Position numbers and translations under genes: made by a program. Source: Candidatus Saccharimonadota bacterium (lineage in GTDB: Bacteria > Patescibacteriota > Saccharimonadia > Saccharimonadales > Saccharimonadaceae). From it: 64,000 nt of DNA. The stretch spans positions 1-64,000 of the forward strand of contig JAFXKT010000001.1 of the NCBI GenBank assembly GCA_017531585.1, written 5' to 3'. Under the pieces are notes generated by a model. The model was not told the DNA's origin and searched no databases. It saw only the letters and a list, made by a program, of their open reading frames with translations. Below are positions 1 to 64,000 of the stretch, piece after piece (the first letter of the stretch is position 1; the number at the start of each line of letters is the position of its first letter).

Positions 1-1101
1 GATGAAGATGAGGATGAAGACGAGGATGACGAGGAAGATGACGACGACGATCTAGACGACGAGTCCGAAGAAGAGTCCGAGGAAGACGACGAAGAGGAAG
101 AAGACGAAGACAAGGACGACGAAGAGGAAGAAGAACCAAAGGTCGTTACCAAAAAGAAATCTTCGAAGAAAGCTTCCAAGAAAGCTAAGGCCGAGTTCAA
201 AAACAACGTAAAGAAGAACAAATCTGCAAAGGTTACAACCAAGATTATTAGCTCCAAGGCAAAGCCAAGCGCAGTAAAGACCTTCTTTGCTCGCAAGGGT
301 GACGAGAACGAAAATATTCTTACTATCTTCAAAGATACAAGAATCATTGGCGCTATCGTTGGCGAGATCTTCGGTACAGCTATCATTACCATGATTGCTC
401 TTACCCTCGGTCTATTTAACCCACTTTACATGATCCTTGCTTACGTCGGTATTACACTTGCTATTGTCAAGCTATCCGGCGCACACCTAAACCCAATCGT
501 TACCGCAGGTATGATGGCAAGCCGCCGCGTTTCAGCAGTTCGTGGTGTTATCTACATCATTTCTCAGGTACTTGGTTCATGGCTAGGCTTCCTAGTAATT
601 AATGGTTTCTACCAGGCTGGTATCAACTCTGGCAACATCGAAGCTGCCACATCTGTTTTGCCGACCCTAACCGCAACTGGCGATCTAGTAGCAGCAAACG
701 CAGATTACAGCTTCTTCTGGGCTGTCACAATGGTAGAATTCATTGGTGCTATCATCATTGCTTTCTTCTTTGCTCGTGCACAGCGCGTCAAAGAAAACAA
801 AGTCGCATTTGCTATCACTGTATCCGCTGGCGTATTTGTCGCTATGCTTCTTGCAGTTGTCATCAATAGCAACTTCTTTGGTCAGCAATCCAACACCTTC
901 GTACTAAACCCAGCTGTTGGTATGATGTATGGCATCTTCCCAGCAAGCGCAGAAGGCGTAGATTCCCTAATGAACGCTTTGATGCCAATGCTAGTTACCT
1001 ATGTAATCTTCCCAATATTTGGTGGCGTTCTAGGCTTCTATCTATCCGACTTCGCTAACCTTATGGAAGGCAAAGATCTAAAAGATAACGTCGAAGAATA
1101 A
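1..1101 (+). CDS. Aquaporin-like (MIP family) channel with acidic N-terminal tail, 5' partial
   Basis: The reading frame is open from the first base, so the start lies outside the window. The visible protein has 366 residues. About 46 nearly uninterrupted Asp/Glu residues are followed by a Lys/Ser-rich linker and then a membrane domain. Both MIP half-helix motifs are visible: SGAHLNPIVTAG (NPA changed to NPI) and FVLNPAVGMMYG. The Arg that normally follows the second NPA as part of the selectivity filter is replaced by Val. The family conducts water, glycerol or other small solutes across the cytoplasmic membrane; the substrate cannot be told from this sequence. The low-complexity tail is presumably cytoplasmic. 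It is followed by a clear terminator and is unrelated in function to its neighbours. Confidence 0.85.
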   Translation, partial: DEDEDEDEDDEEDDDDDLDDESEEESEEDDEEEEDEDKDDEEEEEPKVVTKKKSSKKASKKAKAEFKNNVKKNKSAKVTTKIISSKAKPSAVKTFFARKGDENENILTIFKDTRIIGAIVGEIFGTAIITMIALTLGLFNPLYMILAYVGITLAIVKLSGAHLNPIVTAGMMASRRVSAVRGVIYIISQVLGSWLGFLVINGFYQAGINSGNIEAATSVLPTLTATGDLVAANADYSFFWAVTMVEFIGAIIIAFFFARAQRVKENKVAFAITVSAGVFVAMLLAVVINSNFFGQQSNTFVLNPAVGMMYGIFPASAEGVDSLMNALMPMLVTYVIFPIFGGVLGFYLSDFANLMEGKDLKDNVEE

Positions 1102-1117
1102 TTCGATTACAACAAAA

Positions 1118-1145
1118 GCTCCCCTTTTAATATGGGGAGTTTTTT
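1118..1145 (+). terminator. Intrinsic terminator of the aquaporin gene
   Basis: CTCCCC (1119-1124) pairs with GGGGAG (1134-1139) and is followed by a run of T. Confidence 0.85.
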
Positions 1146-1150
1146 GTGGG

Positions 1151-1179
1151 CAAAAAATATCCCGCTCGCATCGAGCGGG
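1151..1179 (-). terminator. Intrinsic terminator of the small gene at 1201-1560
   Basis: CCCGCTCG (1161-1168) pairs with CGAGCGGG (1172-1179). Read on the minus strand it is followed by ATATTTTTTG. It lies just downstream of the minus-strand gene and convergent with the aquaporin terminator. Confidence 0.8.
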
Positions 1180-1200
1180 AGTAAACGAAAGAAGAAATGT

Positions 1201-1560
1201 TTAGCCAATAAGGCTATCGATCAGAGCCTGGAAGGTCATTCCGGTGTCGCTCTTTCGAACGCTAACGACCTTGATGCCGCCATCATCCAAGACGAAGCGA
1301 ACATTGAACTTGCTCTCACAATCACGATCACAGGCATCAAGCAGAGTCTTGACCACCCAGGACGAATCTGCATCGTAGTCCTTGATGTAGTCAGGATCGG
1401 CATTGAAGTCGCCGTCGAGATCGCGGTTGCGGTAGCTGATACTAACTTTGACTTCGTCCTCCAGAGAACCGGAGGCAGCCAGCAGCATCTGGGTGCTCGC
1501 AAGGTTGTCGAACTTGAGGCCGATTTTTCTGGGGTCTTTGCTGTTTCGATAGACTTTCAT
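1201..1560 (-). CDS. Hypothetical small protein, 119 aa
   Basis: I do not recognise a family. This strand was chosen over the overlapping plus-strand frame because it has its own promoter (TTGAAA-N17-TATAAT at 1636-1664), a purine-rich ribosome-binding stretch (AAAGGGGAT) about 8 bases before the ATG, and a terminator just after the stop. The protein is soluble with no signal peptide or membrane segment. It is rich in Asp in the middle (RNRDLDGDFNADPDY) and has two Cys (DACDRDCES). The ~75-base leader and Shine-Dalgarno start set it apart from the leaderless genes of this window and are shared with other accessory genes here. Confidence 0.7.
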   Translation of the reverse strand: MKVYRNSKDPRKIGLKFDNLASTQMLLAASGSLEDEVKVSISYRNRDLDGDFNADPDYIKDYDADSSWVVKTLLDACDRDCESKFNVRFVLDDGGIKVVSVRKSDTGMTFQALIDSLIG

Positions 1561-1635
1561 GAAGCTCTATCCCCTTTCTAAAATAGTAATGTACGTCCCT
1601 TTTGGTGTCCGAAGTTCTCAGGAACGAGTAGCTTT

Positions 1636-1664
1636 ATTATATCATATTTTGCAATAATTTTCAA
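1636..1664 (-). promoter_or_regulatory. Sigma70-type promoter of the 1201-1560 gene
   Basis: Minus-strand TTGAAA (1659-1664), 17-base spacer, TATAAT (1636-1641). Transcription would start near 1629, giving a leader of about 70 bases. Confidence 0.75.
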
Positions 1665-1691
1665 GTTGTAGAACTTTTTTAGAAAAAACTC

Positions 1692-1720
1692 TTGCAAGCG
1701 CAAAATACTTATGTTAATAT
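1692..1720 (+). promoter_or_regulatory. Promoter of the repeat surface protein
   Basis: TTGCAA (1692-1697), 17 bases, TAATAT (1715-1720), preceded by the extended -10 element TATG. It is divergent from the promoter at 1636-1664. Confidence 0.7.
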
Positions 1721-1770
1721 ATCCTTAAACAGGTCAAAATAAACATTATAAAACAGAGAGGTGTAAGAAA

Positions 1771-4620
1771 ATGCGTCTAAATTTGCGCAATTTTCGAGCA
1801 AGCAGGATAGCATCCACTCTATCCGCACTAGCGCTCGTACTAGGAATAGGCGTAATTGCCAGCACAATAATAAAAAATAGCGCCCACGCTGACGTGTCAG
1901 ACTTGGTTCCACAGAGAACCGATGTAAGCGCGCCAACTGTTAGCGCAACCGATGGTACTTCCAAACTCACTAGCGACAGAACATTCGCAAATGCTAGCGT
2001 TGCCCAGATTTTTGACGGCAACTTCGGTTCTACCGGTGCGCTCGGCAATTTTCATATTATTGCTTTCAATAACTTCAATCAGAAGCAGCAGGCTTATGGC
2101 AACATTGCGGTAAACTACCTTACTGGCCGTGGTAATAATATTGCACACTTCGATGTTCCAACTGCAAACTATATTAAATCCGCAGACGATGAAGTTGGTC
2201 TTCTCAGCTTCTATGCTGGCGACGACCATGCAAATTCAAGTGTCCTTATTGTAGGTAACGACGTTAACGCCAGTGGTAAACCATCACAGAACGCCACGGA
2301 CGGTTTTGGCGAGATTTGGACTTTCAATGGGGCAGACATAAATGGCCCAAAGCGCAAAGAGGGCGAAGGCTCTGTCAATTACTACGACAACCTCTGGAAA
2401 GAAGATGTTAATGGACCTGCATTCTTGGATTTAGATGCCGTAAAAGCTGACGCAATTGAACAAAACCAGCTAATTAGAAATACACCTGATACTAATACGG
2501 TTACTGGTACAACCGAACGCACCGATCAAGAAATGAACCTTAAGTATCTTCGCATTTCTAATGACGAAGGCGCTAACTACGTAACTATTAATGCCTACAA
2601 TTTGCTAGACCCAACTACAGAAATCGAAGTTGTAGGCTTCGATCAAAACAAGCCTTCTTCCCTCGTAGTAAACGTGGATTTAAAGGATTATCCAGAAGAA
2701 TTTGAGCTAAGAAGCGGTTTTAGGATTTGCTACGACGAAGGAAAGACTAATCCAGATTATTTCGATCCAGCCAATAATAAATTTGACCCTGATTCTGGCA
2801 AAGGTCTAATGGATGAATGGCATGTATCTCACGAAGCACAGCTAAATCATACCGAAGAACAGGTCAGCTGCTTGCGCTATAAGGTAACAAACTACCAGTA
2901 TCCAAACCACATCATCCTTAACGTATTCGATTCTAGTAAGTCCGACGGTGTATATACCGGAAAAGTCACCACTAGCAACCACTCGAGCTCAACAATCATT
3001 GCTCCTGGCGCTAGCGTAAACGTTGCTGTAGACGGCCTACAGGGTATAATTATCGCTAACAATATTGATCTAGAAGGCGACTCATACTATCTTTCCCTAA
3101 ACGACTTAGCGTCATTAACGCCTGACCCAGAATATACCCTCACGGTTACTTATGTTTGGGAAGACGGCAGTGAAGCCGCTCCAACAAAGAGTGAAACTGG
3201 CAAAGTAGCTGGCGATACCTGGAACGAAACTGGCACAAGAAGCGTAAGCTTCCACGGCACCGCCCTAAACTATCCTGGCGAAATTGTCCTAGACCCAGCC
3301 TACGATGTAGCTTCTGGTACATTTAGCAACCGCGATATCCACGTACAATACATCTACAAGATGCATCCACTTGATGTAATCTATGCCGAGGAAGGCGAGA
3401 ACGATTCCTACACCGAAATTTCACACAAAGATACGCAGTATATCCCTGATGGCGGCAACTATGCCGAAGAGCCAATCGATTTAACTAGCGACGGTTACGA
3501 ATATGTCGGCATTCACAGCACGAGCTCACCAGTCTCGACAACTAACATGAAGGACAGCGCAACTGTAATCTTCATCTACAGAAAGAAGTCCTACACCCTC
3601 ACGGTTACTTATGTTTGGGAAGACGGCAGCGAAGCCGCAACACAAAAGTACCAAGAAGGCTTCCATAAAAATGACACCTGGGATGAGACAGGCACAAGAA
3701 GCGTAAGCTTCCACGGCACCGCTCTAGACTATCCTGGCGAAATCGTCCTAGACCCAGCTTACGATGCAGCTTCTGGCACATTCGACGATAGCAACATTCA
3801 CATTCAGTTCATCTACAAGATGCACTCTCTCGACGTAATCTATGCCGAAAGAGGCGAAAATGACGCCTATACCGAAATCTCGCACAAAGATACGCAGTAT
3901 ATTCCTGATGGTGGCAACTATGCCGAAGAGCCAATCGACCTTACTGCGCAGGATTACGAATACTACGGCACACATAGTACGAGCGACCCAGCCACCAAGA
4001 CTAACATGAAGGCGAACGCAACCGTAATCTTCCTTTATGACAAGATTAAGCGCTACAATTTGACCGTCACTTATGTTTGGGAAGACGGCAGCGAAGCCGC
4101 TCCAACAAAGAGCGAAACTGGCAAACTAGCTGGCGAAACTTGGGAAGAAGCTGGCGTAACCGAAGTAAGTTATCACGGTAAAGATATCGACTATGCGGGC
4201 GTAATTACACTTGACCCAGCTTACGATGAAGATTCTGGCACATTCAGTGACCGCAATATCCATGTTCAGTTCATCTACAAGATGCACTCTCTCGACGTAA
4301 TCTATGCCGAAGAAGGCGAGAACGATACCTACACCGAATTCGAAAGCAAGGATCGCGTATGGATTCCAGATGGCGGTAGCTATAGTGAAACCGAGAAAGA
4401 CTTCTCTAGCAAGGGTTACGAATATGTTGGCGTTCATAGCACAAGTTCCGAAACTTCTACGGATAATATGACTAAGAACGAAACAGTAATCTTCATTTAC
4501 AAGAAGAAAGTTCCAGAAAACCCAGACACAGCGAGCCACAATATCTGGATGATTGGTCTCGGAAGCGTTAGCTTCATCGCAGCATCATTCTTCCTAGTAA
4601 ATAGGGCTATCAAGAGATAA
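1771..4620 (+). CDS. Secreted repeat surface protein with C-terminal anchor signal
   Basis: 949 residues. The N-terminus has a basic region and a hydrophobic stretch ending in SAHA|D (residues ~38-41), a plausible signal peptidase site. Residues ~75-130 (GNFHIIAFNNFNQ, YGNIAVNYL) resemble the choice-of-anchor-A type of surface domain; this is a weak recognition. Residues 455-915 are three tandem repeats of 153-154 residues, each starting Y-x-L-T-V-T-Y-V-W-E-D-G-S-E, similar to MucBP-like adhesion repeats. The C-terminus is a sorting signal in form: NPDTA, a hydrophobic segment and a basic tail (NRAIKR). The motif resembles class B sortase NPxTx signals more than LPxTG, which fits the class B sortase at 60864-61694. 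A GAGAGGTG ribosome-binding site precedes the ATG. Likely an adhesin on the cell surface; partner unknown. Confidence 0.85.
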   Translation: MRLNLRNFRASRIASTLSALALVLGIGVIASTIIKNSAHADVSDLVPQRTDVSAPTVSATDGTSKLTSDRTFANASVAQIFDGNFGSTGALGNFHIIAFNNFNQKQQAYGNIAVNYLTGRGNNIAHFDVPTANYIKSADDEVGLLSFYAGDDHANSSVLIVGNDVNASGKPSQNATDGFGEIWTFNGADINGPKRKEGEGSVNYYDNLWKEDVNGPAFLDLDAVKADAIEQNQLIRNTPDTNTVTGTTERTDQEMNLKYLRISNDEGANYVTINAYNLLDPTTEIEVVGFDQNKPSSLVVNVDLKDYPEEFELRSGFRICYDEGKTNPDYFDPANNKFDPDSGKGLMDEWHVSHEAQLNHTEEQVSCLRYKVTNYQYPNHIILNVFDSSKSDGVYTGKVTTSNHSSSTIIAPGASVNVAVDGLQGIIIANNIDLEGDSYYLSLNDLASLTPDPEYTLTVTYVWEDGSEAAPTKSETGKVAGDTWNETGTRSVSFHGTALNYPGEIVLDPAYDVASGTFSNRDIHVQYIYKMHPLDVIYAEEGENDSYTEISHKDTQYIPDGGNYAEEPIDLTSDGYEYVGIHSTSSPVSTTNMKDSATVIFIYRKKSYTLTVTYVWEDGSEAATQKYQEGFHKNDTWDETGTRSVSFHGTALDYPGEIVLDPAYDAASGTFDDSNIHIQFIYKMHSLDVIYAERGENDAYTEISHKDTQYIPDGGNYAEEPIDLTAQDYEYYGTHSTSDPATKTNMKANATVIFLYDKIKRYNLTVTYVWEDGSEAAPTKSETGKLAGETWEEAGVTEVSYHGKDIDYAGVITLDPAYDEDSGTFSDRNIHVQFIYKMHSLDVIYAEEGENDTYTEFESKDRVWIPDGGSYSETEKDFSSKGYEYVGVHSTSSETSTDNMTKNETVIFIYKKKVPENPDTASHNIWMIGLGSVSFIAASFFLVNRAIKR
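3133..4512 (+). repeat. Three tandem ~460-bp coding repeats
   Basis: Units start at 3133, 3592 and 4054 (459 and 462 bases apart). They share long stretches of near-identical DNA, for example the bases coding TVTYVWEDGSEAA, so the array was probably amplified recently and could change copy number by recombination. Confidence 0.9.
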
Positions 4621-4630
4621 TCCTCATAAA

Positions 4631-4656
4631 CCACCGCACATAAAGCGGTGGTTTTT
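4631..4656 (+). terminator. Terminator of the surface protein gene
   Basis: CCACCGC (4631-4637) pairs with GCGGTGG (4645-4651), followed by five T. Confidence 0.9.
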
Positions 4657-4695
4657 GATTTACTTAAGCTTTGCTTTATGTTTTTTGAGGCAAAC

Positions 4696-4717
4696 AAAAA
4701 TCCCCTCTTTCGAGGGG
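4696..4717 (-). terminator. Terminator of the rpsB-tsf operon
   Basis: CCCCTC (4702-4707) pairs with GAGGGG (4712-4717); on the minus strand the tail is ATTTTTG. Confidence 0.85.
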
Positions 4718-4737
4718 ACCTTTGTCTGTTACTCTAA

Positions 4738-5370
4738 TTACTCAGTAACACCAAGCTCGATGCGCTTGAACTGCTTAACGACGATGTTTTCGCCAAGCTT
4801 TGCGTTAGCTTCCTTGATGAACTGTTCAACAGTTTTCTTATCATCAAAGATGTATGGCTGGTTCATAAGAACGCGATCGGAGAAAGCTTTGGAAACTTTC
4901 TTTGCAAGAATTTCCTGCTTCTTGTCTTCTGGCTCTTTACCAGTTAGAGATGCTTCAGCTTCTTTGATAGCTTCTGCACGCTTCTCTTCTGGGATCTGAT
5001 CCTCAGTGACATAAAGTGGGTTCATAGAAGCAACCTGCATTGCAATCTTGTGTGTAAGATCTTTGAATTCATCGGTCTTAGCAACGAAAGATGTTTCGCA
5101 GTTAACTTCAACGATAGCACCAATGCGACCATCATGGATATAGGCATCAACGAGACCTTCGCGAGTTTCGCGATCGCCACGCTTTTCAGCCTTTGTCATA
5201 CCCTTCTTGCGCATTTCAGAAAGAGCTTTGTCGAAATCACCTTTAGCTTCGACGAGAGCTTTCTTAGCATCGGTTAGGCCAACACCGGAAAGTTCTTTTA
5301 GCTTCTTGATAAGCTCAATGCTGATAGCTTTTGCTTCACCAGCAACTTCTTTTACGGTTTTATCTGCCAT
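4738..5370 (-). CDS. tsf: Translation elongation factor Ts
   Basis: 210 residues. EF-Ts releases GDP from EF-Tu so that it can be recharged with GTP. The N-terminal UBA-like domain carries the EF-Tu contact motif SGVGLTDAKKALVEAKGD, and the core has IGAIVEVNCETSFVA. The length matches the short EF-Ts type (about 200 residues) rather than the ~280-residue E. coli form. A 13-residue extension (MADKTVKEVAGEA) precedes the usual start of the family. It lies 69 bases downstream of rpsB in the conserved rpsB-tsf order and ends at a strong terminator. Confidence 0.97.
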   Translation of the reverse strand: MADKTVKEVAGEAKAISIELIKKLKELSGVGLTDAKKALVEAKGDFDKALSEMRKKGMTKAEKRGDRETREGLVDAYIHDGRIGAIVEVNCETSFVAKTDEFKDLTHKIAMQVASMNPLYVTEDQIPEEKRAEAIKEAEASLTGKEPEDKKQEILAKKVSKAFSDRVLMNQPYIFDDKKTVEQFIKEANAKLGENIVVKQFKRIELGVTE

Positions 5371-5439
5371 TTTTCCTCCTTAGGAATTTTATTTTCCAAT
5401 GTTTAGAATCCTTCACGGATTCGGAACTAAGCTTGTTAA

Positions 5440-6141
5440 TTAGTTCTTAGCAATCTTTGCCTTGCCTTCTTTGATAGCTTCTGCAAAGTAGTTCAAGATT
5501 AGCTGAACTGCCTTGATAGCGTCATCGTTAGCAGGAATTGGATAATCTACAGTTGTAGGATCAGTGTTTGTATCAGCGATTGCGAATACAGGAATGTTAA
5601 GAGTCTTAGCTTCCTTGATTGCGTTCTTGTCCTGAATCATGTCAGTAACGATAACTGCAACTGGCTGTTCGGTCATATTCTTGATACCACCGTAGCGCTC
5701 GTTGAGCATATCGATTTCTTCCTGGAAGCGCTGAACTTCAAGCTTGCTGTAGCGCTTTTCAAGTTCACCACTTGCCATGCGCTTTTCAAGATCTTTTAGC
5801 TTGCGGATCTGTTTGTTAACAGTATCGACGTTCGTAAGCATACCGCCAACCCAACGTACAGTTACGTATGGCATGTCGATAGATTCAGCAACTTCTTTGA
5901 CAGCGTCTTTAAGCTGCTTCTTGGTACCAACGAAAAGAACTTTCTTGCCCTTAGCTGCGAGCTTGGTTAGCTCTGGAAGAGCTGCGTCGAGAGCGTCGAC
6001 AGTCTTTTCAAGGTTAATAATGTGAGCGCCATTGCGCTTGCTGTGGATGTATGGAGCCATCTTTGGGTGCCAGCGGCTAGTCTTATGACCAAAATGCGCA
6101 CCAGTAGCCAAGAGCTCCTTGATATCTGCTTGTACAGGCAT
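5440..6141 (-). CDS. rpsB: 30S ribosomal protein S2
   Basis: 233 residues of the small-subunit protein S2. The family start LLATGAHFGHKTSRWHPKM is clear, followed by the usual FVGTKKQLKDAV and PVFAIADTNTDP motifs. A GGAGAAGG ribosome-binding site lies 7 bases before the ATG. It is the first gene of the rpsB-tsf operon. Between the two genes a small inverted repeat (GAATCC/GGATTC, 5406-5422) could tune the S2:Ts ratio. Confidence 0.97.
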   Translation of the reverse strand: MPVQADIKELLATGAHFGHKTSRWHPKMAPYIHSKRNGAHIINLEKTVDALDAALPELTKLAAKGKKVLFVGTKKQLKDAVKEVAESIDMPYVTVRWVGGMLTNVDTVNKQIRKLKDLEKRMASGELEKRYSKLEVQRFQEEIDMLNERYGGIKNMTEQPVAVIVTDMIQDKNAIKEAKTLNIPVFAIADTNTDPTTVDYPIPANDDAIKAVQLILNYFAEAIKEGKAKIAKN

Positions 6142-6158
6142 CTTCTACCTTCTCCTTT

Positions 6159-6220
6159 GTCTAGGGGATGTGTTTACAATCCTAGACTGTTTCGTTAAAT
6201 ATTATTACCTCGAAATTATA
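6159..6220 (-). promoter_or_regulatory. Promoter and hairpin leader of rpsB-tsf
   Basis: On the minus strand TATAAT (6215-6220) is followed by a leader of about 65 bases. In the leader GTCTAGG (6181-6187) can pair with CCTAGAC (6159-6165), placing a hairpin just before the ribosome-binding site. In other bacteria S2 represses its own operon through the leader; that this hairpin does the same is inference. Confidence 0.6.
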
Positions 6221-6234
6221 CCATGTTTTGAAAC

Positions 6235-6272
6235 AAAAGAAAAGCCCTAAACAGATAGGACTTTTCTTGTTT
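6235..6272 (-). terminator. Terminator of the HtrA gene
   Basis: AAGAAAAGCCCTA and TAGGACTTTTCTT form a 13-bp stem with one mismatch around a 6-base loop, with T-rich DNA on both sides. It may work in both directions. Confidence 0.7.
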
Positions 6273-6280
6273 TTTAGCTT

Positions 6281-7582
6281 TTACTCTTCGTAAGCTTCGA
6301 GTGTGACGTTTGTCGACATAGTTTTATCGTCACGAACAAACTCAACTTCGATCGTATCGCCAACCTTATATTCGCCAACTAGAGTACTTAGAGTGCCGGC
6401 CGCGCCGATAGTTACGCCGTTAATCTTGGTGATAATATCGCCATTCTTGATGCCAGCCTTGTCTGCTGCACCACCAGAAACAACAGAGTCTCTTTCGCGG
6501 CCACGGGAATCCTGAGAATAGAGATATGCACCGTAGTTTACCGGAAGATCATAAGCCTTAGTGATTTCTGGGGTAACAGTAATATATGAGACACCCATAA
6601 CTGCACGCTTTGCCTTGTTGTTCTCGATAATACTATTTAACATACCCTTGGTTGCAGAGATTGGAATTGCAAAGCCTAAGCCGTTTGCAGTTTCCGACGT
6701 CGCAGAGTTAATACCGATAACCTCACCGGCCGCGTTTACGAGTGGACCGCCAGAGTTACCATGGTTAATTGCGGCATCGGTCTGAATAAGGTCAGACAAT
6801 GTTTCGCCCTCATCATCGTCTTCGTCGTCATAGGCGGTAATCGTGCGACCTAGGCCGCTAACAATGCCTTCAGTGACAGAGTTCTGGAAGGCGCCAAGAG
6901 CATTACCAATAGCAAGAACAGGCTGACCAACGGAGAGAGTCTTAGAATCGCCAAGAGTCACCGTTGGTAAATCGCTAACATTATTAATCTTTAGATAAGC
7001 AACATCATTGAGCGGATCAAGACCAGCAACCTTTACGTCTTCGTAGGTATCGCCGTTATCCATGATAATCTGGATTTTTCTTGCACCATTTACAACGTGC
7101 TTATTAGTAATAACGTAGCCATCAGAGGTAACAATCATACCAGTACCAGCAGCTTGGACGACTTCAGACTGACCATATAGATAGCCATAGACACCGGAAG
7201 GCTGCGACTCAGCCTCTACGATAATAGAGACAACCGCAGGGGTAACCTTGGAGACAATGCCAGCAATAGAGGTTTCTTCGAACTCTACAGTATTGCCACT
7301 ATAGTAGCCGTCGCTACTGCCGCTCTGAACTACCCTTGGAGTATTTCTGTTCATGTAGGCCCAGATGCCGAAGCCGACACCGCCTACTGCGATTAGTAAT
7401 GCAAAGATAGAGATGACGACAGCGGCCGAAGCAGCACCATTACCACTCTTTTTTGCCTTTGGCTTTGGCGGAACAACCGGAGTAACTAACTGATGACTAT
7501 TCTGAACTGGTGACTTCGCCACAGGATGGCCAGTCGTCACTACAGGCTGCGTTTTGGATCCAGGAGTATTCCCACTATCCAT
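6281..7582 (-). CDS. Membrane-anchored HtrA/DegP-type serine protease
   Basis: 433 residues. Order: a Pro-rich cytoplasmic tail (1-48), one membrane segment (52-75), a trypsin-like protease domain and one C-terminal PDZ domain (about 330-430, IKNGDIITKINGV). The catalytic triad is visible as His162 (TNKHVVNGA), Asp193 (LNDVAYLKI) and Ser277 (HGNSGGPLV). A short acidic insertion (DDEDDDEGE, ~252-260) sits in the loop before the active serine. Such proteases degrade misfolded exported proteins outside the membrane. An AAGGAG site precedes the ATG. The single PDZ form matches Gram-positive HtrA rather than E. coli DegP. Confidence 0.95.
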   Translation of the reverse strand: MDSGNTPGSKTQPVVTTGHPVAKSPVQNSHQLVTPVVPPKPKAKKSGNGAASAAVVISIFALLIAVGGVGFGIWAYMNRNTPRVVQSGSSDGYYSGNTVEFEETSIAGIVSKVTPAVVSIIVEAESQPSGVYGYLYGQSEVVQAAGTGMIVTSDGYVITNKHVVNGARKIQIIMDNGDTYEDVKVAGLDPLNDVAYLKINNVSDLPTVTLGDSKTLSVGQPVLAIGNALGAFQNSVTEGIVSGLGRTITAYDDEDDDEGETLSDLIQTDAAINHGNSGGPLVNAAGEVIGINSATSETANGLGFAIPISATKGMLNSIIENNKAKRAVMGVSYITVTPEITKAYDLPVNYGAYLYSQDSRGRERDSVVSGGAADKAGIKNGDIITKINGVTIGAAGTLSTLVGEYKVGDTIEVEFVRDDKTMSTNVTLEAYEE

Positions 7583-7611
7583 AATTCTCCTTTCTTATTG
7601 TTTATCTAATT

Positions 7612-8400
7612 TTAAACGTCGAAGTTTGCTTTCGAGAAACAGAATATCATGACAAGTATAAGCGAAACTGAAAATATCGCTGGCAACAAGATATCGTCCA
7701 TACGAATCTTGCCGTCGTGTTTAAGGGCGGAAGTATAGCCCTTAGCAAAAGTAAAGAAGATAAGGCTTGCGACAATTGGAAGCTGAGGGATTGCATAAAC
7801 CGTTTCGGTTCCAATTACATAAACGATAGACCAGTGATAGAAGACCCAGGTAAGTTCTGCAAGAATCAACCCAGACAGGAAGGTCGTAAGCGTAAAATCT
7901 ACGTCATCACCTTGAACAAGAACGTGGCGGCTTGCGCCATAGCCAATAATAAAGCTGACAAGACAGCCCAAGAACGGATCAGCATGTGCAGCAATCGTGG
8001 CAACCGCGAAGGTGCCGAAGAAGATGGCCATCAAAGATTGAACCTGAGCAAAAACGATGGAGCTCTGTGGCTTAATCGCAACGAGCCAGATGGCATAGAT
8101 AATGGTCAGAATTACGTGCCACATATTGAGGCCATTCGAGCCAGCGACAGAAACTAGGAGCGCAAGACTTACGCCAACAATAAAGTCTACGAGGTTGGAT
8201 TTGATATTAATCCACCAGTAGCGTGGGCGGACCGCAATAACGCGCCACTTAGACAGGATCACAAGAAGGATGGCAAAAACACAGTTACCGCTAATTACGG
8301 TTAGCGCAGTAGAAACAACCGCCAAGGCAATATTTAGCCCAACGTGAACTATAGAACTCAAGACATTTCGCCCCTTGCGAAGCATTATGAAATCAGCCAT
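7612..8400 (-). CDS. Polytopic membrane protein of unknown function
   Basis: 262 residues from the ATG at 8398-8400 (MADFIMLRKG). I do not recognise a family. It has about seven to eight hydrophobic segments with short loops and few charged residues. The frame is open further upstream, but that part overlaps the divergent lepB start, and the -10 box (TATGCTAAAAT, 8411-8420 on the minus strand) lies inside it, so translation must start downstream of it. ATG at 8412 overlaps the -10 box itself. The choice of 8400 would leave a leader of only a few bases. Confidence 0.7.
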   Translation of the reverse strand: MADFIMLRKGRNVLSSIVHVGLNIALAVVSTALTVISGNCVFAILLVILSKWRVIAVRPRYWWINIKSNLVDFIVGVSLALLVSVAGSNGLNMWHVILTIIYAIWLVAIKPQSSIVFAQVQSLMAIFFGTFAVATIAAHADPFLGCLVSFIIGYGASRHVLVQGDDVDFTLTTFLSGLILAELTWVFYHWSIVYVIGTETVYAIPQLPIVASLIFFTFAKGYTSALKHDGKIRMDDILLPAIFSVSLILVMIFCFSKANFDV

Positions 8401-8410
8401 AACTTTTATC

Positions 8411-8477
8411 ATTTTAGCATAAGGCGAGCTTTGTTGCCACTGGCGCGTTTTTAAGCCAGCTCTACTTATGCTAAAAT
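8411..8477. promoter_or_regulatory. Divergent promoters with extended -10 boxes
   Basis: The same 11-mer TATGCTAAAAT occurs on both strands: plus-strand -10 at 8472-8477 for lepB, 7 bases before its ATG, and minus-strand -10 at 8411-8416 for the membrane protein. Both transcripts would start at or next to the start codon. Confidence 0.7.
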
Positions 8478-8484
8478 AATATGT

Positions 8485-9135
8485 ATGAATTTTGAGGAGA
8501 AAAAGGCTAGCTTCGCGCAAAAATATCCTGCCTTGAAGGATATATTAAACTTCCTAAGTTTCGTAGGCGCAGTCGTTTTGGGTACCTTTATCTTGAATAG
8601 TTTTGTTTTTCGTAGTTACAACGTCGTTGGCGGCAGTATGGAGAACACTCTTCATTCTGGCGAGCGCGTCATCGTAAACCGCTTCGCTGTTACTATGTCG
8701 CACTTCCTTGGACAGGAATATGTCCCAAATCGTGGCGATATCATTATCTTTGCAAATGGTGGCAACACTGGCACTAAGAGCTGTGAGGCCCAGGCAGGCA
8801 TTGCAGATCAATACATCGTGAAGCGCGTGATTGCCTTCCCTGGAGAGCGCGTAACAGTCGAAGATGGCGTTTTGACCGTCTACAACGACCAACATCCAGA
8901 AGGTTTCCACCCAGACGACGACACCAGAAAATCCGACACAGATGGCCCAAAAAGCTACACATCTGGCAGCGTAAACATGATTGTTCCAGAGGGCGAATTG
9001 TTCGTAAGTGGCGACAACCGCGAAGGCAGCAACTCACTAGACTCCAGAAGCGGTTTAGGAACGATTCCGTTCTGCCGAATCATTGGACCGGCAACGATTA
9101 GGATTTGGCCATTGAATAAGATTAGAACGTTTTAA
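8485..9135 (+). CDS. lepB: Signal peptidase I (active form)
   Basis: 216 residues. One N-terminal membrane anchor (about 22-40), then the S26 catalytic domain. The nucleophile is Ser51 (VVGGSMENTL) and the general base is Lys113 (QYIVKRVIAFPGE). The C-terminal SGDNRxxSxDSR box is present as SGDNREGSNSLDSR. It removes signal peptides from exported proteins at the outer face of the membrane. This is the housekeeping enzyme of the window and contrasts with the homologue at 61695-62183, which lacks both catalytic residues. The mRNA is probably leaderless (TATGCTAAAAT ends 7 bases before the ATG). Confidence 0.95.
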   Translation: MNFEEKKASFAQKYPALKDILNFLSFVGAVVLGTFILNSFVFRSYNVVGGSMENTLHSGERVIVNRFAVTMSHFLGQEYVPNRGDIIIFANGGNTGTKSCEAQAGIADQYIVKRVIAFPGERVTVEDGVLTVYNDQHPEGFHPDDDTRKSDTDGPKSYTSGSVNMIVPEGELFVSGDNREGSNSLDSRSGLGTIPFCRIIGPATIRIWPLNKIRTF

Positions 9136-9138
9136 AAC

Positions 9139-9202
9139 AGCTTAGTTCAATATTTTTAAACAAAGAACAGTTTAAAAATTATTGAACTTAGCCATTTTTT
9201 TT
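9139..9202 (+). terminator. Long-stem terminator after lepB
   Basis: Arms 9139-9161 and 9170-9193 form a nearly perfect ~22-bp stem with the 8-base loop AAAGAACA, followed by eight T. The stem is unusually long for a terminator, and its loop is the exact complement of the loop of the next hairpin (9316-9323). Confidence 0.75.
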
Positions 9203-9248
9203 AAATCCGTTCATAATCCTTATTTAATGGCCAAAATCTTACAAAACG

Positions 9249-9371
9249 AATTCGAAGCTATCAACTAAGTAAGCCAAAAAGATATATGTTACTAAAAAAT
9301 AATTACACATAAGACTGTTCTTTGTCTTAAGTGTAATTATTTTTTAGTTATATTGTTTCTGGCTTACTTAG
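9249..9371. repeat. Large inverted repeat overlapping the rmuC 3' end
   Basis: Inner arms 9291-9315 and 9324-9348 match at 24 of 25 positions around loop TGTTCTTT. Outer arms CTAAGTAAGCC (9265-9275) and GGCTTACTTAG (9361-9371) also pair. The right arm is the last codons of rmuC, so the left arm is an inverted copy of the rmuC 3' end. The inner hairpin with flanking A/T runs can act as a terminator for rmuC. The left arm also contains a 13-codon ORF (9226-9267, MAKILQNEFEAIN) that may be non-functional. Confidence 0.75.
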
Positions 9372-10436
9372 CTGTTTAGCTTCTATGCGTTTTGCCTCAT
9401 CTTCGGCTTCGCCCGTGATTTTTACCACATCTTTATCTATCATACTAAGCGACTTATAGGCCGTGTTATAGTGATTCACAGTTGTTCCGAGCGAGTTGCC
9501 AAGCTTATTCATATAGCCATCAAAGGCCGTAATATGCGTGCCGAGCTTCGCGACGCGCTTCTGAATCTCCTGCGCATCCTTCTCGATCTGCAAGCTACGG
9601 AGACCTTGCAATATCGTCTGAAGATACGCCATAAAGCTGGTTGGACTCGTAATAATAACCTTCTTGTCTCTAAAGGCATACTCTATCAAATCACGCTCAC
9701 TACCAAGCGTACCAACCTTGTTAATCAAGAGATCATAATACAGCGATTCGGACGGGATAAACATAAAGGCAAATTCCATCGTCTTTTCGCCTGGGCGGAT
9801 ATATTTCGCCGTCTCGTCAATCCTGCCCTTCAAATCGTCGCGAACCTTCCTGGCGTAAATCTCGCGCGTATTCTTATCCTTGGCCGAGATCATGCGGTTA
9901 TAGTTCTCAAGTGAAAACTTCGAGTCTACCGGCAAAATCTTGCCTTTATCCAAGAAAACAGCCGCATCCACAATCTCGCCATCTTTAAACTTGTATTGCA
10001 AAGCATACGATCCAGGAGGCAAGACATTGCCAAGCACGGAATCTAGATAATATTCACCAAAAACACCTCGCTGCTTCGGGTTCTGCAAGACCGCTTGCAA
10101 AGTCTTTAGTTCGTCCGCAACAGACACAACATGCTTGTTTGTCTCTGTTATCGAGGCGATTCTTCTAGAGATATCCGCGACAACCTTGTTCGATTCGCTA
10201 AGTTGCTTGCTAGATTCGCTGAGCTGCTTCGTAATGGAGTCCTGGACGCGAGCATTATTCTCATCAATACGCTTATCTAAGACATTGCTCATCTGGTCGA
10301 TTTTGGCCTGAGTGCGGTAGTTTTCGTCGTCAATTTTTCGGTTCAAGCTATCTGTTAAACGGGAGAATTGAAAACCAAAATACAACATCATTGCAACTAC
10401 GGCAACTATTAGAATAATTATTAGCAAAATATCCAT
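9348..10436 (-). CDS. rmuC: RmuC-family protein (DNA recombination/nuclease-like)
   Basis: 362 residues from the second ATG of the frame (10434-10436). That start was preferred because the -10 box TATAAT (10443-10448) ends exactly 6 bases before it and overlaps the first ATG. An N-terminal membrane segment (about 2-24) is followed by a long coiled coil (~28-110) and the RmuC core, starting NPKQRGVFGEYYLDSVL and including the acidic and basic residues of DAAVFLDKGKILPVDSKFSLENY. The E. coli protein limits inversions at short inverted repeats; its biochemical activity is not settled. It is notable that the gene itself ends in a large inverted repeat. The downstream tail is rich in Glu/Lys. Confidence 0.9.
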   Translation of the reverse strand: MDILLIIILIVAVVAMMLYFGFQFSRLTDSLNRKIDDENYRTQAKIDQMSNVLDKRIDENNARVQDSITKQLSESSKQLSESNKVVADISRRIASITETNKHVVSVADELKTLQAVLQNPKQRGVFGEYYLDSVLGNVLPPGSYALQYKFKDGEIVDAAVFLDKGKILPVDSKFSLENYNRMISAKDKNTREIYARKVRDDLKGRIDETAKYIRPGEKTMEFAFMFIPSESLYYDLLINKVGTLGSERDLIEYAFRDKKVIITSPTSFMAYLQTILQGLRSLQIEKDAQEIQKRVAKLGTHITAFDGYMNKLGNSLGTTVNHYNTAYKSLSMIDKDVVKITGEAEDEAKRIEAKQLSKPETI

Positions 10437-10511
10437 AAGCATATTATAAAACTAAGTTGATTTTTAGCCAAATTTCGTATGTTGATTTTCTTTATGCTTA
10501 TGGTTATATTA

Positions 10512-10705
10512 TTGACTTTTTTATGCGCTTATGCTATAATATATCTGTTATTAGCCTAGTCTAATAACAGTACCTTTATATGTTCATTCGGAGTCTTACT
10601 TCGGTTCTAGCTAGTTACAACGCCCACCGTAGCTGGCTACAACCGAAGTGAGACATTTGTCTCCTCGGGAAAATAAAAATATGTTTGCTTAAGGAGGCAA
10701 CAACA
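10512..10705 (+). promoter_or_regulatory. Strong promoter and structured leader of the GH25 lysozyme gene
   Basis: TTGACT (10512-10517), 17 bases, TATAAT (10535-10540), with extended TATGC. The ~160-base leader contains a perfect 10-bp hairpin (CTGTTATTAG/CTAATAACAG, ~10545-10570) and a 14-bp stem between 10593-10606 and 10641-10654. An alternative hairpin GAGAC/GTCTC (10650-10663) uses the same bases as the 3' arm, so the two are mutually exclusive. A strong AAGGAGG site ends 8 bases before the ATG. A switch of expression is possible; no known riboswitch class was recognised. Confidence 0.65.
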
Positions 10706-11548
10706 ATGAAAGAGATCAGAAAGAACAGAACACACAGAAAGGTTCGTTGGGACCGCATCGCAGTTACAGTAGCAATTCTTGGCGGAATATTCTTCGGAAT
10801 CAAAGCCCTGATTGCCCACAGCGCGACGAAACCCACCGACACCGCATCGGAAATCGTCTATGAGAACACTTACGAGACAAAGCTCGAAAGTCCGATTCCC
10901 GAAGACCCCGCTCCGCAGTATCTCTGCGGAATCGACGTTTCCAAGTGGAACAACATCGAGGATCTCGAAACCAGCGATGACTTCGTCATCTGCAAGGCAT
11001 CAGAAGGTGTCGGTTACGAAGATCCCCAGTTTGTTCGCAATATCGAGGCAGCTATCGAGAACGGAAAATACGTTGGCGCTTACCATTGGGCAAGACCTGA
11101 CACAAATTCCGCTCACGACGATGCCGTAAACTTCGTTCAGACAATCAAGCCTTACCTCGGTAAGATTATGATTGTTCTTGATTGGGAACAGCCTGGAACC
11201 GTTGGCCAGACCGACTGGGCCGCAAGCTGGCTCTGGGAAGTATATTCCATGACGGGCGTTAAGCCCGTTATCTATATGTCTTCCTCAGTGGCAGCAGACC
11301 CTCACTACGACTGGAGCGGCGACGATTACTCTGTGGCTAAGAACTTCCCGCTTTGGGTTGCAGACTATACTACAGACGACGGCGGCAATCACGTTATTAG
11401 CTACGATGTATCTAAGCATGGTTGGGAAACAATTATGTGGCAATACACCGGTGATGGCGTAGACCGCAGCTGGAGTAAGCTGACAGCCGAAGATTGGGAA
11501 AACGCTTGCGCACCCACTGCTCTTGCGCTGAGACTTTCAGTCGATTGA
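10706..11548 (+). CDS. Membrane-anchored GH25 lysozyme (muramidase)
   Basis: 280 residues. The ATG at 10706 follows AAGGAGG; an earlier in-frame codon has no such site. A basic cytoplasmic start and one membrane segment (about 20-40) are followed by a short linker and the GH25 domain from CGIDVSKWN (~75). The conserved acidic residues are visible in GIDVSKWN and VLDWEQPG, with the later LWVADYTTDDG and MWQYTGDGVDRSW motifs of the fold. GH25 enzymes cleave the MurNAc-GlcNAc bond of peptidoglycan. The anchoring suggests action at its own surface or on a bacterium it is attached to, which would suit an epibiont. Codon choice and the strong Shine-Dalgarno start differ from neighbours, so acquisition from a Firmicute-like donor is plausible. 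Confidence 0.9.
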   Translation: MKEIRKNRTHRKVRWDRIAVTVAILGGIFFGIKALIAHSATKPTDTASEIVYENTYETKLESPIPEDPAPQYLCGIDVSKWNNIEDLETSDDFVICKASEGVGYEDPQFVRNIEAAIENGKYVGAYHWARPDTNSAHDDAVNFVQTIKPYLGKIMIVLDWEQPGTVGQTDWAASWLWEVYSMTGVKPVIYMSSSVAADPHYDWSGDDYSVAKNFPLWVADYTTDDGGNHVISYDVSKHGWETIMWQYTGDGVDRSWSKLTAEDWENACAPTALALRLSVD

Positions 11549-11555
11549 ACAGAAA

Positions 11556-11585
11556 GCCCGCAGTTTTATCTGCGGGCCTTTTCTT
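11556..11585 (+). terminator. Terminator of the GH25 gene
   Basis: GCCCGCAG (11556-11563) pairs with CTGCGGGC (11570-11577), followed by CTTTTCTTT. Confidence 0.85.
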
Positions 11586-11589
11586 TGGT

Positions 11590-11618
11590 TCAAAAAATAC
11601 CACCCCGTTTTGGAGTGG
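11590..11618 (-). terminator. Terminator of dnaK
   Basis: Minus-strand CCACTCC (11612-11618) pairs with GGGGTGG (11600-11606), tail TATTTTTTG. Confidence 0.8.
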
Positions 11619-11636
11619 CATTTTTATTAGGCTAGA

Positions 11637-13517
11637 TTATTTATCTACAACTTCGCCTTCGACAGCGTCGCCTTCATCGGATTTCTTATCTTCAGACTTT
11701 TTGTCGGAGCTTGCCTGCTGGTACATCTTTGCACCGATTGGCATAATCTTGTCGCCAAGCTCTTTAGCTGCAGCTTCAAGCTTTTCCTTGTCGTCTTCGT
11801 TCTTTTCGAGGACTTCCTTGGCAGCCTTAACAGCTTCTTCGATAGTCTTCTTGTCTTCGTCGGAAATCTTGTCTTTGTACTCAGTCGGCATCTTTTCTGC
11901 ATTGTAAATCTGCTGTTCGAGCTGATTCTTTGCATCGATAGCCTCGCGGCGCTTCTTATCTTCTGCAGCATGCTCTTCGGCCTCGCGCTGTGCACGTTCA
12001 ATATCTGCCTTGTCCATGTTGCCAGAGTTCTGGATTGTAATGCTCTGCTCTTTACCAGTACCCTTATCCTTTGCGCTAACATTCAAGATACCGTTAGCGT
12101 CTAGACTGAAGGTAACCTCAATCTGAGGAACACCACGTGGAGCCGGTGCGATGCCATCAAGAATAAAGCGACCAAGAACCTTGTTATCCTTAGCAAATTC
12201 GCGTTCACCCTGCAAAACCTCGATTTCTACCTGTGGCTGGTTATCTGAAGCGGTACTAAAGACCTCGGACTTACTGGTAGGAATTGTAGTGTTGCGTTCG
12301 ATAAGTGGAGTGCGTACGCCACCCATGGTGGTAATACCAAGAGTGAGTGGAGTAACGTCAAGAAGAAGAACATCCTTAACATCGCCAGCAAGAACGCCGC
12401 CCTGGATTGCAGCACCAACGGCAACAACCTCGTCTGGGTTAACGCCCTGCATTGGATCCTTGCCAAAGAACTTCTTTACGCGTTCGACGACAGCTGGCAT
12501 ACGGGTCATACCACCAACCATAACGATTTCGTCAATATCCTTTGCGTCAAGTTGAGCATCCTTCAAAGCCTTTTCGACTGGGCCGTTTAGGCGATCAAGA
12601 AGACCAGCAACTAGCTCTTCGAGCTTTGCGCGGGAAAGAGTTAGCTCAAGATGCTTAGGACCATCGGCGTCAGCAGTAATGTATGGAAGGTTGATTTCGG
12701 TTTCGTTTGCGGAAGAAAGTTCCTTCTTTGCCTTTTCAGCCTCATCCTTGATGCGCTGCATAGCAGTAGGATCTTTGCGAAGGTCGATACCGTTTTCTTT
12801 CTCGAAGTTTTCGAGGATATAGTTAACGATAATATTATCGAAGTCTTCACCGCCTAGGTGGGTATCACCGTTGGTAGACTTAACTTCAAAGACGCCATCA
12901 CCAAGCTCAAGGACAGAAACATCGAATGTACCACCACCAAGGTCGAAGACTACGATCTTCTGGTCGTCTTTCTTTTCTAGACCATAAGCTAGAGCAGCTG
13001 CGGTAGGCTCGTTAATAATACGGCGGACTTCGAGACCAGCGATTTTACCGGCATCTTTGGTTGCCTGGCGCTGAGAATCGTCGAAGTATGCAGGAACAGT
13101 AATGATAGCTTCTGTTACAGGCTCGCCAAGGAAAGCTTCTGCGTCAGCCTTAATCTTGCTAAGAATCATAGCAGATACTTCTTCTGGGGTCTGATCTTTG
13201 CCACCTAGAGTAACGGCAACACCATTGCCCTTTTCGACAATCTTGAATGGAACAACGTCCTTATCGCGCTTAACTTCTTCATCGCTATATTTGCGACCGA
13301 TAAGGCGCTTGATGCCATAGATAGTATTCTCTGGGTTTGTGACGCGCTGGCGCTGTGCAACCTTACCAACGAGGCGCTCGCCCTTCTTTGTAACTGCAAC
13401 TACAGATGGAGTCGTGCGGTCGCCTTCGCTGTTTGTAATAACTTCTGGCTTACCAGCGACCATGTATGCGAATGCAGAGTTTGTTGTACCGAGATCGATA
13501 CCAATAATTTTACCCAT
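11637..13517 (-). CDS. dnaK: Hsp70 chaperone DnaK
   Basis: 626 residues. The nucleotide-binding domain shows [12 protein letters not shown], the [13 protein letters not shown] loop and [17 protein letters not shown], and the linker is [14 protein letters not shown]. The substrate-binding domain and helical lid follow, with a C-terminal Lys/Asp/Glu-rich tail ending EGEVVDK. It binds exposed hydrophobic peptide segments in an ATP-driven cycle. No grpE or dnaJ lies next to it; the gene is monocistronic between its own promoter and terminator. Control by HrcA is indicated by a perfect CIRCE element in the leader. hrcA itself is not in this window. Confidence 0.98.
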
Positions 13518-13558
13518 TATTTTCCTCCTTAGAAAAATCTTTGCTTATCTGCTTATGT

Positions 13559-13585
13559 TTAGCACTCTTTCGCTATGAGTGCTAA
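13559..13585 (-). promoter_or_regulatory. CIRCE operator (HrcA site) of dnaK
   Basis: Perfect consensus TTAGCACTC-N9-GAGTGCTAA. It lies just downstream of the dnaK -10 box, so bound HrcA would block early transcription. HrcA-CIRCE repression is relieved by heat or misfolded protein in other bacteria. Confidence 0.95.
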
Positions 13586-13595
13586 ATTTGTTCTC

Positions 13596-13633
13596 ATTAT
13601 ATGCGTTTAGCAGAACGATGTCAAGAGTGCTAA
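13596..13633 (-). promoter_or_regulatory. dnaK promoter overlapped by a second, half-degenerate CIRCE
   Basis: Minus-strand TTGACA (13619-13624), 17 bases, TATAAT (13596-13601), a consensus promoter. On the same DNA GAGTGCTAA (13625-13633) and TTAGCAGAA (13607-13615) are spaced by 9 bases, a second CIRCE with one perfect and one 6/9 arm that covers the -35 box. Confidence 0.85.
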
Positions 13634-13643
13634 ATGGTTTTTC

Positions 13644-13672
13644 TTGCTATTTTCTATCTCTGTCTTTAGAAT
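13644..13672 (+). promoter_or_regulatory. Promoter of the deoxyribosyltransferase gene
   Basis: TTGCTA (13644-13649), 17 bases, TAGAAT (13667-13672), about 43 bases before the ATG. Confidence 0.55.
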
Positions 13673-13714
13673 ATAGATACAGGTTTCACCCTAGCTCTTT
13701 CAGGAGGTGATAAT

Positions 13715-14182
13715 ATGAGCATAAAAGGTAGAATCTACATTGCAGGCCCCGACGTCTTTTTACCAAACGCGGTCAAGATTGGCGAAGAGTACAAGAAAAT
13801 CTGTCGTAAATACGATTTCTTGGGACTTTATCCGCTCGATAATGAGAACAATTTTGGTAGCAAAGAGATTTTCAAGGGCAACAAAACCCGAATCGACCAG
13901 GCAGATATCGTGGCAGCTAATATCAATAGCTTCCGCGGAGACACCATGGACGACGGTACTGCATGGGAAATCGGATACGCATACGCCACCAAAAAGCCCA
14001 TCTTCTGCTATACCAACGATAACAGGAGCCTTATCGAAAGATTAGGCGCCATAGATACCGAAGGTAATTTCGTAGAAGATTTCAATAAGCCCGTAAACCT
14101 CATGATCGCCGAAGCAGCCACAGAAATCGTTTGCGGCAGCTTCGAAGATTGCATCAAGGCCATCGCAAGACGCTATGGCTAA
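13715..14182 (+). CDS. Nucleoside 2-deoxyribosyltransferase
   Basis: 155 residues. The family moves the 2'-deoxyribosyl group between nucleobases and so salvages deoxynucleosides. The start IYIAGPDVFLPNA, the middle DQADIVAANINSFRGD and the catalytic-Glu region DDGTAWEIGYAYA are typical, with the closing NLMIAEAA segment that carries the conserved Asn. Length matches the family (about 150-165). A textbook AGGAGGTGAT site precedes the ATG, unlike the leaderless genes around it. For an organism that likely depends on scavenged nucleosides this would be a salvage enzyme; the exact base preference cannot be read from the sequence. Confidence 0.9.
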   Translation: MSIKGRIYIAGPDVFLPNAVKIGEEYKKICRKYDFLGLYPLDNENNFGSKEIFKGNKTRIDQADIVAANINSFRGDTMDDGTAWEIGYAYATKKPIFCYTNDNRSLIERLGAIDTEGNFVEDFNKPVNLMIAEAATEIVCGSFEDCIKAIARRYG

Positions 14183-14195
14183 TCACCGAAAACGC

Positions 14196-14224
14196 AAAGA
14201 CCGCCCCGAAGGACGGTCTTTTTG
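14196..14224. terminator. Bidirectional terminator between the deoxyribosyltransferase and murF
   Basis: AAGACCGCCC (14197-14206) and GGACGGTCTT (14211-14220) form a stem around CGAA. It is followed by T on the plus strand and TTTGCGTTTT on the minus strand. Confidence 0.75.
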
Positions 14225-15529
14225 CTAGTCTTTCTTTTTCTCTTCTTTTTTCTTCTCGACTTTGTCTTTCTTGAAGCATTCGTGTTTTTTCTTCATCCAG
14301 AGCTTGTCTTGACGAACAAGCTTTTTCGAATCTTCTGGATTCTTTAGCATGACTTTTAGGGCCTCTTCTGCATAGACGCCGTTCTGGCTACCTTTAAACA
14401 GGATTACTGCACCCCTCTTTGCTTTTTCTTCGACATATTCGCCAGCATGTTTCGGATGCCTGAAGGTCTTAATATTGCAGCCGTTCTTCTTGGCGGCTGG
14501 AGCAAGATGAACCCTGGCTTCCTCGCCAATCGTAACGACTAGGTCGAGTTTTTCCGGGTCACAATATTCGCCAACCTCTTTGTGAGCATCGGCAGAAGTA
14601 TCGCCAAGCTCATTCATACTACCGAGCACTGCAATGCGCTGAGGAGAATCAATCTCGTAAAGCATATCTAGAGCAGCTTTAACGGCGAGAGGCGAAGCAT
14701 TATATGTATCATCGATAAGAATCGTCTCGTTCTTGCCATCAAGACACTGCATACGACCAGGAACAGAAGGAATCTCGCTTAGAGCCGGCTCAAGGGTCTT
14801 AATATGGATACCAAGCTTTGTTGCGACTGCCGTAGCAGCAAGCATAGCTTTTAGAGCTGGCTCACTGAGAGCCGGGATCTTAATCATGAGCCTACCAAAA
14901 TCTTTCGAAGACAATTCACCCTCATAGCCCGCAAGCGGAGTTCTCTTGGTCTCGATAAAGCGGAAGTCTGAATATTTATCGTAACCATACATTATGAAGC
15001 GATTCTCAAGATAATCTGCAGGAATATCCTCTTCGTTTACAATGGTCGTATCCGCAAAATCTGCAACCGATAGTTCTTCCCTAGCCACATTGTCCAAAGT
15101 CTTGAAATATTCCATGTGCTCTGGAGAAATAGCTGTCACGACAGCAATATCAGCGTGCAAATATTCACCAAAATGAGGAATCTCGCCAGGATGGTCCGTA
15201 CCAAGTTCCTGAACAATTGCATCTGGAACATCATCTTCTTTGATGCGTTTCTTCATCTCTTTGAAGACCTTGAACCAGGCCTTGATAGAGCGGACGGAAT
15301 CCTCTGGATACTCTACACCAAGCAGTGCAAGCGGCACAGACATTTCTGCGTTGTAGTTCTTGTTCGAAACACGCACTGTTTTATCGCAGGCGCGAAGCAC
15401 GGTAGCAATCGCAGCTTTCGTAGTCGTCTTGCCGACAGAGCCTACTACGACTACAAGTGTCGGTTCATATTTCCTAAAGTATTTTCGAGTATATTTTTCT
15501 AACCGTTTACGGACGAATTTCTTGAACAT
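14225..15529 (-). CDS. murF: MurF-like Mur ligase lacking the N-terminal domain
   Basis: 434 residues. MurF adds D-Ala-D-Ala to UDP-MurNAc-tripeptide. The ATP loop is VVVVGSVGKTTTK at residues ~26-38, QELGTDHPGEIPHF and SPEHMEYF follow, and DDTYNASPLAVKAALD is diagnostic of MurF. Normal MurF proteins have about 80-100 residues before the ATP loop that bind the UDP-sugar. Here that domain is replaced by a short basic helix (FKKFVRKRLEKYTRKYFRK). The end is a Lys/Glu tail. It may be the MurF of this reduced genome or a related Mur ligase with another substrate. The -10 box TATAAT (15536-15541) ends 6 bases before the ATG, so the mRNA is probably leaderless. Confidence 0.8.
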   Translation of the reverse strand: MFKKFVRKRLEKYTRKYFRKYEPTLVVVVGSVGKTTTKAAIATVLRACDKTVRVSNKNYNAEMSVPLALLGVEYPEDSVRSIKAWFKVFKEMKKRIKEDDVPDAIVQELGTDHPGEIPHFGEYLHADIAVVTAISPEHMEYFKTLDNVAREELSVADFADTTIVNEEDIPADYLENRFIMYGYDKYSDFRFIETKRTPLAGYEGELSSKDFGRLMIKIPALSEPALKAMLAATAVATKLGIHIKTLEPALSEIPSVPGRMQCLDGKNETILIDDTYNASPLAVKAALDMLYEIDSPQRIAVLGSMNELGDTSADAHKEVGEYCDPEKLDLVVTIGEEARVHLAPAAKKNGCNIKTFRHPKHAGEYVEEKAKRGAVILFKGSQNGVYAEEALKVMLKNPEDSKKLVRQDKLWMKKKHECFKKDKVEKKKEEKKKD

Positions 15530-15564
15530 ACTTTAATTATACCGACATTTTGCTTTTGTTTTTA

Positions 15565-16800
15565 TTAACAAACTTGGAAAATGAAGAATTTTAGATAATC
15601 TGTTTCCGGAACGTTTAGTAGAATTGGATGATCTGGGCCTTGTTGGCGCTCTTCGATCTGTTTTAGCTCAACGCCAGCTTCGCGCGAGGCATCAAGAAGC
15701 ATCTTTTTGAAGTTCTCGTGGCTCATGAAATGCGAACAAGAACAGGTCGCAAGATAACCACCGCGAGGCAAAGCCTTCATGGCAAGATAATTGATTCTCT
15801 TATAGCCATCGTAAGCATTGTGGATTGTTTTGCGAGATTTTGTAAAGGCTGGCGGATCAAGGATAATAAAGTCAAAATCATTTTTCTTGATCGTTTCAAG
15901 ATAATCAAAGGCGTCAGCTACCGCGAATTCGATTTGAGAATTATCAAAATTCAAAGCAACATTCTTCTTGGCCTGTTCGATAGCGCGCTCAGAAATATCC
16001 AAAGAGACTACTTTCTTTGCGCCGCCTTTTGCAGCATTCAGGCCAAAGGAACCCGTATGCGTAAAGCAATCTAGAACAGTTTTGTCTTTTGCGATATTGC
16101 TAATTGCGCGGCGATTCATCTTTTGATCAACAAAGAAACCAGTCTTTTGACCATTCTCGAAATCTACAAGATATTTAATGCCGTTTTCGATAATCTGAAT
16201 CTCGGTGCTTTCTGGCTGAGTTTGACCTTCGCCAAGATACCAGCCCTTGCCCTGCTCCATACCTTCCAAATCTCGGATAGCAACGTCGTTACGTTCGAAA
16301 ATATGGTATTTGTCTCCAGATTCAGAGCCTTCATGAAGCACCTTCAAGATAGCGTTGTAGATATCTGTTTTTCTCTTCTCGATACCAAGAGACAAAACCT
16401 GAGAAACCAAAACCGTTCCGTATTGATCGAGCGTCAAGCCAGAGAAGCCATCTGATTCACCATGAATCAAGCGACGACAGTTATTATTCTCATCAAGAGG
16501 TAAAACCGTTTCGCGGTAAGCAAAAGCGTAGCGGACGCGGCGCTCCCAAAAAGCTTCATCAAATACGTCATTGGCGTTGCGAGAAATAATGCGAACACGA
16601 ATCTTGGAATTATCGTTCACAAAACCAGAGCCAATATATGCACCCTTCTCAGCAAAAACATCTACGATATCACCATTCTCATACTTACCCTCGATCTGAA
16701 CGATTTCGTTATCGTAAACCCAAGGATGTTGAGTATTTTTCTGGCGCTCGTAAGCACGCTTCGAGATAATTACTTTTGGATAATTTCGGTTAGTTTTCAT
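15565..16800 (-). CDS. RlmI-like 23S rRNA m5C methyltransferase
   Basis: 411 residues. An N-terminal PUA domain (HPWVYDNEIVQIEG, GDIVDVFAEKGAYIGSGFVN) is followed by the EEHEP-like linker region (GLTLDQYG) and a class I SAM domain with VLDCFTHTGSFGLNAAKGG, FIILDPPAFTK and TCSCSHFM, where the second Cys is the likely catalytic residue. This order is that of RlmI (23S rRNA C1962). The gene begins 1 base after the stop of the membrane protein gene 16802-17386, so both are in one transcript. Confidence 0.9.
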   Translation of the reverse strand: MKTNRNYPKVIISKRAYERQKNTQHPWVYDNEIVQIEGKYENGDIVDVFAEKGAYIGSGFVNDNSKIRVRIISRNANDVFDEAFWERRVRYAFAYRETVLPLDENNNCRRLIHGESDGFSGLTLDQYGTVLVSQVLSLGIEKRKTDIYNAILKVLHEGSESGDKYHIFERNDVAIRDLEGMEQGKGWYLGEGQTQPESTEIQIIENGIKYLVDFENGQKTGFFVDQKMNRRAISNIAKDKTVLDCFTHTGSFGLNAAKGGAKKVVSLDISERAIEQAKKNVALNFDNSQIEFAVADAFDYLETIKKNDFDFIILDPPAFTKSRKTIHNAYDGYKRINYLAMKALPRGGYLATCSCSHFMSHENFKKMLLDASREAGVELKQIEERQQGPDHPILLNVPETDYLKFFIFQVC

Positions 16801-16801
16801 C

Positions 16802-17386
16802 TTATTTCTCGAGGAAGTTCTGAACCTTTTTATTTGCCATCAAAACACCACCAATAATTGCGCCGATTGTCGCAACGAGCATATCTAGCATCGTGTCGTC
16901 CACGCCAGTAGTAACAAGCTGCTGCATATGCTGACCAAGACATTTATCACAGAAGAATTCGAAAAATTCCCAAGCCACAGCAACAGAGATCGAGAAGAAG
17001 ATCATGAACATACCCCTGAAGACGGCTGGAGTTTTCTCGGCTTTAAAATAACGAAGCATATAGAAGCCAATCAAAGCTGTACCAGCGCCAGAGAGCGTAT
17101 GGACCGCCTTGTCATAGAGAGGAACAGTCTTATATAAATCCGCACTAATACCAAGGCTCAAAGCAAGAATAAGGAAGATATAATACATAAGCTCGACGCG
17201 ATAGGAGATTTTAATACGGAAGAGCTTACTAAAAATCTCTGGCAAGAAAGGCAAGATTACACCTGCAATTACGCCACCCCACTTCGAATAGTTTGGATCA
17301 AAAATGCAGCGGAACAAGAAAACGATCGCCATAACTATGATAGAGATCTTGAAGGTTAATAAAACTATTTTACGTGTTTTATTCAT
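16802..17386 (-). CDS. DUF2238 (YjdF-like) membrane protein
   Basis: 194 residues with about six hydrophobic segments. The signature of this uncharacterised family is visible: YDKAVHTLSGAGTALIG, then VAWEFFEFFCDKCLGQHMQQ and DDTMLDMLVATIGAIIGG. The conserved Asp, His and Glu residues lie at membrane borders. Function unknown. The -10 TATCAT (17393-17398) ends 6 bases before the ATG (probably leaderless). It is co-transcribed with the rRNA methyltransferase downstream. Confidence 0.85.
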   Translation of the reverse strand: MNKTRKIVLLTFKISIIVMAIVFLFRCIFDPNYSKWGGVIAGVILPFLPEIFSKLFRIKISYRVELMYYIFLILALSLGISADLYKTVPLYDKAVHTLSGAGTALIGFYMLRYFKAEKTPAVFRGMFMIFFSISVAVAWEFFEFFCDKCLGQHMQQLVTTGVDDTMLDMLVATIGAIIGGVLMANKKVQNFLEK

Positions 17387-17399
17387 ATTGTTATGATAC

Positions 17400-17984
17400 T
17401 TATTTATTCGTCAGAATGGCAAGCGTGCCCGCTATCTTTAAATCAAAATTTGGATTAGCATCGAGGAATTCATTTACGGCTTTTGCGCTGCCCGGCAAAG
17501 CGGCGTTGCGATAATCATGAACCGCAACAATCGCACCCGGAGCAAGCTTTGGCAAGATTAACTCGAACGAGGTTTTGATCGAATCATAATAATCGCCATC
17601 AAGAAGCGCAAAAGAAATCTGGCTTGGCAAATCCGAATCAGGATCAAGCTCGTTAAACCAAGCCTTCTTGATAACTGGCTCAGGTAGTTTGTATTTCTTA
17701 AACTTATGACTTACAGAGTCAATACTGGCTTTTAGTTCGCCAGGCTTAAATGCCCAACCATCACCAGATTTATCTTCGGCACTTTTTTCTGGAAGACCTT
17801 CGAAAGAATCATAAAGCCAGAGCCATTTTTCTGGCCAGTTCTTCATCTGTTCGGCAAGGCGAACCGAAGTATCACCGGTATAGCAACCAAATTCCACGAC
17901 ATCGCCTGGAATGTTTTCGGTTTCGGCTAGCGCCTCTAGTACGAAGGCAAGCTCGCGCTCAGATATCTGTAAGTCTTTTGCCAT
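17400..17984 (-). CDS. TylF/MycF-type SAM-dependent O-methyltransferase
   Basis: 194 residues. The SAM-binding loop is VVEFGCYTGDTSVRL, followed by LYDSFEGLPEKS, the metal-type ALLDGDYYDSIKTSF and VAVHDYRNA. This is the pattern of macrocin O-methyltransferases, which methylate sugar hydroxyls, although many members act on unknown glycans or small molecules. It starts 2 bases after the kinase gene 17987-18577 stops, so the two form a unit. The substrate is not known. Confidence 0.85.
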   Translation of the reverse strand: MAKDLQISERELAFVLEALAETENIPGDVVEFGCYTGDTSVRLAEQMKNWPEKWLWLYDSFEGLPEKSAEDKSGDGWAFKPGELKASIDSVSHKFKKYKLPEPVIKKAWFNELDPDSDLPSQISFALLDGDYYDSIKTSFELILPKLAPGAIVAVHDYRNAALPGSAKAVNEFLDANPNFDLKIAGTLAILTNK

Positions 17985-17986
17985 TA

Positions 17987-18577
17987 TTAGTCCAAAAACC
18001 CGATTTCTTTTAGAAGCTTTGCAAAGTTTTCATGAAGAGTTTTAACATCGCCAGAGTTGTCTAGATAGTAATCAGCAATGGCGATTGGGCCACCCTTCTC
18101 AAGATTCTCAATTTCGGAGCGGTCGCGTTCTGCAGCAGCCTTTGCATCGAATGGACGATCTACGCGCTCAGCAAGACGCTTGCGGCGAATAGCTTTTGGA
18201 ACAACAATAGCAATAACGGTCATTTCGGTTGGCCATTCCTTGCGAAGAATATTGTATTCGGTCCAGCTATATACACCGTCAAGGATAATGCGTTTCTGAC
18301 CAGCAGCAATCAAATCTTTTGTTTCCTTGATTGCACGCTTTACGACAAAATCCTTACCTTCCTTGGCGCGGATTTCTTCACGGAATTTCTTTTCGCTTTC
18401 ACCATCTTCGCTGCGCTCAACGCCAGCTTCAGCCATGGCTTTATAGATAATGCCACCAAAGTATACTTTTGGGATACCACGTTCTGTCAAATAATCGATG
18501 GCCGTAGACTTGCCGCTACCACTCATACCAACAATCGCTAAAATCTTTACATTTGAGTCGTTTTCTTTATTTGACAT
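17987..18577 (-). CDS. P-loop nucleotide kinase-like protein (dephospho-CoA-kinase-like)
   Basis: 196 residues. Walker A is VGMSGSGKST near the N-terminus. RRKRLAERVDRPFD is a lid-like Arg-rich motif, and GPIAIADYYLDNSG matches the tail of dephospho-CoA kinase-like and UPF0200 kinases, where the conserved D-x-x-L-x-N closes the active site. It does not match CoaE well in the CoA-binding region, so the substrate is left open. A ribosome-binding site and a consensus promoter lie upstream. First gene of a pair with the TylF-type methyltransferase. Confidence 0.75.
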   Translation of the reverse strand: MSNKENDSNVKILAIVGMSGSGKSTAIDYLTERGIPKVYFGGIIYKAMAEAGVERSEDGESEKKFREEIRAKEGKDFVVKRAIKETKDLIAAGQKRIILDGVYSWTEYNILRKEWPTEMTVIAIVVPKAIRRKRLAERVDRPFDAKAAAERDRSEIENLEKGGPIAIADYYLDNSGDVKTLHENFAKLLKEIGFLD

Positions 18578-18597
18578 ATTTCTCCTTTATTATTTAA

Positions 18598-18626
18598 TTT
18601 ATATCTGTTTCTGACTAAAATGTCAA
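18598..18626 (-). promoter_or_regulatory. Promoter of the kinase-methyltransferase pair
   Basis: Minus-strand TTGACA (18621-18626), 17 bases, TATAAA (18598-18603), about 20 bases before the ATG with AAAGGAG in between. Confidence 0.8.
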
Positions 18627-18658
18627 TCCGTCTACCCCTTATACGGAATCGCTTAAGC

Positions 18659-18687
18659 TTGCAAATGACGCGAAAAATTCTTAGACT
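18659..18687 (+). promoter_or_regulatory. Promoter of the 92-aa hypothetical gene
   Basis: TTGCAA (18659-18664), 17 bases, TAGACT (18682-18687). A small hairpin GCCC-TTCATA-GGGC lies in the leader at ~18699-18712. Confidence 0.5.
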
Positions 18688-18747
18688 AAAGGTGTTTGTG
18701 CCCTTCATAGGGCGAAGTTCTTTATCCTTGGACTGGAGGTGGGAATT

Positions 18748-19026
18748 ATGAAAAGTCCAAAATACATCAAAGTCCGCATGAAGTTCGATGGCCCGTTATG
18801 CCAACGCGCGTTCTTGGAAGCTTCCAGGAACCTGAGACACAACTATGGGGTGTTCATAAACACCACCTTCGATTGCGTCTATACTTCCGCGGATACAATC
18901 TCAGCCACAGCAACATACTACAATCCTGGCAGAAAGCTCAAGAACGCTTTAACTTGGTATTGGCTTAGACCAAAGAAACTACTCCGAGTAAGAGTTCGTA
19001 CGGATTGCAGCGTAGAGCTTTGCTGA
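18748..19026 (+). CDS. Hypothetical basic protein, 92 aa
   Basis: The start at 18748 (MKSPKYIKVRMKF) follows GGAGGTGG with good spacing; the upstream in-frame codon overlaps this site. No family was recognised. The protein is basic (many Arg/Lys near the C-terminus, WLRPKKLLRVRVRTD), with three Cys including one next to last, and has no membrane segment. It has its own promoter and a distant terminator. The style resembles the other Shine-Dalgarno-led accessory genes at 1201-1560, 30825-31193 and 46202-46462. Confidence 0.65.
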   Translation: MKSPKYIKVRMKFDGPLCQRAFLEASRNLRHNYGVFINTTFDCVYTSADTISATATYYNPGRKLKNALTWYWLRPKKLLRVRVRTDCSVELC

Positions 19027-19122
19027 TTATTCTTCAAAGAAGCTCATTCCAAAGCACAAACACGAAAACAGATACCAAGATCAACACGAAAACCAAAATC
19101 AAGACAGAAACGAAAACAAAAA
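19027..19122 (+). other. A/C-rich unstructured 3' untranslated stretch
   Basis: About 70 bases almost without T or G, with ACGAAAAC-like words repeated, between the stop of the 92-aa gene and its terminator. No coding frame or stem is visible. Confidence 0.5.
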
Positions 19123-19126
19123 GAAT

Positions 19127-19155
19127 GCCTCGCATGGATTTGCGGGGCTCTTTTT
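19127..19155 (+). terminator. Terminator after the 92-aa gene
   Basis: GCCTCGCA (19127-19134) pairs with TGCGGGGC (19141-19148; one G-U pair), followed by TCTTTTT. Confidence 0.75.
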
Positions 19156-19160
19156 ATGTC

Positions 19161-20438
19161 TTAAATAATCTGTAGGATTCTATTCCAAAGCTCGTCAACA
19201 AGGGCTTTATTAATATTGCCAACCACAGATAGGCCGGAAGCGCCAGATTCAATAAACTCACGGACAAGGCTTACAATAGCGCTCTTATCTATTGAGTCGA
19301 TGGCTTTTGGAAGGTCATCAAGTAGCTCGTATTTATCCCTGAGCGCATAGCCCTGGAGATAGCCATTAGAAATCTGATCTGCAGTCTGGGCGAGCATTTG
19401 CAAACGACCAAAGGCATAGGTTTTTGCCTGATTAATATCTGCTTCAGAAATATCTCCGTTCATAACGCGCGTGAGCTCAATAACAATAAGGTCGAAAAGT
19501 TCTGAAGCATTTTCGGCATTTACTTCGCCATCAAAATCCCAATTACTTGCGAGGCTATCACAGCCAACTTCTGAGCCCATGCCATAAACAATGCCGCGAC
19601 TTCTAGCAGTGCCAAAGATCTTGCTGCTCATCGTACCGTTTAGGATGTGATTCAAGATTGCCATCGCCTGATATTCTCGCTGCGACAAATCTCGATTAAT
19701 CACGAAGCTAAAACCAAAGCTTAGATTACTTGCGTCCTTGCGACGGATTAGGATTGGCTTCGTGCTATGGTAATCTGTTTTTGGAATCTCAAGATGTTCA
19801 CCCTTTGCGAGATGCCAGCCTTCAAGCATATCTACAATCTTGTCTTTGCGGCCTTCAAGACCACCACAGACAATAAAGCGCATATTTTCTGCAGTATGTG
19901 TGCGGTCATGATGTTCTTGAACATCTTCGAGCGTAATATTGCGAAGAGTTTTGATGCGTTCACTATAAGTTAAAGCCTTTTCGCCAAGCTCTTGCTGAAG
20001 CTTTGGCCAAATAAGGCGACTGTAATCATTCTGGTAGCCAGTTAGCTCCGAGCGGACATTACCCTTCTCGGCAGACATTTCCTTTTCGTTGAATTTCGGA
20101 CGCGCGATTGCGAGCTCTTGCAAGCGCAAGACACGTTCCCATTCAAAATCTGCGCATTCGGCTTCGTAAGCGATAAAATAATCCGAAGTCCAAGCGTTAT
20201 GATAGGCGCCATTCTTTGTAAATTCGCTCTCATAAGCTTGCTCGTCCGAGAATTCCGCATTTTCACCAAAAGCCATGTGCTCCATCAAGTGAGCAACTTC
20301 ATAGATCTCAGGAGACTTCGTAAAACGGTTTCCGGCACGAAAAATAGCATGAAAATTCATTACTCCCGCACCAGGAACATCGATGAGGAGACCGCGCGCA
20401 CCAGACTTTAGTTTTACTTCTTCAATAATATGTTTCAT
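19161..20438 (-). CDS. M16-family zinc metallopeptidase
   Basis: 425 residues. The inverted zinc motif H50-L-M-E53-H54 and the distal Glu in EKGNVRSEL identify the M16 (insulinase/processing peptidase) family. Two halves of the M16 fold are present; the C-terminal half has no zinc site, as usual. M16 enzymes cut short peptides inside a closed chamber. No signal peptide is seen, so it is probably cytoplasmic and may recycle imported or internal peptides. The ATG at 20436-20438 is the only good start. Confidence 0.9.
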   Translation of the reverse strand: MKHIIEEVKLKSGARGLLIDVPGAGVMNFHAIFRAGNRFTKSPEIYEVAHLMEHMAFGENAEFSDEQAYESEFTKNGAYHNAWTSDYFIAYEAECADFEWERVLRLQELAIARPKFNEKEMSAEKGNVRSELTGYQNDYSRLIWPKLQQELGEKALTYSERIKTLRNITLEDVQEHHDRTHTAENMRFIVCGGLEGRKDKIVDMLEGWHLAKGEHLEIPKTDYHSTKPILIRRKDASNLSFGFSFVINRDLSQREYQAMAILNHILNGTMSSKIFGTARSRGIVYGMGSEVGCDSLASNWDFDGEVNAENASELFDLIVIELTRVMNGDISEADINQAKTYAFGRLQMLAQTADQISNGYLQGYALRDKYELLDDLPKAIDSIDKSAIVSLVREFIESGASGLSVVGNINKALVDELWNRILQII

Positions 20439-20553
20439 TTACGGACGATATCTGTAATACAACTTAAATACCTATTATCTAATTTTAGAGACTAAGGTGG
20501 GTTTTATCAAGGGAGGTTAAAGATAAATTTCACTCGCCACAACATAAAAATCA

Positions 20554-20889
20554 CCAAAAAGCAAAAACATCATGCTTCCGCTTGTAGCATTTTTAGATAT
20601 GCAATATGCTACATGCACGGGAGTTATTGGTAAGCTTCCGGGGTGTCGAAAAATATGAAAGAATGGAACTCTGCTCGCAGGGGCTTCAAACGAGTAATAT
20701 CAAGTAAACGGCGATTCTAGGTAGCTAGGAGGCTCCTGAGAATAGGCAAAGCATGGCTCTGAGGTTAACAATCTTAGGCATGAGTGTGGAGTTGAAGATA
20801 AGGTTCCAAAAACCTAAAAGAAAAGTCCGCCGTTAAGGCAGACTGATCCAAATTTAGCCAAATTGCGGGGTTCCTAGAGCTCCGCTCTT
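20554..20889 (-). ncRNA. Unidentified ~335-nt RNA transcription unit
   Basis: The 518-base gap between the M16 gene and secA has no plausible coding frame but a complete minus-strand unit. An extended -10 box TATGCTAAAAT (20896-20906) lies just after the secA terminator. At the far end a short stem (20559-20563/20573-20577) leads into a T run. Internal hairpins: GCGGAG/CCCCGC at the 5' end, GTCTGCC/GGCGGAC (~20825-20844), AGGTT/AACCT (20801-20815) and GTAGCAT/ATGCTAC (20584-20612). Size and context suggest a housekeeping RNA. I could not match tmRNA (no TTCGAA-type T-loop with CCA), RNase P (no GAGGAAAGTCC) or SRP RNA, so the class is open. Confidence 0.5.
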
Positions 20890-20911
20890 GTTATTATTTT
20901 AGCATAATCCC

Positions 20912-20946
20912 ACTACCAAACAAAAAGACCCCTTAACGGAGTCTTT
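20912..20946 (-). terminator. Terminator of secA
   Basis: AAAGACCCC (20924-20932) pairs with GGAGTCTTT (20938-20946); minus-strand tail TTTTTGTTTGG. Confidence 0.8.
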
Positions 20947-20956
20947 TTTGCTTTAT

Positions 20957-23926
20957 CTAGCGACGGCCATTCTTTTTGTTCTGGCGGGCTTTTTTCTTGT
21001 TCTTGCGAGCTGCGTTACGAGCTGCATTGCGATGCGTATTAGAGCCGGTTGGCTTATCCGAGTGGACACGATGAATGTTTTCATTCGTACTAATACCGTG
21101 CTCGTCTTTACTGAACTCGTCGTCCATATTCTTTGGACCAGCAGAGATTTCGTTAACACCCTTCTCTGTTGCACTCTGAGACATCTTAGTAAGCTCGGTA
21201 TCGTACTTATCGTCAGATACTTCTGCAACTTCCTGACGGCGAATGCTTAACAAGATATGCATTACTTCTTCGCGAAGCTTGCGCTGTAAGCCATCGAATA
21301 GTCTCTGAGATTCGGAGCGATATTCTACTAGCGGATCACGCTGACCGATAGAGCGCCAGTGGATACCTTCGCGGAGGTGCTGCATGTTTTCAAGATGCTG
21401 CATCCAGAGAGTATCGAGAACCTGGAGATATACTTCACGCTCAATCTTGCGCATGATGTCTTCGCCAAATTCTAGCTCTTTATCATGATACATTTCTTCG
21501 ACAGCGATAGTTGCTAGACGGTTGCGTTCTTTCTCTTTGCGGATGCGACCAATCGTATCGATTAGATCGTCATCGAGATCAAAGACAGCCTTGAAGTTCT
21601 TTGCAAAATCTTTGTTTACACGTGAGCTAAACTGTACAAGCTCAGCAATCTCATCTTTATACAAGCGAGTAATCTCTGGGCGGATATTATCACCTTCGAG
21701 AATACGGCGGCGCATCGTATAAACAACTTTACGGTGGCGAGAGATAACGTTATCGTACTGAACGACGTTCTTGCGGGAATCAAAGTTGAAGCCTTCGATA
21801 CGCTTCTGTGCCTGTTCGAGAGTCTTGCTTACAGCAGAGTTGCGGATTGGCTGATCGTCATCAACACCAAGGCGCTTCATAAGCATAGAAATACGATCAC
21901 CCTGGAAGATACGCATTAGGTCGTCTTCACAAGATACGAAGAACTGAGTGATACCAGGATCACCCTGACGGCCACCACGACCACGGAGCTGGTTATCTAC
22001 ACGACGGGAATCATGGCGAGCAGTGCCAATAACTACAAGACCGCCAAGTTTCTTTACGCCTTTACCAAGCTTGATATCCGTACCACGACCTGCCATGTTG
22101 GTTGCTAGAGTGACAGCACCCTTTTCACCAGCCTTAGCAACAATCGCAGCCTCACGCTCGTTATTCTTTGCGTTCAAGATTTCGAATGGAATGCCTTCTT
22201 TTTCGAGGTAAGCAGCAATTCTTTCGTTGTGTTCGATAGAATCAGAGCCAACTAGAACTGGCTGACCCTTCTCATGGTAATGTTTTACAGCCTTTGCGAT
22301 AGCCTTGAGCTTTGCAGCGCTCGTGCGATAAATCAAATCGTCCTTATCTACACGAATGATTGGCTTGTTCGGTGGAATCTGAACAACATCAAGGGCATAA
22401 ATCTGCTGGAACTCTTCTGCTTCGGTAAATGCGGTACCGGTCATACCAGATAGCTTGCGATACAAACGGAAGAAGTTCTGGAAGGAAATCGTAGCAAGAG
22501 TCATGGATTCCTGGCGAACCTGAACGGATTCCTTTGCCTCGATAGCCTGATGTAGACCTTCGTTATAGCGGCGACCATTCATTAGACGGCCGGTGTGCTC
22601 ATCGACAATAACAACTTCACCGCTCTTAGTAACAACGTAATCTTTATCACGCTTGAAGAGTGTTTCTGCACGAAGAGCCTGTTCTAGATGATAAACAAGG
22701 CGAGTATTTGCAGTCGAGTAAAGAGTATCGACACCAAGGATCTTCTGAACCTTGTCTACGCCTTCGTCGGTCAAAGTAACCGTGCGGCGCTTTTCATCAA
22801 CGATGTAATCTTCATCTGCTAGCTGAGCACAAACCTTTGCGAACTGATAGTAGCTCTCTGGGTTATCTGCAGCTGGAGCAGAAATAATAAGAGGCGTACG
22901 AGCTTCATCGATCAAGATAGAGTCAACCTCATCTACGATTGCGAAGTTAAGTTCGCGCTGACGTAGATAGTTTGCGTCCTTGACCATGTTATCGCGAAGA
23001 TAATCGAAACCAAACTCGTTGTTTGTACCATAGGTAACATCACAGTTATAAGCTTCCTTACGAGTACATGGCTTAAGGTGCTTCATGCGAGGATCGTCAT
23101 GGTCATCGTTCTCGTATTCAGGGTCGTACATGAAGCTAGCTTCGTTAATGATACAACCCGTAGAAAGACCCAAGAAGTAATAGAGCTCACCGTTCCAGCC
23201 GGCATCGCGCTGTGCTAGGTAATCGTTTACCGTAACAACATGAACACCACGACCAGTCAAAGCGTTAAGATATGCAGGCGCAACAGCAACGAGGGTCTTA
23301 CCTTCACCAGTCTTCATCTCGGCAACGTTGCCTTCATGAAGGGCGATACCACCGATGAGCTGAACATCGAATGGACGCATACCAAGAACACGATCGCTAG
23401 CTTCGCGAACGAGTGCGAATGCATCTTCTAGAACAGCATCGAGAGCCTTTGCATCGTAGCTCTTGTCGCTGCGGTCGATTTCTTTAGTCTTCTTATCCTT
23501 TTTAGACTTCTTGTCTTTCTTGGACTTGGAATCTTCTTTGACAGATTCTTTCTCGGCCTTTGCCTTTGCAAGAGCGCTTTTTGCTTCGTCTTCTTTCAAG
23601 ATCTTGCGAATACGCTTCCTGAGAACTTCAGTTTGCTTCTGAAGTTCTTCGTCAGACATCTTGGCATATTTGTCCGCTAGGCCATTGATGGCGACGACGC
23701 GCTTGCCCATGCGGCGCAAAGTTTTCTTCTGTGCATCACCAAAAATGTGTTGCAAAAAGATAGTTAGACCAGATTTATCTGCTAGCTTATCTGTAGGCTT
23801 CTTTTCTTTGCGTGCTTTTTTGCTTGTTTTAGTAGCGTTTTTGATATTTTTTGTGTTCTTAGACTGTTTTGCTGCTTTTTCTGCTGCTTCTGCCACCCTT
23901 TGTTGCTCTGACCTCTTCTTTTCCAT
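20957..23926 (-). CDS. secA: Preprotein translocase ATPase SecA
   Basis: 989 residues. SecA drives exported proteins through SecYEG. Visible: Walker A MKTGEGKTL, DYLRDNM, the preprotein-crosslinking region, VGSDSIEHNE, TNMAGRGTDIKLG and the Arg-finger region QLRGRGGRQGDPG. Two features are unusual: a Lys-rich extension of ~50 residues before the normal start (GLTIFLQHIFGD) and a ~40-residue Lys/Asp/Ser insertion (residues ~112-150) in the first nucleotide-binding domain. The C-terminus lacks the Cys-rich zinc motif and ends in a basic Asn/Lys/Arg tail. The -10 TATACT (23933-23938) ends 6 bases before the ATG, so the mRNA is likely leaderless. Confidence 0.98.
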   Translation of the reverse strand: MEKKRSEQQRVAEAAEKAAKQSKNTKNIKNATKTSKKARKEKKPTDKLADKSGLTIFLQHIFGDAQKKTLRRMGKRVVAINGLADKYAKMSDEELQKQTEVLRKRIRKILKEDEAKSALAKAKAEKESVKEDSKSKKDKKSKKDKKTKEIDRSDKSYDAKALDAVLEDAFALVREASDRVLGMRPFDVQLIGGIALHEGNVAEMKTGEGKTLVAVAPAYLNALTGRGVHVVTVNDYLAQRDAGWNGELYYFLGLSTGCIINEASFMYDPEYENDDHDDPRMKHLKPCTRKEAYNCDVTYGTNNEFGFDYLRDNMVKDANYLRQRELNFAIVDEVDSILIDEARTPLIISAPAADNPESYYQFAKVCAQLADEDYIVDEKRRTVTLTDEGVDKVQKILGVDTLYSTANTRLVYHLEQALRAETLFKRDKDYVVTKSGEVVIVDEHTGRLMNGRRYNEGLHQAIEAKESVQVRQESMTLATISFQNFFRLYRKLSGMTGTAFTEAEEFQQIYALDVVQIPPNKPIIRVDKDDLIYRTSAAKLKAIAKAVKHYHEKGQPVLVGSDSIEHNERIAAYLEKEGIPFEILNAKNNEREAAIVAKAGEKGAVTLATNMAGRGTDIKLGKGVKKLGGLVVIGTARHDSRRVDNQLRGRGGRQGDPGITQFFVSCEDDLMRIFQGDRISMLMKRLGVDDDQPIRNSAVSKTLEQAQKRIEGFNFDSRKNVVQYDNVISRHRKVVYTMRRRILEGDNIRPEITRLYKDEIAELVQFSSRVNKDFAKNFKAVFDLDDDLIDTIGRIRKEKERNRLATIAVEEMYHDKELEFGEDIMRKIEREVYLQVLDTLWMQHLENMQHLREGIHWRSIGQRDPLVEYRSESQRLFDGLQRKLREEVMHILLSIRRQEVAEVSDDKYDTELTKMSQSATEKGVNEISAGPKNMDDEFSKDEHGISTNENIHRVHSDKPTGSNTHRNAARNAARKNKKKARQNKKNGRR

Positions 23927-23955
23927 TGTAATAGTATATCATGCCGCCACTAAAA

Positions 23956-24312
23956 TTATTTCTTGAGCAAGCGACCGAAGATTCCTTTCTTGTCGTGGTT
24001 AGTCTTTTCTGTCTTGAAACGGCGAATCTGACCATCAAGCTTTGCTTCTAGAAGATCAATGCCAGCGAATACGTTAGATGCTTCATCCTTTGCAGCGATA
24101 ACCTTGCCACCAGGAATATCTAGAGATGCGGAGATCTCATACTTGTTGCCGTGCTCGCGGTTTACCTGAGTAACAACAATCTTTACAACTACGTCTTTGC
24201 GGTTCTGGCGAGGTAGATGGCGATCTAGCTTACCAATACGCTTTTCGACATACTTGGTTAGACCGGCTTCGACTTTGTAGTTCGAACCAGTAACTTCAAT
24301 ATTTTCAATCAT
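23956..24312 (-). CDS. hpf: Short ribosome hibernation promoting factor (HPF/RaiA)
   Basis: 118 residues, the short form without the C-terminal dimerisation domain of long HPF. The fold signature is visible: IEVTGSNYKVEAGLTKYVEKRIGKLDRHL, then VKIVVTQV and AAKDEASNVFAGIDLLEAKLDGQI. It binds the 30S decoding region and shuts down idle ribosomes. It starts directly after the serS stop, so both are co-transcribed. The C-terminal KKGIFGRLLKK is a basic tail. Confidence 0.92.
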   Translation of the reverse strand: MIENIEVTGSNYKVEAGLTKYVEKRIGKLDRHLPRQNRKDVVVKIVVTQVNREHGNKYEISASLDIPGGKVIAAKDEASNVFAGIDLLEAKLDGQIRRFKTEKTNHDKKGIFGRLLKK

Positions 24313-25620
24313 TTAGAGTTTCTCCTTTCCGTCTAAATATTTGCGTAGAACTTCCGGAACAGTTACCGAATAGTCTTCGTTCTGATAATTCTCGATAACT
24401 GCAACCATCGCGCGACCAAGAGCGAATGCCGTAGCGTCATTGGTGTGGACTAGCTCAACTTCGCCATCTGCACGGCGGACACGAGTAGCCAAACGGCGAG
24501 ACTGATAATCCGTCATGTAGTCCGCAGTATGTGTTTCGCGATACTTGTTCTGGCCTGGCATCCAAACCTCGATATCGATACCACGAGCATCTGGTTTACC
24601 GATGTCGTAGGTACACTTCTGAATAACACGATACGGAAGCTCAAGCTGTTCGACTAGCCAGCGCTGAATAGCGACAAAGAGTTCGTGCTCTTTGCGGCTA
24701 GTTTCTTTCGTAGAGAAACTTTCCATTTCGAGCTTATCGAACTGATGCATACGAATGATACCTTCCATATCTTTGCCATAGGTGCCAGCCTCTTCACGGA
24801 AGCTTGTCGCGTAACCTAGATAGCGGATTGGAAGTTCTTTTTCGTCAAAGATTTCGCCCTGGTGCATAGAACCAAGAACATGCTCAGCGCTACCTTGTAG
24901 CCAGAGTTCTTGACCTTCGATCTTGTAGCGATCTTCGCGTGGCTCGAGGCGATCCATAGCATCATACATATCCGTACGAAGCATTAGTGGAGGCAAAACA
25001 AGAGTAAATGGCTTAGTTGAGATACCTTCGAGATTGTTCTTTTCAATAATTTCTTTGATGACATTTTCGTCACTTAGAGAGTTCATGACAAAGTTTACGA
25101 TTGCCATCTGGAGCTTTACCATGTCGCCCTTGATGTATGCAAAACGAGAACCCGTAACCTTTGCGGCACGTTCCTTGTCTAGCCAACCGCGTTTCTGTGC
25201 CAAATCATAGTGAGTGCGTGGCTCAAAGCTAAACTTTGTTGGTTCACCACAAACTTCAGCAACGACGTTTTCGTCCTCTGATAGACCTACAGGAACATCA
25301 TCTTCTGGAATATTCGGAACAGTCTTTAGCTTACTAATAAATGATTCTTCAACTTCAGCTAATTTTGGTTCAACTTCGGCGAGTTGCTTTTTGAGCGCCT
25401 TGCCCTGCTCGATAAGAGCAGCATCGGGCTTGCCATTTTTCATCTGAGCAGCGATGGTGTTGCGTTCGCGCCTTAGGCCATCAACCTTGACCGAGAGCTC
25501 TTTGCGCTCATCGTCAAGTTTCAAAATCTCTTCGAGGTTAATTTCGCCCTCGTAGCCTTTATTGCGAATGGCATCCTCCACCTTGCCACGATTCGCCCGG
25601 ATATAATTTATATCTAGCAT
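24313..25620 (-). CDS. serS: Seryl-tRNA synthetase
   Basis: 435 residues. The N-terminal coiled coil (about 30-105) binds the long variable arm of tRNA-Ser, and the class II catalytic core follows. Motif 2 is FREEAGTYGKDMEGIIRMHQ and motif 3 is FALGRAMVAVIENYQ. Length is normal for bacterial SerRS. The ATG at 25618-25620 has a -10-like TATGAT about 9 bases upstream, so a very short leader is likely. First gene of a serS-hpf unit. Confidence 0.97.
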   Translation of the reverse strand: MLDINYIRANRGKVEDAIRNKGYEGEINLEEILKLDDERKELSVKVDGLRRERNTIAAQMKNGKPDAALIEQGKALKKQLAEVEPKLAEVEESFISKLKTVPNIPEDDVPVGLSEDENVVAEVCGEPTKFSFEPRTHYDLAQKRGWLDKERAAKVTGSRFAYIKGDMVKLQMAIVNFVMNSLSDENVIKEIIEKNNLEGISTKPFTLVLPPLMLRTDMYDAMDRLEPREDRYKIEGQELWLQGSAEHVLGSMHQGEIFDEKELPIRYLGYATSFREEAGTYGKDMEGIIRMHQFDKLEMESFSTKETSRKEHELFVAIQRWLVEQLELPYRVIQKCTYDIGKPDARGIDIEVWMPGQNKYRETHTADYMTDYQSRRLATRVRRADGEVELVHTNDATAFALGRAMVAVIENYQNEDYSVTVPEVLRKYLDGKEKL

Positions 25621-25697
25621 GATACCTTTATCATACCATTATTTACTTATATGTTTCAAACAACTCACCGCTTTATTTAAGGTAAAAAATATAGTAG

Positions 25698-25727
25698 TAT
25701 AATAATTCAAAGTTTTTGCAACTTTGC
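25698..25727 (+). promoter_or_regulatory. -10 box and leader hairpin of the five-gene operon
   Basis: TATAAT (25698-25703) is followed by a small hairpin CAAAGTT/AACTTTG. No good -35 box is visible. Confidence 0.45.
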
Positions 25728-26512
25728 ACATTGATATTTCAAGAAAGGTCGTGATTGTTTTGTTGTCTTATTATGACGGAGATACCCCTATCCTTTGGGG
25801 TGCCATGTACGATGCCAAGAAGCTAGACAATGGCAGAGAGCTCTTTAACGAGCGCCACGCTTTAGCTATCCTGGCAACAGAAATCGTTAACTACACCAAC
25901 ACATCATCCCTAGATTCAAGAACCACGCTTAGTCTTGACGGAGTCGATCAGAAGAAAGGTCTTTATAATATCCTGTTAGACCTTCCGCTTGATCCCAGCG
26001 TTGGCGGTAGACTATATCGCTTGATCAATCAGGCATTTCCCGACGATAGCGAAGCAGTAGATAAGTTTGTTTGCATTAGCAAGAAACTTATCACAGTCAA
26101 ACTGGATTCTATGCTTGCTGCCTACAAAAAGATTCCACATATATCGTACCTGTTTTCGAACGAGCCAGAGATTGCTTGTCAGATGTACGATTTGCTCGAA
26201 TTTGCACCTGTAGCACAGCAGAAGCGAATCTCGAGAGATTTCTCTTACCTTGTACCGAAAGACTACCAGCAAGGCGCAATCTTGCAGGACATAGTCAAGA
26301 TGCTAGGCAAAGATGCTAAGTATCTCGAAGAGCTCAAGATTTTGAGCGTAACAAGCTTCAAGGCTTTGCCTCCGGCAGCAAGAAAACGCCTCGGGGCTAC
26401 GCCGAACCACAAGAATGTTTTGCTTCATCTTGCGATTCGTCCTTCAGAGACAGATACTGTTTTTGACAAGAACTATTGGGAGATGTTTCACACAGCAATC
26501 AACTTTAGTTAG
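25724..26512 (+). CDS. Unknown protein, first gene of the AlaRS-like/deaminase operon
   Basis: Up to 262 residues. I do not recognise a family. The start is uncertain: the frame begins at TTG 25724, but the purine-rich GAAAGG at 25743-25747 would rather serve a GTG or TTG start near 25751-25763, making the protein about 10-13 residues shorter. It is soluble and mixed alpha/beta at the N-terminus (VVIVLLSYYDGDTPILWGAMYD) with a helical remainder. Its stop is 11 bases before the next ATG, with an AGGGGGGGAT site between them, so it is co-transcribed with the following four genes. The context suggests a dedicated, so far undescribed role in that pathway. Confidence 0.7.
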   Translation: MHIDISRKVVIVLLSYYDGDTPILWGAMYDAKKLDNGRELFNERHALAILATEIVNYTNTSSLDSRTTLSLDGVDQKKGLYNILLDLPLDPSVGGRLYRLINQAFPDDSEAVDKFVCISKKLITVKLDSMLAAYKKIPHISYLFSNEPEIACQMYDLLEFAPVAQQKRISRDFSYLVPKDYQQGAILQDIVKMLGKDAKYLEELKILSVTSFKALPPAARKRLGATPNHKNVLLHLAIRPSETDTVFDKNYWEMFHTAINFS

Positions 26513-26523
26513 GGGGGGATAAC

Positions 26524-27609
26524 ATGAACAAGATTGCTATACTCGAATCCATCCGATGGCGCGCTTTAGTCGCCGAGGCAAAAGACTATATCGAAAAGGT
26601 CTTTCTCGGCGGTTTCAGGAGTCGCGGTTTTACGATTTTGGACGAAGCGCCAAGCTATCCATCGACAGACCCGACGGTTTATTTCGTTGGCGCCCAGATT
26701 AACCAGTGGAAAGAAAAGCTTGACGACTTAGGCTACTTTGCAAATCCACAAAACTGCATCCGCTTGCAGAATATGCACCTGTTCTATACAGACGAAGCCA
26801 TGCGCTTTTGCTCCTGTTTTAGGACCGAAGGGGCTATTGCCCCGGCAGATTATTTCCAGCAGATGCTTGATGCAGCTATAACTTTCCTTAAAGAGATTGG
26901 CGTAGCCGAAGAGCGCATTTGCATCAAGGCAAATCGTTACCTGATGGAGCTTTTCGAATCTGACCGCGAGATATTACTCGAGACTGAGACAGCCTCCTAC
27001 TACCGTTGGACTTACGGGGAGGAAGATTTGTCTGGCCTCGGGCTCACGCTCGCTATCAGAAACAAGGACACCGGCGAACCATACGATATCGGAAATGTAA
27101 TTCAGATTTCAAGAAACAACTATCCGATAGCCGTAGAATGGGGCTTTGGACTCGAGACATTGCTCACCGCAATTCTTTCGGAAGATTGCCCGATTCATTT
27201 CGCAGATTTGCCAACAGAAGCATTGTCGCTCGGCGACGGCAACGATAAGGCTTACAAGATGCTCGATGCGATTCTGACGCTGCGTCACTTTGCAGCTTAC
27301 AAGATTACCCCGGGCAAAGGCGGAGTCAACGAGATGGCGGATAGCTATTGTTGTGGCTTTGCCTACCAGGCGCTTGTCGTGAATAAGCTTTCATATTCGG
27401 AAGCTATCAGCCTCGCCATAGATGTCCTTAAAGAAGCCGGAAATCATTACCCTATCCTTGATCGCATTTCTTTCTATCTTGGCAGAATTAATTATCTTTT
27501 GTCTTTGCCGCCCGAAAGCGACTTAGATGACAAAAAATTGTTAAAGGCTGTAAAATTAGATAGGAACTTAATTTCAAGGATACGGCATGAGAAACAAAGA
27601 ACTCTATAG
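26524..27609 (+). CDS. Alanyl-tRNA-synthetase-like class II catalytic core, stand-alone paralogue
   Basis: 361 residues. Segments line up in order with the AlaRS catalytic domain: STDPTVYFVGAQINQWK (AlaRS NDPTLLFTNAGMNQFK), NCIRLQNM, the motif-2-like FRTEGAIAPADYF at ~99-111, a helical region EERICIKANRYL, and motif-3-like EWGFGLETLLTAIL at ~205-217. The motif 3 Arg of class II enzymes (GLER) is Thr here. AlaRS editing and C-Ala domains are absent, so it is far too short to be the cell's AlaRS. It may form an aminoacyl adenylate, or act on a carrier, small molecule or nucleotide; it could also be inactive as a synthetase. It overlaps the next gene by 23 bases. Confidence 0.7.
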   Translation: MNKIAILESIRWRALVAEAKDYIEKVFLGGFRSRGFTILDEAPSYPSTDPTVYFVGAQINQWKEKLDDLGYFANPQNCIRLQNMHLFYTDEAMRFCSCFRTEGAIAPADYFQQMLDAAITFLKEIGVAEERICIKANRYLMELFESDREILLETETASYYRWTYGEEDLSGLGLTLAIRNKDTGEPYDIGNVIQISRNNYPIAVEWGFGLETLLTAILSEDCPIHFADLPTEALSLGDGNDKAYKMLDAILTLRHFAAYKITPGKGGVNEMADSYCCGFAYQALVVNKLSYSEAISLAIDVLKEAGNHYPILDRISFYLGRINYLLSLPPESDLDDKKLLKAVKLDRNLISRIRHEKQRTL

Positions 27610-28414
27610 TGTAGACGAAATCAAGAACATGAGTTACACCGATTTCGTTGGCTTTGTTAATCAGTGGAACGTGCCTCCTGGGGCTTTCGTGACGCTTAAC
27701 AAATGGCGCGTCTTCGGCAACATCACAAAAGAATCAAAACTTCTTGAAATCGCTTGCACGACTGGTTTTTCCTCTCGTGAATTAGCTCTTAATACCGGTT
27801 GTTCTGCAACCGGTATTGATATTTCTAAGAAATCTGTCGAAGCCGCAGAAAACAATCACAAACTATATGCACCTAAGGCAAACCTGAAATATCTTGTCGC
27901 AGATGGACATACTTACTCGAACGGAGAGAAATACACCCACGCTTTAGTCGGTGCAGCTCTCCGTTTTTTCAGCAATCCACAAAAAGCACTCGACCATATT
28001 ACAAATGACTTGCTAGAAGATAATGGACTACTTCTTAGCTGCGAGTTTTATGTCGAGAAAGAAATTCCAAAGACACTCGTCGAAAAAGCTAAGAAGATTT
28101 TCAATATGACCGTCACCCAGCAAGGCTACAAAGAAGTGATGAAAGTCTACAAAGGTCTTACTCTTCTCTACGAAGATAGGAATACTATCGAGATGGAAAC
28201 CGACGAGGAGCTAGAACACTACACTGCCTCCTCGATTCAGAAGTTCGACAAGGAAAATCCCGGCTACCCTAAAGAAGCCCTCAAGGTCATGCACGATAGA
28301 CTACTCGAGATTAAACAGATGTCCAATGAACTCCGCCCATACCAGAGATACAATGTACTAGTTCATAAAAAAGATTCCAGAATCTACCCTGGAAGATATA
28401 CGGAATTATTCTAA
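27587..28414 (+). CDS. SAM-dependent methyltransferase of the five-gene operon
   Basis: 275 residues. A class I methyltransferase by its motif I LLEIACTTGFSSRELAL, the acidic end of strand 2 in ATGIDISKKSVE, and LKYLVADGHTYS. The C-terminal half (from ~165) is less conserved and probably binds the substrate. It begins inside the AlaRS-like gene and its stop overlaps the ATG of the next gene (TAATG), so translation is coupled. The substrate is unknown; a product or intermediate of the operon is the simplest guess. Confidence 0.85.
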   Translation: MRNKELYSVDEIKNMSYTDFVGFVNQWNVPPGAFVTLNKWRVFGNITKESKLLEIACTTGFSSRELALNTGCSATGIDISKKSVEAAENNHKLYAPKANLKYLVADGHTYSNGEKYTHALVGAALRFFSNPQKALDHITNDLLEDNGLLLSCEFYVEKEIPKTLVEKAKKIFNMTVTQQGYKEVMKVYKGLTLLYEDRNTIEMETDEELEHYTASSIQKFDKENPGYPKEALKVMHDRLLEIKQMSNELRPYQRYNVLVHKKDSRIYPGRYTELF

Positions 28415-28941
28415 TGATTCTGACCGGTTCGGAAATCCAGAAACAGGTCAAAAAGGGCTCGATAACAATTGAGCCCTTTACTGAGAATTTATTGAATCCA
28501 AATAGTTACAACTACCGCCTCGGCAAAACCTTACGCATCGTTACGAATGATATCATTGATCCGCGACAAGAGGCGGATTTTACAGAGGTAACTATCCCTG
28601 AAGAGGGTTATATTTTGGAGCCAGATACGTTATATCTTGGTTCAACAGTCGAGAAGATTGGGAGTGAAGAATTCGTGACGAGTTTGATCGGTCGCTCTTC
28701 GGTCGGCAGGCTCGGAATGTATCTACAAATTACGGCAGACCTTGGTCAGCTTGGCCGCGCACATTGCTGGACACTAGAAATCCGCGTCGTGCAACCACTA
28801 CGAGTTTATGCCGGCATGCGCATTGGGCAAGTTAGTTTCTGGAAGCCAGCCGGAGATATCGACAAGCTCTATACTGCAGGATACACCCGCTTCAATACGC
28901 CACATCAAAACAAAGCCATAGTTACAGGAGGAAAAGCATGA
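28414..28941 (+). CDS. dCTP-deaminase/dUTPase-fold protein, copy 1 (catalytic Glu kept)
   Basis: 175 residues. The trimeric dCTP deaminase pattern is clear: SITIEPFTENLLNPNSYNYRLG, ILEPDTLYLGSTVEKIG, LIGRSSVGRLGMYLQITADLG and MRIGQVSF. Glu122 (CWTLEIRV) corresponds to the catalytic Glu of dCTP deaminases, and Ser95-Ser96 to the conserved SS. A normal cellular dCTP deaminase would fit nucleotide metabolism, but the location in this operon and the second, altered copy suggest a specialised role. Its end overlaps the next gene by 4 bases (ATGA). Confidence 0.88.
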   Translation: MILTGSEIQKQVKKGSITIEPFTENLLNPNSYNYRLGKTLRIVTNDIIDPRQEADFTEVTIPEEGYILEPDTLYLGSTVEKIGSEEFVTSLIGRSSVGRLGMYLQITADLGQLGRAHCWTLEIRVVQPLRVYAGMRIGQVSFWKPAGDIDKLYTAGYTRFNTPHQNKAIVTGGKA

Positions 28942-29459
28942 TTTTGACAGGTAGCAAAATTGCCGAATGTCACAAAGATGGGATTATTGTAATCGAGCCT
29001 TTTGATCCAGATTCCATTACGACCGATTCTTATGATTTTCATCTTGGAAATATCCTGCTTTGTTACAAAAATCACACCTTGGATGCGCGACAAGACAACG
29101 AGACCGAAGAGATTCAAATCCCAGAAGACGGCATAGTTTTGGAGCCAGGCAAGATTTATCTTGGTTCGACTCTAGAACGTATCGGCTCAAAAGAATACGT
29201 CCCGATTATTCGTGGCAAATCTTCGACAGGAAGGCTCGGATTGTTTGTCCATATTACTGCAGATTTGATAGATATCGGCTCCATCAACCAATACACCCTC
29301 ATGATGAACGCTACTCAGCCAGTAAAAATCTACCCTGGTATGCCGATTGGTCAGGTGACTTTTTGGGTTCCATATGGCAATATCGATAAATTATACGACG
29401 GAAAATATAACGGCCTCGAGGGACCACAAGCTTCACAATCTTTCCGCGATTTCTCTTAG
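28938..29459 (+). CDS. dCTP-deaminase-fold protein, copy 2 (catalytic Glu replaced by Met)
   Basis: 173 residues, collinear with copy 1 and clearly its paralogue: both start MILTGS and share IEPF at 19-22, LEP at 68-70, YLGST at 74-78 and SS at 95-96. At position 122, where copy 1 has the catalytic Glu (TLEI), this copy has Met (YTLMMN). It may be a non-catalytic partner in a heterotrimer, a nucleotide sensor, or have another chemistry. Last gene of the operon; its stop overlaps that of the convergent peptidase gene by 4 bases. Confidence 0.85.
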   Translation: MILTGSKIAECHKDGIIVIEPFDPDSITTDSYDFHLGNILLCYKNHTLDARQDNETEEIQIPEDGIVLEPGKIYLGSTLERIGSKEYVPIIRGKSSTGRLGLFVHITADLIDIGSINQYTLMMNATQPVKIYPGMPIGQVTFWVPYGNIDKLYDGKYNGLEGPQASQSFRDFS

Positions 29460-30487
29460 TAGTCGAAGAAGATTTGCTTCGTTTCTAGGTTAATCCTAGC
29501 TTCGTGATCATATGGCACAATGAGCTGAGGATCGGTATGGCCGAAGCTTAGGTTAAAGATAATTGGCGCGTCAGAATATTCTCGAAAAGTGTCTCTGACA
29601 ATTTTTCGCTGCTCTTTGCGATATTCGATGCGCTCGTTTTTGCTGATTTGTTTATCGAAAGCGATGGCTTTTGGACGACCAACAAGTAGAGCCTTAGCAT
29701 TCTTAAAAATCCCACGCTCGCCCATACCTTGAAGTGCACTTTTAACATGCACTGCCGTAGGCATATCTTCCGCAGTCTCAATAAAGATAATTTTATCCGA
29801 ATCGCCAAGTTTTAGAGGGTTGCCAGAAGCAAGATACTCAAAAATACATTCAAGGCAGCCACCCCAAAGTTCGCCCTTAACTTCGCCAGATTTTTGCTTT
29901 GAGATCCACTGCGTTTTTAGAGCTTTTTCGCGCTCTTTTTCTACTTTCAAACCTTCTTCGCTAGACCAGTCAGAATCCGCTTCCTTGCAGTAGCTCGGTT
30001 GTTTGATTTCGACTTCGCCAACATGATTGATTGCGTTCATAATCGAGATAGCAGTATAAGCATCCATGCCGCCAGCCATCGCAAACTGCGTCATAATCGA
30101 AGCGCCGTAATAGCAAGGCACGCCAAGACTACTTAGGAATAGATTTAGATGAGTATTGTCGCTGTAGCCGAAGAATGGCTTTGGATTATTGCGGATTATT
30201 TCCTTGTCTAGATATTTCAAAATGCGCACTTCATCATCGCCACCGATGGTCGTAAAAATAGCAACAACATCTTTATCTCTGAAGGCAGCGTTTAGATCTT
30301 TGGCGCGATTTTCAGGAGTATTATCCGTAGAAAGAGTAGTAGGATATAGCTTTACATCGAGACCAAGGAGATCCTTAATGGCGGCTTCGCCACGCTTGTA
30401 GACATGAGGAAAATAGCCGGCAGTATCGGCTGACGGCGAGAGAATAGCAACATAGCCCTTAGGCCTTAAGGTCTTCATTTTCTCCAT
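29456..30487 (-). CDS. S66 serine peptidase, MccF-like
   Basis: 343 residues. S66 covers LD-carboxypeptidases of peptidoglycan recycling and MccF, which hydrolyses aminoacyl-nucleotides such as processed microcin C. The nucleophile is Ser109 (FFGYSDNTHLN), the Glu is in IFIETAEDMP and the His in SFGHTDPQ. Length (MccF 344, LdcA about 300), FTTIGGDDEVRIL and the Trp-containing loop (SDWSSEEG, then KGELWGGCLECI) favour the MccF branch. No signal peptide, so it is cytoplasmic. It faces the AlaRS-like/deaminase operon tail to tail, which suggests but does not prove a shared purpose. The start could also be the Met at 30478. Confidence 0.85.
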   Translation of the reverse strand: MEKMKTLRPKGYVAILSPSADTAGYFPHVYKRGEAAIKDLLGLDVKLYPTTLSTDNTPENRAKDLNAAFRDKDVVAIFTTIGGDDEVRILKYLDKEIIRNNPKPFFGYSDNTHLNLFLSSLGVPCYYGASIMTQFAMAGGMDAYTAISIMNAINHVGEVEIKQPSYCKEADSDWSSEEGLKVEKEREKALKTQWISKQKSGEVKGELWGGCLECIFEYLASGNPLKLGDSDKIIFIETAEDMPTAVHVKSALQGMGERGIFKNAKALLVGRPKAIAFDKQISKNERIEYRKEQRKIVRDTFREYSDAPIIFNLSFGHTDPQLIVPYDHEARINLETKQIFFDY

Positions 30488-30513
30488 GGCGATTTCTCAA
30501 AAAAGATTTTTCT

Positions 30514-30519
30514 ATTATG
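30514..30519 (-). promoter_or_regulatory. -10 box of the MccF-like gene
   Basis: Minus-strand CATAAT with extended TATGG, about 26 bases before the ATG. The stretch 30520-30629 shows nothing further that I can identify. Confidence 0.45.
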
Positions 30520-30629
30520 CCATAATTTGGCAGTTTTGTATAGAACGCTAGTCTAAACAACCCGTTAATTTCATTCTAGCATGCTATCGGTTTTCGGCGA
30601 GGCTTTTTCTTTTTGACTATATGTTTTAG

Positions 30630-30710
30630 CTTGCCATTTTGGAAAGTTAATACACTTGAGTATCATCGACCTATCTGTTAAAAATTTCCATTTCGGAAAG
30701 CCAATGCATA
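30630..30710 (+). repeat. Regulatory module copy 1: two palindromes 54 bp apart
   Basis: Cores CTTGCCATTTTGGAAAG (30630-30646) and ATTTCCATTTCGGAAAG (30684-30700) are dyads of the form CTTTCCA-TTT-TGGAAAG. Core 1 is followed by TTAATACAC, core 2 by CCAATGCATAC, and CCTATCTG lies between them. The same arrangement, including the 54-base distance, occurs on the minus strand at 37242-37322. Probably a pair of operators for one regulator. Confidence 0.7.
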
Positions 30711-30720
30711 CACAATAAAG

Positions 30721-30771
30721 ATACTGGGGCAGCATACCAGTATTGACACAACTATTATTTTATGTTGAAAT
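30721..30771 (+). promoter_or_regulatory. Promoter and overlapping dyad of the 122-aa gene
   Basis: TTGACA (30743-30748), 17 bases, TGAAAT (30766-30771) with extended TATG. A 7-bp dyad ATACTGG/CCAGTAT (30721-30743) abuts the -35 box. Confidence 0.6.
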
Positions 30772-30824
30772 CTAAGTAGTAGGGTTTCATATCCTAAGTC
30801 TTTTTCGAGAAGGAGGCAATATCT

Positions 30825-31193
30825 ATGTCCAAGCCATTCGAGCCGACAATTCATATTTTCGGCATAAGCAAACTCGACCAGCTCCTTAGGGGCAACTCTT
30901 TCGCCTATATCGACGTTATCGATAATTTGGGACTGGAATACCAGGATATCTTCGAAGCTTGCGGAGTAAATATCCGTACCGGCGCCGTGCTCACTTGCAA
31001 AGAATTCACAACTGGCAAAGACAAAATCGCCATCGTATTCGCGCGCTCGAGATGCAGCTTCGACAGTATCCGCAAAGCCGTAGGAAGAATTTCTGAAGAG
31101 GTCAGAGCGACAGACGAAAAGCTCTTCGATCTCTACATTCGCGCCCACAATGAAGGCTTCTTTACGGAGCTCGCAGATATTCCCAATCTCTGA
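30825..31193 (+). CDS. Hypothetical protein, 122 aa
   Basis: No family was recognised. Soluble, mixed alpha/beta, with three Cys (EACGVNI, LTCKEF, RSRCSF). The ATG follows GAAGGAGG with correct spacing, and a strong terminator lies just after the stop. It is controlled by a complex upstream region that contains the two-palindrome module shared with the lysozyme lipoprotein gene at 36307-37125, so the two may belong to one regulon. Confidence 0.7.
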   Translation: MSKPFEPTIHIFGISKLDQLLRGNSFAYIDVIDNLGLEYQDIFEACGVNIRTGAVLTCKEFTTGKDKIAIVFARSRCSFDSIRKAVGRISEEVRATDEKLFDLYIRAHNEGFFTELADIPNL

Positions 31194-31206
31194 TATATAT
31201 CGTTTC

Positions 31207-31231
31207 GCCCGCCGTCATGACGGGCTTTTTT
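31207..31231 (+). terminator. Terminator of the 122-aa gene
   Basis: GCCCG (31207-31211) pairs with CGGGC (31221-31225), followed by six T; the loop contains the palindrome CCGTCATGACGG in part. Confidence 0.8.
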
Positions 31232-31251
31232 CTGCATGCTATAATTTGCTT

Positions 31252-31608
31252 ATGGATAAGAAGCTCAAGGCTTACATCGACGAGGCCGAAGAATTAGCAA
31301 AGAAACCAACGAAAGATAAGCGCGAATACCACCTGACCATGCTCCAGCATTTCCAACACGAGCGCCAGATCCATCTTTACATCACGCTAGCTTTCGCATT
31401 TTATATGATTTTGTTCTTCCTAGCTTTCCTATACTGTGCGATTTTTGTAAACGGTAGCCCAATCTTGAACTATTGCCTTGGGTTCATCACGCTAGCCCTA
31501 ACCGTTACCGAAGTTTTGTACGTTCGCCACTATTATTTGCTCGAAAACGGCTGCCAAAAGCTCGAAGAAATCTCCAGAAAGTTCTTCCCAACCGACGATT
31601 GGAAGTAG
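31252..31608 (+). CDS. Small two-helix membrane protein
   Basis: 118 residues from the ATG at 31252 (MDKKLKAYIDEAEEL). The frame is open further upstream, but the -10 box TATAAT (31240-31245) lies inside that part and ends 6 bases before this ATG. A charged N-terminal helix (1-45) is followed by two membrane segments (about 46-70 and 77-98) and a short cytoplasmic end. Family unknown. Confidence 0.75.
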   Translation: MDKKLKAYIDEAEELAKKPTKDKREYHLTMLQHFQHERQIHLYITLAFAFYMILFFLAFLYCAIFVNGSPILNYCLGFITLALTVTEVLYVRHYYLLENGCQKLEEISRKFFPTDDWK

Positions 31609-31663
31609 TCTCCTATCAGGGGCTTTACTCTGTTTGAGAAATCTGATATAATAAGGTGCAATT

Positions 31664-31993
31664 ATGAAAGAAGCAATCCAACCAAAAGACTATCGTTTTG
31701 TGGTCTTTGCCGATGAACAGGCAAAGTTTTCTTTCCTAACGCGCTCGACCGCTAAGTCGGAAGAGACAACCAAGTGGACGGATGGCAAAGAATATCCGCT
31801 CGTAAAGATTCAGATTTCGAGCGCATCTCACCCATTCTTCACTGGCGAGGAAAAGATCATCGATACCGAAGGTCGCGTCGACCGCTTCAAGGCTCGCGCA
31901 CAGAAGGCAGCAGCTCTTCGTTCTACCCTCGGCAACAAGGTCACCAAAGCGAAGAAGGAAGCCGAAAAGAAGGCAGCAAAAGCCGACAAATAG
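31664..31993 (+). CDS. rpmE2: 50S ribosomal protein L31 type B with Lys-rich tail
   Basis: 109 residues. The type B form lacks the zinc-binding Cys of type A; the family pattern is DYRFVVFADEQAKFSFLTRST and YPLVKIQISSASHPFFTGEEKIIDTEGRVDRF. Normal type B proteins end near residue 85. Here ~25 extra residues rich in Lys/Ala/Glu follow (KVTKAKKEAEKKAAKADK). -10 box TATAAT lies 11 bases before the ATG. Confidence 0.93.
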   Translation: MKEAIQPKDYRFVVFADEQAKFSFLTRSTAKSEETTKWTDGKEYPLVKIQISSASHPFFTGEEKIIDTEGRVDRFKARAQKAAALRSTLGNKVTKAKKEAEKKAAKADK

Positions 31994-32006
31994 GTTTTTA
32001 CAAAAT

Positions 32007-32029
32007 CTCCCCGAAATGGGGAGTTTTTT
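32007..32029 (+). terminator. Terminator of the L31 gene
   Basis: CTCCCC (32007-32012) pairs with GGGGAG (32018-32023), followed by six T. Confidence 0.9.
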
Positions 32030-32047
32030 GTTGCTATAATACCCTTA

Positions 32048-32731
32048 ATGAAACTTTTACTTCATACTTGTTGTGCGCCGTGTAGCGTTTATTGCATTAA
32101 ATCTCTGCGCGAGGAGAATATTGAGCCAACTTTGTATTGGTATAACCCAAATATCCACCCTTATGCCGAATACAAGGCTCGCCGCGATTGCCTCGTAGAT
32201 TATGCCAAGCAAAAAGACGTCAAGCTTATTCTTGAGGATGCTTACGGATTAGATGAGTTTTGCAAAAATGTTATAGACAAGATTACGACCCGTTGCCAGG
32301 AATATTGTTACCCAAAGCGCTTACGCCAGGCTTTTGAATACGCCAAGCAGAACGGCTACGATACGATTTCTACCACTTTACTTTACAGTATCTACCAAAA
32401 GCACGATTTTATTGCCGAGCTAATGGACAAATATGCCGAAGAATACGATATTGAGTTTCTATACCGAGATTTCCGCAAAGGCTGGCAAGAAGGCCAGGAC
32501 GAGGCGCGCGCCGCTGGACTTTACATGCAAAAATATTGTGGCTGTGTTTTCTCAGAAGAAGAATCTGGCATTGGGCGCGAAATCGGTCGCAAGATGAAAA
32601 AGCAAGGCATTTCGCCTACTAATGCGAACGTGCGCAAGATTATTGAAGAATGCAAAGTTGACGGAATTATTGTGCCAGGAATCGTAAAAGGCGCAGTAAA
32701 TGAAGCCTTCGGCGAAGAAATTATAGACTAA
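32048..32731 (+). CDS. queH: Epoxyqueuosine reductase QueH
   Basis: 227 residues. QueH carries out the last step of queuosine formation in tRNA, reducing epoxyqueuosine with an iron-sulfur cluster. The diagnostic Cys residues are in LLLHTCCAPCS and YCGCVFSEEE, with YNPNIHPYAEY and DFRKGWQEGQDEA as family motifs. No other queuosine genes are in the window. -10 TATAAT (32035-32040) ends 7 bases before the ATG, so it is probably leaderless. It overlaps the convergent gene by 4 bases. Confidence 0.93.
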   Translation: MKLLLHTCCAPCSVYCIKSLREENIEPTLYWYNPNIHPYAEYKARRDCLVDYAKQKDVKLILEDAYGLDEFCKNVIDKITTRCQEYCYPKRLRQAFEYAKQNGYDTISTTLLYSIYQKHDFIAELMDKYAEEYDIEFLYRDFRKGWQEGQDEARAAGLYMQKYCGCVFSEEESGIGREIGRKMKKQGISPTNANVRKIIEECKVDGIIVPGIVKGAVNEAFGEEIID

Positions 32732-33372
32732 AATTCTGGAAGCTGGTCGAGAAGCTTTTTGATGCCTTCCGCCTGCAAGTTCCAGTAGGCAATCCAGCTA
32801 TCTTCGTCGTCGAGCTCCGAGTCGTATTTCCAAACACCGTTGATATTAACCTGCATAACAGGCGAGAAACAGAAGCCCGGGACGCGTTTTGGAGAGATTT
32901 TATCTACAACTTTAATATCTTCTGGATTGGTCGAGACAAGTGTATTTACAACCTTAATTTCGTCGCCATCATGCCAAGCTAGACCATAGCCCCAGTTGAA
33001 TCTACAGGCAACTTCGCCACCATATTTATGAGCGACCTCAGCAAAAGTTTCAGCGCCAAGTTCGTCAGTATATTTACCTTTCCTGGCAACCACAAAGGCT
33101 TTGTTATGATTCTTTGGATCATCTTCTTCTGCAACGCCAATTAGGTCGTTTGTATCGTCGCGCGCAAGCACTGGCAAATCTTTGTATTGCTTTGCATATC
33201 CTAGCGCCTTCTCGGCTGCGATTTCGTCCGCAGTAAGCTTTGTCTCGTCTGGTTCTTCTAGATTTAGGCCCAAATCGGCAAAAGATACGCCTTCATAGCC
33301 AAGTTTAGCCAGAATCTTTTTGAAGGTCATAACTTTTCCCGGGTTGGTAGTAGCAAGTAAAATCTGTCTCAT
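32728..33372 (-). CDS. Divergent Ham1/RdgB-type non-canonical purine NTP pyrophosphatase
   Basis: 214 residues. The family start ILLATTNPGKVMTFKKIL and the metal-binding EPDETKLTADEIAAEKALGYA are clear, followed by the weaker VLARDDTNDLI (usual ADDSGL) region. These enzymes hydrolyse dITP and XTP to keep them out of DNA. The middle and C-terminal parts deviate from RdgB, so specificity may differ. A GAAAGGAT site precedes the ATG; the promoter TATAAT is about 20 bases further up. Confidence 0.75.
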   Translation of the reverse strand: MRQILLATTNPGKVMTFKKILAKLGYEGVSFADLGLNLEEPDETKLTADEIAAEKALGYAKQYKDLPVLARDDTNDLIGVAEEDDPKNHNKAFVVARKGKYTDELGAETFAEVAHKYGGEVACRFNWGYGLAWHDGDEIKVVNTLVSTNPEDIKVVDKISPKRVPGFCFSPVMQVNINGVWKYDSELDDEDSWIAYWNLQAEGIKKLLDQLPEF

Positions 33373-33421
33373 TTTGAAATCCTTTCAGTTTTATTATATT
33401 GCATTTTTGTTTGGCCTGCTT

Positions 33422-33450
33422 TAAACTAGAAATTGAAAATCATTTTCAAT
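33422..33450 (+). promoter_or_regulatory. Zur operator overlapping the start of the zur-znu operon
   Basis: Perfect 19-bp palindrome ATTGAAAATCATTTTCAAT (33432-33450) ends 2 bases before the zur ATG. The likely -10 box TAAACT is at 33422-33427, so the palindrome covers the transcription start. This resembles Fur/Zur-family boxes and points to autoregulation. Confidence 0.85.
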
Positions 33451-33452
33451 TT

Positions 33453-33836
33453 ATGAGCGAGACATATAATACCAAACCAAGGCAAAAAGTCTTAGCCGCT
33501 ATCAAGAAGCAGGCTGCGGATTTTGCCGCCAAAGATATTTACGAAGAGCTCGGTCATGAAATTGGACTTACGACAATTTACCGCTTTATCGAAACTCTCG
33601 AGAATGAGGGCACAATTCTTCGCGTTTCGAAGGAGAATAATTCTGCCAGGTACCAATATGTTACCCCTTGTGATGAGGCCGACCATTTCTATTTGAAGTG
33701 CGAAAAATGCGGCAAGCTTACCCATATTGACTGCGAAGAAGTCAAGGGATTAATGGCGCACATTTCGGGCGAGCATCATTTCTTCCCGACAGATACACAT
33801 ATTATTATCAACGGCTTTTGTGGAGGCTGCAAATGA
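33453..33836 (+). CDS. zur: Zinc uptake regulator (Fur family)
   Basis: 127 residues from the ATG at 33453 (MSETYNTKPRQKVL). The earlier in-frame start lies upstream of the operator and was rejected. A winged helix (KDIYEELGHEIGLTTIYRFIETLENEG) is followed by the metal and dimer domain with CEKCGKLTHIDCEE, HHFFPTDTH and CGGC. As the first gene of an operon with znuA, znuC and znuB and directly behind a Fur-type palindrome, it is most likely the zinc-responsive member (Zur), although Mn or Fe cannot be ruled out. Its stop overlaps the znuA start (ATGA). Confidence 0.9.
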   Translation: MSETYNTKPRQKVLAAIKKQAADFAAKDIYEELGHEIGLTTIYRFIETLENEGTILRVSKENNSARYQYVTPCDEADHFYLKCEKCGKLTHIDCEEVKGLMAHISGEHHFFPTDTHIIINGFCGGCK

Positions 33837-34768
33837 AGAAGAATCTAAAAATCCTTATCTTACTCTTTGCCACTTTGTTTGTTGGGGTTGGCGCAATTTT
33901 AGTGCTCGGTAGTAGCCGCAAAAATAGCGACAAGATTTCTATTGTTACGACAAATTTCCCAGCTTATGATTTTGCGCGCGCCGTCGCAGGAGACAAAGCA
34001 GGCATTAAGATACTCATTAAACCTGGCGCCGAGCTCCATAATTACGAACCAAGCCCAAGCGACATTATAGATATCAAGAATAGCGACCTTTTTATTTTTA
34101 ACGGCGGCGAATCTGACAAGTGGATCGAAGATGACTTGATTGGCAATACAAAAGTTTTCAAGATGATGGACGCGGTCGAGCTAGTCGAAGAAGAAGCCGT
34201 CGAAGGCATGGAGAGCGACGAAGAAGAATCTGAAGAAGCGGAATACGACGAGCATGTATGGACAAGCCTAAGGAATGCCCAGAAGATAATTAATAGCCTC
34301 ACAGATACTCTTAGTGAAATCTCCCCAGAGAACAAAGCCTACTTCGAGCAAAATGCCAAAAACTACAACCAAAGGCTCACCGATATCGATACTCGTTTTC
34401 AGGAGATTATCTCTAATGCCAAGCGCAAGACTCTCGTCTTTGGCGACCGCTTTCCTTTGCGCTATTTTGTCGAAGATTACGACCTAGATTACTATGCTGC
34501 TTTCCCAGGTTGTTCTGACCAAACCGAAGCCAGCAACCAAACCGTCGCTTTCCTCGTAGACAAGGTAAAGAGCGAGAAAATCCCGGTTGTCTTAAAGATC
34601 GAAATGAGTAGCGATGCTATTGCAAGAACTATCGCAAGAGAGACTGGAGTCAAATACCTGACTTTCAGTTCCGCGCACACTATCTCGGCAGAAGATTTCG
34701 ATAACGGCAAAACCTATGCCGATATCATGGAGAGCAATCTCGAAGTAATTAGGGAGGCGCTAAACTAA
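33833..34768 (+). CDS. znuA: Zinc ABC transporter substrate-binding protein (ZnuA-like)
   Basis: 311 residues from ATG 33833. It is anchored by an N-terminal membrane segment (6-24) without a lipobox Cys. Metal ligands: His in KPGAELHNYEPSP and His in EYDEHVWTSL are kept; the third site, usually His, is Asp in TLVFGDRFPLRYF. The flexible loop, His-rich in many ZnuA proteins, is Glu/Asp-rich here (EEEAVEGMESDEEESEEAEY). The changes may alter affinity or metal preference. It hands the metal to ZnuB/ZnuC, whose genes follow with overlaps of 1 and 8 bases. Confidence 0.9.
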   Translation: MKKNLKILILLFATLFVGVGAILVLGSSRKNSDKISIVTTNFPAYDFARAVAGDKAGIKILIKPGAELHNYEPSPSDIIDIKNSDLFIFNGGESDKWIEDDLIGNTKVFKMMDAVELVEEEAVEGMESDEEESEEAEYDEHVWTSLRNAQKIINSLTDTLSEISPENKAYFEQNAKNYNQRLTDIDTRFQEIISNAKRKTLVFGDRFPLRYFVEDYDLDYYAAFPGCSDQTEASNQTVAFLVDKVKSEKIPVVLKIEMSSDAIARTIARETGVKYLTFSSAHTISAEDFDNGKTYADIMESNLEVIREALN

Positions 34769-35439
34769 TGAGCTTAATATCGCTTAAAAAAGTTAAGATT
34801 GGCTACGGAAATACCGCCATTATTGACGGCCTGAGTTTCGATATTCAGGACAAGGACTTTATCTGCGTCGTTGGCCCAAACGGTTCTGGCAAGACAACTT
34901 TGATTCGCGGTATCCTTGGACTACTTCCGCTAATGTCTGGCAAAATCCAGTTTAATATCAACCGAAACCAGATTGGCTACATGCCACAAGAGACGACCGT
35001 CGATCCAAATTTCCCTGCCTCGGCTTTTGAAATTGTTTTGTCTGGCGCACTAAACAAGGATCCATTCTTCTACTCCAAAGAAACAAAGGAACGCGCTCTA
35101 AAGGCCTTGAAACTGCTCGGTATCGAGAAGTTAGAAAAGCGTTGCTTCGCTGAGCTATCTGGCGGTCAACGCCAAAAAGTATTGCTCGCTCGCGCTCTGA
35201 TGGCTACTGACAAGGTTTTAATCCTCGACGAGCCATCTAATAACCTCGATAAAAAGTCCAAGACTGAGCTTTATGAGATTGTCCAGAAGCTAAACAAAGA
35301 ACAAGACATTACGATTGTCATGATTACGCATGACCTCGACCACGGCAATTTGATCGGTACAAAGATTTTGTCGCTCCACGACAAGGACTACTTCTTTGGC
35401 ACGACCGAAGAATACGTCAGAAAGGTGCACCATGAATAG
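34768..35439 (+). CDS. znuC: Zinc ABC transporter ATPase (ZnuC-like)
   Basis: 223 residues. Walker A is VGPNGSGKTTL, the Q loop lies in IGYMPQETTVD, the ABC signature is LSGGQRQKVLLARAL, and Walker B is VLILDEPSNNLD followed by the H loop VMITHDLDH. It powers uptake through ZnuB. Start overlaps the znuA stop by one base (TAATG). Confidence 0.93.
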   Translation: MSLISLKKVKIGYGNTAIIDGLSFDIQDKDFICVVGPNGSGKTTLIRGILGLLPLMSGKIQFNINRNQIGYMPQETTVDPNFPASAFEIVLSGALNKDPFFYSKETKERALKALKLLGIEKLEKRCFAELSGGQRQKVLLARALMATDKVLILDEPSNNLDKKSKTELYEIVQKLNKEQDITIVMITHDLDHGNLIGTKILSLHDKDYFFGTTEEYVRKVHHE

Positions 35440-36241
35440 CTTGATTGAGATGTTTTCTTATGACTTTATGATTAGGGCGCTGGTCGTTGGCGTCTTGATT
35501 TCGCTTTCTGCAGCACTAATTGGCACGCCACTAGTTCTCAAGAAGAATTCCATGCTCGGAGACGGTTTGTCCCATGTAGCTTTCGGAGCTTTTGCGCTCG
35601 CATTAGTCCTGAACCTTGCTCCGCTCTGGGTCGCAATTCCAGTAGTTATTTTGGCTTCTTTTTTCGTTTTGAAGCTAGATAACAATGCAAAAATTCACGG
35701 CGACTCAGCCATTGCCTTGATGTCCGCCAGCGCGCTCGCGATTGGAACTTTTATCGTGTCGCTTGCAGGAGTAAATATTGATATTAACAGCTATCTTTTC
35801 GGTAGCATTTTATCGGTCGGAAACAGCGATTTGATTCTAGCATCAATCCTACTCGTCACGATTATTTCAATCTTCGCAGTCTTCCATAACAAGATTTTTG
35901 CGCTCACATTTGACGAGAAGTTCGCCCGCGCCATCGGAATAAACACCAAGCTTTACAATGCGATTTTTGCAATTCTCTGCTCAGTCTTAATCGTGCTCGG
36001 CATGCGCTTGGTCGGCGCGCTCCTAATCTCTAGCCTTATTATTTTCCCGACTTTGTCTGCCCAGAGCATTTTCAAGAGCTTCAAAAACGTCACGATTGCT
36101 AGTGCACTCCTGGCCGTTATTAACTTCGTGGCCGGACTAATTGTTTCCTATGCGCTTGGCACGCCAACTGGCGCAACGGTCGTGATTGTAAACCTATTCG
36201 TTCTTGTGTTTCTTAAGATTGCAAATAAAGTTATAAGATAA
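35432..36241 (+). CDS. znuB: Zinc ABC transporter permease (ZnuB-like)
   Basis: 269 residues from ATG 35432 (MNSLIEMFSYDFM), inside the end of znuC; the upstream frame start is a shadow of znuC. Eight to nine membrane segments. The ABC-3 family pattern is visible in TPLVLKKNSMLGDGLSHVAFGAFAL and RLVGALLISSLIIFPTLSAQ. Last gene of the zur-znuACB operon. Confidence 0.93.
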   Translation: MNSLIEMFSYDFMIRALVVGVLISLSAALIGTPLVLKKNSMLGDGLSHVAFGAFALALVLNLAPLWVAIPVVILASFFVLKLDNNAKIHGDSAIALMSASALAIGTFIVSLAGVNIDINSYLFGSILSVGNSDLILASILLVTIISIFAVFHNKIFALTFDEKFARAIGINTKLYNAIFAILCSVLIVLGMRLVGALLISSLIIFPTLSAQSIFKSFKNVTIASALLAVINFVAGLIVSYALGTPTGATVVIVNLFVLVFLKIANKVIR

Positions 36242-36242
36242 T

Positions 36243-36271
36243 CCAAGAAAAAGGCACCCCTTTGGGGCGCC
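36243..36271 (-). terminator. Terminator of the lysozyme lipoprotein gene
   Basis: GGCACCCC (36253-36260) pairs with GGGGCGCC (36264-36271); the T-rich tail CTTTTTCTTGG is on the minus strand. Confidence 0.75.
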
Positions 36272-36306
36272 GGAGTATTGAAAAACATGTTTATCTCTGG
36301 TAACCG

Positions 36307-37125
36307 TCAGGCCGTATAGTATTCATACCAACGGCGGGCAGCTTCGCGTCGCTTGCTAGTACCCTGATAGTACAAACCAGAATAAGGCTCATAGTACTCA
36401 ATCGGGCTACCGCCATTTACGGCCCTCTCGTAATGAACCAAGAAGACCTCCGCTGCTTCTTCCGGACTGTCAGTGCAGGCAATTTCGTTCATCCAGGTAG
36501 GATCATTCGGATTCATCGTATAATCCAACATTATGTCCATAAAGATATCGAAATCCTCGCGCGTATCGAAGTCACTTGCCTCGAAATCCCAGTAGTCCGA
36601 CGTGGCGTATTTGCCAACACCATGAGCATCCAAGGCAGCCAGCATCTCGCGGCGCTGTTCGCAGTCCATAAGCTGGAACAAACCAAAGCCACCACCGGGG
36701 ACGCCACGGGAAGGCTCAAGGCCACTCTCGACTTCAGCGTTACCGACAATACCGGCAATCTGGGCATCATTGTAGCCTTTCTCAGCAAAGAAGTCGTACA
36801 TCTTGTCTGCCACTTCCTCGCTAGAGAGAACGAATTCCTCCGTAGCTTCGGTAGGTTCAGTGGGCTCAGTTGTTGGCTCGGCAGGTTCAGTCACGAGCGG
36901 CTTAGTCTCGCTTTCGGCGCTAAGTTTAACAACTTTAGGCTCGGTTGCGGGCGCAGTAGTTACCTGCATTGTCGTAGACTCCGTAATAACCGCGAGGGTC
37001 TCTACGGTTTCGCCAGAACGAAGCTCGGGTTGGCTACCTGCTGCCTTTTCCTGATTGCCGCATGCGCTCAGCGCACAGAGGGTTGCCACCATTGCGGCGA
37101 CTGCTGCCATTGCTTTGTTTTTCAT
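36307..37125 (-). CDS. Lipoprotein with C-terminal phage-tail-type lysozyme domain
   Basis: 272 residues from ATG 37123-37125, which follows AGGAG. Signal peptide with lipobox LSAC (Cys at ~22), then a Thr/Pro/Glu-rich spacer (PTEPTEPTEATEEF) and a lysozyme-like domain from ~105: FFAEKGYNDAQIAGIVGNAEVESGLEP, with a probable catalytic Glu in VESG, then GGFGLFQL. This matches the phage tail lysozyme type found in cell-wall hydrolases of gut Firmicutes. Being surface-anchored it could cut peptidoglycan outside the cell. Together with the GH25 protein it gives two wall hydrolases with donor-like expression signals. Shares its upstream regulatory module with the gene at 30825. Confidence 0.85.
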   Translation of the reverse strand: MKNKAMAAVAAMVATLCALSACGNQEKAAGSQPELRSGETVETLAVITESTTMQVTTAPATEPKVVKLSAESETKPLVTEPAEPTTEPTEPTEATEEFVLSSEEVADKMYDFFAEKGYNDAQIAGIVGNAEVESGLEPSRGVPGGGFGLFQLMDCEQRREMLAALDAHGVGKYATSDYWDFEASDFDTREDFDIFMDIMLDYTMNPNDPTWMNEIACTDSPEEAAEVFLVHYERAVNGGSPIEYYEPYSGLYYQGTSKRREAARRWYEYYTA

Positions 37126-37181
37126 TGTTCTACTCCTAATGTACAAAATTTCGCGTTATAGCACGCGATCAGCATTTGTAT

Positions 37182-37210
37182 ATTATACAATAATTTCATA
37201 GATAAAGCAA
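37182..37210 (-). promoter_or_regulatory. Promoter of the lysozyme lipoprotein gene
   Basis: Minus-strand TTGCTT (37205-37210), 17 bases, TATAAT (37182-37187). The ~50-base leader holds a TCGCG/CGCGA hairpin (37152-37169). Confidence 0.75.
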
Positions 37211-37241
37211 TAGCATCATGAGAATCTTGAGTTTTTCTATG

Positions 37242-37322
37242 TATTCATTAGCTTTCCAAAATGGCAAGTTTTGCCAGATAGGACGTTTTTGCCAAAGCGT
37301 ATTAACTTTCCAAAATGGAAAG
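37242..37322 (-). repeat. Regulatory module copy 2: two palindromes 54 bp apart
   Basis: Read on the minus strand: core CTTTCCATTTTGGAAAG (37306-37322) followed by TTAATACGCTT, then CGTCCTATCTG, then core CTTGCCATTTTGGAAAG (37252-37268) followed by CTAATGAATAC. Core-to-core distance is 54 bases, as in copy 1 at 30630-30710. It lies about 45 bases upstream of the -35 box of the lipoprotein gene. Confidence 0.75.
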
Positions 37323-37380
37323 TTAAAACACACAGTCAAAAAAAACGGCCAAGCAACAAAAGCCCAGACATAGAAGGCGA

Positions 37381-37947
37381 TTATTTCTTATAGGTATCAA
37401 ACAACCAACGAAGTTTTTGTTTGAGGAAGTCTTTCATTTGATCAAGAGTCATGTTCGTTTCTTGCAAGTAGTATTTGCGAAGGAGCGCCATCGTTCCGTT
37501 AACAAGAAACAACAACTCAAGTTTTGCCTGCTCACTCATAACACCATTAATCTTCATTACTTCCAAGACATGTTTACTAATCTCATTCTCGAGCTGAGCC
37601 AAAAAGCCATGCGTATCACAGCTAGAAAGAAGTTCGCTATAGATTGGCTCCTGACGCTCCAAGAAAACAAAGATATCGTCAATATACTCCTCAATCGACG
37701 AAATTTCGGTCAAATCGCCATAATTCGAGAATAGCTGGTTTTCAATTTCTCCCTCAATCTCGGTGGCAACCTCGGCGAGGTTATCGTAGTAGTTATAGAA
37801 AGTACCGCGCGTAATATCTGCATGCTCGGCAAGCTCAGAAACAGTAATATTTCTCATCGAGCCATACTTTGAAAGAAGCTCAGCAAAAGCCTCCTGAATG
37901 CGGCGGCGATTGCGATCAGTAACTCTAGAATAAGACCCTTTTGTCAT
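37381..37947 (-). CDS. TetR-family transcriptional repressor
   Basis: 188 residues. The N-terminal helix-turn-helix is typical: RRRIQEAFAELLSKYG, ITVSELAEHADITRGTFYNYYDN. The C-terminal ligand/dimer domain is variable as usual. It is divergent from the MmpL transporter gene, and two dyads in the shared upstream region are candidate operators, so the protein very likely represses the transporter and itself in response to a small molecule. Confidence 0.9.
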   Translation of the reverse strand: MTKGSYSRVTDRNRRRIQEAFAELLSKYGSMRNITVSELAEHADITRGTFYNYYDNLAEVATEIEGEIENQLFSNYGDLTEISSIEEYIDDIFVFLERQEPIYSELLSSCDTHGFLAQLENEISKHVLEVMKINGVMSEQAKLELLFLVNGTMALLRKYYLQETNMTLDQMKDFLKQKLRWLFDTYKK

Positions 37948-37966
37948 AAAATTATTATATCACTTT

Positions 37967-38012
37967 TTGAACATTAAGTCAATAAACTGTTCAATTTTAG
38001 ACACAGTCTAAA
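37967..38012. promoter_or_regulatory. Candidate TetR operators between tetR and mmpL genes
   Basis: TTTAGAC-ACA-GTCTAAA (37996-38012) is a perfect 17-bp dyad. TTGAACA (37967-37973) and TGTTCAA (37988-37994) form a second, wider dyad. Confidence 0.65.
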
Positions 38013-38060
38013 CCAATTGTGCTTTAATATCTTAATTACAGCGGTTATAATCTGTTAATT

Positions 38061-41000
38061 ATGCGAAAAATAACAGATTTTATCACCGATCATTGCTACG
38101 CAATCTTTGCGGTCTTTTTGGTGATTACTGGTATTTGTGCTCTTCTTTCAACAAAAGTAAACATCAACAAAAACATCTATTCATATATGCCTGTCGATTC
38201 TGAAACTTCGATGGCATTAGACATCATGAACGAAGAGTTCGATTACGATCAAACCAGTAGTTACCAGATTATGCTAGATGATGTTCCAGCAGAAGAAAAA
38301 ACAAAAATCAAAGAAGAGATCGAAGCCATCGACGGCGTCGGCTCGGTCGACTATAACGATAGCGAAGAGTATAACCGCGACAACCACACGCGCTACGCTA
38401 TCAATATCGATGCGCCTGCGGATTCCGAAACCGCCAACCGCGTCTACCAAGAAATCAAGAATAAATACAAAGAACAGTATAAGTTTGTTGCTGCCGGCCA
38501 GGTCCATGATTATAATGGCGAGATTCTAAACTTCGGCGTCATCCTAATTGCAGTCGGCTGCGCTATGGTTATCTTACTCATCATGAGCCAATCCTGGATT
38601 GAGCCATTCCTATTCCTATTCGTTATCTTGCTTGCCGTCGTCGTAAACAAGGGTACGAATATAATCTTCCCTAGCGTCTCGCATATTACCGATTCGATTG
38701 CCGCAATTCTACAGATGGCGCTTTCGATGGATTATGCCATTATGCTTTCTACTCGCTACCGTCAGGAGCGTTCAAAGAAAGATTGCCCGGACAAGAAAAC
38801 AGCAATGCGCCGCGCTATGCGTTATTCTTTCGGTGCAATTTCTTCTAGCTCTATTACTACTGTCGTTGGTTTGATTGTTCTAGTTTTCATGAGCTTCACG
38901 ATTGGTCGCGACATGGGCTTGGTTCTTAGTAAAGGTGTAGTCCTTAGCCTATTCTCTATCTTTACTTCTCTTCCAGCTTTACTTCTTCTCTTCGACAAGG
39001 CCATTACAAAGACCGAGAAGAAAACCCTCAATCTAAAGATGGATTGGCTCGCAAAGTTTGCAAACGGTTTCCGCAAATTCGCTTTGCCACTATTCTTAAT
39101 TATCTTTGTTGGTGGCCTGCTTCTTAAAGGCAATGCGCTTATCCAGTTTACCGCTTCGGATAATAACAAGATTAAGGACGTCTTCGAACAGACAAACCAG
39201 ATTGCTCTTGTTTATGACGGCAAGATGGACGACCAGGTTACCAATCTTTGTAACGAGCTAGACGCCCGCGAAGATACTACTCGCGTTCTCTGCTATGGCA
39301 ATACAATTAATGAGCCAGAGAAATATAATGAGGTTGTCCCAAAAGTTAATGAACTTAGCGATGAGAAACTTGATACTGAAGAATATCTAATTAAGGCAAT
39401 TTATTATCACTATTACAAAGATGTCGATGCCCATACAATTACGCTCGATGATTTTGTAACCTTCTTACAGCAAGACGTCTTTACGAATAAGGATTTGTCT
39501 AAGGATGTCTCCAAAGACACCAAGACAGAAATTGACCGCCTCTCAAACTTTACAAATAGCGAGAAAGTAAACCGCCCTCGCACGAAGGAAGATATCGCTC
39601 AGATTCTTGGCGTCGACCCAGCTAAGCTTGATGACGTTTATGTGCTTTATCTAGCCCAGAACGGCGTCACTGTAAAGCTTACAATGTATCAGTTTGCAAG
39701 CTTTGTATCGAACGAAGTATTAACAAACGAGCGTTATGCTTCCATGATTACTGCTCAGCAGCGCGATAGCCTTGCAAAGCTCCTTCTATTTAGCAACAGC
39801 GCAAATACCGACACGCCAAAGAGTAGCGCCGAGCTTGCCCAGATGTTTGGTCTTAGCGAAGACCAGGTCAAGCAGATTATGGTCTATTACGGCTATACCA
39901 GCATCGAGACCCCAAGCATGAACGCCACGATCGAGCAGCTTGTTAACTTTGCTTTGACCGACGAGAACGCTTTGGCTGAACTTGGTATTTCTAGCGAAGA
40001 AGCTAGTAGTATCAAGGCACAGATTGAGAGCGCCAAGAATACTATTACTGCCAAGAAGGACGAAGCGCTTGCGAAATATGACGAGCTAAATAGCTATATT
40101 GATAGCAAGATCGCTGAGCTTCCAGAAGAAGACCAGGAAAAAATTAAGCCAAGTCTAAATAGTATTCGCGCCGAGCTTAACTCCAAGATATCTGCCGCAG
40201 AATACGCCATGCAGCGCGAATATAGCTACAGCGATATCGAGTCCGCGGCTAATACAATCGAGAGCGCATATAATACTACTCTCGCCTGGCTAGACAACCT
40301 CGAGACGAATTATCCAGAAATCTTTGAGCAGCTCGACGAAGAGACTAAGGCTGAAGTCTTTACTTACATAAACCAGATCAAGACAACGCTTAGTGAAGCT
40401 CACGACAAAATCAACTTGAGCGACAAGCTAGCTCAGCTCAAGAACCTTTACAAGCTTTACCAGGCAAAAAGTTCTGAGCCTACCATGACAGCACGCGAGC
40501 TTGTTAACTTCCTTCTTTCTCGTAAGGACGATAGCCGCCTAAGTGGCGCCTTAACACCTAGCGCAATCTCACAGCTCCAGCTGGTTCAGTTTATTATGAA
40601 CAACCAGGCCACACCTTATTCCGCTGGCGCACTCGCGCAGACCTTTGGCCTTGACGCCGAGAAACTTCGCCTAGTCTATGCGCTATACGAATACCGCTAC
40701 GTCAATCAGCCACAGCTCTCGCTCTGGACTCTGATCAACTTCATCAACGATACGATTTTGCCAAATCCAGAATATGCTAGCCAGCTTGGCGAAAGCGAGC
40801 AGACCAAGCTTCGCACGATTCATTCCCTCATGCATGCAGCCGCGATTGGTACTCCTTATAATTACAATTCCCTATACAATGCGCTCTTGCCACTATCTGG
40901 CGACCTAGATAAGAATATGCTCTTCCTAGCATACCTATACCATGGCTCGCTTTATGATTATGACGAGAACTGGACTTTAACACTCGAGGTCTTTATTAAC

Positions 41001-41843
41001 TTCCTAGCCGATGACGTTTTGAGCGATTCTCGCTTTGCGGCGCGCATCGACGACGAAATGTCCGAGAAAATCCTAAGCGGCCAGAAGACGATTAATGACG
41101 CCAAGGCACTACTTGTAGGGCCAAACCATTACCGCGCTTTGATTGAGTCGCATTTGCCTTCTGAAGGCGAGCAGACCTTTGGCTTGATCAAGCATATTAA
41201 GGACGAACTTGGACCAAAGAACAAGGTAGACTATTTCGTAGTCGGCGACTCCGCCATGGCTTACGAGATGGCGCAAACCTTTGATAGTGAGATGAACTTC
41301 ATTACGATTCTAACGATGCTATCTATCTTTGCGGTTGTCATCTGGACCTTTAAGTCGTTCCTAGTTTCAACCTTGCTAGTCCTCGTGATCCAGAGCGCAG
41401 TTTATATCGTAATGTCCTATCTATCCCTCACGGGTTCAGGCATCTACTTTATCGCCTTGATTATCGTTCAGTCGATTCTCATGGGTGCAACGATCGATTA
41501 CGGAATTCTCTTCACTTCGTATTACGTCGAGAACCGTAGCTACTTTAAGATGAATATCAAGGAAGCCCTAATCAACACCTACAACAAGTCGATTAGTGCC
41601 ATCCTAACATCTGCTTCGATTCTAGTTATCGTGACAGCCATTGTCGGTAACTTTGGTACAGCGATCGCAAGTAAGATTTGCAAGCTAATCTCGCTCGGTA
41701 CCTTCTGTGCAACGGTTATTATCTTGGTTCTTCTACCGCCACTTCTAGCCGTTCTAGATAAGTTTATTATCAAGCGCAAGGCCGAAGCCAGCAAAGAAAA
41801 GAGCACTAACAAGCTACTTAGCGCGCTAAAATCTATCCTATAA
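38061..41843 (+). CDS. MmpL/RND-type exporter with large repeat-containing extracytoplasmic region
   Basis: 1260 residues. Membrane segment 1, then an extracytoplasmic domain, a first bundle of five segments (about 155-330, with DSIAAILQMALSMDYAIMLSTRY, the Asp-Tyr motif of the MMPL family), a very large extracytoplasmic region (~350-1080), and a second bundle with GATIDYGILFTSYY. The large region contains several ~80-residue helical repeats (FxxFLxxxVLxxxRYA ... TPxxxxxLAQxFGL ... VYxxY) and a coiled coil (SAKNTITAKKDEALAKYDEL). The family exports lipids, glycolipids, siderophores or drugs using the proton gradient. Control by the divergent TetR gene is likely. -10 TATAAT lies 9 bases before the ATG. 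Confidence 0.9.
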   Translation: MRKITDFITDHCYAIFAVFLVITGICALLSTKVNINKNIYSYMPVDSETSMALDIMNEEFDYDQTSSYQIMLDDVPAEEKTKIKEEIEAIDGVGSVDYNDSEEYNRDNHTRYAINIDAPADSETANRVYQEIKNKYKEQYKFVAAGQVHDYNGEILNFGVILIAVGCAMVILLIMSQSWIEPFLFLFVILLAVVVNKGTNIIFPSVSHITDSIAAILQMALSMDYAIMLSTRYRQERSKKDCPDKKTAMRRAMRYSFGAISSSSITTVVGLIVLVFMSFTIGRDMGLVLSKGVVLSLFSIFTSLPALLLLFDKAITKTEKKTLNLKMDWLAKFANGFRKFALPLFLIIFVGGLLLKGNALIQFTASDNNKIKDVFEQTNQIALVYDGKMDDQVTNLCNELDAREDTTRVLCYGNTINEPEKYNEVVPKVNELSDEKLDTEEYLIKAIYYHYYKDVDAHTITLDDFVTFLQQDVFTNKDLSKDVSKDTKTEIDRLSNFTNSEKVNRPRTKEDIAQILGVDPAKLDDVYVLYLAQNGVTVKLTMYQFASFVSNEVLTNERYASMITAQQRDSLAKLLLFSNSANTDTPKSSAELAQMFGLSEDQVKQIMVYYGYTSIETPSMNATIEQLVNFALTDENALAELGISSEEASSIKAQIESAKNTITAKKDEALAKYDELNSYIDSKIAELPEEDQEKIKPSLNSIRAELNSKISAAEYAMQREYSYSDIESAANTIESAYNTTLAWLDNLETNYPEIFEQLDEETKAEVFTYINQIKTTLSEAHDKINLSDKLAQLKNLYKLYQAKSSEPTMTARELVNFLLSRKDDSRLSGALTPSAISQLQLVQFIMNNQATPYSAGALAQTFGLDAEKLRLVYALYEYRYVNQPQLSLWTLINFINDTILPNPEYASQLGESEQTKLRTIHSLMHAAAIGTPYNYNSLYNALLPLSGDLDKNMLFLAYLYHGSLYDYDENWTLTLEVFINFLADDVLSDSRFAARIDDEMSEKILSGQKTINDAKALLVGPNHYRALIESHLPSEGEQTFGLIKHIKDELGPKNKVDYFVVGDSAMAYEMAQTFDSEMNFITILTMLSIFAVVIWTFKSFLVSTLLVLVIQSAVYIVMSYLSLTGSGIYFIALIIVQSILMGATIDYGILFTSYYVENRSYFKMNIKEALINTYNKSISAILTSASILVIVTAIVGNFGTAIASKICKLISLGTFCATVIILVLLPPLLAVLDKFIIKRKAEASKEKSTNKLLSALKSIL

Positions 41844-41872
41844 AAATAAGCCCCGATATTAGGGGCTTATTT
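41842..41872. terminator. Bidirectional terminator between mmpL and xre genes
   Basis: AAATAAGCCCC (41842-41852) and GGGGCTTATTT (41860-41870) form an 11-bp perfect stem, with T on both strands; it covers both stop codons. Confidence 0.85.
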
Positions 41873-41873
41873 T

Positions 41874-42068
41874 TTAGTCTTCCCAGAAGAGCTCGTCTAA
41901 GGTCTTTTCTAGGGCCTTACAGATTGCAATACAAAGATTGATGCTTGGATTGTAGTCGCCCTTCTCTACGGCATTGATGGTCTGGCGAGAGACGCCGACT
42001 GCCTTGGCGAGGTCGTCCTGAGACATGTCCTTGCCGGCGCGTGCGGCCTTTAGCTTTAGATTCTTCAT
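41874..42068 (-). CDS. Small XRE-family transcriptional regulator
   Basis: 64 residues, a single Cro/CI-type helix-turn-helix: ARAGKDMSQDDLAKAVGVSRQTINAVEKGDYNPS. This short form is usually the partner of a small membrane protein, and here it lies 4 bases after the membrane gene 42073-42591. It probably regulates its own operon; a palindrome ATTACGTAAT next to the promoter is a candidate site. Confidence 0.9.
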   Translation of the reverse strand: MKNLKLKAARAGKDMSQDDLAKAVGVSRQTINAVEKGDYNPSINLCIAICKALEKTLDELFWED

Positions 42069-42072
42069 GAGG

Positions 42073-42591
42073 CTAATCCCCCTTCTTATCGATAAGTTTC
42101 TTGATACCGAGGTCAGCGACTAGCACTGCAAAGAGAATGCTACAGAGCAAGTTCATCACTGGGCTCTGAAGCGCACCGTCTATAACCATTTCACCGTTAA
42201 TAAAAGCAGCAACAGTTGCGGCGATGTTAATTAGCGAAATGATCGACATAAAGATCATATACTTGCGGAAGTTCATATTCATACCAACGTATGCATCTTT
42301 GAAAATCGCATAGGTCATCTGAACAATAACGCCAAGAATGACGGTTGCAATATAGCCATAGAAGCCAAGAAAGTGGCCGAGGCCAAACATATGCGCGAGC
42401 ATGAGTACGTAGCTTGAAATAATCATGGTATAGAAGCCATAAGTATAGGCCTTGCCACGAGCTTGCTTTTGGCGCTCGTCATATTTGGTTTTGACTTTCT
42501 TGTCTTTGTTAATCTTCGTATTAGCAATAAGGCTAATAAAAATTGCTGCGATAATCGCGAATGTAAATATCGCTCCTAGTTGTAGATCCAT
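42073..42591 (-). CDS. Membrane protein paired with XRE regulator
   Basis: 172 residues with four to five membrane segments. The first is followed by a conserved-looking basic stretch with KTKYDERQKQARGKAYTYGFY, a pattern common in uncharacterised membrane proteins encoded next to small XRE regulators. Function unknown; envelope stress or signalling have been proposed for such pairs but nothing in the sequence shows it. Confidence 0.8.
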   Translation of the reverse strand: MDLQLGAIFTFAIIAAIFISLIANTKINKDKKVKTKYDERQKQARGKAYTYGFYTMIISSYVLMLAHMFGLGHFLGFYGYIATVILGVIVQMTYAIFKDAYVGMNMNFRKYMIFMSIISLINIAATVAAFINGEMVIDGALQSPVMNLLCSILFAVLVADLGIKKLIDKKGD

Positions 42592-42625
42592 ATCTTAAAT
42601 TCCTTCGTTAATGATTATACCCCTA

Positions 42626-42654
42626 TTGTAGCGAATAGATTACGTAATGTCAAG
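42626..42654 (-). promoter_or_regulatory. Promoter of the membrane protein-XRE pair
   Basis: Minus-strand TTGACA (42649-42654), 17 bases, TACAAT (42626-42631). The spacer begins with the palindrome ATTACGTAAT (42640-42649), a possible XRE site. A second TATAAT lies at 42616-42621. Confidence 0.75.
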
Positions 42655-42691
42655 AATATTTTACATATTGTTAAACAGACAAGGCTATACA

Positions 42692-42720
42692 TTGACAAAA
42701 TAAGCGTTTTAGTGTATAAT
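42692..42720 (+). promoter_or_regulatory. Consensus promoter of the 66-aa exported peptide
   Basis: TTGACA (42692-42697), 17 bases, TATAAT (42715-42720). Confidence 0.9.
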
Positions 42721-42753
42721 ATACCAAATTAATTATTGGAGAGGATTATCACG

Positions 42754-42954
42754 ATGAAGATAGTCGAAAAAGTAGCTCTTTCTCTATTGCTCACTGCTTT
42801 CGCTATTGCTACCGTAGGTGTCGTAGCGACCAGTAACCTGTTTGCTAGAGAATCCAATTACAATACTGATATAGTCAACGCTCAGGAGCAACCTGATACC
42901 GAGGAATATAGCCAACCAAATACTACTAAGGAAAAAATATTCTTCAAGAGCTAG
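42754..42954 (+). CDS. Small exported or membrane-anchored peptide, 66 aa
   Basis: Start at ATG 42754 behind GGAGAGG. Residues 5-30 are hydrophobic (KVALSLLLTAFAIATVGVVATSNLFA) and could be a signal peptide cut after LFA or a membrane anchor. The rest is polar and acidic (EQPDTEEYSQPN). It has its own consensus promoter and terminator, which supports real expression. No family was recognised. Confidence 0.7.
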   Translation: MKIVEKVALSLLLTAFAIATVGVVATSNLFARESNYNTDIVNAQEQPDTEEYSQPNTTKEKIFFKS

Positions 42955-42956
42955 AT

Positions 42957-42988
42957 AAAATATCCTCCAGTTTTGGAGGATATTTTTG
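42957..42988 (+). terminator. Terminator of the 66-aa gene
   Basis: AATATCCTCC (42959-42968) pairs with GGAGGATATT (42975-42984), followed by T. Confidence 0.9.
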
Positions 42989-43020
42989 TTGGCTTAGATT
43001 CATCGCTTATAATTAAAGAG

Positions 43021-43491
43021 ATGTATTCTCAAGAAATTATGAAGCAAGCAATTGCGGAAGCCGAGACAGGCATTCGCGAAGGTCACGGTGGCCCATTTGG
43101 CGCAGCTGTAGTAAAAGACGGCCAAGTAATCGCGACCGGCCACAACCACGTATTAGCAAATAACGATTCTACTTGTCATGGTGAAATCGACGCCATCCGC
43201 AAGGCCGAGCAAATCCTCGGAACTTACGATCTATCTGGTTGCGAACTATATACGATGGCCGAACCATGTCCGATGTGTCTTGCGGCGATTCTCTGGGCAA
43301 ATATTGGTAAGGTTTATTTTGGCTGCACCAAAGAAGACTGTGAAGAGATTGGTTTTCGCGACCTCGTTTTTGATAAGCTTCTTGGCGGAAGAGCCAATCT
43401 TGAGTTAGGTTTCTTGGAAGAAAGAGATCGCGAGCTCTGCCTTCAGGTTTTTGAAGAGTATAAGAATATTGCGGATAAGACGATTTACTAA
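43021..43491 (+). CDS. GuaD-like nucleoside/guanine deaminase
   Basis: 156 residues from ATG 43021; the earlier in-frame codon lies upstream of the -10 box TATAAT (43008-43013), which ends 7 bases before this ATG. Zinc deaminase motifs: CHGEIDAIRKA (His ligand and catalytic Glu) and AEPCPMCLAAILWANI. The length and the start GGPFGAAVVKDG fit guanine deaminase GuaD of Bacillus (156 residues), but tRNA and cytosine deaminases share the fold. Co-transcribed with the next gene, whose ATG overlaps its stop. Confidence 0.85.
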   Translation: MYSQEIMKQAIAEAETGIREGHGGPFGAAVVKDGQVIATGHNHVLANNDSTCHGEIDAIRKAEQILGTYDLSGCELYTMAEPCPMCLAAILWANIGKVYFGCTKEDCEEIGFRDLVFDKLLGGRANLELGFLEERDRELCLQVFEEYKNIADKTIY

Positions 43492-44054
43492 TGAACGAAG
43501 AAAAGCTACGCGAGTATGAGTTTCTAGATTCTAATCGCATTTTGGCGGGCTACGACAAGATGAATATCGTGGGCGTTCGCGAAGGCCTGAAACAGGTCAC
43601 CGAATTGGAAGTCATTGAGCCCAAAGAGACGATCGAAGCCGCAGAACAACTTGTCGAGACTACGCTAGATGTTCTTGGGCTCGTTTATTACAAAGAGAAC
43701 AGGAGCGAGCATTTTGCGCCCGATTCGGTTCGCACACAGTATTATGTCGCCAAGACTTCCGAGGCGCTAGATAAAATGCGCGAAGCTAATAAGAAGTTTG
43801 TCAGCGTAGATTATCAAGAAGAAGCCGACCGCGAGCGTGGCAGATTGTTCGGTTTTCCAGAGACAGCGATTGAGTATTTCGTAAGCAATCAGGATTCAGG
43901 AATCGAAGAAAAACCTTGTGACAACAACCCAAAATACCACTCATACAAGCATAGCCCAGAGCATGCCGAGGAAGAATACGAACAATACGAGAAGAAGATC
44001 GAAGAGCTGTTTAGAAAGTATTGTCCAAAGTCGGCGGAAGAGCTCTTCGACTAA
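43491..44054 (+). CDS. Hypothetical acidic protein, 187 aa
   Basis: No family was recognised. Soluble, rich in Glu, Lys and Tyr, with a predicted coiled end (EEEYEQYEKKIEELFRKY). The stop of the deaminase gene overlaps its start (TAATG), so translation is coupled and a related role is possible. It overlaps the convergent gene by 4 bases. Confidence 0.75.
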   Translation: MNEEKLREYEFLDSNRILAGYDKMNIVGVREGLKQVTELEVIEPKETIEAAEQLVETTLDVLGLVYYKENRSEHFAPDSVRTQYYVAKTSEALDKMREANKKFVSVDYQEEADRERGRLFGFPETAIEYFVSNQDSGIEEKPCDNNPKYHSYKHSPEHAEEEYEQYEKKIEELFRKYCPKSAEELFD

Positions 44055-44530
44055 GATTCTCTGCGCTGTGCATCAATCTCGATCAAGCCCTCAAGCTCTT
44101 CTCTGCGCTTCGTCATTTCTTCTTCGCTAATCTCAGGAACATCAAGCTCGAGCTCGCGACCTTTCAAATCTGAGACATTTGCCTTTAGCTTAGCCATGAC
44201 GCATTTGTCGCCACACTCTGGATAGTAGAGCCATTTGTCGTAGTCCTGATAATCCGTCGTTTCTTCGTTAGACAACCAGTGCTCAACTTCCCAGTCGCAA
44301 GTATGGTCTGGCCAGTAATCTTCGGCAATTCTCTTACTCGGTTCGGCGCCCATAAATTCATCGATAAAATCTGCCAGCTCAATCACATATAGACCATCAT
44401 CCTTTGGATTGCTCCAGTAGTATAAGGTCTTATCTGGCGTCACTGGTTCATAACCCTCAAAAACCAAGCCCAAATCACTGACGTGGTAAAACTCGAATAT
44501 CTTAGCAAATTCTCTTTGAACTAATTCCAT
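44051..44530 (-). CDS. Hypothetical acidic protein, 159 aa
   Basis: No family was recognised. It is Asp/Glu/Trp-rich with two Cys close together (YYPECGDKCVM) plus one in DHTCDWEVEHW. The -10 TATAAT (44537-44542) ends 6 bases before the ATG, a strong hint that the gene is real and its mRNA leaderless. Confidence 0.75.
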   Translation of the reverse strand: MELVQREFAKIFEFYHVSDLGLVFEGYEPVTPDKTLYYWSNPKDDGLYVIELADFIDEFMGAEPSKRIAEDYWPDHTCDWEVEHWLSNEETTDYQDYDKWLYYPECGDKCVMAKLKANVSDLKGRELELDVPEISEEEMTKRREELEGLIEIDAQRRES

Positions 44531-44587
44531 AGTTTCATTATAGCTTGACGACGCATAATTACCCTATAATCTAAGTAGGAGTATCAT

Positions 44588-44629
44588 ATGCGAGCACTAT
44601 ACGTCGAAGGCGCCACGCTTCTAGTATGA
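44588..44629 (+). CDS. Possible 13-codon leader ORF before the cytidine-deaminase-like gene
   Basis: ATG at 44588 follows AGGAG with good spacing and TATAAT is ~20 bases further up (44570-44575). The product MRALYVEGATLLV ends at TGA. It is either a leader peptide or the stump of a lost gene; the next real start is 45 bases downstream. Confidence 0.35.
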   Translation: MRALYVEGATLLV

Positions 44630-44674
44630 CCCGTTAGGCACTGATAGAAATATACCCTTAGCAAGGAGACAAAA

Positions 44675-45121
44675 ATGACACCGCAAGACAACGAAGACAT
44701 CTGGGCGCAGATGTACGAAGCCACGAGAAAAGAATATCATCCAGAGGATGTGTCGCCGTTTATTCAGGCACATCACGTCGTGGCCGCAGTCCAAAGCGCC
44801 AAAACTGGCAAGATTTATACCGGATTCTGTATTGAGGGCGCAAGCGGTGTCATGAATCTTTGCGCCGAGCGCGTCGCAGCTTTGAATATGTATATGAGCG
44901 AGGGCAACTTGGTCGCAAGGAGACTAATTGCCTGCCGCGACAAAGCACCGGCGAACGGTGGAACACCTTGCGGAGCCTGCCGCGAATTCTTCATGCAAGC
45001 AGCATACGAGAACCGTGAGATGGAGATTTTGACAGACTTTGAGACTAGGAAGACAGTCTTACTAAAAGATTTGATCCCGAACTGGTGGGGAGATAAGAGA
45101 TATGGGAATAGGTTGGCTTAG
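44675..45121 (+). CDS. Cytidine-deaminase-superfamily protein
   Basis: 148 residues. Zinc site: NLCAERVAALN (Cys and catalytic Glu) and GTPCGACREFF, the cytidine/blasticidin-S deaminase pattern. GFCIEGASGVMNLCAE fits a substrate loop. Length is in the range of tetrameric CDA (about 130-150). It may deaminate cytidine/deoxycytidine for salvage. An AAGGAG site precedes the ATG; the following gene overlaps its stop. Confidence 0.85.
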   Translation: MTPQDNEDIWAQMYEATRKEYHPEDVSPFIQAHHVVAAVQSAKTGKIYTGFCIEGASGVMNLCAERVAALNMYMSEGNLVARRLIACRDKAPANGGTPCGACREFFMQAAYENREMEILTDFETRKTVLLKDLIPNWWGDKRYGNRLA

Positions 45122-45588
45122 TGATAATATTTGAATACAAAGTATCTCCTGCATGGCTTTCTCCTGACGCCCCAGAATCTATTTTCCGCATTACGGTTAC
45201 AAGCGACAAAGAAAACAATGTGATCACTTGTTTTCACGACAAGAATTATCTTCATACTATCCCGGCTAGCGAGATTAATAAAATAAAAAACATTATTAAG
45301 GAGCATTCAGGGCTATTTCACATACCAGAATACCTTGAGCCAAATACCGTTCTAGACGGCGAAGAATATTCCTTTATTTTCTCAGACGGTAAAAATACAA
45401 ATTCTTTTTCAGGGTATAATATCCTAGATTATGGCCGAAGCCCACGCAAGAACGCTACGCTTGCCTTAAGAGCAGCTAGAACAATAAAAGAAAAAGTATT
45501 AGACCTTAATGGCATCAAAACAATGATTCCAACTCGTTTGCAGCACTGGCCGAAGTATAGAAAACCTTCAAACAATATCAAAATATAG
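45121..45588 (+). CDS. Hypothetical protein, 155 aa, GTG start
   Basis: No family was recognised. The GTG at 45121 overlaps the deaminase stop (TAGTG), so it is translationally coupled. Soluble; the middle (FHIPEYLEPNTVLDGEEYSFIFSDGKNTNSFSGYN) suggests beta-rich structure, with a basic end (RLQHWPKYRKPSNNIKI). Confidence 0.65.
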   Translation: MIIFEYKVSPAWLSPDAPESIFRITVTSDKENNVITCFHDKNYLHTIPASEINKIKNIIKEHSGLFHIPEYLEPNTVLDGEEYSFIFSDGKNTNSFSGYNILDYGRSPRKNATLALRAARTIKEKVLDLNGIKTMIPTRLQHWPKYRKPSNNIKI

Positions 45589-45617
45589 AGCGATAATAAA
45601 TAAAACAAGGAGATACA

Positions 45618-46166
45618 ATGTCAGCAATATACGATTTTAAAATCAAAAAACGCGACGGTAGCATTATTTCACTAAGCGAATATAGGAATAAGGTATTAAT
45701 AATTGTAAATACAGCTACCGGTTGTGGTTTTACGCCACAATACGAAGGCTTAGAAGCACTCTACGAAAAGTATCATGATGACGGCTTGGAGATTTTAGAT
45801 TTTCCGTGCAACCAGTTCGGACATCAAGCCCCAGGAAGCGACGACGAGATTCACAATTTCTGTACCGCAAAATACAACACGTCTTTTGACCAGTTTGCCA
45901 AGATTGAAGTTAATGGCGACAAGGCTGACGAACTATACAATTATCTAAAATCCGAGATCAAAGACGATCCGGAGCCGAGCGGCATGAAGAATAAACTCGC
46001 CATGAAAGCAATTTCAAAAATTCCAGGCGTATCGCACGAAGAAGGTTATATCAAATGGAATTTTACAAAGTTCATCGTCTCGCGCGACGGCAAAGTAGTA
46101 CGCCGATTTGGCCCAACCGACAAGCCAGAAGATATGGAAGATTGTATTAAAGAGTGTCTCAAATAG
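45618..46166 (+). CDS. Glutathione-peroxidase-family thiol peroxidase
   Basis: 182 residues. The peroxidatic Cys is in VNTATGCGFTPQYEGLEALYEKY, the Gln in FPCNQFGHQAPGS and the Trp-Asn pair in GYIKWNFTKFIV: the full catalytic tetrad. Bacterial members usually use thioredoxin rather than glutathione. It protects against hydrogen and lipid peroxides, useful on an aerobic host surface. An AAGGAG site precedes the ATG. Confidence 0.95.
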   Translation: MSAIYDFKIKKRDGSIISLSEYRNKVLIIVNTATGCGFTPQYEGLEALYEKYHDDGLEILDFPCNQFGHQAPGSDDEIHNFCTAKYNTSFDQFAKIEVNGDKADELYNYLKSEIKDDPEPSGMKNKLAMKAISKIPGVSHEEGYIKWNFTKFIVSRDGKVVRRFGPTDKPEDMEDCIKECLK

Positions 46167-46170
46167 AAAA

Positions 46171-46199
46171 CCGCCTCGGATATACCGGGGCGGATTTTT
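46171..46199 (+). terminator. Terminator of the peroxidase gene
   Basis: CCGCCTCGG (46171-46179) pairs with CCGGGGCGG (46185-46193; one G-U), followed by ATTTTTG. Confidence 0.85.
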
Positions 46200-46201
46200 G
46201 C

Positions 46202-46462
46202 TCATTCTTCGATAATCTCGGCTGAGATTACGACGAATGGGCGACCACCATTACGGTGATCAGGGCACTCAATTTTGAACGTCGGACCGCCATCTATCGT
46301 CTTGCAACCCTGTGCGACCGCATAGAGCTTTGGGATAACCTGCGCAGCACATTCCAGACAAAGTGGCGGAACCGGGTCGCCATCGCGCCAGATAATTTCC
46401 TGACCATCACGGACAATACCGTCGGCACAATTGCCAGCGATCGTAAGTCTGACCGTAAGCAT
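46202..46462 (-). CDS. Hypothetical small protein with possible metal site, 86 aa
   Basis: No family was recognised. The ATG follows GGAGGTGATCTC, a near-perfect match to the anti-Shine-Dalgarno sequence, and a good promoter lies upstream. Cys residues in PLCLECAAQV, QGCKT and ECPDHRNGG could bind zinc. Its expression signals resemble other accessory genes of the window rather than the leaderless core genes. Confidence 0.7.
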   Translation of the reverse strand: MLTVRLTIAGNCADGIVRDGQEIIWRDGDPVPPLCLECAAQVIPKLYAVAQGCKTIDGGPTFKIECPDHRNGGRPFVVISAEIIEE

Positions 46463-46484
46463 GAGATCACCTCCAATAGGATAT

Positions 46485-46513
46485 ATTATACCATGTTTTT
46501 ATATTTTGGTCAA
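46485..46513 (-). promoter_or_regulatory. Promoter of the 86-aa gene
   Basis: Minus-strand TTGACC (46508-46513), 17 bases, TATAAT (46485-46490). Confidence 0.8.
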
Positions 46514-46702
46514 TGATGCTCATGCTTTGCTGAGAAAATAATTAGCAGAATTACAGCATTAGAGAAAACAGCTCGATTTTTAAAAATATCTCTTTTTGTG
46601 ATACAATCAACAGAGCTTGAAACAGTCTTTTCTAGAAATAAAAACGACGTAAAACGGACAGCATAATATATTTTTTTAATCAAAGAAAGAAGGTTATTTT
46701 TT

Positions 46703-48676
46703 GTGGAGAATAATAAAGCCTTAGGCTCAGAAAAAATTACTAAATTAATCCGGAAGTTTGCGATTCCGTGTATTATTTCGCTGCTGATTAGCGCGCTTTA
46801 CAACATTGTTGATCAAATTTTTATTGGTAACTCGAAGTTAGGCTTTCTCGGCAACGCTGCAACATCAATCGTATTTCCAATTACGATTATCTCGTTCGCA
46901 TTTGCATGGTGTTTTGGTGACGGCGCTGTCGCACTTATGAGCATTCGTCAAGGCCAAAAAGACGATAAAGGCATCGCAAAGATTATTGGCAATGCTTTAA
47001 CGATTAATGTCATCGCTAGCATTATTTTTATCGCATTCTGTTTCATCTTTATGGATCCGCTCCTGCATTTATTTGGCGCATCTGAAGCGTCATTACCGCT
47101 AGCACAAAGTTACTTTAGAATTATTTTATATGGATCTACTGCTTCGATGATGGGCGGCGTACTTTCAAGTATTATCCGTGCCGATGGGTCACCAGCTTTT
47201 TCGATGATCGTAACCGTACTTGGCGCTGTAATTAATATTATTCTTGATCCAATTTTTATTTTTGGCCTCGATTGGGGAATTGAAGGCGCTGCGATTGCTA
47301 CGATTATTGGCCAAATCGCATCGTTCGCATTGGGGATATATTACATACTTTTCCATGCACACACTTTCAAGCTAAAGCTGGCGGATTTTAAACCGGAACT
47401 AAAAACTATTCGACATTTTACTAAACTTGGCATTTCCACTTTTATTACACAAATGTCAATCGTGGCGACTTCACTTGTTGGCAATATGATGCTTGCAAAG
47501 TGGGGTGCTGAGTCTATTTACGGGGCAGATATTCCGATTGCGGTGATGGGCATCGCAATGAAAGTATTTACAGTCGTCATTAACATTGTAGTCGGCCTAT
47601 TAGTAGGCGCGCAGCCGATTCTTGGCTTTAATTACGGCGCCGAAAAATATGATCGCGTTAAAGAAGCATTTCGCATTGCCATAATTGGTACAATTATCGT
47701 TGGTATAATTGCGACAATTATCTTTGAATTCTTCCCTGATCTCGTGATTGGAATTTTTGGCACGCAAAATGAACTTTACATGGAGTTTGCGCGCAAAATG
47801 TTCCGCATTTTCTTAATGCTAGTTACTTTTACACTTTCAATCAAAGCAATCTCCATTTTCTTCCAAGCCGTCGGCGAACCAAAGAAGGCGACTATCGCTT
47901 CACTAATGCGTGATATCGTTTGCTTTGTGCCACTTTGTTTTATTTTGCCGAACATCTTCGGCGTGGATGGTATCTTGTATGCGGCCCCAGTTGCAGACGT
48001 AATCGGTATCGCAATTGCCAGTACTTTAGCAGTTCGGTTCTATACAAATCTCGGCAAAGCAAAAACTGCAAATATTGCTGAAAATGTGGCTATCAAAAAG
48101 TCCCACCCTGGCGTGATTATTACAATTTCGCGCCAACACGGCTCCGCGGGTAAGGAGATTGGTAAACTCGTAGCCGAGCAACTAAATATTCCATATTATT
48201 ACAAGGAGTTACTCGCCGTAACGGCGAAAGAGTCCGGCCTGTCGGAAGGATATTTAAATGAGTTAAACATACGCGACGATGAAGGAATTATGCGCGAATT
48301 ATATCTTAGCTCCACACCAGTAGAATATGCGATTAAGGCACAGCGTCAGGCGATTGAAGAAATAGCTAAGCATGGATCCTGCGTAATCGTAGGACGTGCA
48401 GCAGATTACGTTCTGCGCAACAATAAAAAGGTCCTGCGCGTATTTATCTCTGCGCCAGACGAATACCGCATTAAGAAACTTAAAGAAATGTACGGAGATA
48501 AGCCAGCCGAAGCAAAGAAGTCCATTAAGCGCTCGGACGCGAACCGCGCTTCTTACTACAATGCGATTTCTGGACTAGAATGGGGCAAGCGCGAGAATTA
48601 TGATTTGTGCCTAGATAGCTCAATTGGTAATAAAGAAACGGCGAAAATTATCGCTGAGTATGCGAAAAATATCTAA
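46703..48676 (+). CDS. MATE-family transporter fused to cytidylate-kinase-like domain
   Basis: 657 residues from GTG 46703 (AGAAGG upstream). Residues 1-~455 form a 12-segment MATE (DinF/NorM-like) transporter, for example PCIISLLISALYNIVDQIFIG and RADGSPAFSMIVTVLGAVINIILDPIFI. Residues ~467-657 match the cytidylate-kinase-like 2 domain: VIITISRQHGSAGKEIGKLVAEQL (P-loop region), IVGRAADYVLRNN and RVFISAPDEYRIKKL. The frame is continuous across the junction, so it is a true fusion and not a sequencing error. MATE proteins export cationic compounds with Na+ or H+; what the kinase-like part does is unknown. Confidence 0.9.
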   Translation: MENNKALGSEKITKLIRKFAIPCIISLLISALYNIVDQIFIGNSKLGFLGNAATSIVFPITIISFAFAWCFGDGAVALMSIRQGQKDDKGIAKIIGNALTINVIASIIFIAFCFIFMDPLLHLFGASEASLPLAQSYFRIILYGSTASMMGGVLSSIIRADGSPAFSMIVTVLGAVINIILDPIFIFGLDWGIEGAAIATIIGQIASFALGIYYILFHAHTFKLKLADFKPELKTIRHFTKLGISTFITQMSIVATSLVGNMMLAKWGAESIYGADIPIAVMGIAMKVFTVVINIVVGLLVGAQPILGFNYGAEKYDRVKEAFRIAIIGTIIVGIIATIIFEFFPDLVIGIFGTQNELYMEFARKMFRIFLMLVTFTLSIKAISIFFQAVGEPKKATIASLMRDIVCFVPLCFILPNIFGVDGILYAAPVADVIGIAIASTLAVRFYTNLGKAKTANIAENVAIKKSHPGVIITISRQHGSAGKEIGKLVAEQLNIPYYYKELLAVTAKESGLSEGYLNELNIRDDEGIMRELYLSSTPVEYAIKAQRQAIEEIAKHGSCVIVGRAADYVLRNNKKVLRVFISAPDEYRIKKLKEMYGDKPAEAKKSIKRSDANRASYYNAISGLEWGKRENYDLCLDSSIGNKETAKIIAEYAKNI

Positions 48677-48700
48677 TCAATTCAAATTCGCCATAAAAAT

Positions 48701-48724
48701 AAGCCCTTAGGGGCTTGTTTTTAT
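48701..48724 (+). terminator. Terminator of the MATE-kinase gene
   Basis: AAGCCC (48701-48706) pairs with GGGCTT (48711-48716), followed by GTTTTTATTT. Confidence 0.8.
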
Positions 48725-48735
48725 TTCTCCATGTA

Positions 48736-48783
48736 GTGAGGGGCGACCAGATATACAGGCAAAGAGATTCGAACTTTTGGGAA
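48736..48783. repeat. Left direct repeat of a ~2.9-kb segment
   Basis: The words GTGAGGGGCGACCAGA and ATACAGGCAAAGAGATTCGA (extending through ACTTTTGG) lie side by side here. Both recur in the same orientation at 51480-51496 and 51618-51650, separated there by ~125 bases. The second word contains TTCGAA-type tRNA T-loop sequence on the minus strand. Likely an attachment-site remnant. Confidence 0.6.
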
Positions 48784-48862
48784 TTTCTGGCCCTACTGGG
48801 GCCGTAGAGGTCTAAAACAATGACGATGATATAATCGTAATAAGTAAATAAAGGACTTACTC

Positions 48863-49273
48863 ATGACCAAAAACCAAACCATTCGAGAACAGCTAGAAGC
48901 TTATATTGAAAAGAAATATAAGATCCATGAAGAGCAACTCCCTTTTAATCATGAAGATTATGCAGTTTTTAGACAACCGAGCGGCAAATGGTTTGCGGTA
49001 TTCTTTGTAAAGCCATATAGTGAATTTGGCTTAGGCGGAGATAAAACAGTAGATGTCGTGAGTTTTAAGATTCGCGATCACGAACTTGCCGAAACACTAT
49101 ATAGTCAACCTGGATATATTAAAGGTTATCCGAACTCTGGCTGGGGTTGGATTTCTGCCCTGCTTGACGGCACGGTACCATTTGAAGACTTGTGTCGTTG
49201 GCTAGACGAGAGTTATGAAGCAACACTTCATGAGCCTGGTAATATGAATGTACCGTTAGAAAAGCGAGATTAA
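48863..49273 (+). CDS. MmcQ/YjbR-family protein
   Basis: 136 residues. The family pattern is seen in YAVFRQPSGKWFAVFF, the middle VVSFKIRDHELAETLY and the end GWGWISALLDGTVPFEDLCRWLDESYEAT. YjbR-like proteins have a cyclophane-type, CyaY-like DNA-binding fold; their role is not established. First gene of the repeat-flanked segment. Confidence 0.8.
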   Translation: MTKNQTIREQLEAYIEKKYKIHEEQLPFNHEDYAVFRQPSGKWFAVFFVKPYSEFGLGGDKTVDVVSFKIRDHELAETLYSQPGYIKGYPNSGWGWISALLDGTVPFEDLCRWLDESYEATLHEPGNMNVPLEKRD

Positions 49274-49342
49274 AATACCATATTAAGACTAGCTATTATC
49301 TCAACTTAGAGTATGATTCTGTCTACTAATAAAGGAGTAAAC

Positions 49343-49540
49343 ATGGATAAAATCATTAGAAATAGAATCAAGTGTAAGAAATGCGGAGATATTATCGAGT
49401 CGAAATCCGTACATCATTTCGTGGAGTACAGATGCAAATCTATAGCCGTAGATGGTGGCCACGAGTATCAACGTTGGGTTGGGAATATCGAAGACATTGA
49501 GGATTTGAGCATAGTAGAAAAAGACGATACCGCCGAATAG
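49343..49540 (+). CDS. Small zinc-ribbon-like protein, 65 aa
   Basis: Start at ATG 49343 behind AAAGGAG. RIKCKKCGDIIESKSVHHFVEYRCKS resembles a small family with an N-terminal CxxC and the phrase VDGGHEYQRWVGN. In that family a second Cys pair usually completes the zinc site; here only one Cys remains in the second half. Function unknown. Confidence 0.7.
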   Translation: MDKIIRNRIKCKKCGDIIESKSVHHFVEYRCKSIAVDGGHEYQRWVGNIEDIEDLSIVEKDDTAE

Positions 49541-49578
49541 GCGCGACAAAAACGCAGTGATATATAATATAACCAACT

Positions 49579-51303
49579 ATGTCATCCAAAACATTCCAGA
49601 TTAGAGATTACAAGTTTAATCAGCAGGCGGTTAATCGTCTAGCTCTTGAGGACCATCTGGAAGAAAATTGGCCGGTCGTTTACCAAATTTACAATAATCG
49701 CGAGATTTATATTGGCGAGACGACTAATCTTAAAAATCGCATGAACCAGCACCTCGCAAACGAGGAGAAGTCAAGCCTTCGCCAAGGTGCCATGAAGGTA
49801 GTTTTTGACGAAACTTTCAACAAGAGCGCCGCGCTAGACCTCGAGTCTTATCTAATCCAGTATTTCAGCGGTGACGGCAAGTTTAAGGTTCTCAACCGCA
49901 ACGACGGCATGTGCGATCGCGATTACTACGATAGAGCCAACTATCGCAAGACCTTCGAAGAGATCTGGAACCGACTTCGCGAATTAAAAATCGCCGACAA
50001 GACCATCGCCGAAATTAACAATTCAGAGTTATTCAAGTTTTCACCATACAAAAACCTCAATTTCGAGCAGCTCAACGTCGTGACAGAAATTGTTCAGAAT
50101 ATCGACGAGGCGATTTGCGACAGCAAGAAGAGTCTTTCTATTATCGACGGCGACGCCGGCACTGGTAAGACTATCATCATTATGTATCTTGCGAAACTGC
50201 TCGCTGATTTGCAGAATTTCGACAATCAGAATGACGATATTGATGATGAGTCGAATTTTAATATCTTTTTCGAGCTCGAGAATATCAACCAAAACTTCAA
50301 GAACAAAAGTATTGCGTTGGTTGTCCCGCAGCCATCGCTTTGTGGGCGTATTCGCAAAATTTTCAACAAAATCGATTTAGGTAGCGCAAGCATCCGAATT
50401 TTCTCCCCTGTTCAGTTTGGCAAATGTGACGATAATTTTGATATTACCCTAGTCGACGAGGCACATCTCTTGAAAGTGGGCGTTACGGGCACACTCGGCA
50501 AGATCGTGCATGAAATCGATGACAAGATTTTTGGCGATAGCGAAATTCATTCCGAGCTAGATTGGATTATGGCGAAATCTAAGAACGTCGTGCTGGTTTT
50601 TAGCGACCAGCAGCGCATTCGCCCAGCAAACATTAACGCCAAAGACATCGCAAAATACGCCAACGAGTTTACGAAGCGCAAGTATTACCTCAAGACTCAG
50701 ATGCGCTCGCGCGGTGGCAAGAAATATATTGACTACATACACGATATTTTGTCGAACAGCTTTAGACCGCCAGCCAAGGAGACATTCGACGGGTTCGAGG
50801 CGAAGATTTTTGATAATATTAGAGAGTTTGCATCGGCAATCGAAAGGCGCGAAACTGAGTTTGGTCTGTCGCGCATGGTGGCAGGCTTTGCCTGGAAGTG
50901 GAACTCCAAAAAGAATAAAGGCGCCTACGATATCGAGATTGATGGCGTAAAATTCCGCTGGAATAGTACCCAAAACAACTGGATTGGTTCGAAAAATTCC
51001 GCTCAGGAAGTTGGCAGTATTTATACCGTTCAGGGCGACGATCTGAATTATGTCGGAATTATTATTGGTGAAGATTTGATTTATCGTGACGGCAAGCTGA
51101 TTTTTAACCGCAAAGCTTGCGCAGACTCTGGCGCCATGAAGCGCAGTCAAAGACAGGTCGCCGAAGGTTATACGATTTCCGAGGACGACATGCTTGAACA
51201 GGTTTTAAGAACTTACCGGATCTTGATGAACCGCGCAGTTAAGGGTGTATATATTTACGCCTGCGATGACGAGCTAAGAGAATATTTGAAAAAGTATTTC
51301 TAG
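49579..51303 (+). CDS. GIY-YIG nuclease fused to DUF2075-type SF1 helicase
   Basis: 574 residues. N-terminal GIY-YIG domain (about 30-110): VVYQIYNNREIYIGETTNLKNRMNQHL, with the Tyr pair, Arg and a later Glu (DLESYLIQYF). From ~165 the helicase part: Walker A IIDGDAGTGKTIIIMYL, Walker B TLVDEAHLLK, LKTQMRSRGGKKYIDYI, the SF1 motif V-like GSIYTVQGDDLNYVGIIIG and RILMNRAVKGVYIYA. Nuclease-helicase fusions of this kind are typical of anti-phage or genome-maintenance modules in variable regions. The location between direct repeats supports a mobile defence role, but this is inference. TATAAT lies 10 bases before the ATG. Confidence 0.85.
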   Translation: MSSKTFQIRDYKFNQQAVNRLALEDHLEENWPVVYQIYNNREIYIGETTNLKNRMNQHLANEEKSSLRQGAMKVVFDETFNKSAALDLESYLIQYFSGDGKFKVLNRNDGMCDRDYYDRANYRKTFEEIWNRLRELKIADKTIAEINNSELFKFSPYKNLNFEQLNVVTEIVQNIDEAICDSKKSLSIIDGDAGTGKTIIIMYLAKLLADLQNFDNQNDDIDDESNFNIFFELENINQNFKNKSIALVVPQPSLCGRIRKIFNKIDLGSASIRIFSPVQFGKCDDNFDITLVDEAHLLKVGVTGTLGKIVHEIDDKIFGDSEIHSELDWIMAKSKNVVLVFSDQQRIRPANINAKDIAKYANEFTKRKYYLKTQMRSRGGKKYIDYIHDILSNSFRPPAKETFDGFEAKIFDNIREFASAIERRETEFGLSRMVAGFAWKWNSKKNKGAYDIEIDGVKFRWNSTQNNWIGSKNSAQEVGSIYTVQGDDLNYVGIIIGEDLIYRDGKLIFNRKACADSGAMKRSQRQVAEGYTISEDDMLEQVLRTYRILMNRAVKGVYIYACDDELREYLKKYF

Positions 51304-51309
51304 AGCAAT

Positions 51310-51355
51310 AAAAAGACCTCGCGGTCTCAAATTTTAATGGTGAGCCGGATGGGAC
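51310..51355. repeat. Duplicated 3' end of tRNA-Lys with its terminator (attachment-site remnant)
   Basis: About 44 bases nearly identical to 57466-57511, in the same orientation. They include the tRNA terminator hairpin (AGACC/GGTCT), TCAAATTTTAATGG and the 3' acceptor strand with CCA (on the minus strand). It marks the left boundary of an island whose right boundary is the intact tRNA-Lys gene. Confidence 0.8.
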
Positions 51356-51479
51356 ATAAACAATGCGCCGTCGTTTCCTGCGGAAACCGGGCATTGGATG
51401 CATCCAGCGTGGCTTCTCGACACGTCCGACTCACAGAAATAAAACAATAAGACCCCTTGGGTTTTCTTTTTCATTTCTG

Positions 51480-51650
51480 GTGAGGGGCGACCAGACGTTA
51501 TTGCTCGGCTTTGCATGGTGGTGGACTGGTGTATTAACCACCCCGAATACACTGCGAAGATCAAGGTTATACCCAAGAAAGATTATCCGGTGCTGATGCC
51601 GTGCGAATTCTGAGGTATACATATACAGGCAAAGAGATTCGAACTTTTGG
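51480..51650. repeat. Right direct-repeat copies of the ~2.9-kb segment
   Basis: GTGAGGGGCGACCAGA at 51480-51496 and ATACAGGCAAAGAGATTCGA onward at 51618-51650 match the fused copy at 48736-48783. The intervening ~125 bases are missing in the left copy. Confidence 0.6.
51515..51613 (+). pseudogene. Small ORF, probably C-terminal fragment of a lost protein
   Basis: 32 codons from ATG 51515 with a protein-like composition (DWCINHPEY, KVIPKKDYPVLMPCEF). The frame is open upstream to ~51480 without a ribosome-binding site. It sits inside the duplicated boundary DNA; most likely a gene remnant. Confidence 0.4.
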
Positions 51651-51742
51651 AAAATCTATACGCTCAGAAAAACATACAAAAACATAAAGTTTTATGTATT
51701 CATACTATTGACTAAATTTACATTATAATATATATTAATATT

Positions 51743-52954
51743 ATGGAAAAAGATTTTACTAACCCATTTAGACCTGGTGCTGGGCATAAGCCACCTTACT
51801 TAGCCGGAAGAGTTGAAGAAAAAGAAGAGTTTAAAAACCTTCTTAAGCAGGAAGTAGTATTAAATAATCTTATTTTAACAGGATTACGCGGCGTAGGAAA
51901 AACCGTCTTGTTGGATAGTTTCAAATCGATAGCCCAGGAATCTGGCTGGATGTGGGCAGGTACCGATTGTTCTGAATCTGCAAGCATCAACGAAGATACG
52001 ATAGCGTTACGGCTATTGACCGATATTGCGCTTATTACTTCAAACATTGTCATTCATACTGAAAAAATAAAAGAAATTGGGTTCACAAAAGATATCCGTG
52101 AAGAAAAAACATATCTGAGTTTTTCCTTCCTACGACAATATTATAATGCCGTACCAGGACTTCCGATTGATAAACTTAAAGCGGTATCAATGTTCGTATG
52201 GGATAGTATTAAAAGTATAGATGGGGTTGAAGGTATTGTGTTTGCTTACGATGAAGCGCAGACCTTAAGTGATCATGCAGATGATCGACAGTACCCACTG
52301 TCCATCCTGCTTGATCTGTTTCAATATCTTCAAAGAAACGGCGTTAAATTTGTATTAGTTTTGACTGGATTGCCGACCTTATTGACTAAGCTCGTTGAAA
52401 CTAGGACCTACTCGGAAAGATTATTCCATGTATTAACATTGAGGCAGTTAAACGATCAAGAAAGTCGAGACGCAATTTTAAAGCCAATTGCAGACGCAAG
52501 ATGTAAAACTAAATTCAATGACGAATCCGTAAAAATAATTATACAGCAGTCTGGTGGATACCCGTATTTTATTCAGTTCATATGTCGCGAAGTGTATGAT
52601 GTTTTTGAGCAAAAAGCCGCCAAAAAACAGAAACTCTCAGTACCGATTGACGCAATTATACAAAAACTAGATAATGATTTCTTTGCCGGACGATGGTCAA
52701 GGGCAACCGAACGAGAACAGCAAGTCCTAATTATGCTAGCTGAGGCGAATAAAACAACTTTTACCATCCAAGACACGCTTGAGCTGTCTAATAAATCAAG
52801 GTTTAAAAAATTTAGCCGCTCCCAAATAGGCCAACTTTTTAATAGCCTGATAGAAAGAGGTTTAGTATACAAAGACAAACGTGGCTCTTATTCGTTCGCA
52901 GTTCCACTATTGAACCAATATATAGTTAGAACGCAAAATACCCAGCCTTATTAG
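51743..52954 (+). CDS. AAA/ORC-type ATPase in the tRNA-Lys island
   Basis: 403 residues. Walker A GLRGVGKTVLLDSF (about 49-60), Walker B IVFAYDEAQTL, a sensor-like VLTGLPTLL and a C-terminal winged-helix region (ATEREQQVLIMLAEANKTTFTIQDTL ... GQLFNSLIERGLVYKDKRGSYSFAVPLLNQY). The layout resembles ORC/Cdc6-like or STAND-type ATPases common in mobile islands. Role unknown; defence, element maintenance or DNA transport are all possible. AT-rich repeats flank the gene. Confidence 0.85.
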   Translation: MEKDFTNPFRPGAGHKPPYLAGRVEEKEEFKNLLKQEVVLNNLILTGLRGVGKTVLLDSFKSIAQESGWMWAGTDCSESASINEDTIALRLLTDIALITSNIVIHTEKIKEIGFTKDIREEKTYLSFSFLRQYYNAVPGLPIDKLKAVSMFVWDSIKSIDGVEGIVFAYDEAQTLSDHADDRQYPLSILLDLFQYLQRNGVKFVLVLTGLPTLLTKLVETRTYSERLFHVLTLRQLNDQESRDAILKPIADARCKTKFNDESVKIIIQQSGGYPYFIQFICREVYDVFEQKAAKKQKLSVPIDAIIQKLDNDFFAGRWSRATEREQQVLIMLAEANKTTFTIQDTLELSNKSRFKKFSRSQIGQLFNSLIERGLVYKDKRGSYSFAVPLLNQYIVRTQNTQPY

Positions 52955-52962
52955 TTCGGCAC

Positions 52963-53099
52963 CAAAAACATATAAAAACATAAAGTAATATGTCTTTATA
53001 TGTTTTTCAAGAAAAATATTCGATTTAAAAAATATCGAATTGCTTTGACGTCTATCAAAAACATATAAAAACATAAAGTAATATGTCTTTATATGTTTT
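52963..53099. repeat. Two identical 44-bp AT-rich direct repeats with internal dyads
   Basis: Copies at 52963-53006 and 53056-53099 (93 bases apart), each able to fold (AAACATATAAA with TTTATATGTTT). A variant lies before the ATPase gene at 51667-51704. Between the copies there is a further dyad ATTCGAT/ATCGAAT (53019-53041). They may be terminators or protein-binding sites of the island. Confidence 0.75.
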
Positions 53100-53160
53100 A
53101 GGGCAACTATAAAGCATACCGTCACGAGACGCACTCCCCCCCTAAAGAAACAAGGTTATC

Positions 53161-53625
53161 GTGGCAAAGCGACACCCATTCAAGAAAGTAAAACCCGGCG
53201 AGCCAATACCAGTAACCGCTCGGCAACTTGAAAGTTTCATGCTCGAACATAACGGCAGGTTCAATTCACGCGACTACGACAAGTTCGAGCGCATGGAGCT
53301 AATGGAATCGCCCGTTCGCGACGCGATACATGAGTTAAAGACTTATTCCCTAGAAACACTAGCACAGCGCTTCGATGTATACCTTTTTGGGCGCGGTAAG
53401 CGCGTTTTTGCACGGTTAGACGCCGAAGGCGACAATTGGTACTACTTCTCCCTCGCATATATTCCACGCGCGTTAAATAACCGCGACGTGAATGACGCGA
53501 TAGTTCAGATGTTCTTCATTGGTAGGTGGCGAGTCCACAAGCTTTCGCTTTGGACCGAGCCGGAAGATATCAACCATTACGGCAACGATTCTAACAAAAC
53601 ATTCTATCATTTAGTCAATAGATAG
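53161..53625 (+). CDS. Hypothetical protein of the island, 154 aa
   Basis: GTG start at 53161. Basic N-terminus (AKRHPFKKVKPGEPIPVTARQLESFML), then a mixed fold with FDVYLFGRGKRVFARLDAEGDNWYYFSLAYIPRA. No family was recognised and no membrane segment is present. It stands alone between the AT-rich repeats and the DpnD-like gene. Confidence 0.65.
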   Translation: MAKRHPFKKVKPGEPIPVTARQLESFMLEHNGRFNSRDYDKFERMELMESPVRDAIHELKTYSLETLAQRFDVYLFGRGKRVFARLDAEGDNWYYFSLAYIPRALNNRDVNDAIVQMFFIGRWRVHKLSLWTEPEDINHYGNDSNKTFYHLVNR

Positions 53626-53731
53626 CGTCCACTTGGACACAATCGGGTTTTGAAAGTTATTGTGCAGAAAATAGGGGTGGGATTTTTTCTTGACACGAAA
53701 CGGTAAAATATTGTGGACTTTTAGTCAAAAT

Positions 53732-53763
53732 GATCATAAGATCCGATCATGAAATATACGATC
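53732..53763. other. Cluster of four GATC sites at the DpnD-like gene start
   Basis: GATC occurs at 53732, 53740, 53745 and 53760, around the ATG of the 65-aa gene. Confidence 0.5.
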
Positions 53764-53946
53764 ACAATAGAAGAAACCGTCGCTAAAGACTTCGAAGTCG
53801 AAGCCGACAGCGCCGAAGAAGCCTGTGAAACAGCTGAGCAGAAATACAAGGATGATGAATTCGTTCTAGATCCTGGCGAATGCCAGTTTAGACAGATAGC
53901 CATAACGAAGCCGGGTGACGAACGTACTGAGTGGCGAGAGTTTTAA
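53749..53946 (+). CDS. DpnD/PcfM-like small protein
   Basis: 65 residues. KYTITIEETVAKDFEVEADSAEEACETAEQKYKDDEFVLDPGECQ follows the pattern of the DpnD-PcfM domain, small proteins encoded in restriction cassettes and conjugative plasmids. Function unknown; the association with restriction-modification genes fits this island. Confidence 0.75.
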   Translation: MKYTITIEETVAKDFEVEADSAEEACETAEQKYKDDEFVLDPGECQFRQIAITKPGDERTEWREF

Positions 53947-54029
53947 TTTAATATCTTGCGGAAAAGTTTTGTAGATAATACTCGTATCTGCACCTCTATT
54001 ATTTATGCTTTCTGTGGTATAATTAAAGA

Positions 54030-54175
54030 GTCTTAAGTTAAAAAAATTAGTCCGCAATACAACACGCTTGTTCTTGCAAGCTCGATGTGTCTAAACTAGG
54101 GCACCGAGCAAACAGTAGGACATATCGTTCTATTGCGGACAAACGACTTAAGACACCGTCTCGGTGTCCTATTTT
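54030..54175 (+). ncRNA. Unidentified structured RNA upstream of the restriction-modification genes
   Basis: -10 TATAAT (54018-54023) would start a transcript near 54030. Its ends pair: TCTTAAG (54031-54037) with CTTAAGA (54147-54153) and TCCGCAATA (54051-54059) with TATTGCGGA (54131-54139). Inside, GCTTG/CAAGC forms a hairpin. At the 3' end GACACCG/CGGTGTC (54152-54168) followed by CTATTTTA is a terminator. No coding frame fits. No known class was recognised. Confidence 0.6.
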
Positions 54176-54218
54176 ATGTCCGCAAAATAACTAAACGACA
54201 CCGAACAGAAAGTACAAG

Positions 54219-55997
54219 GTGTCTAAAGTTGAATACAAAATCCTAGATTTATTCTCGGGCTGCGGCGGCTTCGCTGTAGGTTTTGATATGCTGCCAGAGT
54301 TCGAGACTCTAATCGCAGTAGATATTATGGATGATGCGCTCAAAACATTTGCGCGTAATTTCCCAAAGGCGAAGATCATCAATGGCGATATCTGTGACGA
54401 GGCAGTTAAACGCGACATTATTCAAAGCGCAAAAGAGCTCAAGATTAATATGATTGTCGGCGGTCCGCCATGTCAGGGATTTAGTAACAAGGGTAAAAAA
54501 CTCGGTCTAAAAGACCCGAGAAATTTCCTATTCAGAGAATACTTAAAACTCGTAGACGAGATTAAACCGGATGTCTTCGTGATCGAAAACGTAAAAGCGC
54601 TCGTCGCAACCGAAAACGGGTGGTTTATTAATGAAATCCTAAATGAAATCAAAAAACTTGGCTATACAGTAAACTACAACATTGCGACAGCGAGCAATTA
54701 TGGCGTCCCGCAACAGCGTCAAAGAACGATCATTCTTGCATCAAAAGACGCTAAAATTGACTTCCCAATTCCTAAGTATGACGAAGAAAAGAAGACCACG
54801 GTTCGTGATGCTATTTCAGATTTAGCATATCTCGAATCCGGAGAGGGAGAAATAGAGAGTAATTATAAAAATACCGCCCAAAGCAAATACCAAGAATTAT
54901 TAAGAAATCCGTCAGGAAAACTCTATAATCATAACGCAACAAATCATTCAGAAGTTGCTTTGTCCAAATTAAAAATGATCCCGCCGGAGGGCGATAAGAA
55001 ATCACTTCCAAAAGAATTACTTGGAAACCAAAAATTCAATACGACATGGGGGCGCCTAAAATGGGATAGCCAGAGCCCAACGATAGATACCCGTTTCGAT
55101 ACCCCATCCAACGGCACTAATAGCCATCCTGAACTAGACCGCTCCATTACCCCACGGGAAGCGGCACGCATTCAAAGTTTTCCTGATTCATTCAAATTCT
55201 TAGGTTCAAAAACATACATCTGCAAGCAGATCGGTAACGCCGTTCCCCCACTACTAGCAAAAGCAATCGGTGAAGCAGTTCTGTTCGGTGAGAAAAAACA
55301 AGATTATCTCATTTATAATCGTGATGCATATAGATTCTTGCGCGATATGGCTTCATATGGTTTCGAAGTAGATCACATAATCACCGACCCACCATACAAT
55401 ATTTCGAAGGACAACAATTTTAGCACCATGAAGAGCGCCAAGCGTCAAGGCGTTGATTTTGGCGAGTGGGACAAAGAGTTTGACTTAACTGGCTGGATTC
55501 CTGATGCAGAAAAGATATTAAGACCAGGTGGCACGTTTATAATCTTTAACTCATATCGTAATCTAACGCCTATTATCGAAAAGATGGAGTCGTGCGGACT
55601 GGTTATAAAGGACGTCATTAAATGGATAAAGACCAATCCAATGCCGAGAAACATCGATAGGCGCTACGTACAGGACACGGAGTATGCCATATGGGCCGTA
55701 AAACCGAAAAAACCTTGGGTATTCAACAAGAAAGCCGATAAACCATATTTACGAGCCGAATACAGAACTTCTACGGTTAGTGGCAACGAACGCACAAGCC
55801 ATCCAACTCAAAAAAGCGAAAAGCTGATGAGCGAAATAATTGAAGTTCACAGCAATAAGGGTGATTTAATTCTAGATCCATTTATGGGCAGCGGAACAAC
55901 CGGCGTGTCTGCTCTATCTAAGGGGCGCCGATTCATAGGTTGCGAGTTAAGCGAAGAATACTTCGATATAGCAAAAGAAAGGATTTCTAATAAATGA
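54219..55997 (+). CDS. Fused DNA methyltransferase: m5C domain plus amino-methyltransferase domain
   Basis: 592 residues, GTG start at 54219 behind AAGG. Residues 1-~360 form a cytosine-5 methyltransferase: DLFSGCGGFAVGFDM (I), VGGPPCQGFSNKGKK (IV, catalytic Cys), FVIENV (VI), QQRQRTI (VIII) and QIGNAVPPLLAKAI (X). Residues ~365-592 form an N6-adenine/N4-cytosine methyltransferase with HIITDPPYNIS (IV) before LILDPFMGSGTTGVSA (I), the beta-type order. One polypeptide with both activities suits an asymmetric site where each strand needs a different modification. The next gene, overlapping by 4 bases, encodes the matching HNH restriction enzyme. Confidence 0.92.
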   Translation: MSKVEYKILDLFSGCGGFAVGFDMLPEFETLIAVDIMDDALKTFARNFPKAKIINGDICDEAVKRDIIQSAKELKINMIVGGPPCQGFSNKGKKLGLKDPRNFLFREYLKLVDEIKPDVFVIENVKALVATENGWFINEILNEIKKLGYTVNYNIATASNYGVPQQRQRTIILASKDAKIDFPIPKYDEEKKTTVRDAISDLAYLESGEGEIESNYKNTAQSKYQELLRNPSGKLYNHNATNHSEVALSKLKMIPPEGDKKSLPKELLGNQKFNTTWGRLKWDSQSPTIDTRFDTPSNGTNSHPELDRSITPREAARIQSFPDSFKFLGSKTYICKQIGNAVPPLLAKAIGEAVLFGEKKQDYLIYNRDAYRFLRDMASYGFEVDHIITDPPYNISKDNNFSTMKSAKRQGVDFGEWDKEFDLTGWIPDAEKILRPGGTFIIFNSYRNLTPIIEKMESCGLVIKDVIKWIKTNPMPRNIDRRYVQDTEYAIWAVKPKKPWVFNKKADKPYLRAEYRTSTVSGNERTSHPTQKSEKLMSEIIEVHSNKGDLILDPFMGSGTTGVSALSKGRRFIGCELSEEYFDIAKERISNK

Positions 55998-57148
55998 AAG
56001 ACGCCGATGATGTTCTAAAAATGCCTATCGATACTCTCCTGGCAGCATTCTTTAACGCAGAAGATAAAAACGGCAATTTTGCTATTGTCTCAAATTACAG
56101 AGAAACTACATATATGAGAATGATTCCTGGCTCTCATAGAAATACGGCAGAAAAACTGCGCAGAAAATACGATTTGCCATTTATGCAAGTTGGAAATACA
56201 AAAATAGAGGCCATAATATCGAACCGAAAAGGTTATTCGCTCGAAGAATTTCGCCATCTATTATACGAAAACATTCTCCAAAAATTTTTTATCACGAATG
56301 CCGGTACTGATATTGACCGAGAAATCGCACTAGCTCTTTTTATTTTTAGGGGAAGCGCTGATTTTATTTACGGGTTTTATTCGGTTGACTTAAAGACACC
56401 ATCGATTCAATTCTTGAATGATATGTATAAAATACTGCTATCCTCAAACGATTTAATTAACCGTCTTAATCTAAATTTTCGCGAATTTCAGCCACAATAT
56501 CTACAAGGAATACAACGCAATACACAAGTAAGAATAAACCTTAAATGGTTTTTTGATAACGTCATGGCATATTATTCAGACATTAACGACTACAAATATG
56601 GTGTTCTATTCCATAATCACACAAAGCTAGGCGATACTAGACGCTATAATGCATTTGTCGAAAGATTGACAATCTATCGAGAAGACATTATTGGCAGAAA
56701 GCTCAGTGATCGGGAAAAAGAAAGGATGCGAGAAGAACTCAACCTCGAGATTTCTAACAATGATGGCGAGCAGGTCGCTGGCAGGAATCAAAAGATTGTT
56801 TCGTTTGCGAGAGAGGCGTTTCCTGATGAATGCGTCGGATGTCGTAATCATTACAATATCGCGGACAGAAGTTTTATTATGCCACGAAATGGACGTTACT
56901 ATTTTGAAATAAACCACGTCATACCGTATGCTAATGACAATAAAAAAGTCGATGTGCTCGACAATTTAGTAAAACTGTGCCCTACGTGTCACCGCGCATT
57001 AACGCCAGGGCGTGCCGACGAAACACTCCAACGCGAAATAATCCATAATATGCTCGAGTCGCGGCCAGAAGTAAAGCAATTCGTTATAGCAATGGAGAGC
57101 GGTAGATTTGCAACGCCGGAAGATTATGTCTTTAGTGCTCTAAGATAA
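55994..57148 (+). CDS. HNH-type restriction endonuclease
   Basis: 384 residues. Up to ~270 there is no recognised domain (probably DNA recognition). Then the HNH nuclease: DECVGCRNHYN, YYFEINHVIPYAND, VDVLDNLVKLCPTCHRAL, with two Cys pairs for zinc and the catalytic His in EINHVIP. The start overlaps the methyltransferase stop, giving a compact type II restriction-modification pair. The recognition site is not readable from the sequence. Confidence 0.88.
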   Translation: MKDADDVLKMPIDTLLAAFFNAEDKNGNFAIVSNYRETTYMRMIPGSHRNTAEKLRRKYDLPFMQVGNTKIEAIISNRKGYSLEEFRHLLYENILQKFFITNAGTDIDREIALALFIFRGSADFIYGFYSVDLKTPSIQFLNDMYKILLSSNDLINRLNLNFREFQPQYLQGIQRNTQVRINLKWFFDNVMAYYSDINDYKYGVLFHNHTKLGDTRRYNAFVERLTIYREDIIGRKLSDREKERMREELNLEISNNDGEQVAGRNQKIVSFAREAFPDECVGCRNHYNIADRSFIMPRNGRYYFEINHVIPYANDNKKVDVLDNLVKLCPTCHRALTPGRADETLQREIIHNMLESRPEVKQFVIAMESGRFATPEDYVFSALR

Positions 57149-57221
57149 TTCTCAGTCGCCTCCCGAACTCCACACTCCGGACAAATCTCCGTCTTATTAT
57201 TCTCACGAGACACGAACCCAA

Positions 57222-57452
57222 CAAAAAAGAACCCTTAAATGACAAAACTGGGTAGGAACTAACTCTCGCCAGGGTCACTACATGACAGACTCCTAAGCTG
57301 TTCAAAACATAAGTTTAAGTCTGCTTTTCGCTCCGCAGCATTTCTGCGTTCTGCCTTTGGCTTATCGCCTCCCAGCAACAGCCCTTTCGGACTACGGATC
57401 GGCCTTAGCCGCTTAGGGGGACTTATTAGGCGACCAATTTTGTCATTTAAAG
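57222..57452 (-). ncRNA. Unidentified ~225-nt structured RNA next to tRNA-Lys
   Basis: The gap between the HNH gene and the tRNA holds no coding frame but a long closing stem: TTAAATGACAAAA (from 57234) with TTTTGTCATTTAA (up to 57450). On the minus strand possible boxes TTGAGA-N17-TATCTA precede it and TTCTTTTTTG follows. Inside are good hairpins: CGGC-TAAG-GCCG, AGTCC-GAAA-GGGCT, CGCAG-AAATG-CTGCG, and CCTAAG paired with CTTAGG. It is not tmRNA, SRP or RNase P by the motifs I can see. It could be a regulatory RNA or a folded recombination site of the island. Confidence 0.55.
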
Positions 57453-57469
57453 ATTCTTTAGATAAAATA

Positions 57470-57484
57470 AAGACCTCACGGTCT
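57470..57484 (-). terminator. Terminator of tRNA-Lys
   Basis: AGACC-TCAC-GGTCT with minus-strand tail TTTATTTTAT. Confidence 0.7.
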
Positions 57485-57494
57485 CAAATTTTAA

Positions 57495-57571
57495 TGGTGA
57501 GCCGGGTGGGACTTGAACCCACGACACTCTGCTTAAGAGGCAGATGCTCTAACCAGCTGAGCTACCGGCCC
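57495..57571 (-). tRNA. tRNA-Lys (anticodon CUU)
   Basis: 77 bases on the minus strand with CCA encoded. The acceptor GGGCCGG pairs with CCGGCTC (one G-U), the D arm is GCTC/GAGC, the anticodon arm is TCTGC-CTCTTAA-GCAGA with anticodon CTT, and the T arm is GTGGG-TTCAAGT-CCCAC. A -10 box TATAAT lies upstream at 57588-57593. Its 3' end is duplicated at 51310-51355, so it served as an integration target. Confidence 0.97.
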
Positions 57572-57692
57572 ATACTCATCAATTACTTCGCTATTATACC
57601 AAACTTTTTCATTCTTTGCAAGAGGTAGGCAGAAAATGCCTCGCAAAAGCCCCAAATCCCCACAAGAATCTCTAAAAACTAGTCCAAGAAAA

Positions 57693-57717
57693 GGCCGCAA
57701 GCTTCAAACTCGCGGCC
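57693..57717 (-). terminator. Terminator of the HExxH protease gene
   Basis: GGCCGC (57693-57698) pairs with GCGGCC (57712-57717); minus-strand tail TTTTCTTGG. Confidence 0.8.
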
Positions 57718-57729
57718 ATTCTAAGAGTT

Positions 57730-58701
57730 TTACATCAAGACACCAAACGGCACCACGGACATGAAGTATTTCCTCGCTTCTTTATCCTTAGTACAATAGA
57801 CCATGCTTAATGTATCTTTCATCGTATCGTTCACATGCAGGCCATACTTTGCTACGTAATGACAGTAAACATCGATTACTGCGAACTTTGGCACATTGCT
57901 AAAGCTATACAACGTGCAATTTATCGCGTAATTCGTGTATTCCATCACAGGCTTACCAAGATCCTCGTCAATCTTTTGCATCAGAGAATTTTCCAGCATT
58001 GCCTGGATCAGCGCCTTGCGACCATGAACCTGCTCGTAAGCTTCCGCAAACGGATAGGCATAGTTATACGAATACTCGTCCAGTGGCACGATTTGCTGTG
58101 CCAGATACTCGGTAGCACCTTCACGCAACATATTATTAGGTTCATCGCCACACGTTAGGCAATGAATCAGCTCGTGCACGATCGTTTCCAGATCTTGGCG
58201 CTTGTTTCCTTTTGCCCTTCGAACAATATAAACACGGTTCTCTTCCGAAAGGTACATGGCAACAACGCCGCCAGTTCCGCCAGGCAAGTCACACTCTTTT
58301 ACGTCAACAGATACGAAATATTCCCAGTAGAGCTCGGTATATTCTCCGAGATCTCTGCGAATGAGACTTTTGGCTTCTTCTACAAGTTCGATTGTTTCTT
58401 CGGTCGGATCCGAGATATTTTGCGGATAGGCATAGTCATTGATGATTTTCTGCATTCTGCTCTCATCATCAAGCCAAGTGCCAGCACCAACCACTGGCGC
58501 CTGCGCTCGCATACTCTGATTATTTCGAGTTTCATCGAACAGTTCAGAGAACTCGTCGTAATACCGCCAGGTTTCAGCCTGTTCTGTGGTCATGGCTGCG
58601 GTCGGCTGCGTTTTGGATACTGGTACGATTATTGCAAATGCGATTACAAAGACCATAACAATGTCCAGTATGATGGTAGTTAATGATTTCCGATTTCTCA
58701 T
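57730..58701 (-). CDS. Membrane-anchored extracellular zinc metalloprotease (HExxH)
   Basis: 323 residues from ATG 58699-58701 (MRNRKSLTTIILD), which follows AAAGGAG; the longer frame starts inside that site. One membrane anchor near the N-terminus (about 8-28), a linker, and a protease domain with HELIH as zinc motif, followed by the third-ligand candidate in LREGATEYLAQQIV (gluzincin-like spacing). The active domain would be outside the cell. Long Shine-Dalgarno leader and strong promoter, like the other wall- or protein-degrading surface enzymes here. Substrate unknown. Confidence 0.85.
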   Translation of the reverse strand: MRNRKSLTTIILDIVMVFVIAFAIIVPVSKTQPTAAMTTEQAETWRYYDEFSELFDETRNNQSMRAQAPVVGAGTWLDDESRMQKIINDYAYPQNISDPTEETIELVEEAKSLIRRDLGEYTELYWEYFVSVDVKECDLPGGTGGVVAMYLSEENRVYIVRRAKGNKRQDLETIVHELIHCLTCGDEPNNMLREGATEYLAQQIVPLDEYSYNYAYPFAEAYEQVHGRKALIQAMLENSLMQKIDEDLGKPVMEYTNYAINCTLYSFSNVPKFAVIDVYCHYVAKYGLHVNDTMKDTLSMVYCTKDKEARKYFMSVVPFGVLM

Positions 58702-58757
58702 AGAGAAACCAACTCCTTTCAAATAACAATTCCTGCATCCCGCAGGTATCTGTATAT

Positions 58758-58785
58758 ATTATAACATCTTTTTATACTCTGTCAA
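58758..58785 (-). promoter_or_regulatory. Promoter of the HExxH protease gene
   Basis: Minus-strand TTGACA (58780-58785), 16 bases, TATAAT (58758-58763). The leader contains CCTGC/GCAGG (~58734-58746). Confidence 0.8.
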
Positions 58786-58802
58786 TGTACACCCTTTGCG
58801 AC

Positions 58803-58830
58803 AAAAAATCCCGACAGTGATTGCCGGGAT
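58803..58830 (-). terminator. Terminator after the flavodoxin gene
   Basis: CCCGAC (58810-58815) pairs with GCCGGG (58823-58828; one G-U), minus-strand tail ATTTTTTG. Confidence 0.8.
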
Positions 58831-58836
58831 TAGTTT

Positions 58837-59322
58837 TTATAAACCTAGGCCTTTGAGCCAGCTGTCTATCTCTTCCTCGCTCGGATCCATGGCAAATCTG
58901 TAGCCATCTTTCCAATCCCCAGAACTCGTCATTTCGTGGAGAAGTTTATCGCTATCGCCGAGCGGGCTAGAATGCGAAACACAGAACGGCACAACTGTTT
59001 TATCTGCAAAGCTATTAATCTTCATAAAACGATTCACTGGCCAAGCAAAAATACCATACCAAATCGGACAACCAATCAATACCGTGTCATATTCATCCCA
59101 GTTTTCTGGCGTTTCCTGAACCAAATCGATATCTCGCAAGCTTTCGTCGTTATGTTCCTTAGATACGCGAGATTCCAAATCCGTCCAGTCAAAATCTGCC
59201 TCAGAATATGGCGTAGCCGGCTGAAGCTCAAACAAATCTGCGCCAAGCTTCTCCGCTGCAATCTTTGCCACGCGTTCCGTCTGTCCGGTTGCCGAATAAT
59301 ATACGACTAATGTTTTGCCCAT
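58837..59322 (-). CDS. Flavodoxin-like protein
   Basis: 161 residues. The FMN phosphate loop is YYSATGQTERVAKIAAEKL near the N-terminus, followed by VLIGCPIWYGIFAWPVNRFM, which carries the aromatic residue over the flavin. It matches flavodoxins of the type that reduce quinones or serve as electron carriers. The gene follows directly after the RBBP9-NUDIX fusion stop, so the two are co-transcribed. Confidence 0.9.
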   Translation of the reverse strand: MGKTLVVYYSATGQTERVAKIAAEKLGADLFELQPATPYSEADFDWTDLESRVSKEHNDESLRDIDLVQETPENWDEYDTVLIGCPIWYGIFAWPVNRFMKINSFADKTVVPFCVSHSSPLGDSDKLLHEMTSSGDWKDGYRFAMDPSEEEIDSWLKGLGL

Positions 59323-60300
59323 TTATAGACCCATCCTTTCTTTTACTTCATCTATCGTAATCTTGGTGTATTCAAAATCTGCAAGTTCACGCGCTTCGTC
59401 CAAACTCATAAACCTCGCCTGCTCTACCTCTTCCGCTTGAAGCTTTAGCTCAGTACTTCCGACCGGTCTTGCGATAAACTGAATCACTTGCTTCAAAACT
59501 TTTCCATCATGCAAGAAGTAGTTATTGTCTATAGATTCCTTATCTATAATCTCGACATCGAGGCCGACTTCTTCTTTCGTCTCACGAATCGCGGTCTGTT
59601 CCTCGGTTTCGCCAGCTTCCATATGCCCTTTCGGAAAAGCCCAAAACCTGTCACCTCTTCGAGAAATCTCGCGTTCCATGAGCACATTATTATTTTCGTC
59701 CAAGATAATACAGCCACAGCTAAACTCAAACTCGGTCGTGCCGCTCGCAAGCTCAGCTACGCCAGGAAGCTCCGTGAGTCCAGCCTTGTGCCCCATATGA
59801 CCAATATTCTCGATCAGAATGCCGACGCCTCCAATCTTCTTTGGATATTCCTGCAAAGTCTTATATGGCACGATATGGTCATCGTTACTAAAGATACAAA
59901 AGCTCTCTTTGATAGCAGTCTTCGCGTGCTCTAGCTCGTCAGAACTTAGGTTAATCAAGGCAACCTTCTCGTTCAAGACGTCTTTTCCCTCAACAACAAA
60001 CGGAACGGCAAAACCAGCCAAAGAAATATATCTATTTAACCCTTTGCCTGTTGCAGCTAAATATTTTAACAGCATACCGTTACCGATAGAATGGACAATA
60101 ACAGCACAATCGTTACCAAAGAATTCTGGATACTGATCAAAGACATCGAAATATCCTTTGACGCTAATATCTTCGCGAACTGGGAATTCTGGCATCGCGA
60201 CCTCACAACCAAGTGCCTCCAAATCTCTCTTGAAAGCTCGAAAGATCTCTGGAATTCCGTTATATCCATGAACCAGCAAAACTTTTTTAATCTTTTCCAT
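59323..60300 (-). CDS. Fusion of RBBP9/YdeN-type serine hydrolase and NUDIX hydrolase
   Basis: 325 residues from ATG 60298-60300; the -10 TACAAT (60307-60312) ends 6 bases before it, and the upstream in-frame start lies beyond this box. Residues 1-~185: alpha/beta hydrolase with VLLVHGYNG, the nucleophile in VIVHSIGNG, Asp in FSNDDHIVP and His in NIGHMGHKAG. Residues ~190-325: NUDIX domain with the complete box GHMEAGETEEQTAIRETKEEVGL, as in diadenosine-polyphosphate hydrolases (FWAFPKGH before the box). Both parts look active. A two-domain enzyme of this kind is unfamiliar to me; the substrate link is unknown. Confidence 0.88.
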   Translation of the reverse strand: MEKIKKVLLVHGYNGIPEIFRAFKRDLEALGCEVAMPEFPVREDISVKGYFDVFDQYPEFFGNDCAVIVHSIGNGMLLKYLAATGKGLNRYISLAGFAVPFVVEGKDVLNEKVALINLSSDELEHAKTAIKESFCIFSNDDHIVPYKTLQEYPKKIGGVGILIENIGHMGHKAGLTELPGVAELASGTTEFEFSCGCIILDENNNVLMEREISRRGDRFWAFPKGHMEAGETEEQTAIRETKEEVGLDVEIIDKESIDNNYFLHDGKVLKQVIQFIARPVGSTELKLQAEEVEQARFMSLDEARELADFEYTKITIDEVKERMGL

Positions 60301-60306
60301 ACCTCT

Positions 60307-60347
60307 ATTGTATCGCAAGAAGACGGTCGCAAAAATCTTGGTATAAT
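60307..60347. promoter_or_regulatory. Divergent promoters giving two leaderless mRNAs
   Basis: TACAAT on the minus strand (60307-60312) and TATAAT on the plus strand (60342-60347), each ending 6 bases before an ATG. The whole intergenic space is 53 bases. Confidence 0.75.
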
Positions 60348-60353
60348 CTAGCT

Positions 60354-60863
60354 ATGGCAATTATTCTTGGTATTTTGGCTTTTCTTGTGTTGTTTTTTGG
60401 GCTTTTTGCTTTTACTGGCGCGCCATATGTTTCAAGCAAGAAAAGAGACCTCGATGATTTATTCAAAAATCTCTATCCGCTCAAAGAATCCGACTTTGTA
60501 ATTGATCTCGGTTCTGGCGATGGCGCCGTTCTAAAAACCGTCAGCGAGCATCACGCAAAAGGTCTAGGCGTAGAACTAAATCCTTTCCTCGTCCTTATTA
60601 GCAGAATCCGCCTAAGAAAAGACAAGAACATCCGCTTTGTTTGCGAGAATCTATACAGGGTCGAGTTTCCAAAAGAAACCACCTGCATCTACCTTTTTGG
60701 TGACGACAGAGATTTTGATAAGATCGAGAATAAAATCCAGCAAGAGGCCAACCGCCTCAAAAAGAAGCTCGTTCTTCTTTCTTATGGCTTCGACTCAAAA
60801 AACCACAAAGCCACAAAAGCCCATGGCGCTTATTATCTTTACGAGATAAAGCCAGAAAAATAA
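60354..60863 (+). CDS. Membrane-anchored class I methyltransferase (FAM173-like)
   Basis: 169 residues. One N-terminal membrane segment (2-24), then GAPYVSSKKRDLDDLFKNLYPLKESDFVIDLGSGDGAVLKTV with SAM motif I, and GLGVELNPFLVLISRIR. The combination of an N-terminal helix, GxPYV and this core resembles the FAM173/ATPSCKMT-type lysine methyltransferases of membrane proteins; other substrates are possible. Convergent with the sortase gene; the two genes abut. Confidence 0.8.
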   Translation: MAIILGILAFLVLFFGLFAFTGAPYVSSKKRDLDDLFKNLYPLKESDFVIDLGSGDGAVLKTVSEHHAKGLGVELNPFLVLISRIRLRKDKNIRFVCENLYRVEFPKETTCIYLFGDDRDFDKIENKIQQEANRLKKKLVLLSYGFDSKNHKATKAHGAYYLYEIKPEK

Positions 60864-61694
60864 TTATTTCTTCTTGATTGGATTGTTTGGATCAAAGCTA
60901 ACGTAAACTACTTGGCGCATGTTTGCCTGACCATGACAGGTAGACAAGGCTAGGATTTTGTATTCCGGATTCATTTCCCTATAATGCAAAGCCTTCTCTT
61001 TGATGTAGCTGCGGACAGTGTCGCTCTTATTCTTGATAGAGCCAACATCATAAACACCATCGTCATCCTTGTCCGTCACGAACTCAGCATTAACTGTCAG
61101 ATTATATGTTCCATGAAGCGTATAAAGCTTGCCGGTCGTGTGCTCATTAAAGAATTTGTCGTTATTGTATTCCTTAAGCGGTCCAAACATCGCTTCGTTA
61201 TTAGTATTGTGACCATAGACCAGAGTATAGTCGTCAGAAAAATCGCTTGAGTTCTGCCAGTCGACATAAATACTGCCGGAGTAGGCATATTCTTTGAGAT
61301 AGTTATGAGAGAGATAATACTGGTTGTTATTGGTCTGAAGAATCGGGTAATCTATTGTCGTGCCTTCCAAAGTTAGCCAGCCAATAATATCTGGGTTCTT
61401 TTGGCGCAAACCTTCGAGATCGATATTGCGCTCGCCATCTTCCTCAGAAATATATTGCTTCACTTCTTCAGGGAGCCCAGCCTCATGATAAACCTTTACG
61501 GAATCATAAATCGCATAAAGACTAAACATCAAAATCAGCAAAAAGAAGAGAATGCAGGCCCAGTCGATAATAAAGTTGGCAGCATCAACGACTTTTTCGC
61601 CAGCACTAGTTTTCTTGCTAGTAGCTTTCTTTGGGCTGGTTTTAGCCTGAGCCTTCTCTGCTTCACTAACAGCTTCAGATTTAGCCGCTTCCAT
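60864..61694 (-). CDS. Class B sortase (pilus-type)
   Basis: 276 residues. A basic, Lys/Ala-rich cytoplasmic start (1-35), a membrane anchor (43-63) and an extracytoplasmic sortase domain. Catalytic His162 (LVYGHNTNNEAMF), Cys253 (ILALSTCHG) and Arg260 (NMRQVVYV) are all present; YPILQTNNNQYYLSHNY and GSIYVDWQNSSDF are class B features. Sortases join sorting signals to pilin Lys residues or to the wall. It follows the signal-peptidase homologue without a gap and is the last gene of the pilus locus. In streptococcal FCT islands the pilin polymerase is likewise class-B-like. It may also anchor the 949-residue surface protein. Confidence 0.93.
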   Translation of the reverse strand: MEAAKSEAVSEAEKAQAKTSPKKATSKKTSAGEKVVDAANFIIDWACILFFLLILMFSLYAIYDSVKVYHEAGLPEEVKQYISEEDGERNIDLEGLRQKNPDIIGWLTLEGTTIDYPILQTNNNQYYLSHNYLKEYAYSGSIYVDWQNSSDFSDDYTLVYGHNTNNEAMFGPLKEYNNDKFFNEHTTGKLYTLHGTYNLTVNAEFVTDKDDDGVYDVGSIKNKSDTVRSYIKEKALHYREMNPEYKILALSTCHGQANMRQVVYVSFDPNNPIKKK

Positions 61695-62183
61695 TTACAA
61701 CCCGCGCGTACGCAAAATACTTATCAGTTTTCCATCAATATCTTCTGGCGGATAGGCGCCACTCGTACGAGAATCGTTTGGTTCGTCGCGATTATCGCCA
61801 ACAGCAAAGAAATGGCCGGCTGGAACGGTATAAGGGTAAGTTATACCGCCATTGATTTTATCTTTGCCAGTAAAGACTTTGTCGATGTCTAGTGCAGAAT
61901 CATTAACATAGAGTTTGCCAGATTCCGTCATCGTAACTTTGTCGCCACCACAAGCCACGACGCGAAGGAACGCACGGCCACCGCCTTGCTTGATTGCGAC
62001 GACATCTCCAGGATGACAACTTTTGTCTAGGTGGTAATAGAGAGCCAAATCGCCACCATTGATGCTTGGAGACATATTGTTTGAGTTTACGCGAGCGAAA
62101 CCAAAGATTATGAAAAAGAGTACAAAATAAACAAGTTCGATTACGATAATCTTGATGATTAACGATATAACTTTGCGTTTCAT
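61695..62183 (-). CDS. Signal peptidase I homologue lacking both catalytic residues (SipA-like pilus assembly factor)
   Basis: 162 residues. A membrane anchor (8-28) and an S26 fold with the late box AVGDNRDEPNDSRTSG intact. In the nucleophile box ARVNSNNMSPSI the residue before Met, Ser in active enzymes, is Asn36. In the base box GRAFLRVVACGGD the Lys is Leu73. The active enzyme of this genome (8485-9135) has Ser and Lys at both places. In Streptococcus pyogenes the pilus protein SipA is likewise a signal peptidase homologue without the dyad, and is needed for pilus assembly. The gene stands between the pilin and the sortase genes, as expected for such a role. Confidence 0.85.
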   Translation of the reverse strand: MKRKVISLIIKIIVIELVYFVLFFIIFGFARVNSNNMSPSINGGDLALYYHLDKSCHPGDVVAIKQGGGRAFLRVVACGGDKVTMTESGKLYVNDSALDIDKVFTGKDKINGGITYPYTVPAGHFFAVGDNRDEPNDSRTSGAYPPEDIDGKLISILRTRGL

Positions 62184-62199
62184 AGTTTATTTATCTCAA

Positions 62200-62232
62200 A
62201 AAGCCCGAGCCGATTCAAGCCCGGGCTTTAGG
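62200..62232 (-). terminator. Hairpin with T tail between pilin and SipA-like genes (likely attenuator)
   Basis: AAAGCCCG (62200-62207) pairs with CGGGCTTT (62222-62229), minus-strand tail TTTTTGAG. Partial termination here would give more pilin than sortase. Confidence 0.75.
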
Positions 62233-62240
62233 TATTTATT

Positions 62241-63419
62241 TTAGGCTTCTTTCTTTGAAGTTTTTCTTAAGATTACTACGCTACCACCAGCGATGATTGC
62301 GAGAATTACGAATGGGAGAATCATGAAGAATCTACCAGCTGGGCTACCTTCGCTTAGGGTGTTTACGTATAGATATTCGTCATTGTCGCCTAGAGAAGCC
62401 TTGGTAATTGGGCGCTCCAAGATATTACCGTCATTCCAATGGTTAATTCTATTCGTGCCAGTAAGATCACTATATGCATCAGTCGTAGTTGAAGACAAAG
62501 AAGAAGGTAGGTTTTCCGTAATTGTGTAGCTGTAACCGCCAGGAACTAACTCATTCGTGTTGCCGGTAACACCAATAAGCACCATTTCATTGTGGGCGAG
62601 TTTAATACCTGTCTTTGTACATTTTGCACCGACATTGTTGCTCGTAAAGGTACAGGACGTTTCAGTACCATCATCTAGCTTAAAGTGAACCGTTTCGTTA
62701 TTCGAGCCCGTCCATGCATAATTCCTAGTTAGTTCTACAGTAAAATCATACTGCTCTGTTGGATCAGCAATGTTACCCTTTACCTGCTTCTTGAGCGAGA
62801 TATGAGTCTTGGTATATGATGCAGTGCTAGTAAAGTTTGGAGTGGCCTTAGCCTTAATCATGATGCCATAGTTGCCAGTCGTGTTGCTCGATATAGGATC
62901 GCCGTTACCGTCTACGTCTAGATAGGCAGAAAATTCGATTTCCTGATTAGGATCGTCTGCATAATATCCGCCATTATCGCCACTACCAGAAGTATTTCTC
63001 TCGGTAACATTTACTGTATACTCGCCATATACCATATTAGTATTAGTAAATGCGCCGCTAAAGTTCAGGGTGGCACAATTTTCTGCGGTTGAGCTAGCGC
63101 CACCGTTGTTATTTATAGTTAACGTCAAGACACCAGCATTAGCGGCAGAAGAGCTATAGCTGACGCCAGTCGCAGAAGTAGCCGTTACGCCCTGCAAATC
63201 GATATAATTACTAACATTCGAAAGATCATAAATAAACGTATCCGAGTAAGGACCTTGTAATCCTTCTACTTTTTTACAGACCTGTACACTCTGTGCGCTT
63301 GAATCATAGCGCATTTCCATATTGTTTGCTGCGCTTGCATTGCCCGCGAAGCTTGCGATGCCGAACACGCTGGCTACGGTTGCGGCAGCAATATTTGTTA
63401 GTTGTTTTATTTTACCCAT
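62241..63419 (-). CDS. Major pilin-like surface protein (FctA/Spy0128-type)
   Basis: 392 residues. Signal peptide ending FAGNASA|ANN (~30). An N-terminal domain (~40-200) is followed by a second domain from ~205 with HISLKKQVKGN, QYDFTVELTRN and GGYSYTITENLP, the pattern of self-crosslinking pilin domains (Lys early, Glu in YTITE). The C-terminus is a sorting signal: LSEGSPAGR, a hydrophobic stretch and RKTSKKEA. It lacks LPxTG but resembles the EVPTG signal of streptococcal FctA in position and form. Own promoter; followed by an attenuator, SipA-like and sortase genes. Likely the shaft subunit of a covalent pilus. Confidence 0.8.
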   Translation of the reverse strand: MGKIKQLTNIAAATVASVFGIASFAGNASAANNMEMRYDSSAQSVQVCKKVEGLQGPYSDTFIYDLSNVSNYIDLQGVTATSATGVSYSSSAANAGVLTLTINNNGGASSTAENCATLNFSGAFTNTNMVYGEYTVNVTERNTSGSGDNGGYYADDPNQEIEFSAYLDVDGNGDPISSNTTGNYGIMIKAKATPNFTSTASYTKTHISLKKQVKGNIADPTEQYDFTVELTRNYAWTGSNNETVHFKLDDGTETSCTFTSNNVGAKCTKTGIKLAHNEMVLIGVTGNTNELVPGGYSYTITENLPSSLSSTTTDAYSDLTGTNRINHWNDGNILERPITKASLGDNDEYLYVNTLSEGSPAGRFFMILPFVILAIIAGGSVVILRKTSKKEA

Positions 63420-63446
63420 TTTCTCTCTCTTTTACCTTTAATTTTT

Positions 63447-63475
63447 ATTTTAACATAAGCGTTATTGCTTATCAA
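63447..63475 (-). promoter_or_regulatory. Promoter of the pilin gene
   Basis: Minus-strand TTGATA (63470-63475), 17 bases, TAAAAT (63447-63452) with extended TATG; an AAGC-AATAAC-GCTT dyad lies in the spacer. Confidence 0.75.
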
Positions 63476-64000
63476 TTAATCCTTTTTCTTTTTAACTTTT
63501 TTCGACCTGATCATAATAATTGTTACGATTGCGCCTATCGATATTAGAGCCAACCATACATAAAGACCGTTTTTGTAGTTTAGACCCGTATTTACGATAT
63601 CGATAATTTCGTCGATTGGATCTTTCGGGATGTTGCGGTAGTTAATAAATAACGTAAAGTTATCTTCTGGTTCTTCGTTTACCGTCTTGGTTATTTCGGT
63701 TCGATATCCAGCGTCTTTGCTATCAATCCAGGTTTTGTAATCATTTACGTCTGGAATTTCTTCGTAGCTATATTCAAGCCCGTAAGGAATTTCGTAGTTA
63801 CCATTTTCGTCGATACCGATCGTGGCGGTTTCGCCGTGGCGCAAGTAGAAGACTGCTTTCTTGCCACCTTCGGCATATTCGTCAGAAGTTACTTCCTGGC
63901 CGCCGAATTTATATTCACCAGACGGAGTACGAATCGTATAGGTATAACCTTCGCCTTCGATTTGGAAGATATATTTGAATACATCTTTATCGCTAGCGTC
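63476..64000 (-). CDS. Pilus ancillary subunit / FctA-like surface protein, N-terminal part outside the window
   Basis: 174 residues are visible; the frame is open to the window edge, so the protein is longer. The visible part begins DASDKDVFKYIFQIEGEG and continues AVFYLRHGETATIGI, YEIPYGLEYSYEEIPD, the layout of isopeptide-forming pilin domains (last strand Y-x-Y-x-E-x). The end is a sorting signal, DIVNTGLNYKNG, a membrane segment and KKVKKKKD, an xPxTG-like motif with Val-Asn. It would be the tip or adhesin subunit encoded upstream of the pilin, like Cpa in streptococci. Confidence 0.75.
   Translation of the reverse strand, partial: DASDKDVFKYIFQIEGEGYTYTIRTPSGEYKFGGQEVTSDEYAEGGKKAVFYLRHGETATIGIDENGNYEIPYGLEYSYEEIPDVNDYKTWIDSKDAGYRTEITKTVNEEPEDNFTLFINYRNIPKDPIDEIIDIVNTGLNYKNGLYVWLALISIGAIVTIIMIRSKKVKKKKD

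What the first reader, a model, noticed from the sequence alone, without database searches (positions are those of the whole stretch)
60864..64000. Sortase-assembled pilus locus of streptococcal FCT type in a probable CPR bacterium
Seen: four adjacent minus-strand genes encode an isopeptide-domain surface protein with sorting signal (partial), a pilin with isopeptide-like domains and sorting signal, an inactive signal peptidase homologue and a class B sortase. Known: S. pyogenes FCT islands encode Cpa, SipA, FctA and a class-B-like SrtC that builds a covalent pilus. Inferred: this organism builds a similar covalent pilus, perhaps to hold its host cell. CPR bacteria are usually discussed in terms of type IV pili, so this would be a different attachment device.
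Basis: partly seen in the sequence, partly recalled or inferred. Interest (0 to 1): 0.87.

Follow-up and report, generated by a model that had tools for sequence, protein, structure and literature searches.

The report
Covalent sortase pilus in Saccharibacteria
A tiny, probably parasitic bacterium of the Saccharibacteria carries a complete gene set for a chemically cross-linked pilus of the kind known from Streptococcus pyogenes; nearly all its sister species carry related sets, so these cells may have a second attachment device besides their type IV pili.

Summary
The minus-strand operon (60864 to 68893, running past the window end) encodes a 1420-aa surface protein, a 379-aa ancillary protein, a 392-aa pilin, a catalytically dead signal-peptidase homologue (SipA) and a class B sortase. 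The best solved-structure relatives of sortase and SipA are S. pyogenes Spy0129 and SipA. A profile of related pilins finds the streptococcal FctA/T-antigens (E 5e-36), and a predicted fold of the window pilin matches FctA best (Z 14). The genus is Saccharibacteria. Class B sortases occur in 35 of 37 of its genomes and in none of 24 other families of the order. Pilin, SipA and sortase sit in that order in all 26 loci with enough sequence. So this is an FctA/SipA/class-B pilus, probably acquired once and then diversified. It differs from the FCT island in gene order, in lost N-domain isopeptide residues and in an odd sorting signal on the window pilin. Type IV pilus genes are retained. Polymerisation and any role in host attachment are inferred, not shown. 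Side finding: a second sortase operon in the genus carries recurrent in-frame UGA codons, apparently under purifying selection.

The parts
60864..61694 (-). Class B sortase, 276 aa, N-terminal membrane helix; catalytic His162, Cys253, Arg260
   Evidence: TIGR03064 162 bits, above cut-off; best PDB match 3psq (Spy0129) E 5.3e-28; in the clade next to pilus-type class B sortases
61695..62183 (-). SipA-like pseudo signal peptidase, 162 aa; catalytic Ser -> Asn36, Lys -> Leu73
   Evidence: PDB 4n31 SipA E 8.6e-23 versus at best 1.7e-6 for a signal peptidase I; residues
62201..62229 (-). Stem-loop followed by T run between pilin and SipA genes; probable attenuator or terminator
   Evidence: -20.1 kcal/mol; stem kept with a different sequence in other loci of this sub-group (L096, L060, L055)
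62241..63419 (-). FctA-type shaft pilin, 392 aa: signal peptide, two domains, DUF7601/CnaB-like C-domain with triad K211/E302/N353, non-canonical sorting signal SPAG, TM helix, basic tail
   Evidence: DUF7601 above cut-off; A2 profile to FctA; fold match Z 14.3; residues
63476..64000 (-). C-terminal half of the ancillary pilin-like protein (379 aa; the gene begins at window coordinate 64615, outside the window), DUF7601, sorting motif IVNTG; upstream of it, outside the window, lies the 1420-aa surface protein (64631-68893)
8560..9117 (+). Separate signal peptidase I homologue of the same genome (not part of the operon), so SipA need not be the processing enzyme
   Evidence: TIGR02227 116 bits over cut-off 47; its catalytic residues were not inspected

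Best explanation
The operon encodes a covalent, sortase-polymerised pilus of the FctA/SipA/class-B-sortase type. Precursor pilins are exported, cleaved by the genome's ordinary signal peptidase and held in the membrane by their C-terminal helix. The class B sortase cuts the sorting signal and joins the new C-terminus to a lysine on the next pilin (the K161-equivalent loop of FctA), making the shaft. SipA, a signal-peptidase fold that cannot cut, presumably presents substrate to the sortase. The 1420-aa protein is probably the tip and the 379-aa protein a second minor (tip or base) subunit. A hairpin after the pilin gene would keep pilin in excess over SipA and sortase. Anchoring to the wall would fall to the ~450-aa sortase conserved across the order. 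Homology, gene order and residue conservation are shown; polymerisation, order of subunits and biological role are inferred.
For: Best solved relatives are the S. pyogenes counterparts: SrtB to Spy0129, SipA to SipA, pilin profile to T18.1 and Spy0128 over nearly the full length, modelled pilin to FctA with Z 14.3 over 250 residues. Pilin-SipA-SrtB order in 26 of 26 loci with enough sequence. K161-equivalent Lys in 43 of 46 pilins. All 28 SipA proteins lack the catalytic Lys. Sortase tree places them beside Spy0129 and the FCT-ordered Lachnospiraceae and Coriobacteriaceae loci. Purifying selection on SipA and SrtB with allelic replacement of the pilin, reminiscent of T-antigens. Hairpin.
Against: No expression or ladder data. 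The window pilin's sorting signal (SPAG) lacks the Thr-Gly that class B pilus sortases normally cut, and in this sub-group the K161-equivalent lysine is displaced (K189 or K191). N-domain isopeptide acceptor is Ser198, not Asn. No FctB-type base subunit with a canonical LPXTG was identified. The pilin model has modest confidence (mean pLDDT 61.5, five sequences).
Confidence: 0.87

Rival explanations
1. The class B sortase attaches the surface proteins singly to the cell wall; there is no polymer.
For: Many class B sortases anchor monomers; the window pilin's sorting signal is atypical.
Against: Full-length FctA homology, K161-equivalent lysine in 43 of 46 pilins, SipA always directly upstream, sortase clade beside pilus-type enzymes and apart from non-pilus SrtBs.
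Confidence: 0.09
2. A class B sortase system for haem or iron acquisition (IsdC-like).
For: TIGR03064 also covers such sortases.
Against: No haem-binding or transport genes in the operon; neighbours are pilins and SipA; tree position.
Confidence: 0.01
3. The operon is a decayed or mis-binned relic from a gut Firmicute or Coriobacterium.
For: Related FCT-ordered loci exist in rumen Lachnospiraceae and Coriobacteriaceae.
Against: Intact frames, dN/dS about 0.03-0.16 in operon genes other than the pilin, syntenic copies in G035 and G011, matching G+C, genus-wide occurrence.
Confidence: 0.01
4. A pilus, but for binding animal mucosa, diet particles or other community members rather than a bacterial host (an alternative to the host-holding role, not to the pilus itself).
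For: One named relative comes from sheep jejunum; large surface proteins vary between loci.
Against: Cultured Saccharibacteria live on bacterial hosts (PMC12857230); nothing in the sequence decides.
Confidence: 0.4

Closest known systems
S. pyogenes FCT-2/3/4 pilus (Cpa, SipA/LepA, FctA, class B sortase SrtC1/2, FctB)
   Same: Homologous class B sortase, dead signal-peptidase homologue and two-domain shaft pilin; C-domain Lys-Glu-Asn triad; acceptor lysine in the K161 position in most genus pilins; large surface protein at the head of the operon; allelic variation of the shaft pilin
   Different: Order large protein - ancillary - pilin - SipA - sortase, with SipA after the pilin instead of between Cpa and FctA; N-domain acceptor Asn replaced by Ser; SPAG sorting signal; two DUF7601 pilin-like proteins in tandem; no obvious FctB; terminator-like hairpin before SipA; found in Saccharibacteria
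Streptococcal pilus islet 2 (shaft pilin PitB)
   Same: PitB is the top Foldseek match of the window pilin; signal-peptidase homologues are needed for pilus assembly in S. pneumoniae too (PMC7900414)
   Different: As above; pilin sequence only distantly related
FCT-ordered loci in rumen Lachnospiraceae (L119) and Coriobacteriaceae (L120)
   Same: Large surface protein, SipA, protein with sorting signal, class B sortase of the same clade
   Different: SipA precedes the pilin; different pilin sequence; other phyla
Type IV pili of Saccharibacteria (Xie 2022, cited in PMC12857230)
   Same: Surface filament of the same group of organisms
   Different: Non-covalent, ATPase-driven; encoded separately and retained here
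Sortase family fam000526 of CPR bacteria (PMC6744442)
   Same: Earlier report that many CPR bacteria encode a sortase
   Different: That report describes one widespread sortase family without pilins or SipA; the pilus-type class B enzymes here are confined to one genus in our samples

Membership tests
FctA/SipA/class B sortase pilus | Class B sortase of the pilus-building clade | tested here: met
   TIGR03064 above cut-off; groups with Spy0129, support 100/94 for the split from other SrtBs
FctA/SipA/class B sortase pilus | Two-domain Ig-like FctA shaft pilin | tested here: met
   Profile match 5.3e-36 to 8f70, 4.6e-20 to 3b2m; fold Z 14.3
FctA/SipA/class B sortase pilus | SipA: signal-peptidase homologue without Ser-Lys dyad | tested here: met
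   4n31 E 8.6e-23; Asn36 and Leu73 at the dyad positions
FctA/SipA/class B sortase pilus | C-domain isopeptide triad residues | tested here: met
   K211/E302/N353; the bond itself is not testable here
FctA/SipA/class B sortase pilus | N-domain isopeptide triad residues | tested here: not met
   K49/E140 kept, acceptor is Ser198; most genus pilins also lack the Asn. This is a feature of FctA, not needed for polymerisation by the sortase
FctA/SipA/class B sortase pilus | Acceptor lysine at the K161 position | tested here: inconclusive
   43 of 46 genus pilins have it; the window sub-group aligns Tyr184 there with K189/K191 nearby
FctA/SipA/class B sortase pilus | LPXTG-like sorting signal on the shaft pilin | tested here: inconclusive
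   SPAG in the window pilin; xTG in most genus pilins and IVNTG in the ancillary protein; FCT-3 FctB has LPLAG (PMC7900414)
FctA/SipA/class B sortase pilus | SDS-resistant pilin ladder, filament by EM | not testable with these tools
   needs expression
S. pyogenes FCT island proper | Order cpa-sipA-fctA-srtC-fctB with a regulator | tested here: not met
   Order is large protein - ancillary - pilin - SipA - SrtB; no regulator recognised next to it
Class C (SpaA-type) sortase pilus | Class C sortase | tested here: not met
   This operon's sortase is class B; a separate class C locus exists elsewhere in the genome

The most novel reading that the evidence does not exclude
Sortase-built covalent pili are a second, dedicated attachment organelle of one Saccharibacteria genus, acquired once from a gut Gram-positive, then duplicated and diversified, with shaft pilin alleles and tip proteins exchanged between strains to match host or partner cells, and with a parallel operon whose expression is gated by UGA readthrough.
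Probability: 0.25. Interest if true: 0.88.

Novelty: new variant of a known kind. Interest (0 to 1): 0.7.

Why it matters
How Saccharibacteria hold on to other cells is a central open question, and the discussion centres on type IV pili. A covalent pilus confined to one genus gives a concrete second candidate that can be tested with purified proteins. It also shows that the SipA/class-B pilus, known mainly from streptococci, spread to a bacterium with a genome of about 1 Mb and varied there, which may help to explain what SipA and the isopeptide bonds are needed for. No paper in the searched library reports it; most subscription journals are not in that library.

Tried and rejected
Pfam and NCBIfam alone left pilin and ancillary protein as 'DUF7601' or unnamed; a single-sequence PDB search with the pilin found nothing, only the genus profile did. 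A viral-contig scan with the pilin alignment could not be run (no conserved stretch). Iron-type SrtB, relic and contamination readings were considered and rejected. No thioester (Cpa-type) domain appeared among the Pfam matches of the large protein. Global UGA reassignment was considered for the second operon and not supported: release factor 2 present in nearly all genus genomes, tRNA-Trp anticodon CCA in all 16 genes checked, UGA used as an ordinary stop. The genus name could not be read from the data; only 'Saccharibacteria' and the titles of three records are known. Single-sequence or structural absence of other families in the fold search is not taken as evidence.

Full report
What is there. 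The window is bases 1-64000 of a 456-kb contig (C4) of a 1.01-Mb genome in six contigs, 99.6% complete. The four reported frames are present. Fetching the next 12 kb shows the whole operon, all on the minus strand: a 1420-aa surface protein (64631-68893), a 379-aa ancillary protein (63476-64615), the 392-aa pilin (62241-63419), SipA (61695-62183) and the sortase (60864-61694). Downstream is a methyltransferase gene on the other strand; upstream are a 321-aa gene and then genes that look like an iron-sulphur assembly (Suf) cluster (named from their sequences only).

Which organism. Contigs G007:C2 (57,689 bases) and G029:C8 (26,688 bases), both of the window's genus, match in length and position the public records behind L116 and L121, titled 'uncultured Candidatus Saccharibacteria bacterium'. 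A third Saccharibacteria record with the same pilin - SipA - sortase order (L117) is from sheep jejunum.

The sortase. It passes the curated cut-off of the class B model (162.3 against 153.75 bits) and keeps His162, Cys253 and Arg260. Its best solved relative is 3psq (E 5.3e-28), which I take to be Spy0129, the class B pilus sortase of S. pyogenes (PMC3019223; the entry code is from my own knowledge). In a 48-row maximum-likelihood tree the Saccharibacteria sortases that sit with pilins lie with 3psq, 4y4q, a Lachnospiraceae and a Coriobacteriaceae enzyme, across a branch with 100/94 support from other class B sortases.

SipA. The best solved relative is 4n31, named SipA (E 8.6e-23); the best signal peptidase I reaches only 1.7e-6. 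The nucleophile position is Asn36 and the Lys position is Leu73. In 28 genus proteins the Lys is never present, while Ser survives in some. The S. pyogenes protein has Asp and Gly at these places, shows no detectable peptidase activity and is essential for pilus polymerisation (PMC4049620). A separate signal peptidase I homologue lies at 8560-9117 of the window.

The pilin. A single-sequence PDB search found nothing, but a profile of 17 genus pilins finds the streptococcal shaft pilins: 8f70 5.3e-36, Spy0128 (3b2m) 4.6e-20, 4s3l (PitB) 2.8e-13. The predicted structure has modest confidence (mean pLDDT 61.5), yet its best matches are PitB and FctA in Foldseek and FctA with Z 14.3 over 250 residues (rmsd 5.9) in the second look; the C-domain alone matches the last domain of Cpa (Z 10.9, rmsd 2.6). 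On the alignment with Spy0128, the C-domain triad K179/E258/N303 is K211/E302/N353. The N-domain triad is K49/E140 with Ser198 in place of Asn168. A lysine at the K161 position occurs in 43 of 46 pilins; the window sub-group aligns Tyr184 there with K189 and K191 close by. K161 is the residue through which FctA subunits are linked (PMC7900414). C48 and C115 in the N-domain, and C256 and C267 in the C-domain, could form disulfides (inference).

Sorting signals. All three structural proteins end in a hydrophobic stretch and basic tail. The motifs are IVNTG (ancillary), SPAG (pilin) and APVFG (large protein). Most genus pilins have xTG, often before a Pro-Phe or Pro-Tyr in the helix. Thr to Ala has a precedent in FctB of FCT-3 (LPLAG; PMC7900414). 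Whether this sortase cuts SPAG is open.

Recurrence and gene order. Class B sortases are in 35 of 37 genomes of the genus and in none of 24 genomes from other families of the order. SipA relatives are in 24 of 37. In all 28 loci where the scan called a SipA gene it is immediately upstream of the sortase, and in all 26 with enough contig a DUF7601 pilin is immediately upstream of SipA; many also have a larger protein with a sorting signal before that. One such large protein carries Cna_B and Spy0128-like (FctA) domains by Pfam (L102). In a phylum-wide sample of 380 genomes the pilin profile hits the four members of the genus and, weakly (6.6e-4), one other genome. Class B sortases in a second sample of 362 appear in the genus, in one distant genome whose sortase belongs to the non-pilus group (L206), and as one weak hit.

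Selection. Between the window genome and G035 the flanking and other operon genes have dS 0.15-0.30, but the pilin has dS 1.23 and 66% amino-acid identity, with its signal peptide and sorting end conserved. That pattern suggests the mature pilin was replaced by a different allele. SipA and SrtB have dN/dS 0.03-0.12. A stable hairpin with a T run separates pilin from SipA (-20.1 kcal/mol); L096, L060 and L055 keep a hairpin there with a different sequence. It probably lowers expression of SipA and sortase relative to pilin (inference).

Mechanism. Shown: homology of three parts to the S. pyogenes machinery, loss of SipA catalytic residues, conserved sortase catalytic residues, genus-wide gene order. 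Inferred: export by the ordinary signal peptidase, polymerisation by SrtB through a lysine of the next pilin with help from SipA, the 1420-aa protein as tip, anchoring by the ~450-aa sortase conserved across the order. Not addressed: what the pilus binds. Type IV pilus platform genes are retained in 32 of 37 genus genomes, the window's own included.

Comparison. It works like, and by three defining features belongs to, the FctA/SipA/class B sortase pilus. It is not an FCT island: order, N-domain triad and sorting signal differ. FCT-ordered relatives exist in a rumen Lachnospiraceae (L119) and a Coriobacteriaceae (L120), which suggests acquisition from gut Gram-positives; direction was not tested further. 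Earlier work notes a widespread sortase family in CPR bacteria without linking it to pili of this kind (PMC6744442), and searches for sortase with Saccharibacteria, Patescibacteria or CPR found no report of sortase pili in the library.

Side finding. A second operon of the genus (pilin, mini-SipA, class B sortase) carries in-frame UGA codons in 12 of 15 sortases and 7 of 13 pilins examined, often at Trp columns, while release factor 2, tRNA-Trp(CCA) and ordinary UGA stops are all present. In the closest informative pair (G005/G027) dN/dS after the UGA (0.020/0.217) is as low as before it (0.017/0.219). Readthrough is a live hypothesis; parallel decay is not fully excluded.

Verdict. Observation confirmed, interpretation supported for the pilus, untested for host-holding. 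A new variant of a known kind in an unexpected organism, interest 0.7.

Noticed in passing
L043, L044, L045, L046, L047, L048, L049, L050, L051, L052, L062, L199 (sister genomes; second sortase operon): A second operon of the genus (DUF7601 pilin, ~100-aa mini-SipA, class B sortase, behind a ~540-aa gene) has in-frame TGA, never TAA or TAG within the matched domains, in 12 of 15 sortases, often at Trp columns (IA*L, D*xxYN), in 7 of 13 pilins just after the signal peptide, and once in the mini-SipA; sequence after the TGA looks under purifying selection in a close pair (dN 0.020, dS 0.217). RF2 and tRNA-Trp(CCA) are normal. Possible UGA readthrough gate.
   Followed up: partly
L008:731-8452 (G000:C5:72730-80451): The same genome has a class C sortase pilus locus: 1527-aa protein with LPHTG, 213-aa protein, 515-aa SpaA/GramPos_pilinBB protein with LPFTG, class C sortase (230 bits). 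Class C sortases pass the cut-off in 4 of 37 genus genomes.
   Followed up: partly
L012:4997-6942 (G000:C4:420996-422941): Window genome's own copy of the second operon (384-aa pilin-like protein and class B sortase), without TGA; a SipW-like signal peptidase lies about 3 kb upstream.
   Followed up: partly
L011:841-6938 (G000:C5:118840-124937): Third class B sortase, near a bifunctional penicillin-binding protein gene, grouping with non-pilus SrtBs and with one distant genome of the phylum (L206).
   Followed up: no
L009:6529-7878 (G000:C5:446528-447877): A ~450-aa sortase (best match class E, below cut-off) has counterparts of similar length in nearly all genomes of the order; likely the housekeeping sortase.
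   Followed up: no
54219-57148: A 592-aa protein that looks like two fused DNA methyltransferases (a C5-cytosine type and one with a DPPY motif) followed by a 384-aa protein with an HNH-like motif; looks like a restriction-modification system (from reading the sequences only).
   Followed up: no

What the first reader, a model, noticed from the sequence alone, without database searches (positions are those of the whole stretch)
61695..62183. Signal peptidase homologue with Ser and Lys of the dyad both replaced
Asn36 stands where the nucleophile Ser should precede Met, and Leu73 where the general base Lys should precede Arg, while the C-terminal GDNR...DSR box is intact. The second SPase of the window (Ser51, Lys113) is complete, so the loss is specific to the pilus copy. 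SipA of S. pyogenes shows the same double loss and acts as an assembly factor. The replacements differ from those known to me, which suggests independent inactivation or deep divergence.
Basis: partly seen in the sequence, partly recalled or inferred. Interest (0 to 1): 0.75.

Follow-up and report, generated by a model that had tools for sequence, protein, structure and literature searches.

The report
Dyad-less signal-peptidase-like pilus assembly factor
A tiny gut bacterium of the Saccharibacteria carries a signal-peptidase look-alike that has lost both catalytic residues and sits in a pilus operon beside a class B sortase, so it is a distant relative of the Streptococcus pyogenes pilus assembly factor SipA; sister species carry stripped-down versions of it, which make the unsolved question of how SipA works directly testable.

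Summary
ORF 61695-62183 (minus strand, 162 aa) is a peptidase S26 protein with Asn36 at the nucleophile position and Leu73 at the general-base position. The other signal peptidase of the window keeps Ser51 and Lys113. The protein is a SipA-family pilus assembly factor by sequence, predicted fold, tree and operon (adhesin, two pilins, SipA, class B sortase). The genome is a 1.0 Mb Saccharibacterium.

"Independent inactivation" is not supported. In a 102-row tree, 39 Lys-less proteins, S. pyogenes SipA among them, form one clade (100/96). Within it the Ser position drifts (S/A/V/N/G/I/D) and the Lys position is never Lys. The lysine was most likely lost once, long before this lineage; N36/L73 is recent drift at positions that no longer matter. 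Purifying selection is strong (dN/dS about 0.04).

It always adjoins a second class B sortase. This favours a membrane scaffold over a peptide-binding cleft as the working part of SipA; that mechanism is inferred, not shown.

The parts
61695..62183 (-). SipA-like inactive signal peptidase homologue, 162 aa (ATG at 62183, TAA)
62106..62180 (-). N-terminal membrane helix, residues 2-26
   Evidence: AlphaFold2 helix 2-26, block pLDDT 93-97 for residues 1-30; hydrophobic in sequence
62076..62078 (-). Asn36 codon AAT, position of the SPase nucleophile Ser
61965..61967 (-). Leu73 codon CTT, position of the SPase general base Lys
61767..61799 (-). GDNRDEPNDSR box (residues 129-139), intact
60864..61694 (-). 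class B sortase, starts directly at the sipA stop codon; YGH, LSTC and Arg motifs present
   Evidence: TIGR03064 162.3 bits, cut-off 153.75; PF04203
62184..62240 (-). 12-bp G+C-rich hairpin with U-run between the pilin gene and sipA; probable attenuator
   Evidence: -20.1 kcal/mol, z -4.1, 0 of 200 shuffles as stable; hairpins of different sequence at the same place in G014 and G003, near-identical one in G035; not listed by the terminator scan
62241..63419 (-). probable major pilin, 392 aa: signal peptide, DUF7601 domain, C-terminal hydrophobic stretch with positive tail, atypical sorting region SEGSPAGRFF
63476..64000 (-). second pilin-like protein (379 aa; gene continues to C4:64615), sorting region IVNTGLN
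8485..9135 (+). housekeeping signal peptidase I with intact Ser51 and Lys113 (comparison; not part of the pilus system)

Best explanation
The protein is a SipA-family pseudo-peptidase: a membrane-anchored, non-catalytic assembly factor for a class B sortase pilus of an ultra-small Saccharibacterium. Shown here: fold, loss of the dyad, clade, operon and purifying selection. Inferred: pilins are exported by Sec, their signal peptides are cut by the housekeeping SPase (8485-9135), and they stay in the membrane by their C-terminal sorting stretch. The SipA-like protein lies on the membrane surface beside the sortase by its helix and its membrane-facing sheet of first, second and last strands. It does not cut; it holds pilin and sortase in the right geometry, so that a class B sortase, which lacks the lid of class C pilus sortases, polymerises pilin instead of anchoring it to the wall. 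Because mini-SipAs keep only the helix and this sheet, I take that part to be the working core, and the inherited peptide cleft to be optional. Confidence by step: SipA family member 0.95; non-catalytic 0.93; needed for pilus assembly 0.8; membrane-sheet scaffold as the mechanism 0.4.
For: Fold: AF2 model mean pLDDT 85; best match SipA 4n31, Z 18.2, rmsd 2.2 over 133 residues, ahead of E. coli SPase Z 13. Clade: 39 Lys-less rows including S. pyogenes SipA 100/96, SH-aLRT 94 with the dyad columns removed. Genomic association: of 118 S26 ORFs, 35 of 36 with a class B sortase within 4 kb lack the Lys, against 10 of 82 without one; Fisher p 9e-20, uncorrected for kinship. Operon adhesin-pilin-pilin-SipA-SrtB, kept in kind in eight other species. 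Purifying selection. Function by analogy: SipA is essential for pilus polymerisation, shows no peptidase activity, and D61A, D61S, D61A/K98A and the cleft mutant V99R still polymerise (PMC4049620); SipA-requiring pili use class B sortases. Core: 19 mini-SipAs in 18 genomes, each directly upstream of a class B sortase, homologous to SipA (hhalign E 1.8e-20), dN/dS 0.24 in the closest pair.
Against: No experiment on this protein or on any Saccharibacterial pilus. The pilins have no PDB relative by sequence and the sorting region of the major pilin is atypical. Class B sortase loci without any SipA exist: own genome C4:422264, where a pilin gene is followed directly by the sortase (L147). SipA is therefore not needed by every class B sortase, or the full-length one acts in trans. 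Young et al. found no binding of SipA to pilin, sortase or peptides, so direct contacts are unproven. The mini-SipA argument assumes that both forms do the same job.
Confidence: 0.8

Rival explanations
1. Cleft-based chaperone: the dyad-less cleft binds, without cutting, a signal peptide or sorting signal of the pilins and hands it to the class B sortase (the proposal of Young et al.).
For: The overall fold and the GDNR..DSR box are kept here; SipA bound a peptide in its crystal cleft (PMC4049620).
Against: V99R in the cleft had no effect, and no peptide bound in solution (PMC4049620). Mini-SipAs lack the strands and box that form the cleft yet stay beside the sortase. In the Ser-keeping Saccharibacterial subgroup the DNR motif has degenerated (KNLEAMDDSR).
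Confidence: 0.25
2. Cryptic peptidase: the protein still cleaves, by another residue pair or with residues supplied by pilin or sortase.
For: Fold and DSR motif are conserved; substrate-assisted catalysis has been considered for SipA (PMC4049620).
Against: No alternative Ser/Lys, Ser/His or Cys pair is conserved; the Lys position is S, G, L, A or Q and the Ser position seven different residues; S. pyogenes SipA has no activity; an intact SPase is present in the genome.
Confidence: 0.04
3. Independent recent inactivation of an ordinary SPase, now a decaying gene.
For: N/L is unique to three species of the genus.
Against: Lys is absent in the entire clade; dN/dS about 0.04 and intact operon in related species.
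Confidence: 0.03

Closest known systems
SipA/LepA of S. pyogenes FCT-2/3/4 pilus operons (Spy0127; PDB 4n31, 4k8w)
   Same: S26 fold, one N-terminal membrane helix, both dyad residues lost, operon with pilins and a class B sortase, same clade
   Different: Asn/Leu instead of Asp/Gly; about 36% identity over the aligned structure; Saccharibacteria; Gly129 and Asn131 of the GDNR box kept where SipA has Asn140 and Tyr
Clostridium perfringens VR-10B pilus locus (CnaA, FimA, FimB, signal peptidase, class B sortase; PMC8088525)
   Same: three pilin-type proteins, a signal peptidase homologue and a class B sortase in one operon
   Different: its signal peptidase was not compared here (sequence not held); another phylum
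Coriobacteriia (Atopobiaceae) SipA-like proteins of ruminant gut MAGs, L041-L051
   Same: nearest relatives outside Saccharibacteria (35-40% identity), Lys lost, sortase found nearby in five of nine
   Different: nucleophile Ser kept (DPSMEP), Lys replaced by Gly; G+C 0.55-0.62 against 0.38-0.48
type I signal peptidase (LepB, SpsB)
   Same: fold and DSR box
   Different: catalytic Ser and Lys

Membership tests
SipA/LepA pilus assembly factors | S26 signal peptidase fold with small cap domain | tested here: met
SipA/LepA pilus assembly factors | catalytic Ser and Lys both replaced | tested here: met
   N36, L73
SipA/LepA pilus assembly factors | groups with S. pyogenes SipA apart from active SPases | tested here: met
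   100/96; 94 with dyad columns removed
SipA/LepA pilus assembly factors | encoded with pilins and a class B sortase | tested here: met
SipA/LepA pilus assembly factors | required for pilus polymerisation | not testable with these tools
   needs deletion and immunoblot
SipA/LepA pilus assembly factors | no peptidase activity | not testable with these tools
   needs purified protein; sequence predicts none
type I signal peptidase (active enzyme) | nucleophile Ser before Met | tested here: not met
   Asn36
type I signal peptidase (active enzyme) | general base Lys before Arg | tested here: not met
   Leu73
class B sortase (neighbour 60864-61694) | TIGR03064 above curated cut-off | tested here: met
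   162.3 against 153.75 bits
FctA-type pilin (62241-63419) | sequence similarity to solved FctA/Spy0128 or other pilins | tested here: inconclusive
   no PDB match; DUF7601 only, 29.5 bits

The most novel reading that the evidence does not exclude
SipA is not a peptide-binding chaperone but a membrane scaffold for class B sortases. Its working part is the membrane helix plus the membrane-facing sheet of first, second and last strands. The genus of the window shows the reduction in nature: full-length proteins without a dyad, an intermediate of about 105 aa, mini-SipAs of 72-109 aa without cap, active site and most of the cleft, and loci with none.
Probability: 0.4. Interest if true: 0.7.

Novelty: new member of a known kind. 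Interest (0 to 1): 0.5.

Why it matters
How SipA serves class B sortase pili has been open since 2008; the 2021 review still calls its function unknown (PMC7900414). The window extends this machinery to Saccharibacteria, small episymbionts, for which I found no report of sortase-SipA pili in the paper library. The closest foreign relatives lie in Coriobacteriia of the same ruminant gut. Saccharibacteria are known to live on Actinomycetota (own knowledge), so exchange between epibiont and possible host, or a shared donor, is worth testing. The natural series full, reduced, mini and absent gives ready-made constructs to find the working part of SipA.

Tried and rejected
An alternative dyad (Ser34, Lys54 or another) was rejected by conservation. 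Pseudogene was rejected by dN/dS and by intact operons in related species. A changed genetic code does not bear on the window gene, and valS in 45 genomes of the genus shows no in-frame TGA. The structure of a mini-SipA was not predicted, because loci of that origin are not named in the rule of the prediction tool. Pilin against PDB found nothing. The terminator scan did not list the hairpin that folding shows. Paper searches for Saccharibacterial sortase pili and for Patescibacteria/Coriobacteria sortase transfer found nothing relevant.

Full report
What is there. The ORF at 61695-62183 on the minus strand encodes 162 aa and is a peptidase S26 protein (PF10502 3e-21; TIGR02227 7e-28). Its best solved relative by sequence is S. 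pyogenes SipA, 8.6e-23, far ahead of active SPases. Asn36 stands where the nucleophile Ser precedes Met; Leu73 stands where the Lys precedes Arg; the GDNRDEPNDSR box is whole. The housekeeping SPase at 8485-9135 has Ser51 and Lys113. The genome holds only these two clear S26 proteins plus a weak, SipW-like third.

Which organism. The window lies in contig C4 of a 1,014,252-base genome, 99.6% complete. Its relatives in named records are Candidatus Saccharibacteria, several from ruminant small intestine.

Operon. All genes lie on the minus strand. Beyond the window's end, locus L004 shows a 1,420 aa adhesin-like protein (C4 64631-68893), then a 379 aa pilin-like protein, the 392 aa probable major pilin, the SipA-like protein and a class B sortase. 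The sortase begins at the sipA stop. Between major pilin and sipA lies a 12-bp hairpin with a U-run (-20.1 kcal/mol, z -4.1). Hairpins of other sequence stand at the same place in two further species. A partial terminator there would lower SipA and sortase relative to pilin (inference).

Family-wide state of the dyad. In the genus, 29 of 45 genomes encode a full-length or nearly full-length SipA-like protein (one of these, G037, is reduced). Among 41 family members the Ser position is S 19, A 9, V 5, N 3, G 3, I 1, D 1. The Lys position is S 18, G 16, L 4, A 2, Q 1 and never Lys or His. Of 36 S26 ORFs with a class B sortase within 4 kb, 35 lack the Lys; of 82 without one, 10 do. The p-value of 9e-20 does not correct for relatedness.

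Tree. In a maximum-likelihood tree of 102 proteins, 39 Lys-less proteins form one clade with support 100/96. It holds S. pyogenes SipA, a Mogibacterium protein (also Asp/Gly), nine Coriobacterial proteins and 28 Saccharibacterial ones; the last form one group (94/82). With the two dyad columns removed the clade stays (SH-aLRT 94), and the Saccharibacterial group drops to 64. The Lys was thus most simply lost once, before Saccharibacteria had the gene. Coriobacterial and one Saccharibacterial subgroup still have Ser without Lys, so the Ser position drifted later. The asparagine and leucine here are recent: the closest other species (G014) has Ala/Leu.

Selection. Between G000, G011 and G035 dN is 0.008-0.011 and dS 0.24-0.29. 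The protein is under strong constraint although its active-site positions are free to vary across the family.

Structure. AlphaFold2 on a 41-row alignment gives mean pLDDT 85. The best structural match is SipA 4n31 (Z 18.2, rmsd 2.2 over 133 residues), then E. coli SPase at Z 13; Foldseek agrees. Helix 2-26 precedes the first strand.

What SipA does elsewhere. SipA is essential for pilus polymerisation, has no detectable peptidase activity, and mutations of the Asp, of the nearby Lys or into the cleft (V99R) do not stop polymerisation; no binding to pilin, sortase or peptides was seen; pili that need SipA use a class B sortase (PMC4049620). The 2021 review still lists its function as unknown (PMC7900414).

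A new lead: mini-SipA. The same genus has a second class B sortase locus. In 18 genomes, 19 proteins of 72-109 aa lie directly upstream of that sortase. They match SipA over the membrane helix and first two strands (hhalign E 1.8e-20) and end with the last-strand motif (GKVIxxLxVRGF), but lack cap, Lys region and DNR..DSR box. In some, the loop that would carry the Ser is itself deleted. Purifying selection is visible (dN/dS 0.24 in the closest pair). G037 has an intermediate of about 105 aa. The own genome's second locus has no mini-SipA. This series suggests that the cleft can be given up while helix and membrane sheet are kept. Two assumptions remain open: that mini-SipA does the same job, and that it folds as the three-strand sheet.

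Verdict. Family membership and loss of catalysis are well supported. Role in pilus assembly is inferred from operon and homology. The scaffold mechanism is my preferred but unproven reading.

Noticed in passing
L158, L159, L160, L161, L162, L163, L164, L170 (second-locus sortases); L162 and L169 (mini-SipA): In-frame TGA inside sortase genes of the second locus: 12 such genes among 45 genomes in the family search, never TAA or TAG. At the clearest site 18 of 18 other sequences have Trp; two mini-SipAs also have TGA at a Trp position; all these genes end in TAA or TAG, while valS of the same genomes has no in-frame TGA. Looks like locus-specific TGA read as Trp (read-through or recoding).
   Followed up: partly
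L158:2771-2986, L171:2962-3177, L173:2400-2618, L160:1704-2003 and others: Mini-SipA proteins (72-109 aa) between pilin and class B sortase in 18 of 45 species of the genus.
   Followed up: partly
L041-L051: Coriobacteriia of ruminant gut have SipA-like proteins with Ser kept and Lys changed to Gly; they are the nearest relatives outside Saccharibacteria, so gene exchange between epibiont and possible host is conceivable.
   Followed up: partly
window 62241-63419 and L150:3591-4685, L151:7723-8796: Major pilins of the window's subclade lack a canonical xPxTG sorting motif (SPAG, TISG, EPADS), while pilins of other subclades have TPRTG, SPKTG, DPLTG or TPTG.
   Followed up: no
L061:6514-7083, L062:6242-6865, L056:4652-5254, L067:5956-6555: Two further separate losses of the SPase Lys (Gly/Gly and Tyr/Glu) in Clostridia, without a detected class B sortase but near an intact S26 gene.
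   Followed up: no
L182:3938-6568: A SipA-like protein (Val/Leu at the dyad) with pilins and class B sortase in another genus of the same Saccharibacterial family; the other genomes of that genus that were read have a sortase but no SipA.
   Followed up: partly
L147:2595-3098 (C4 417594-418097): Third, weak S26 protein of the own genome with a C-terminal membrane helix, SipW-like, about 4 kb from a class B sortase locus.
   Followed up: no
window 54219-55997: One ORF that reads as a cytosine-type DNA methyltransferase fused to a second methyltransferase with a DPPY motif, followed by an HNH-like ORF at 55994-57148; seen in the translation only.
   Followed up: no
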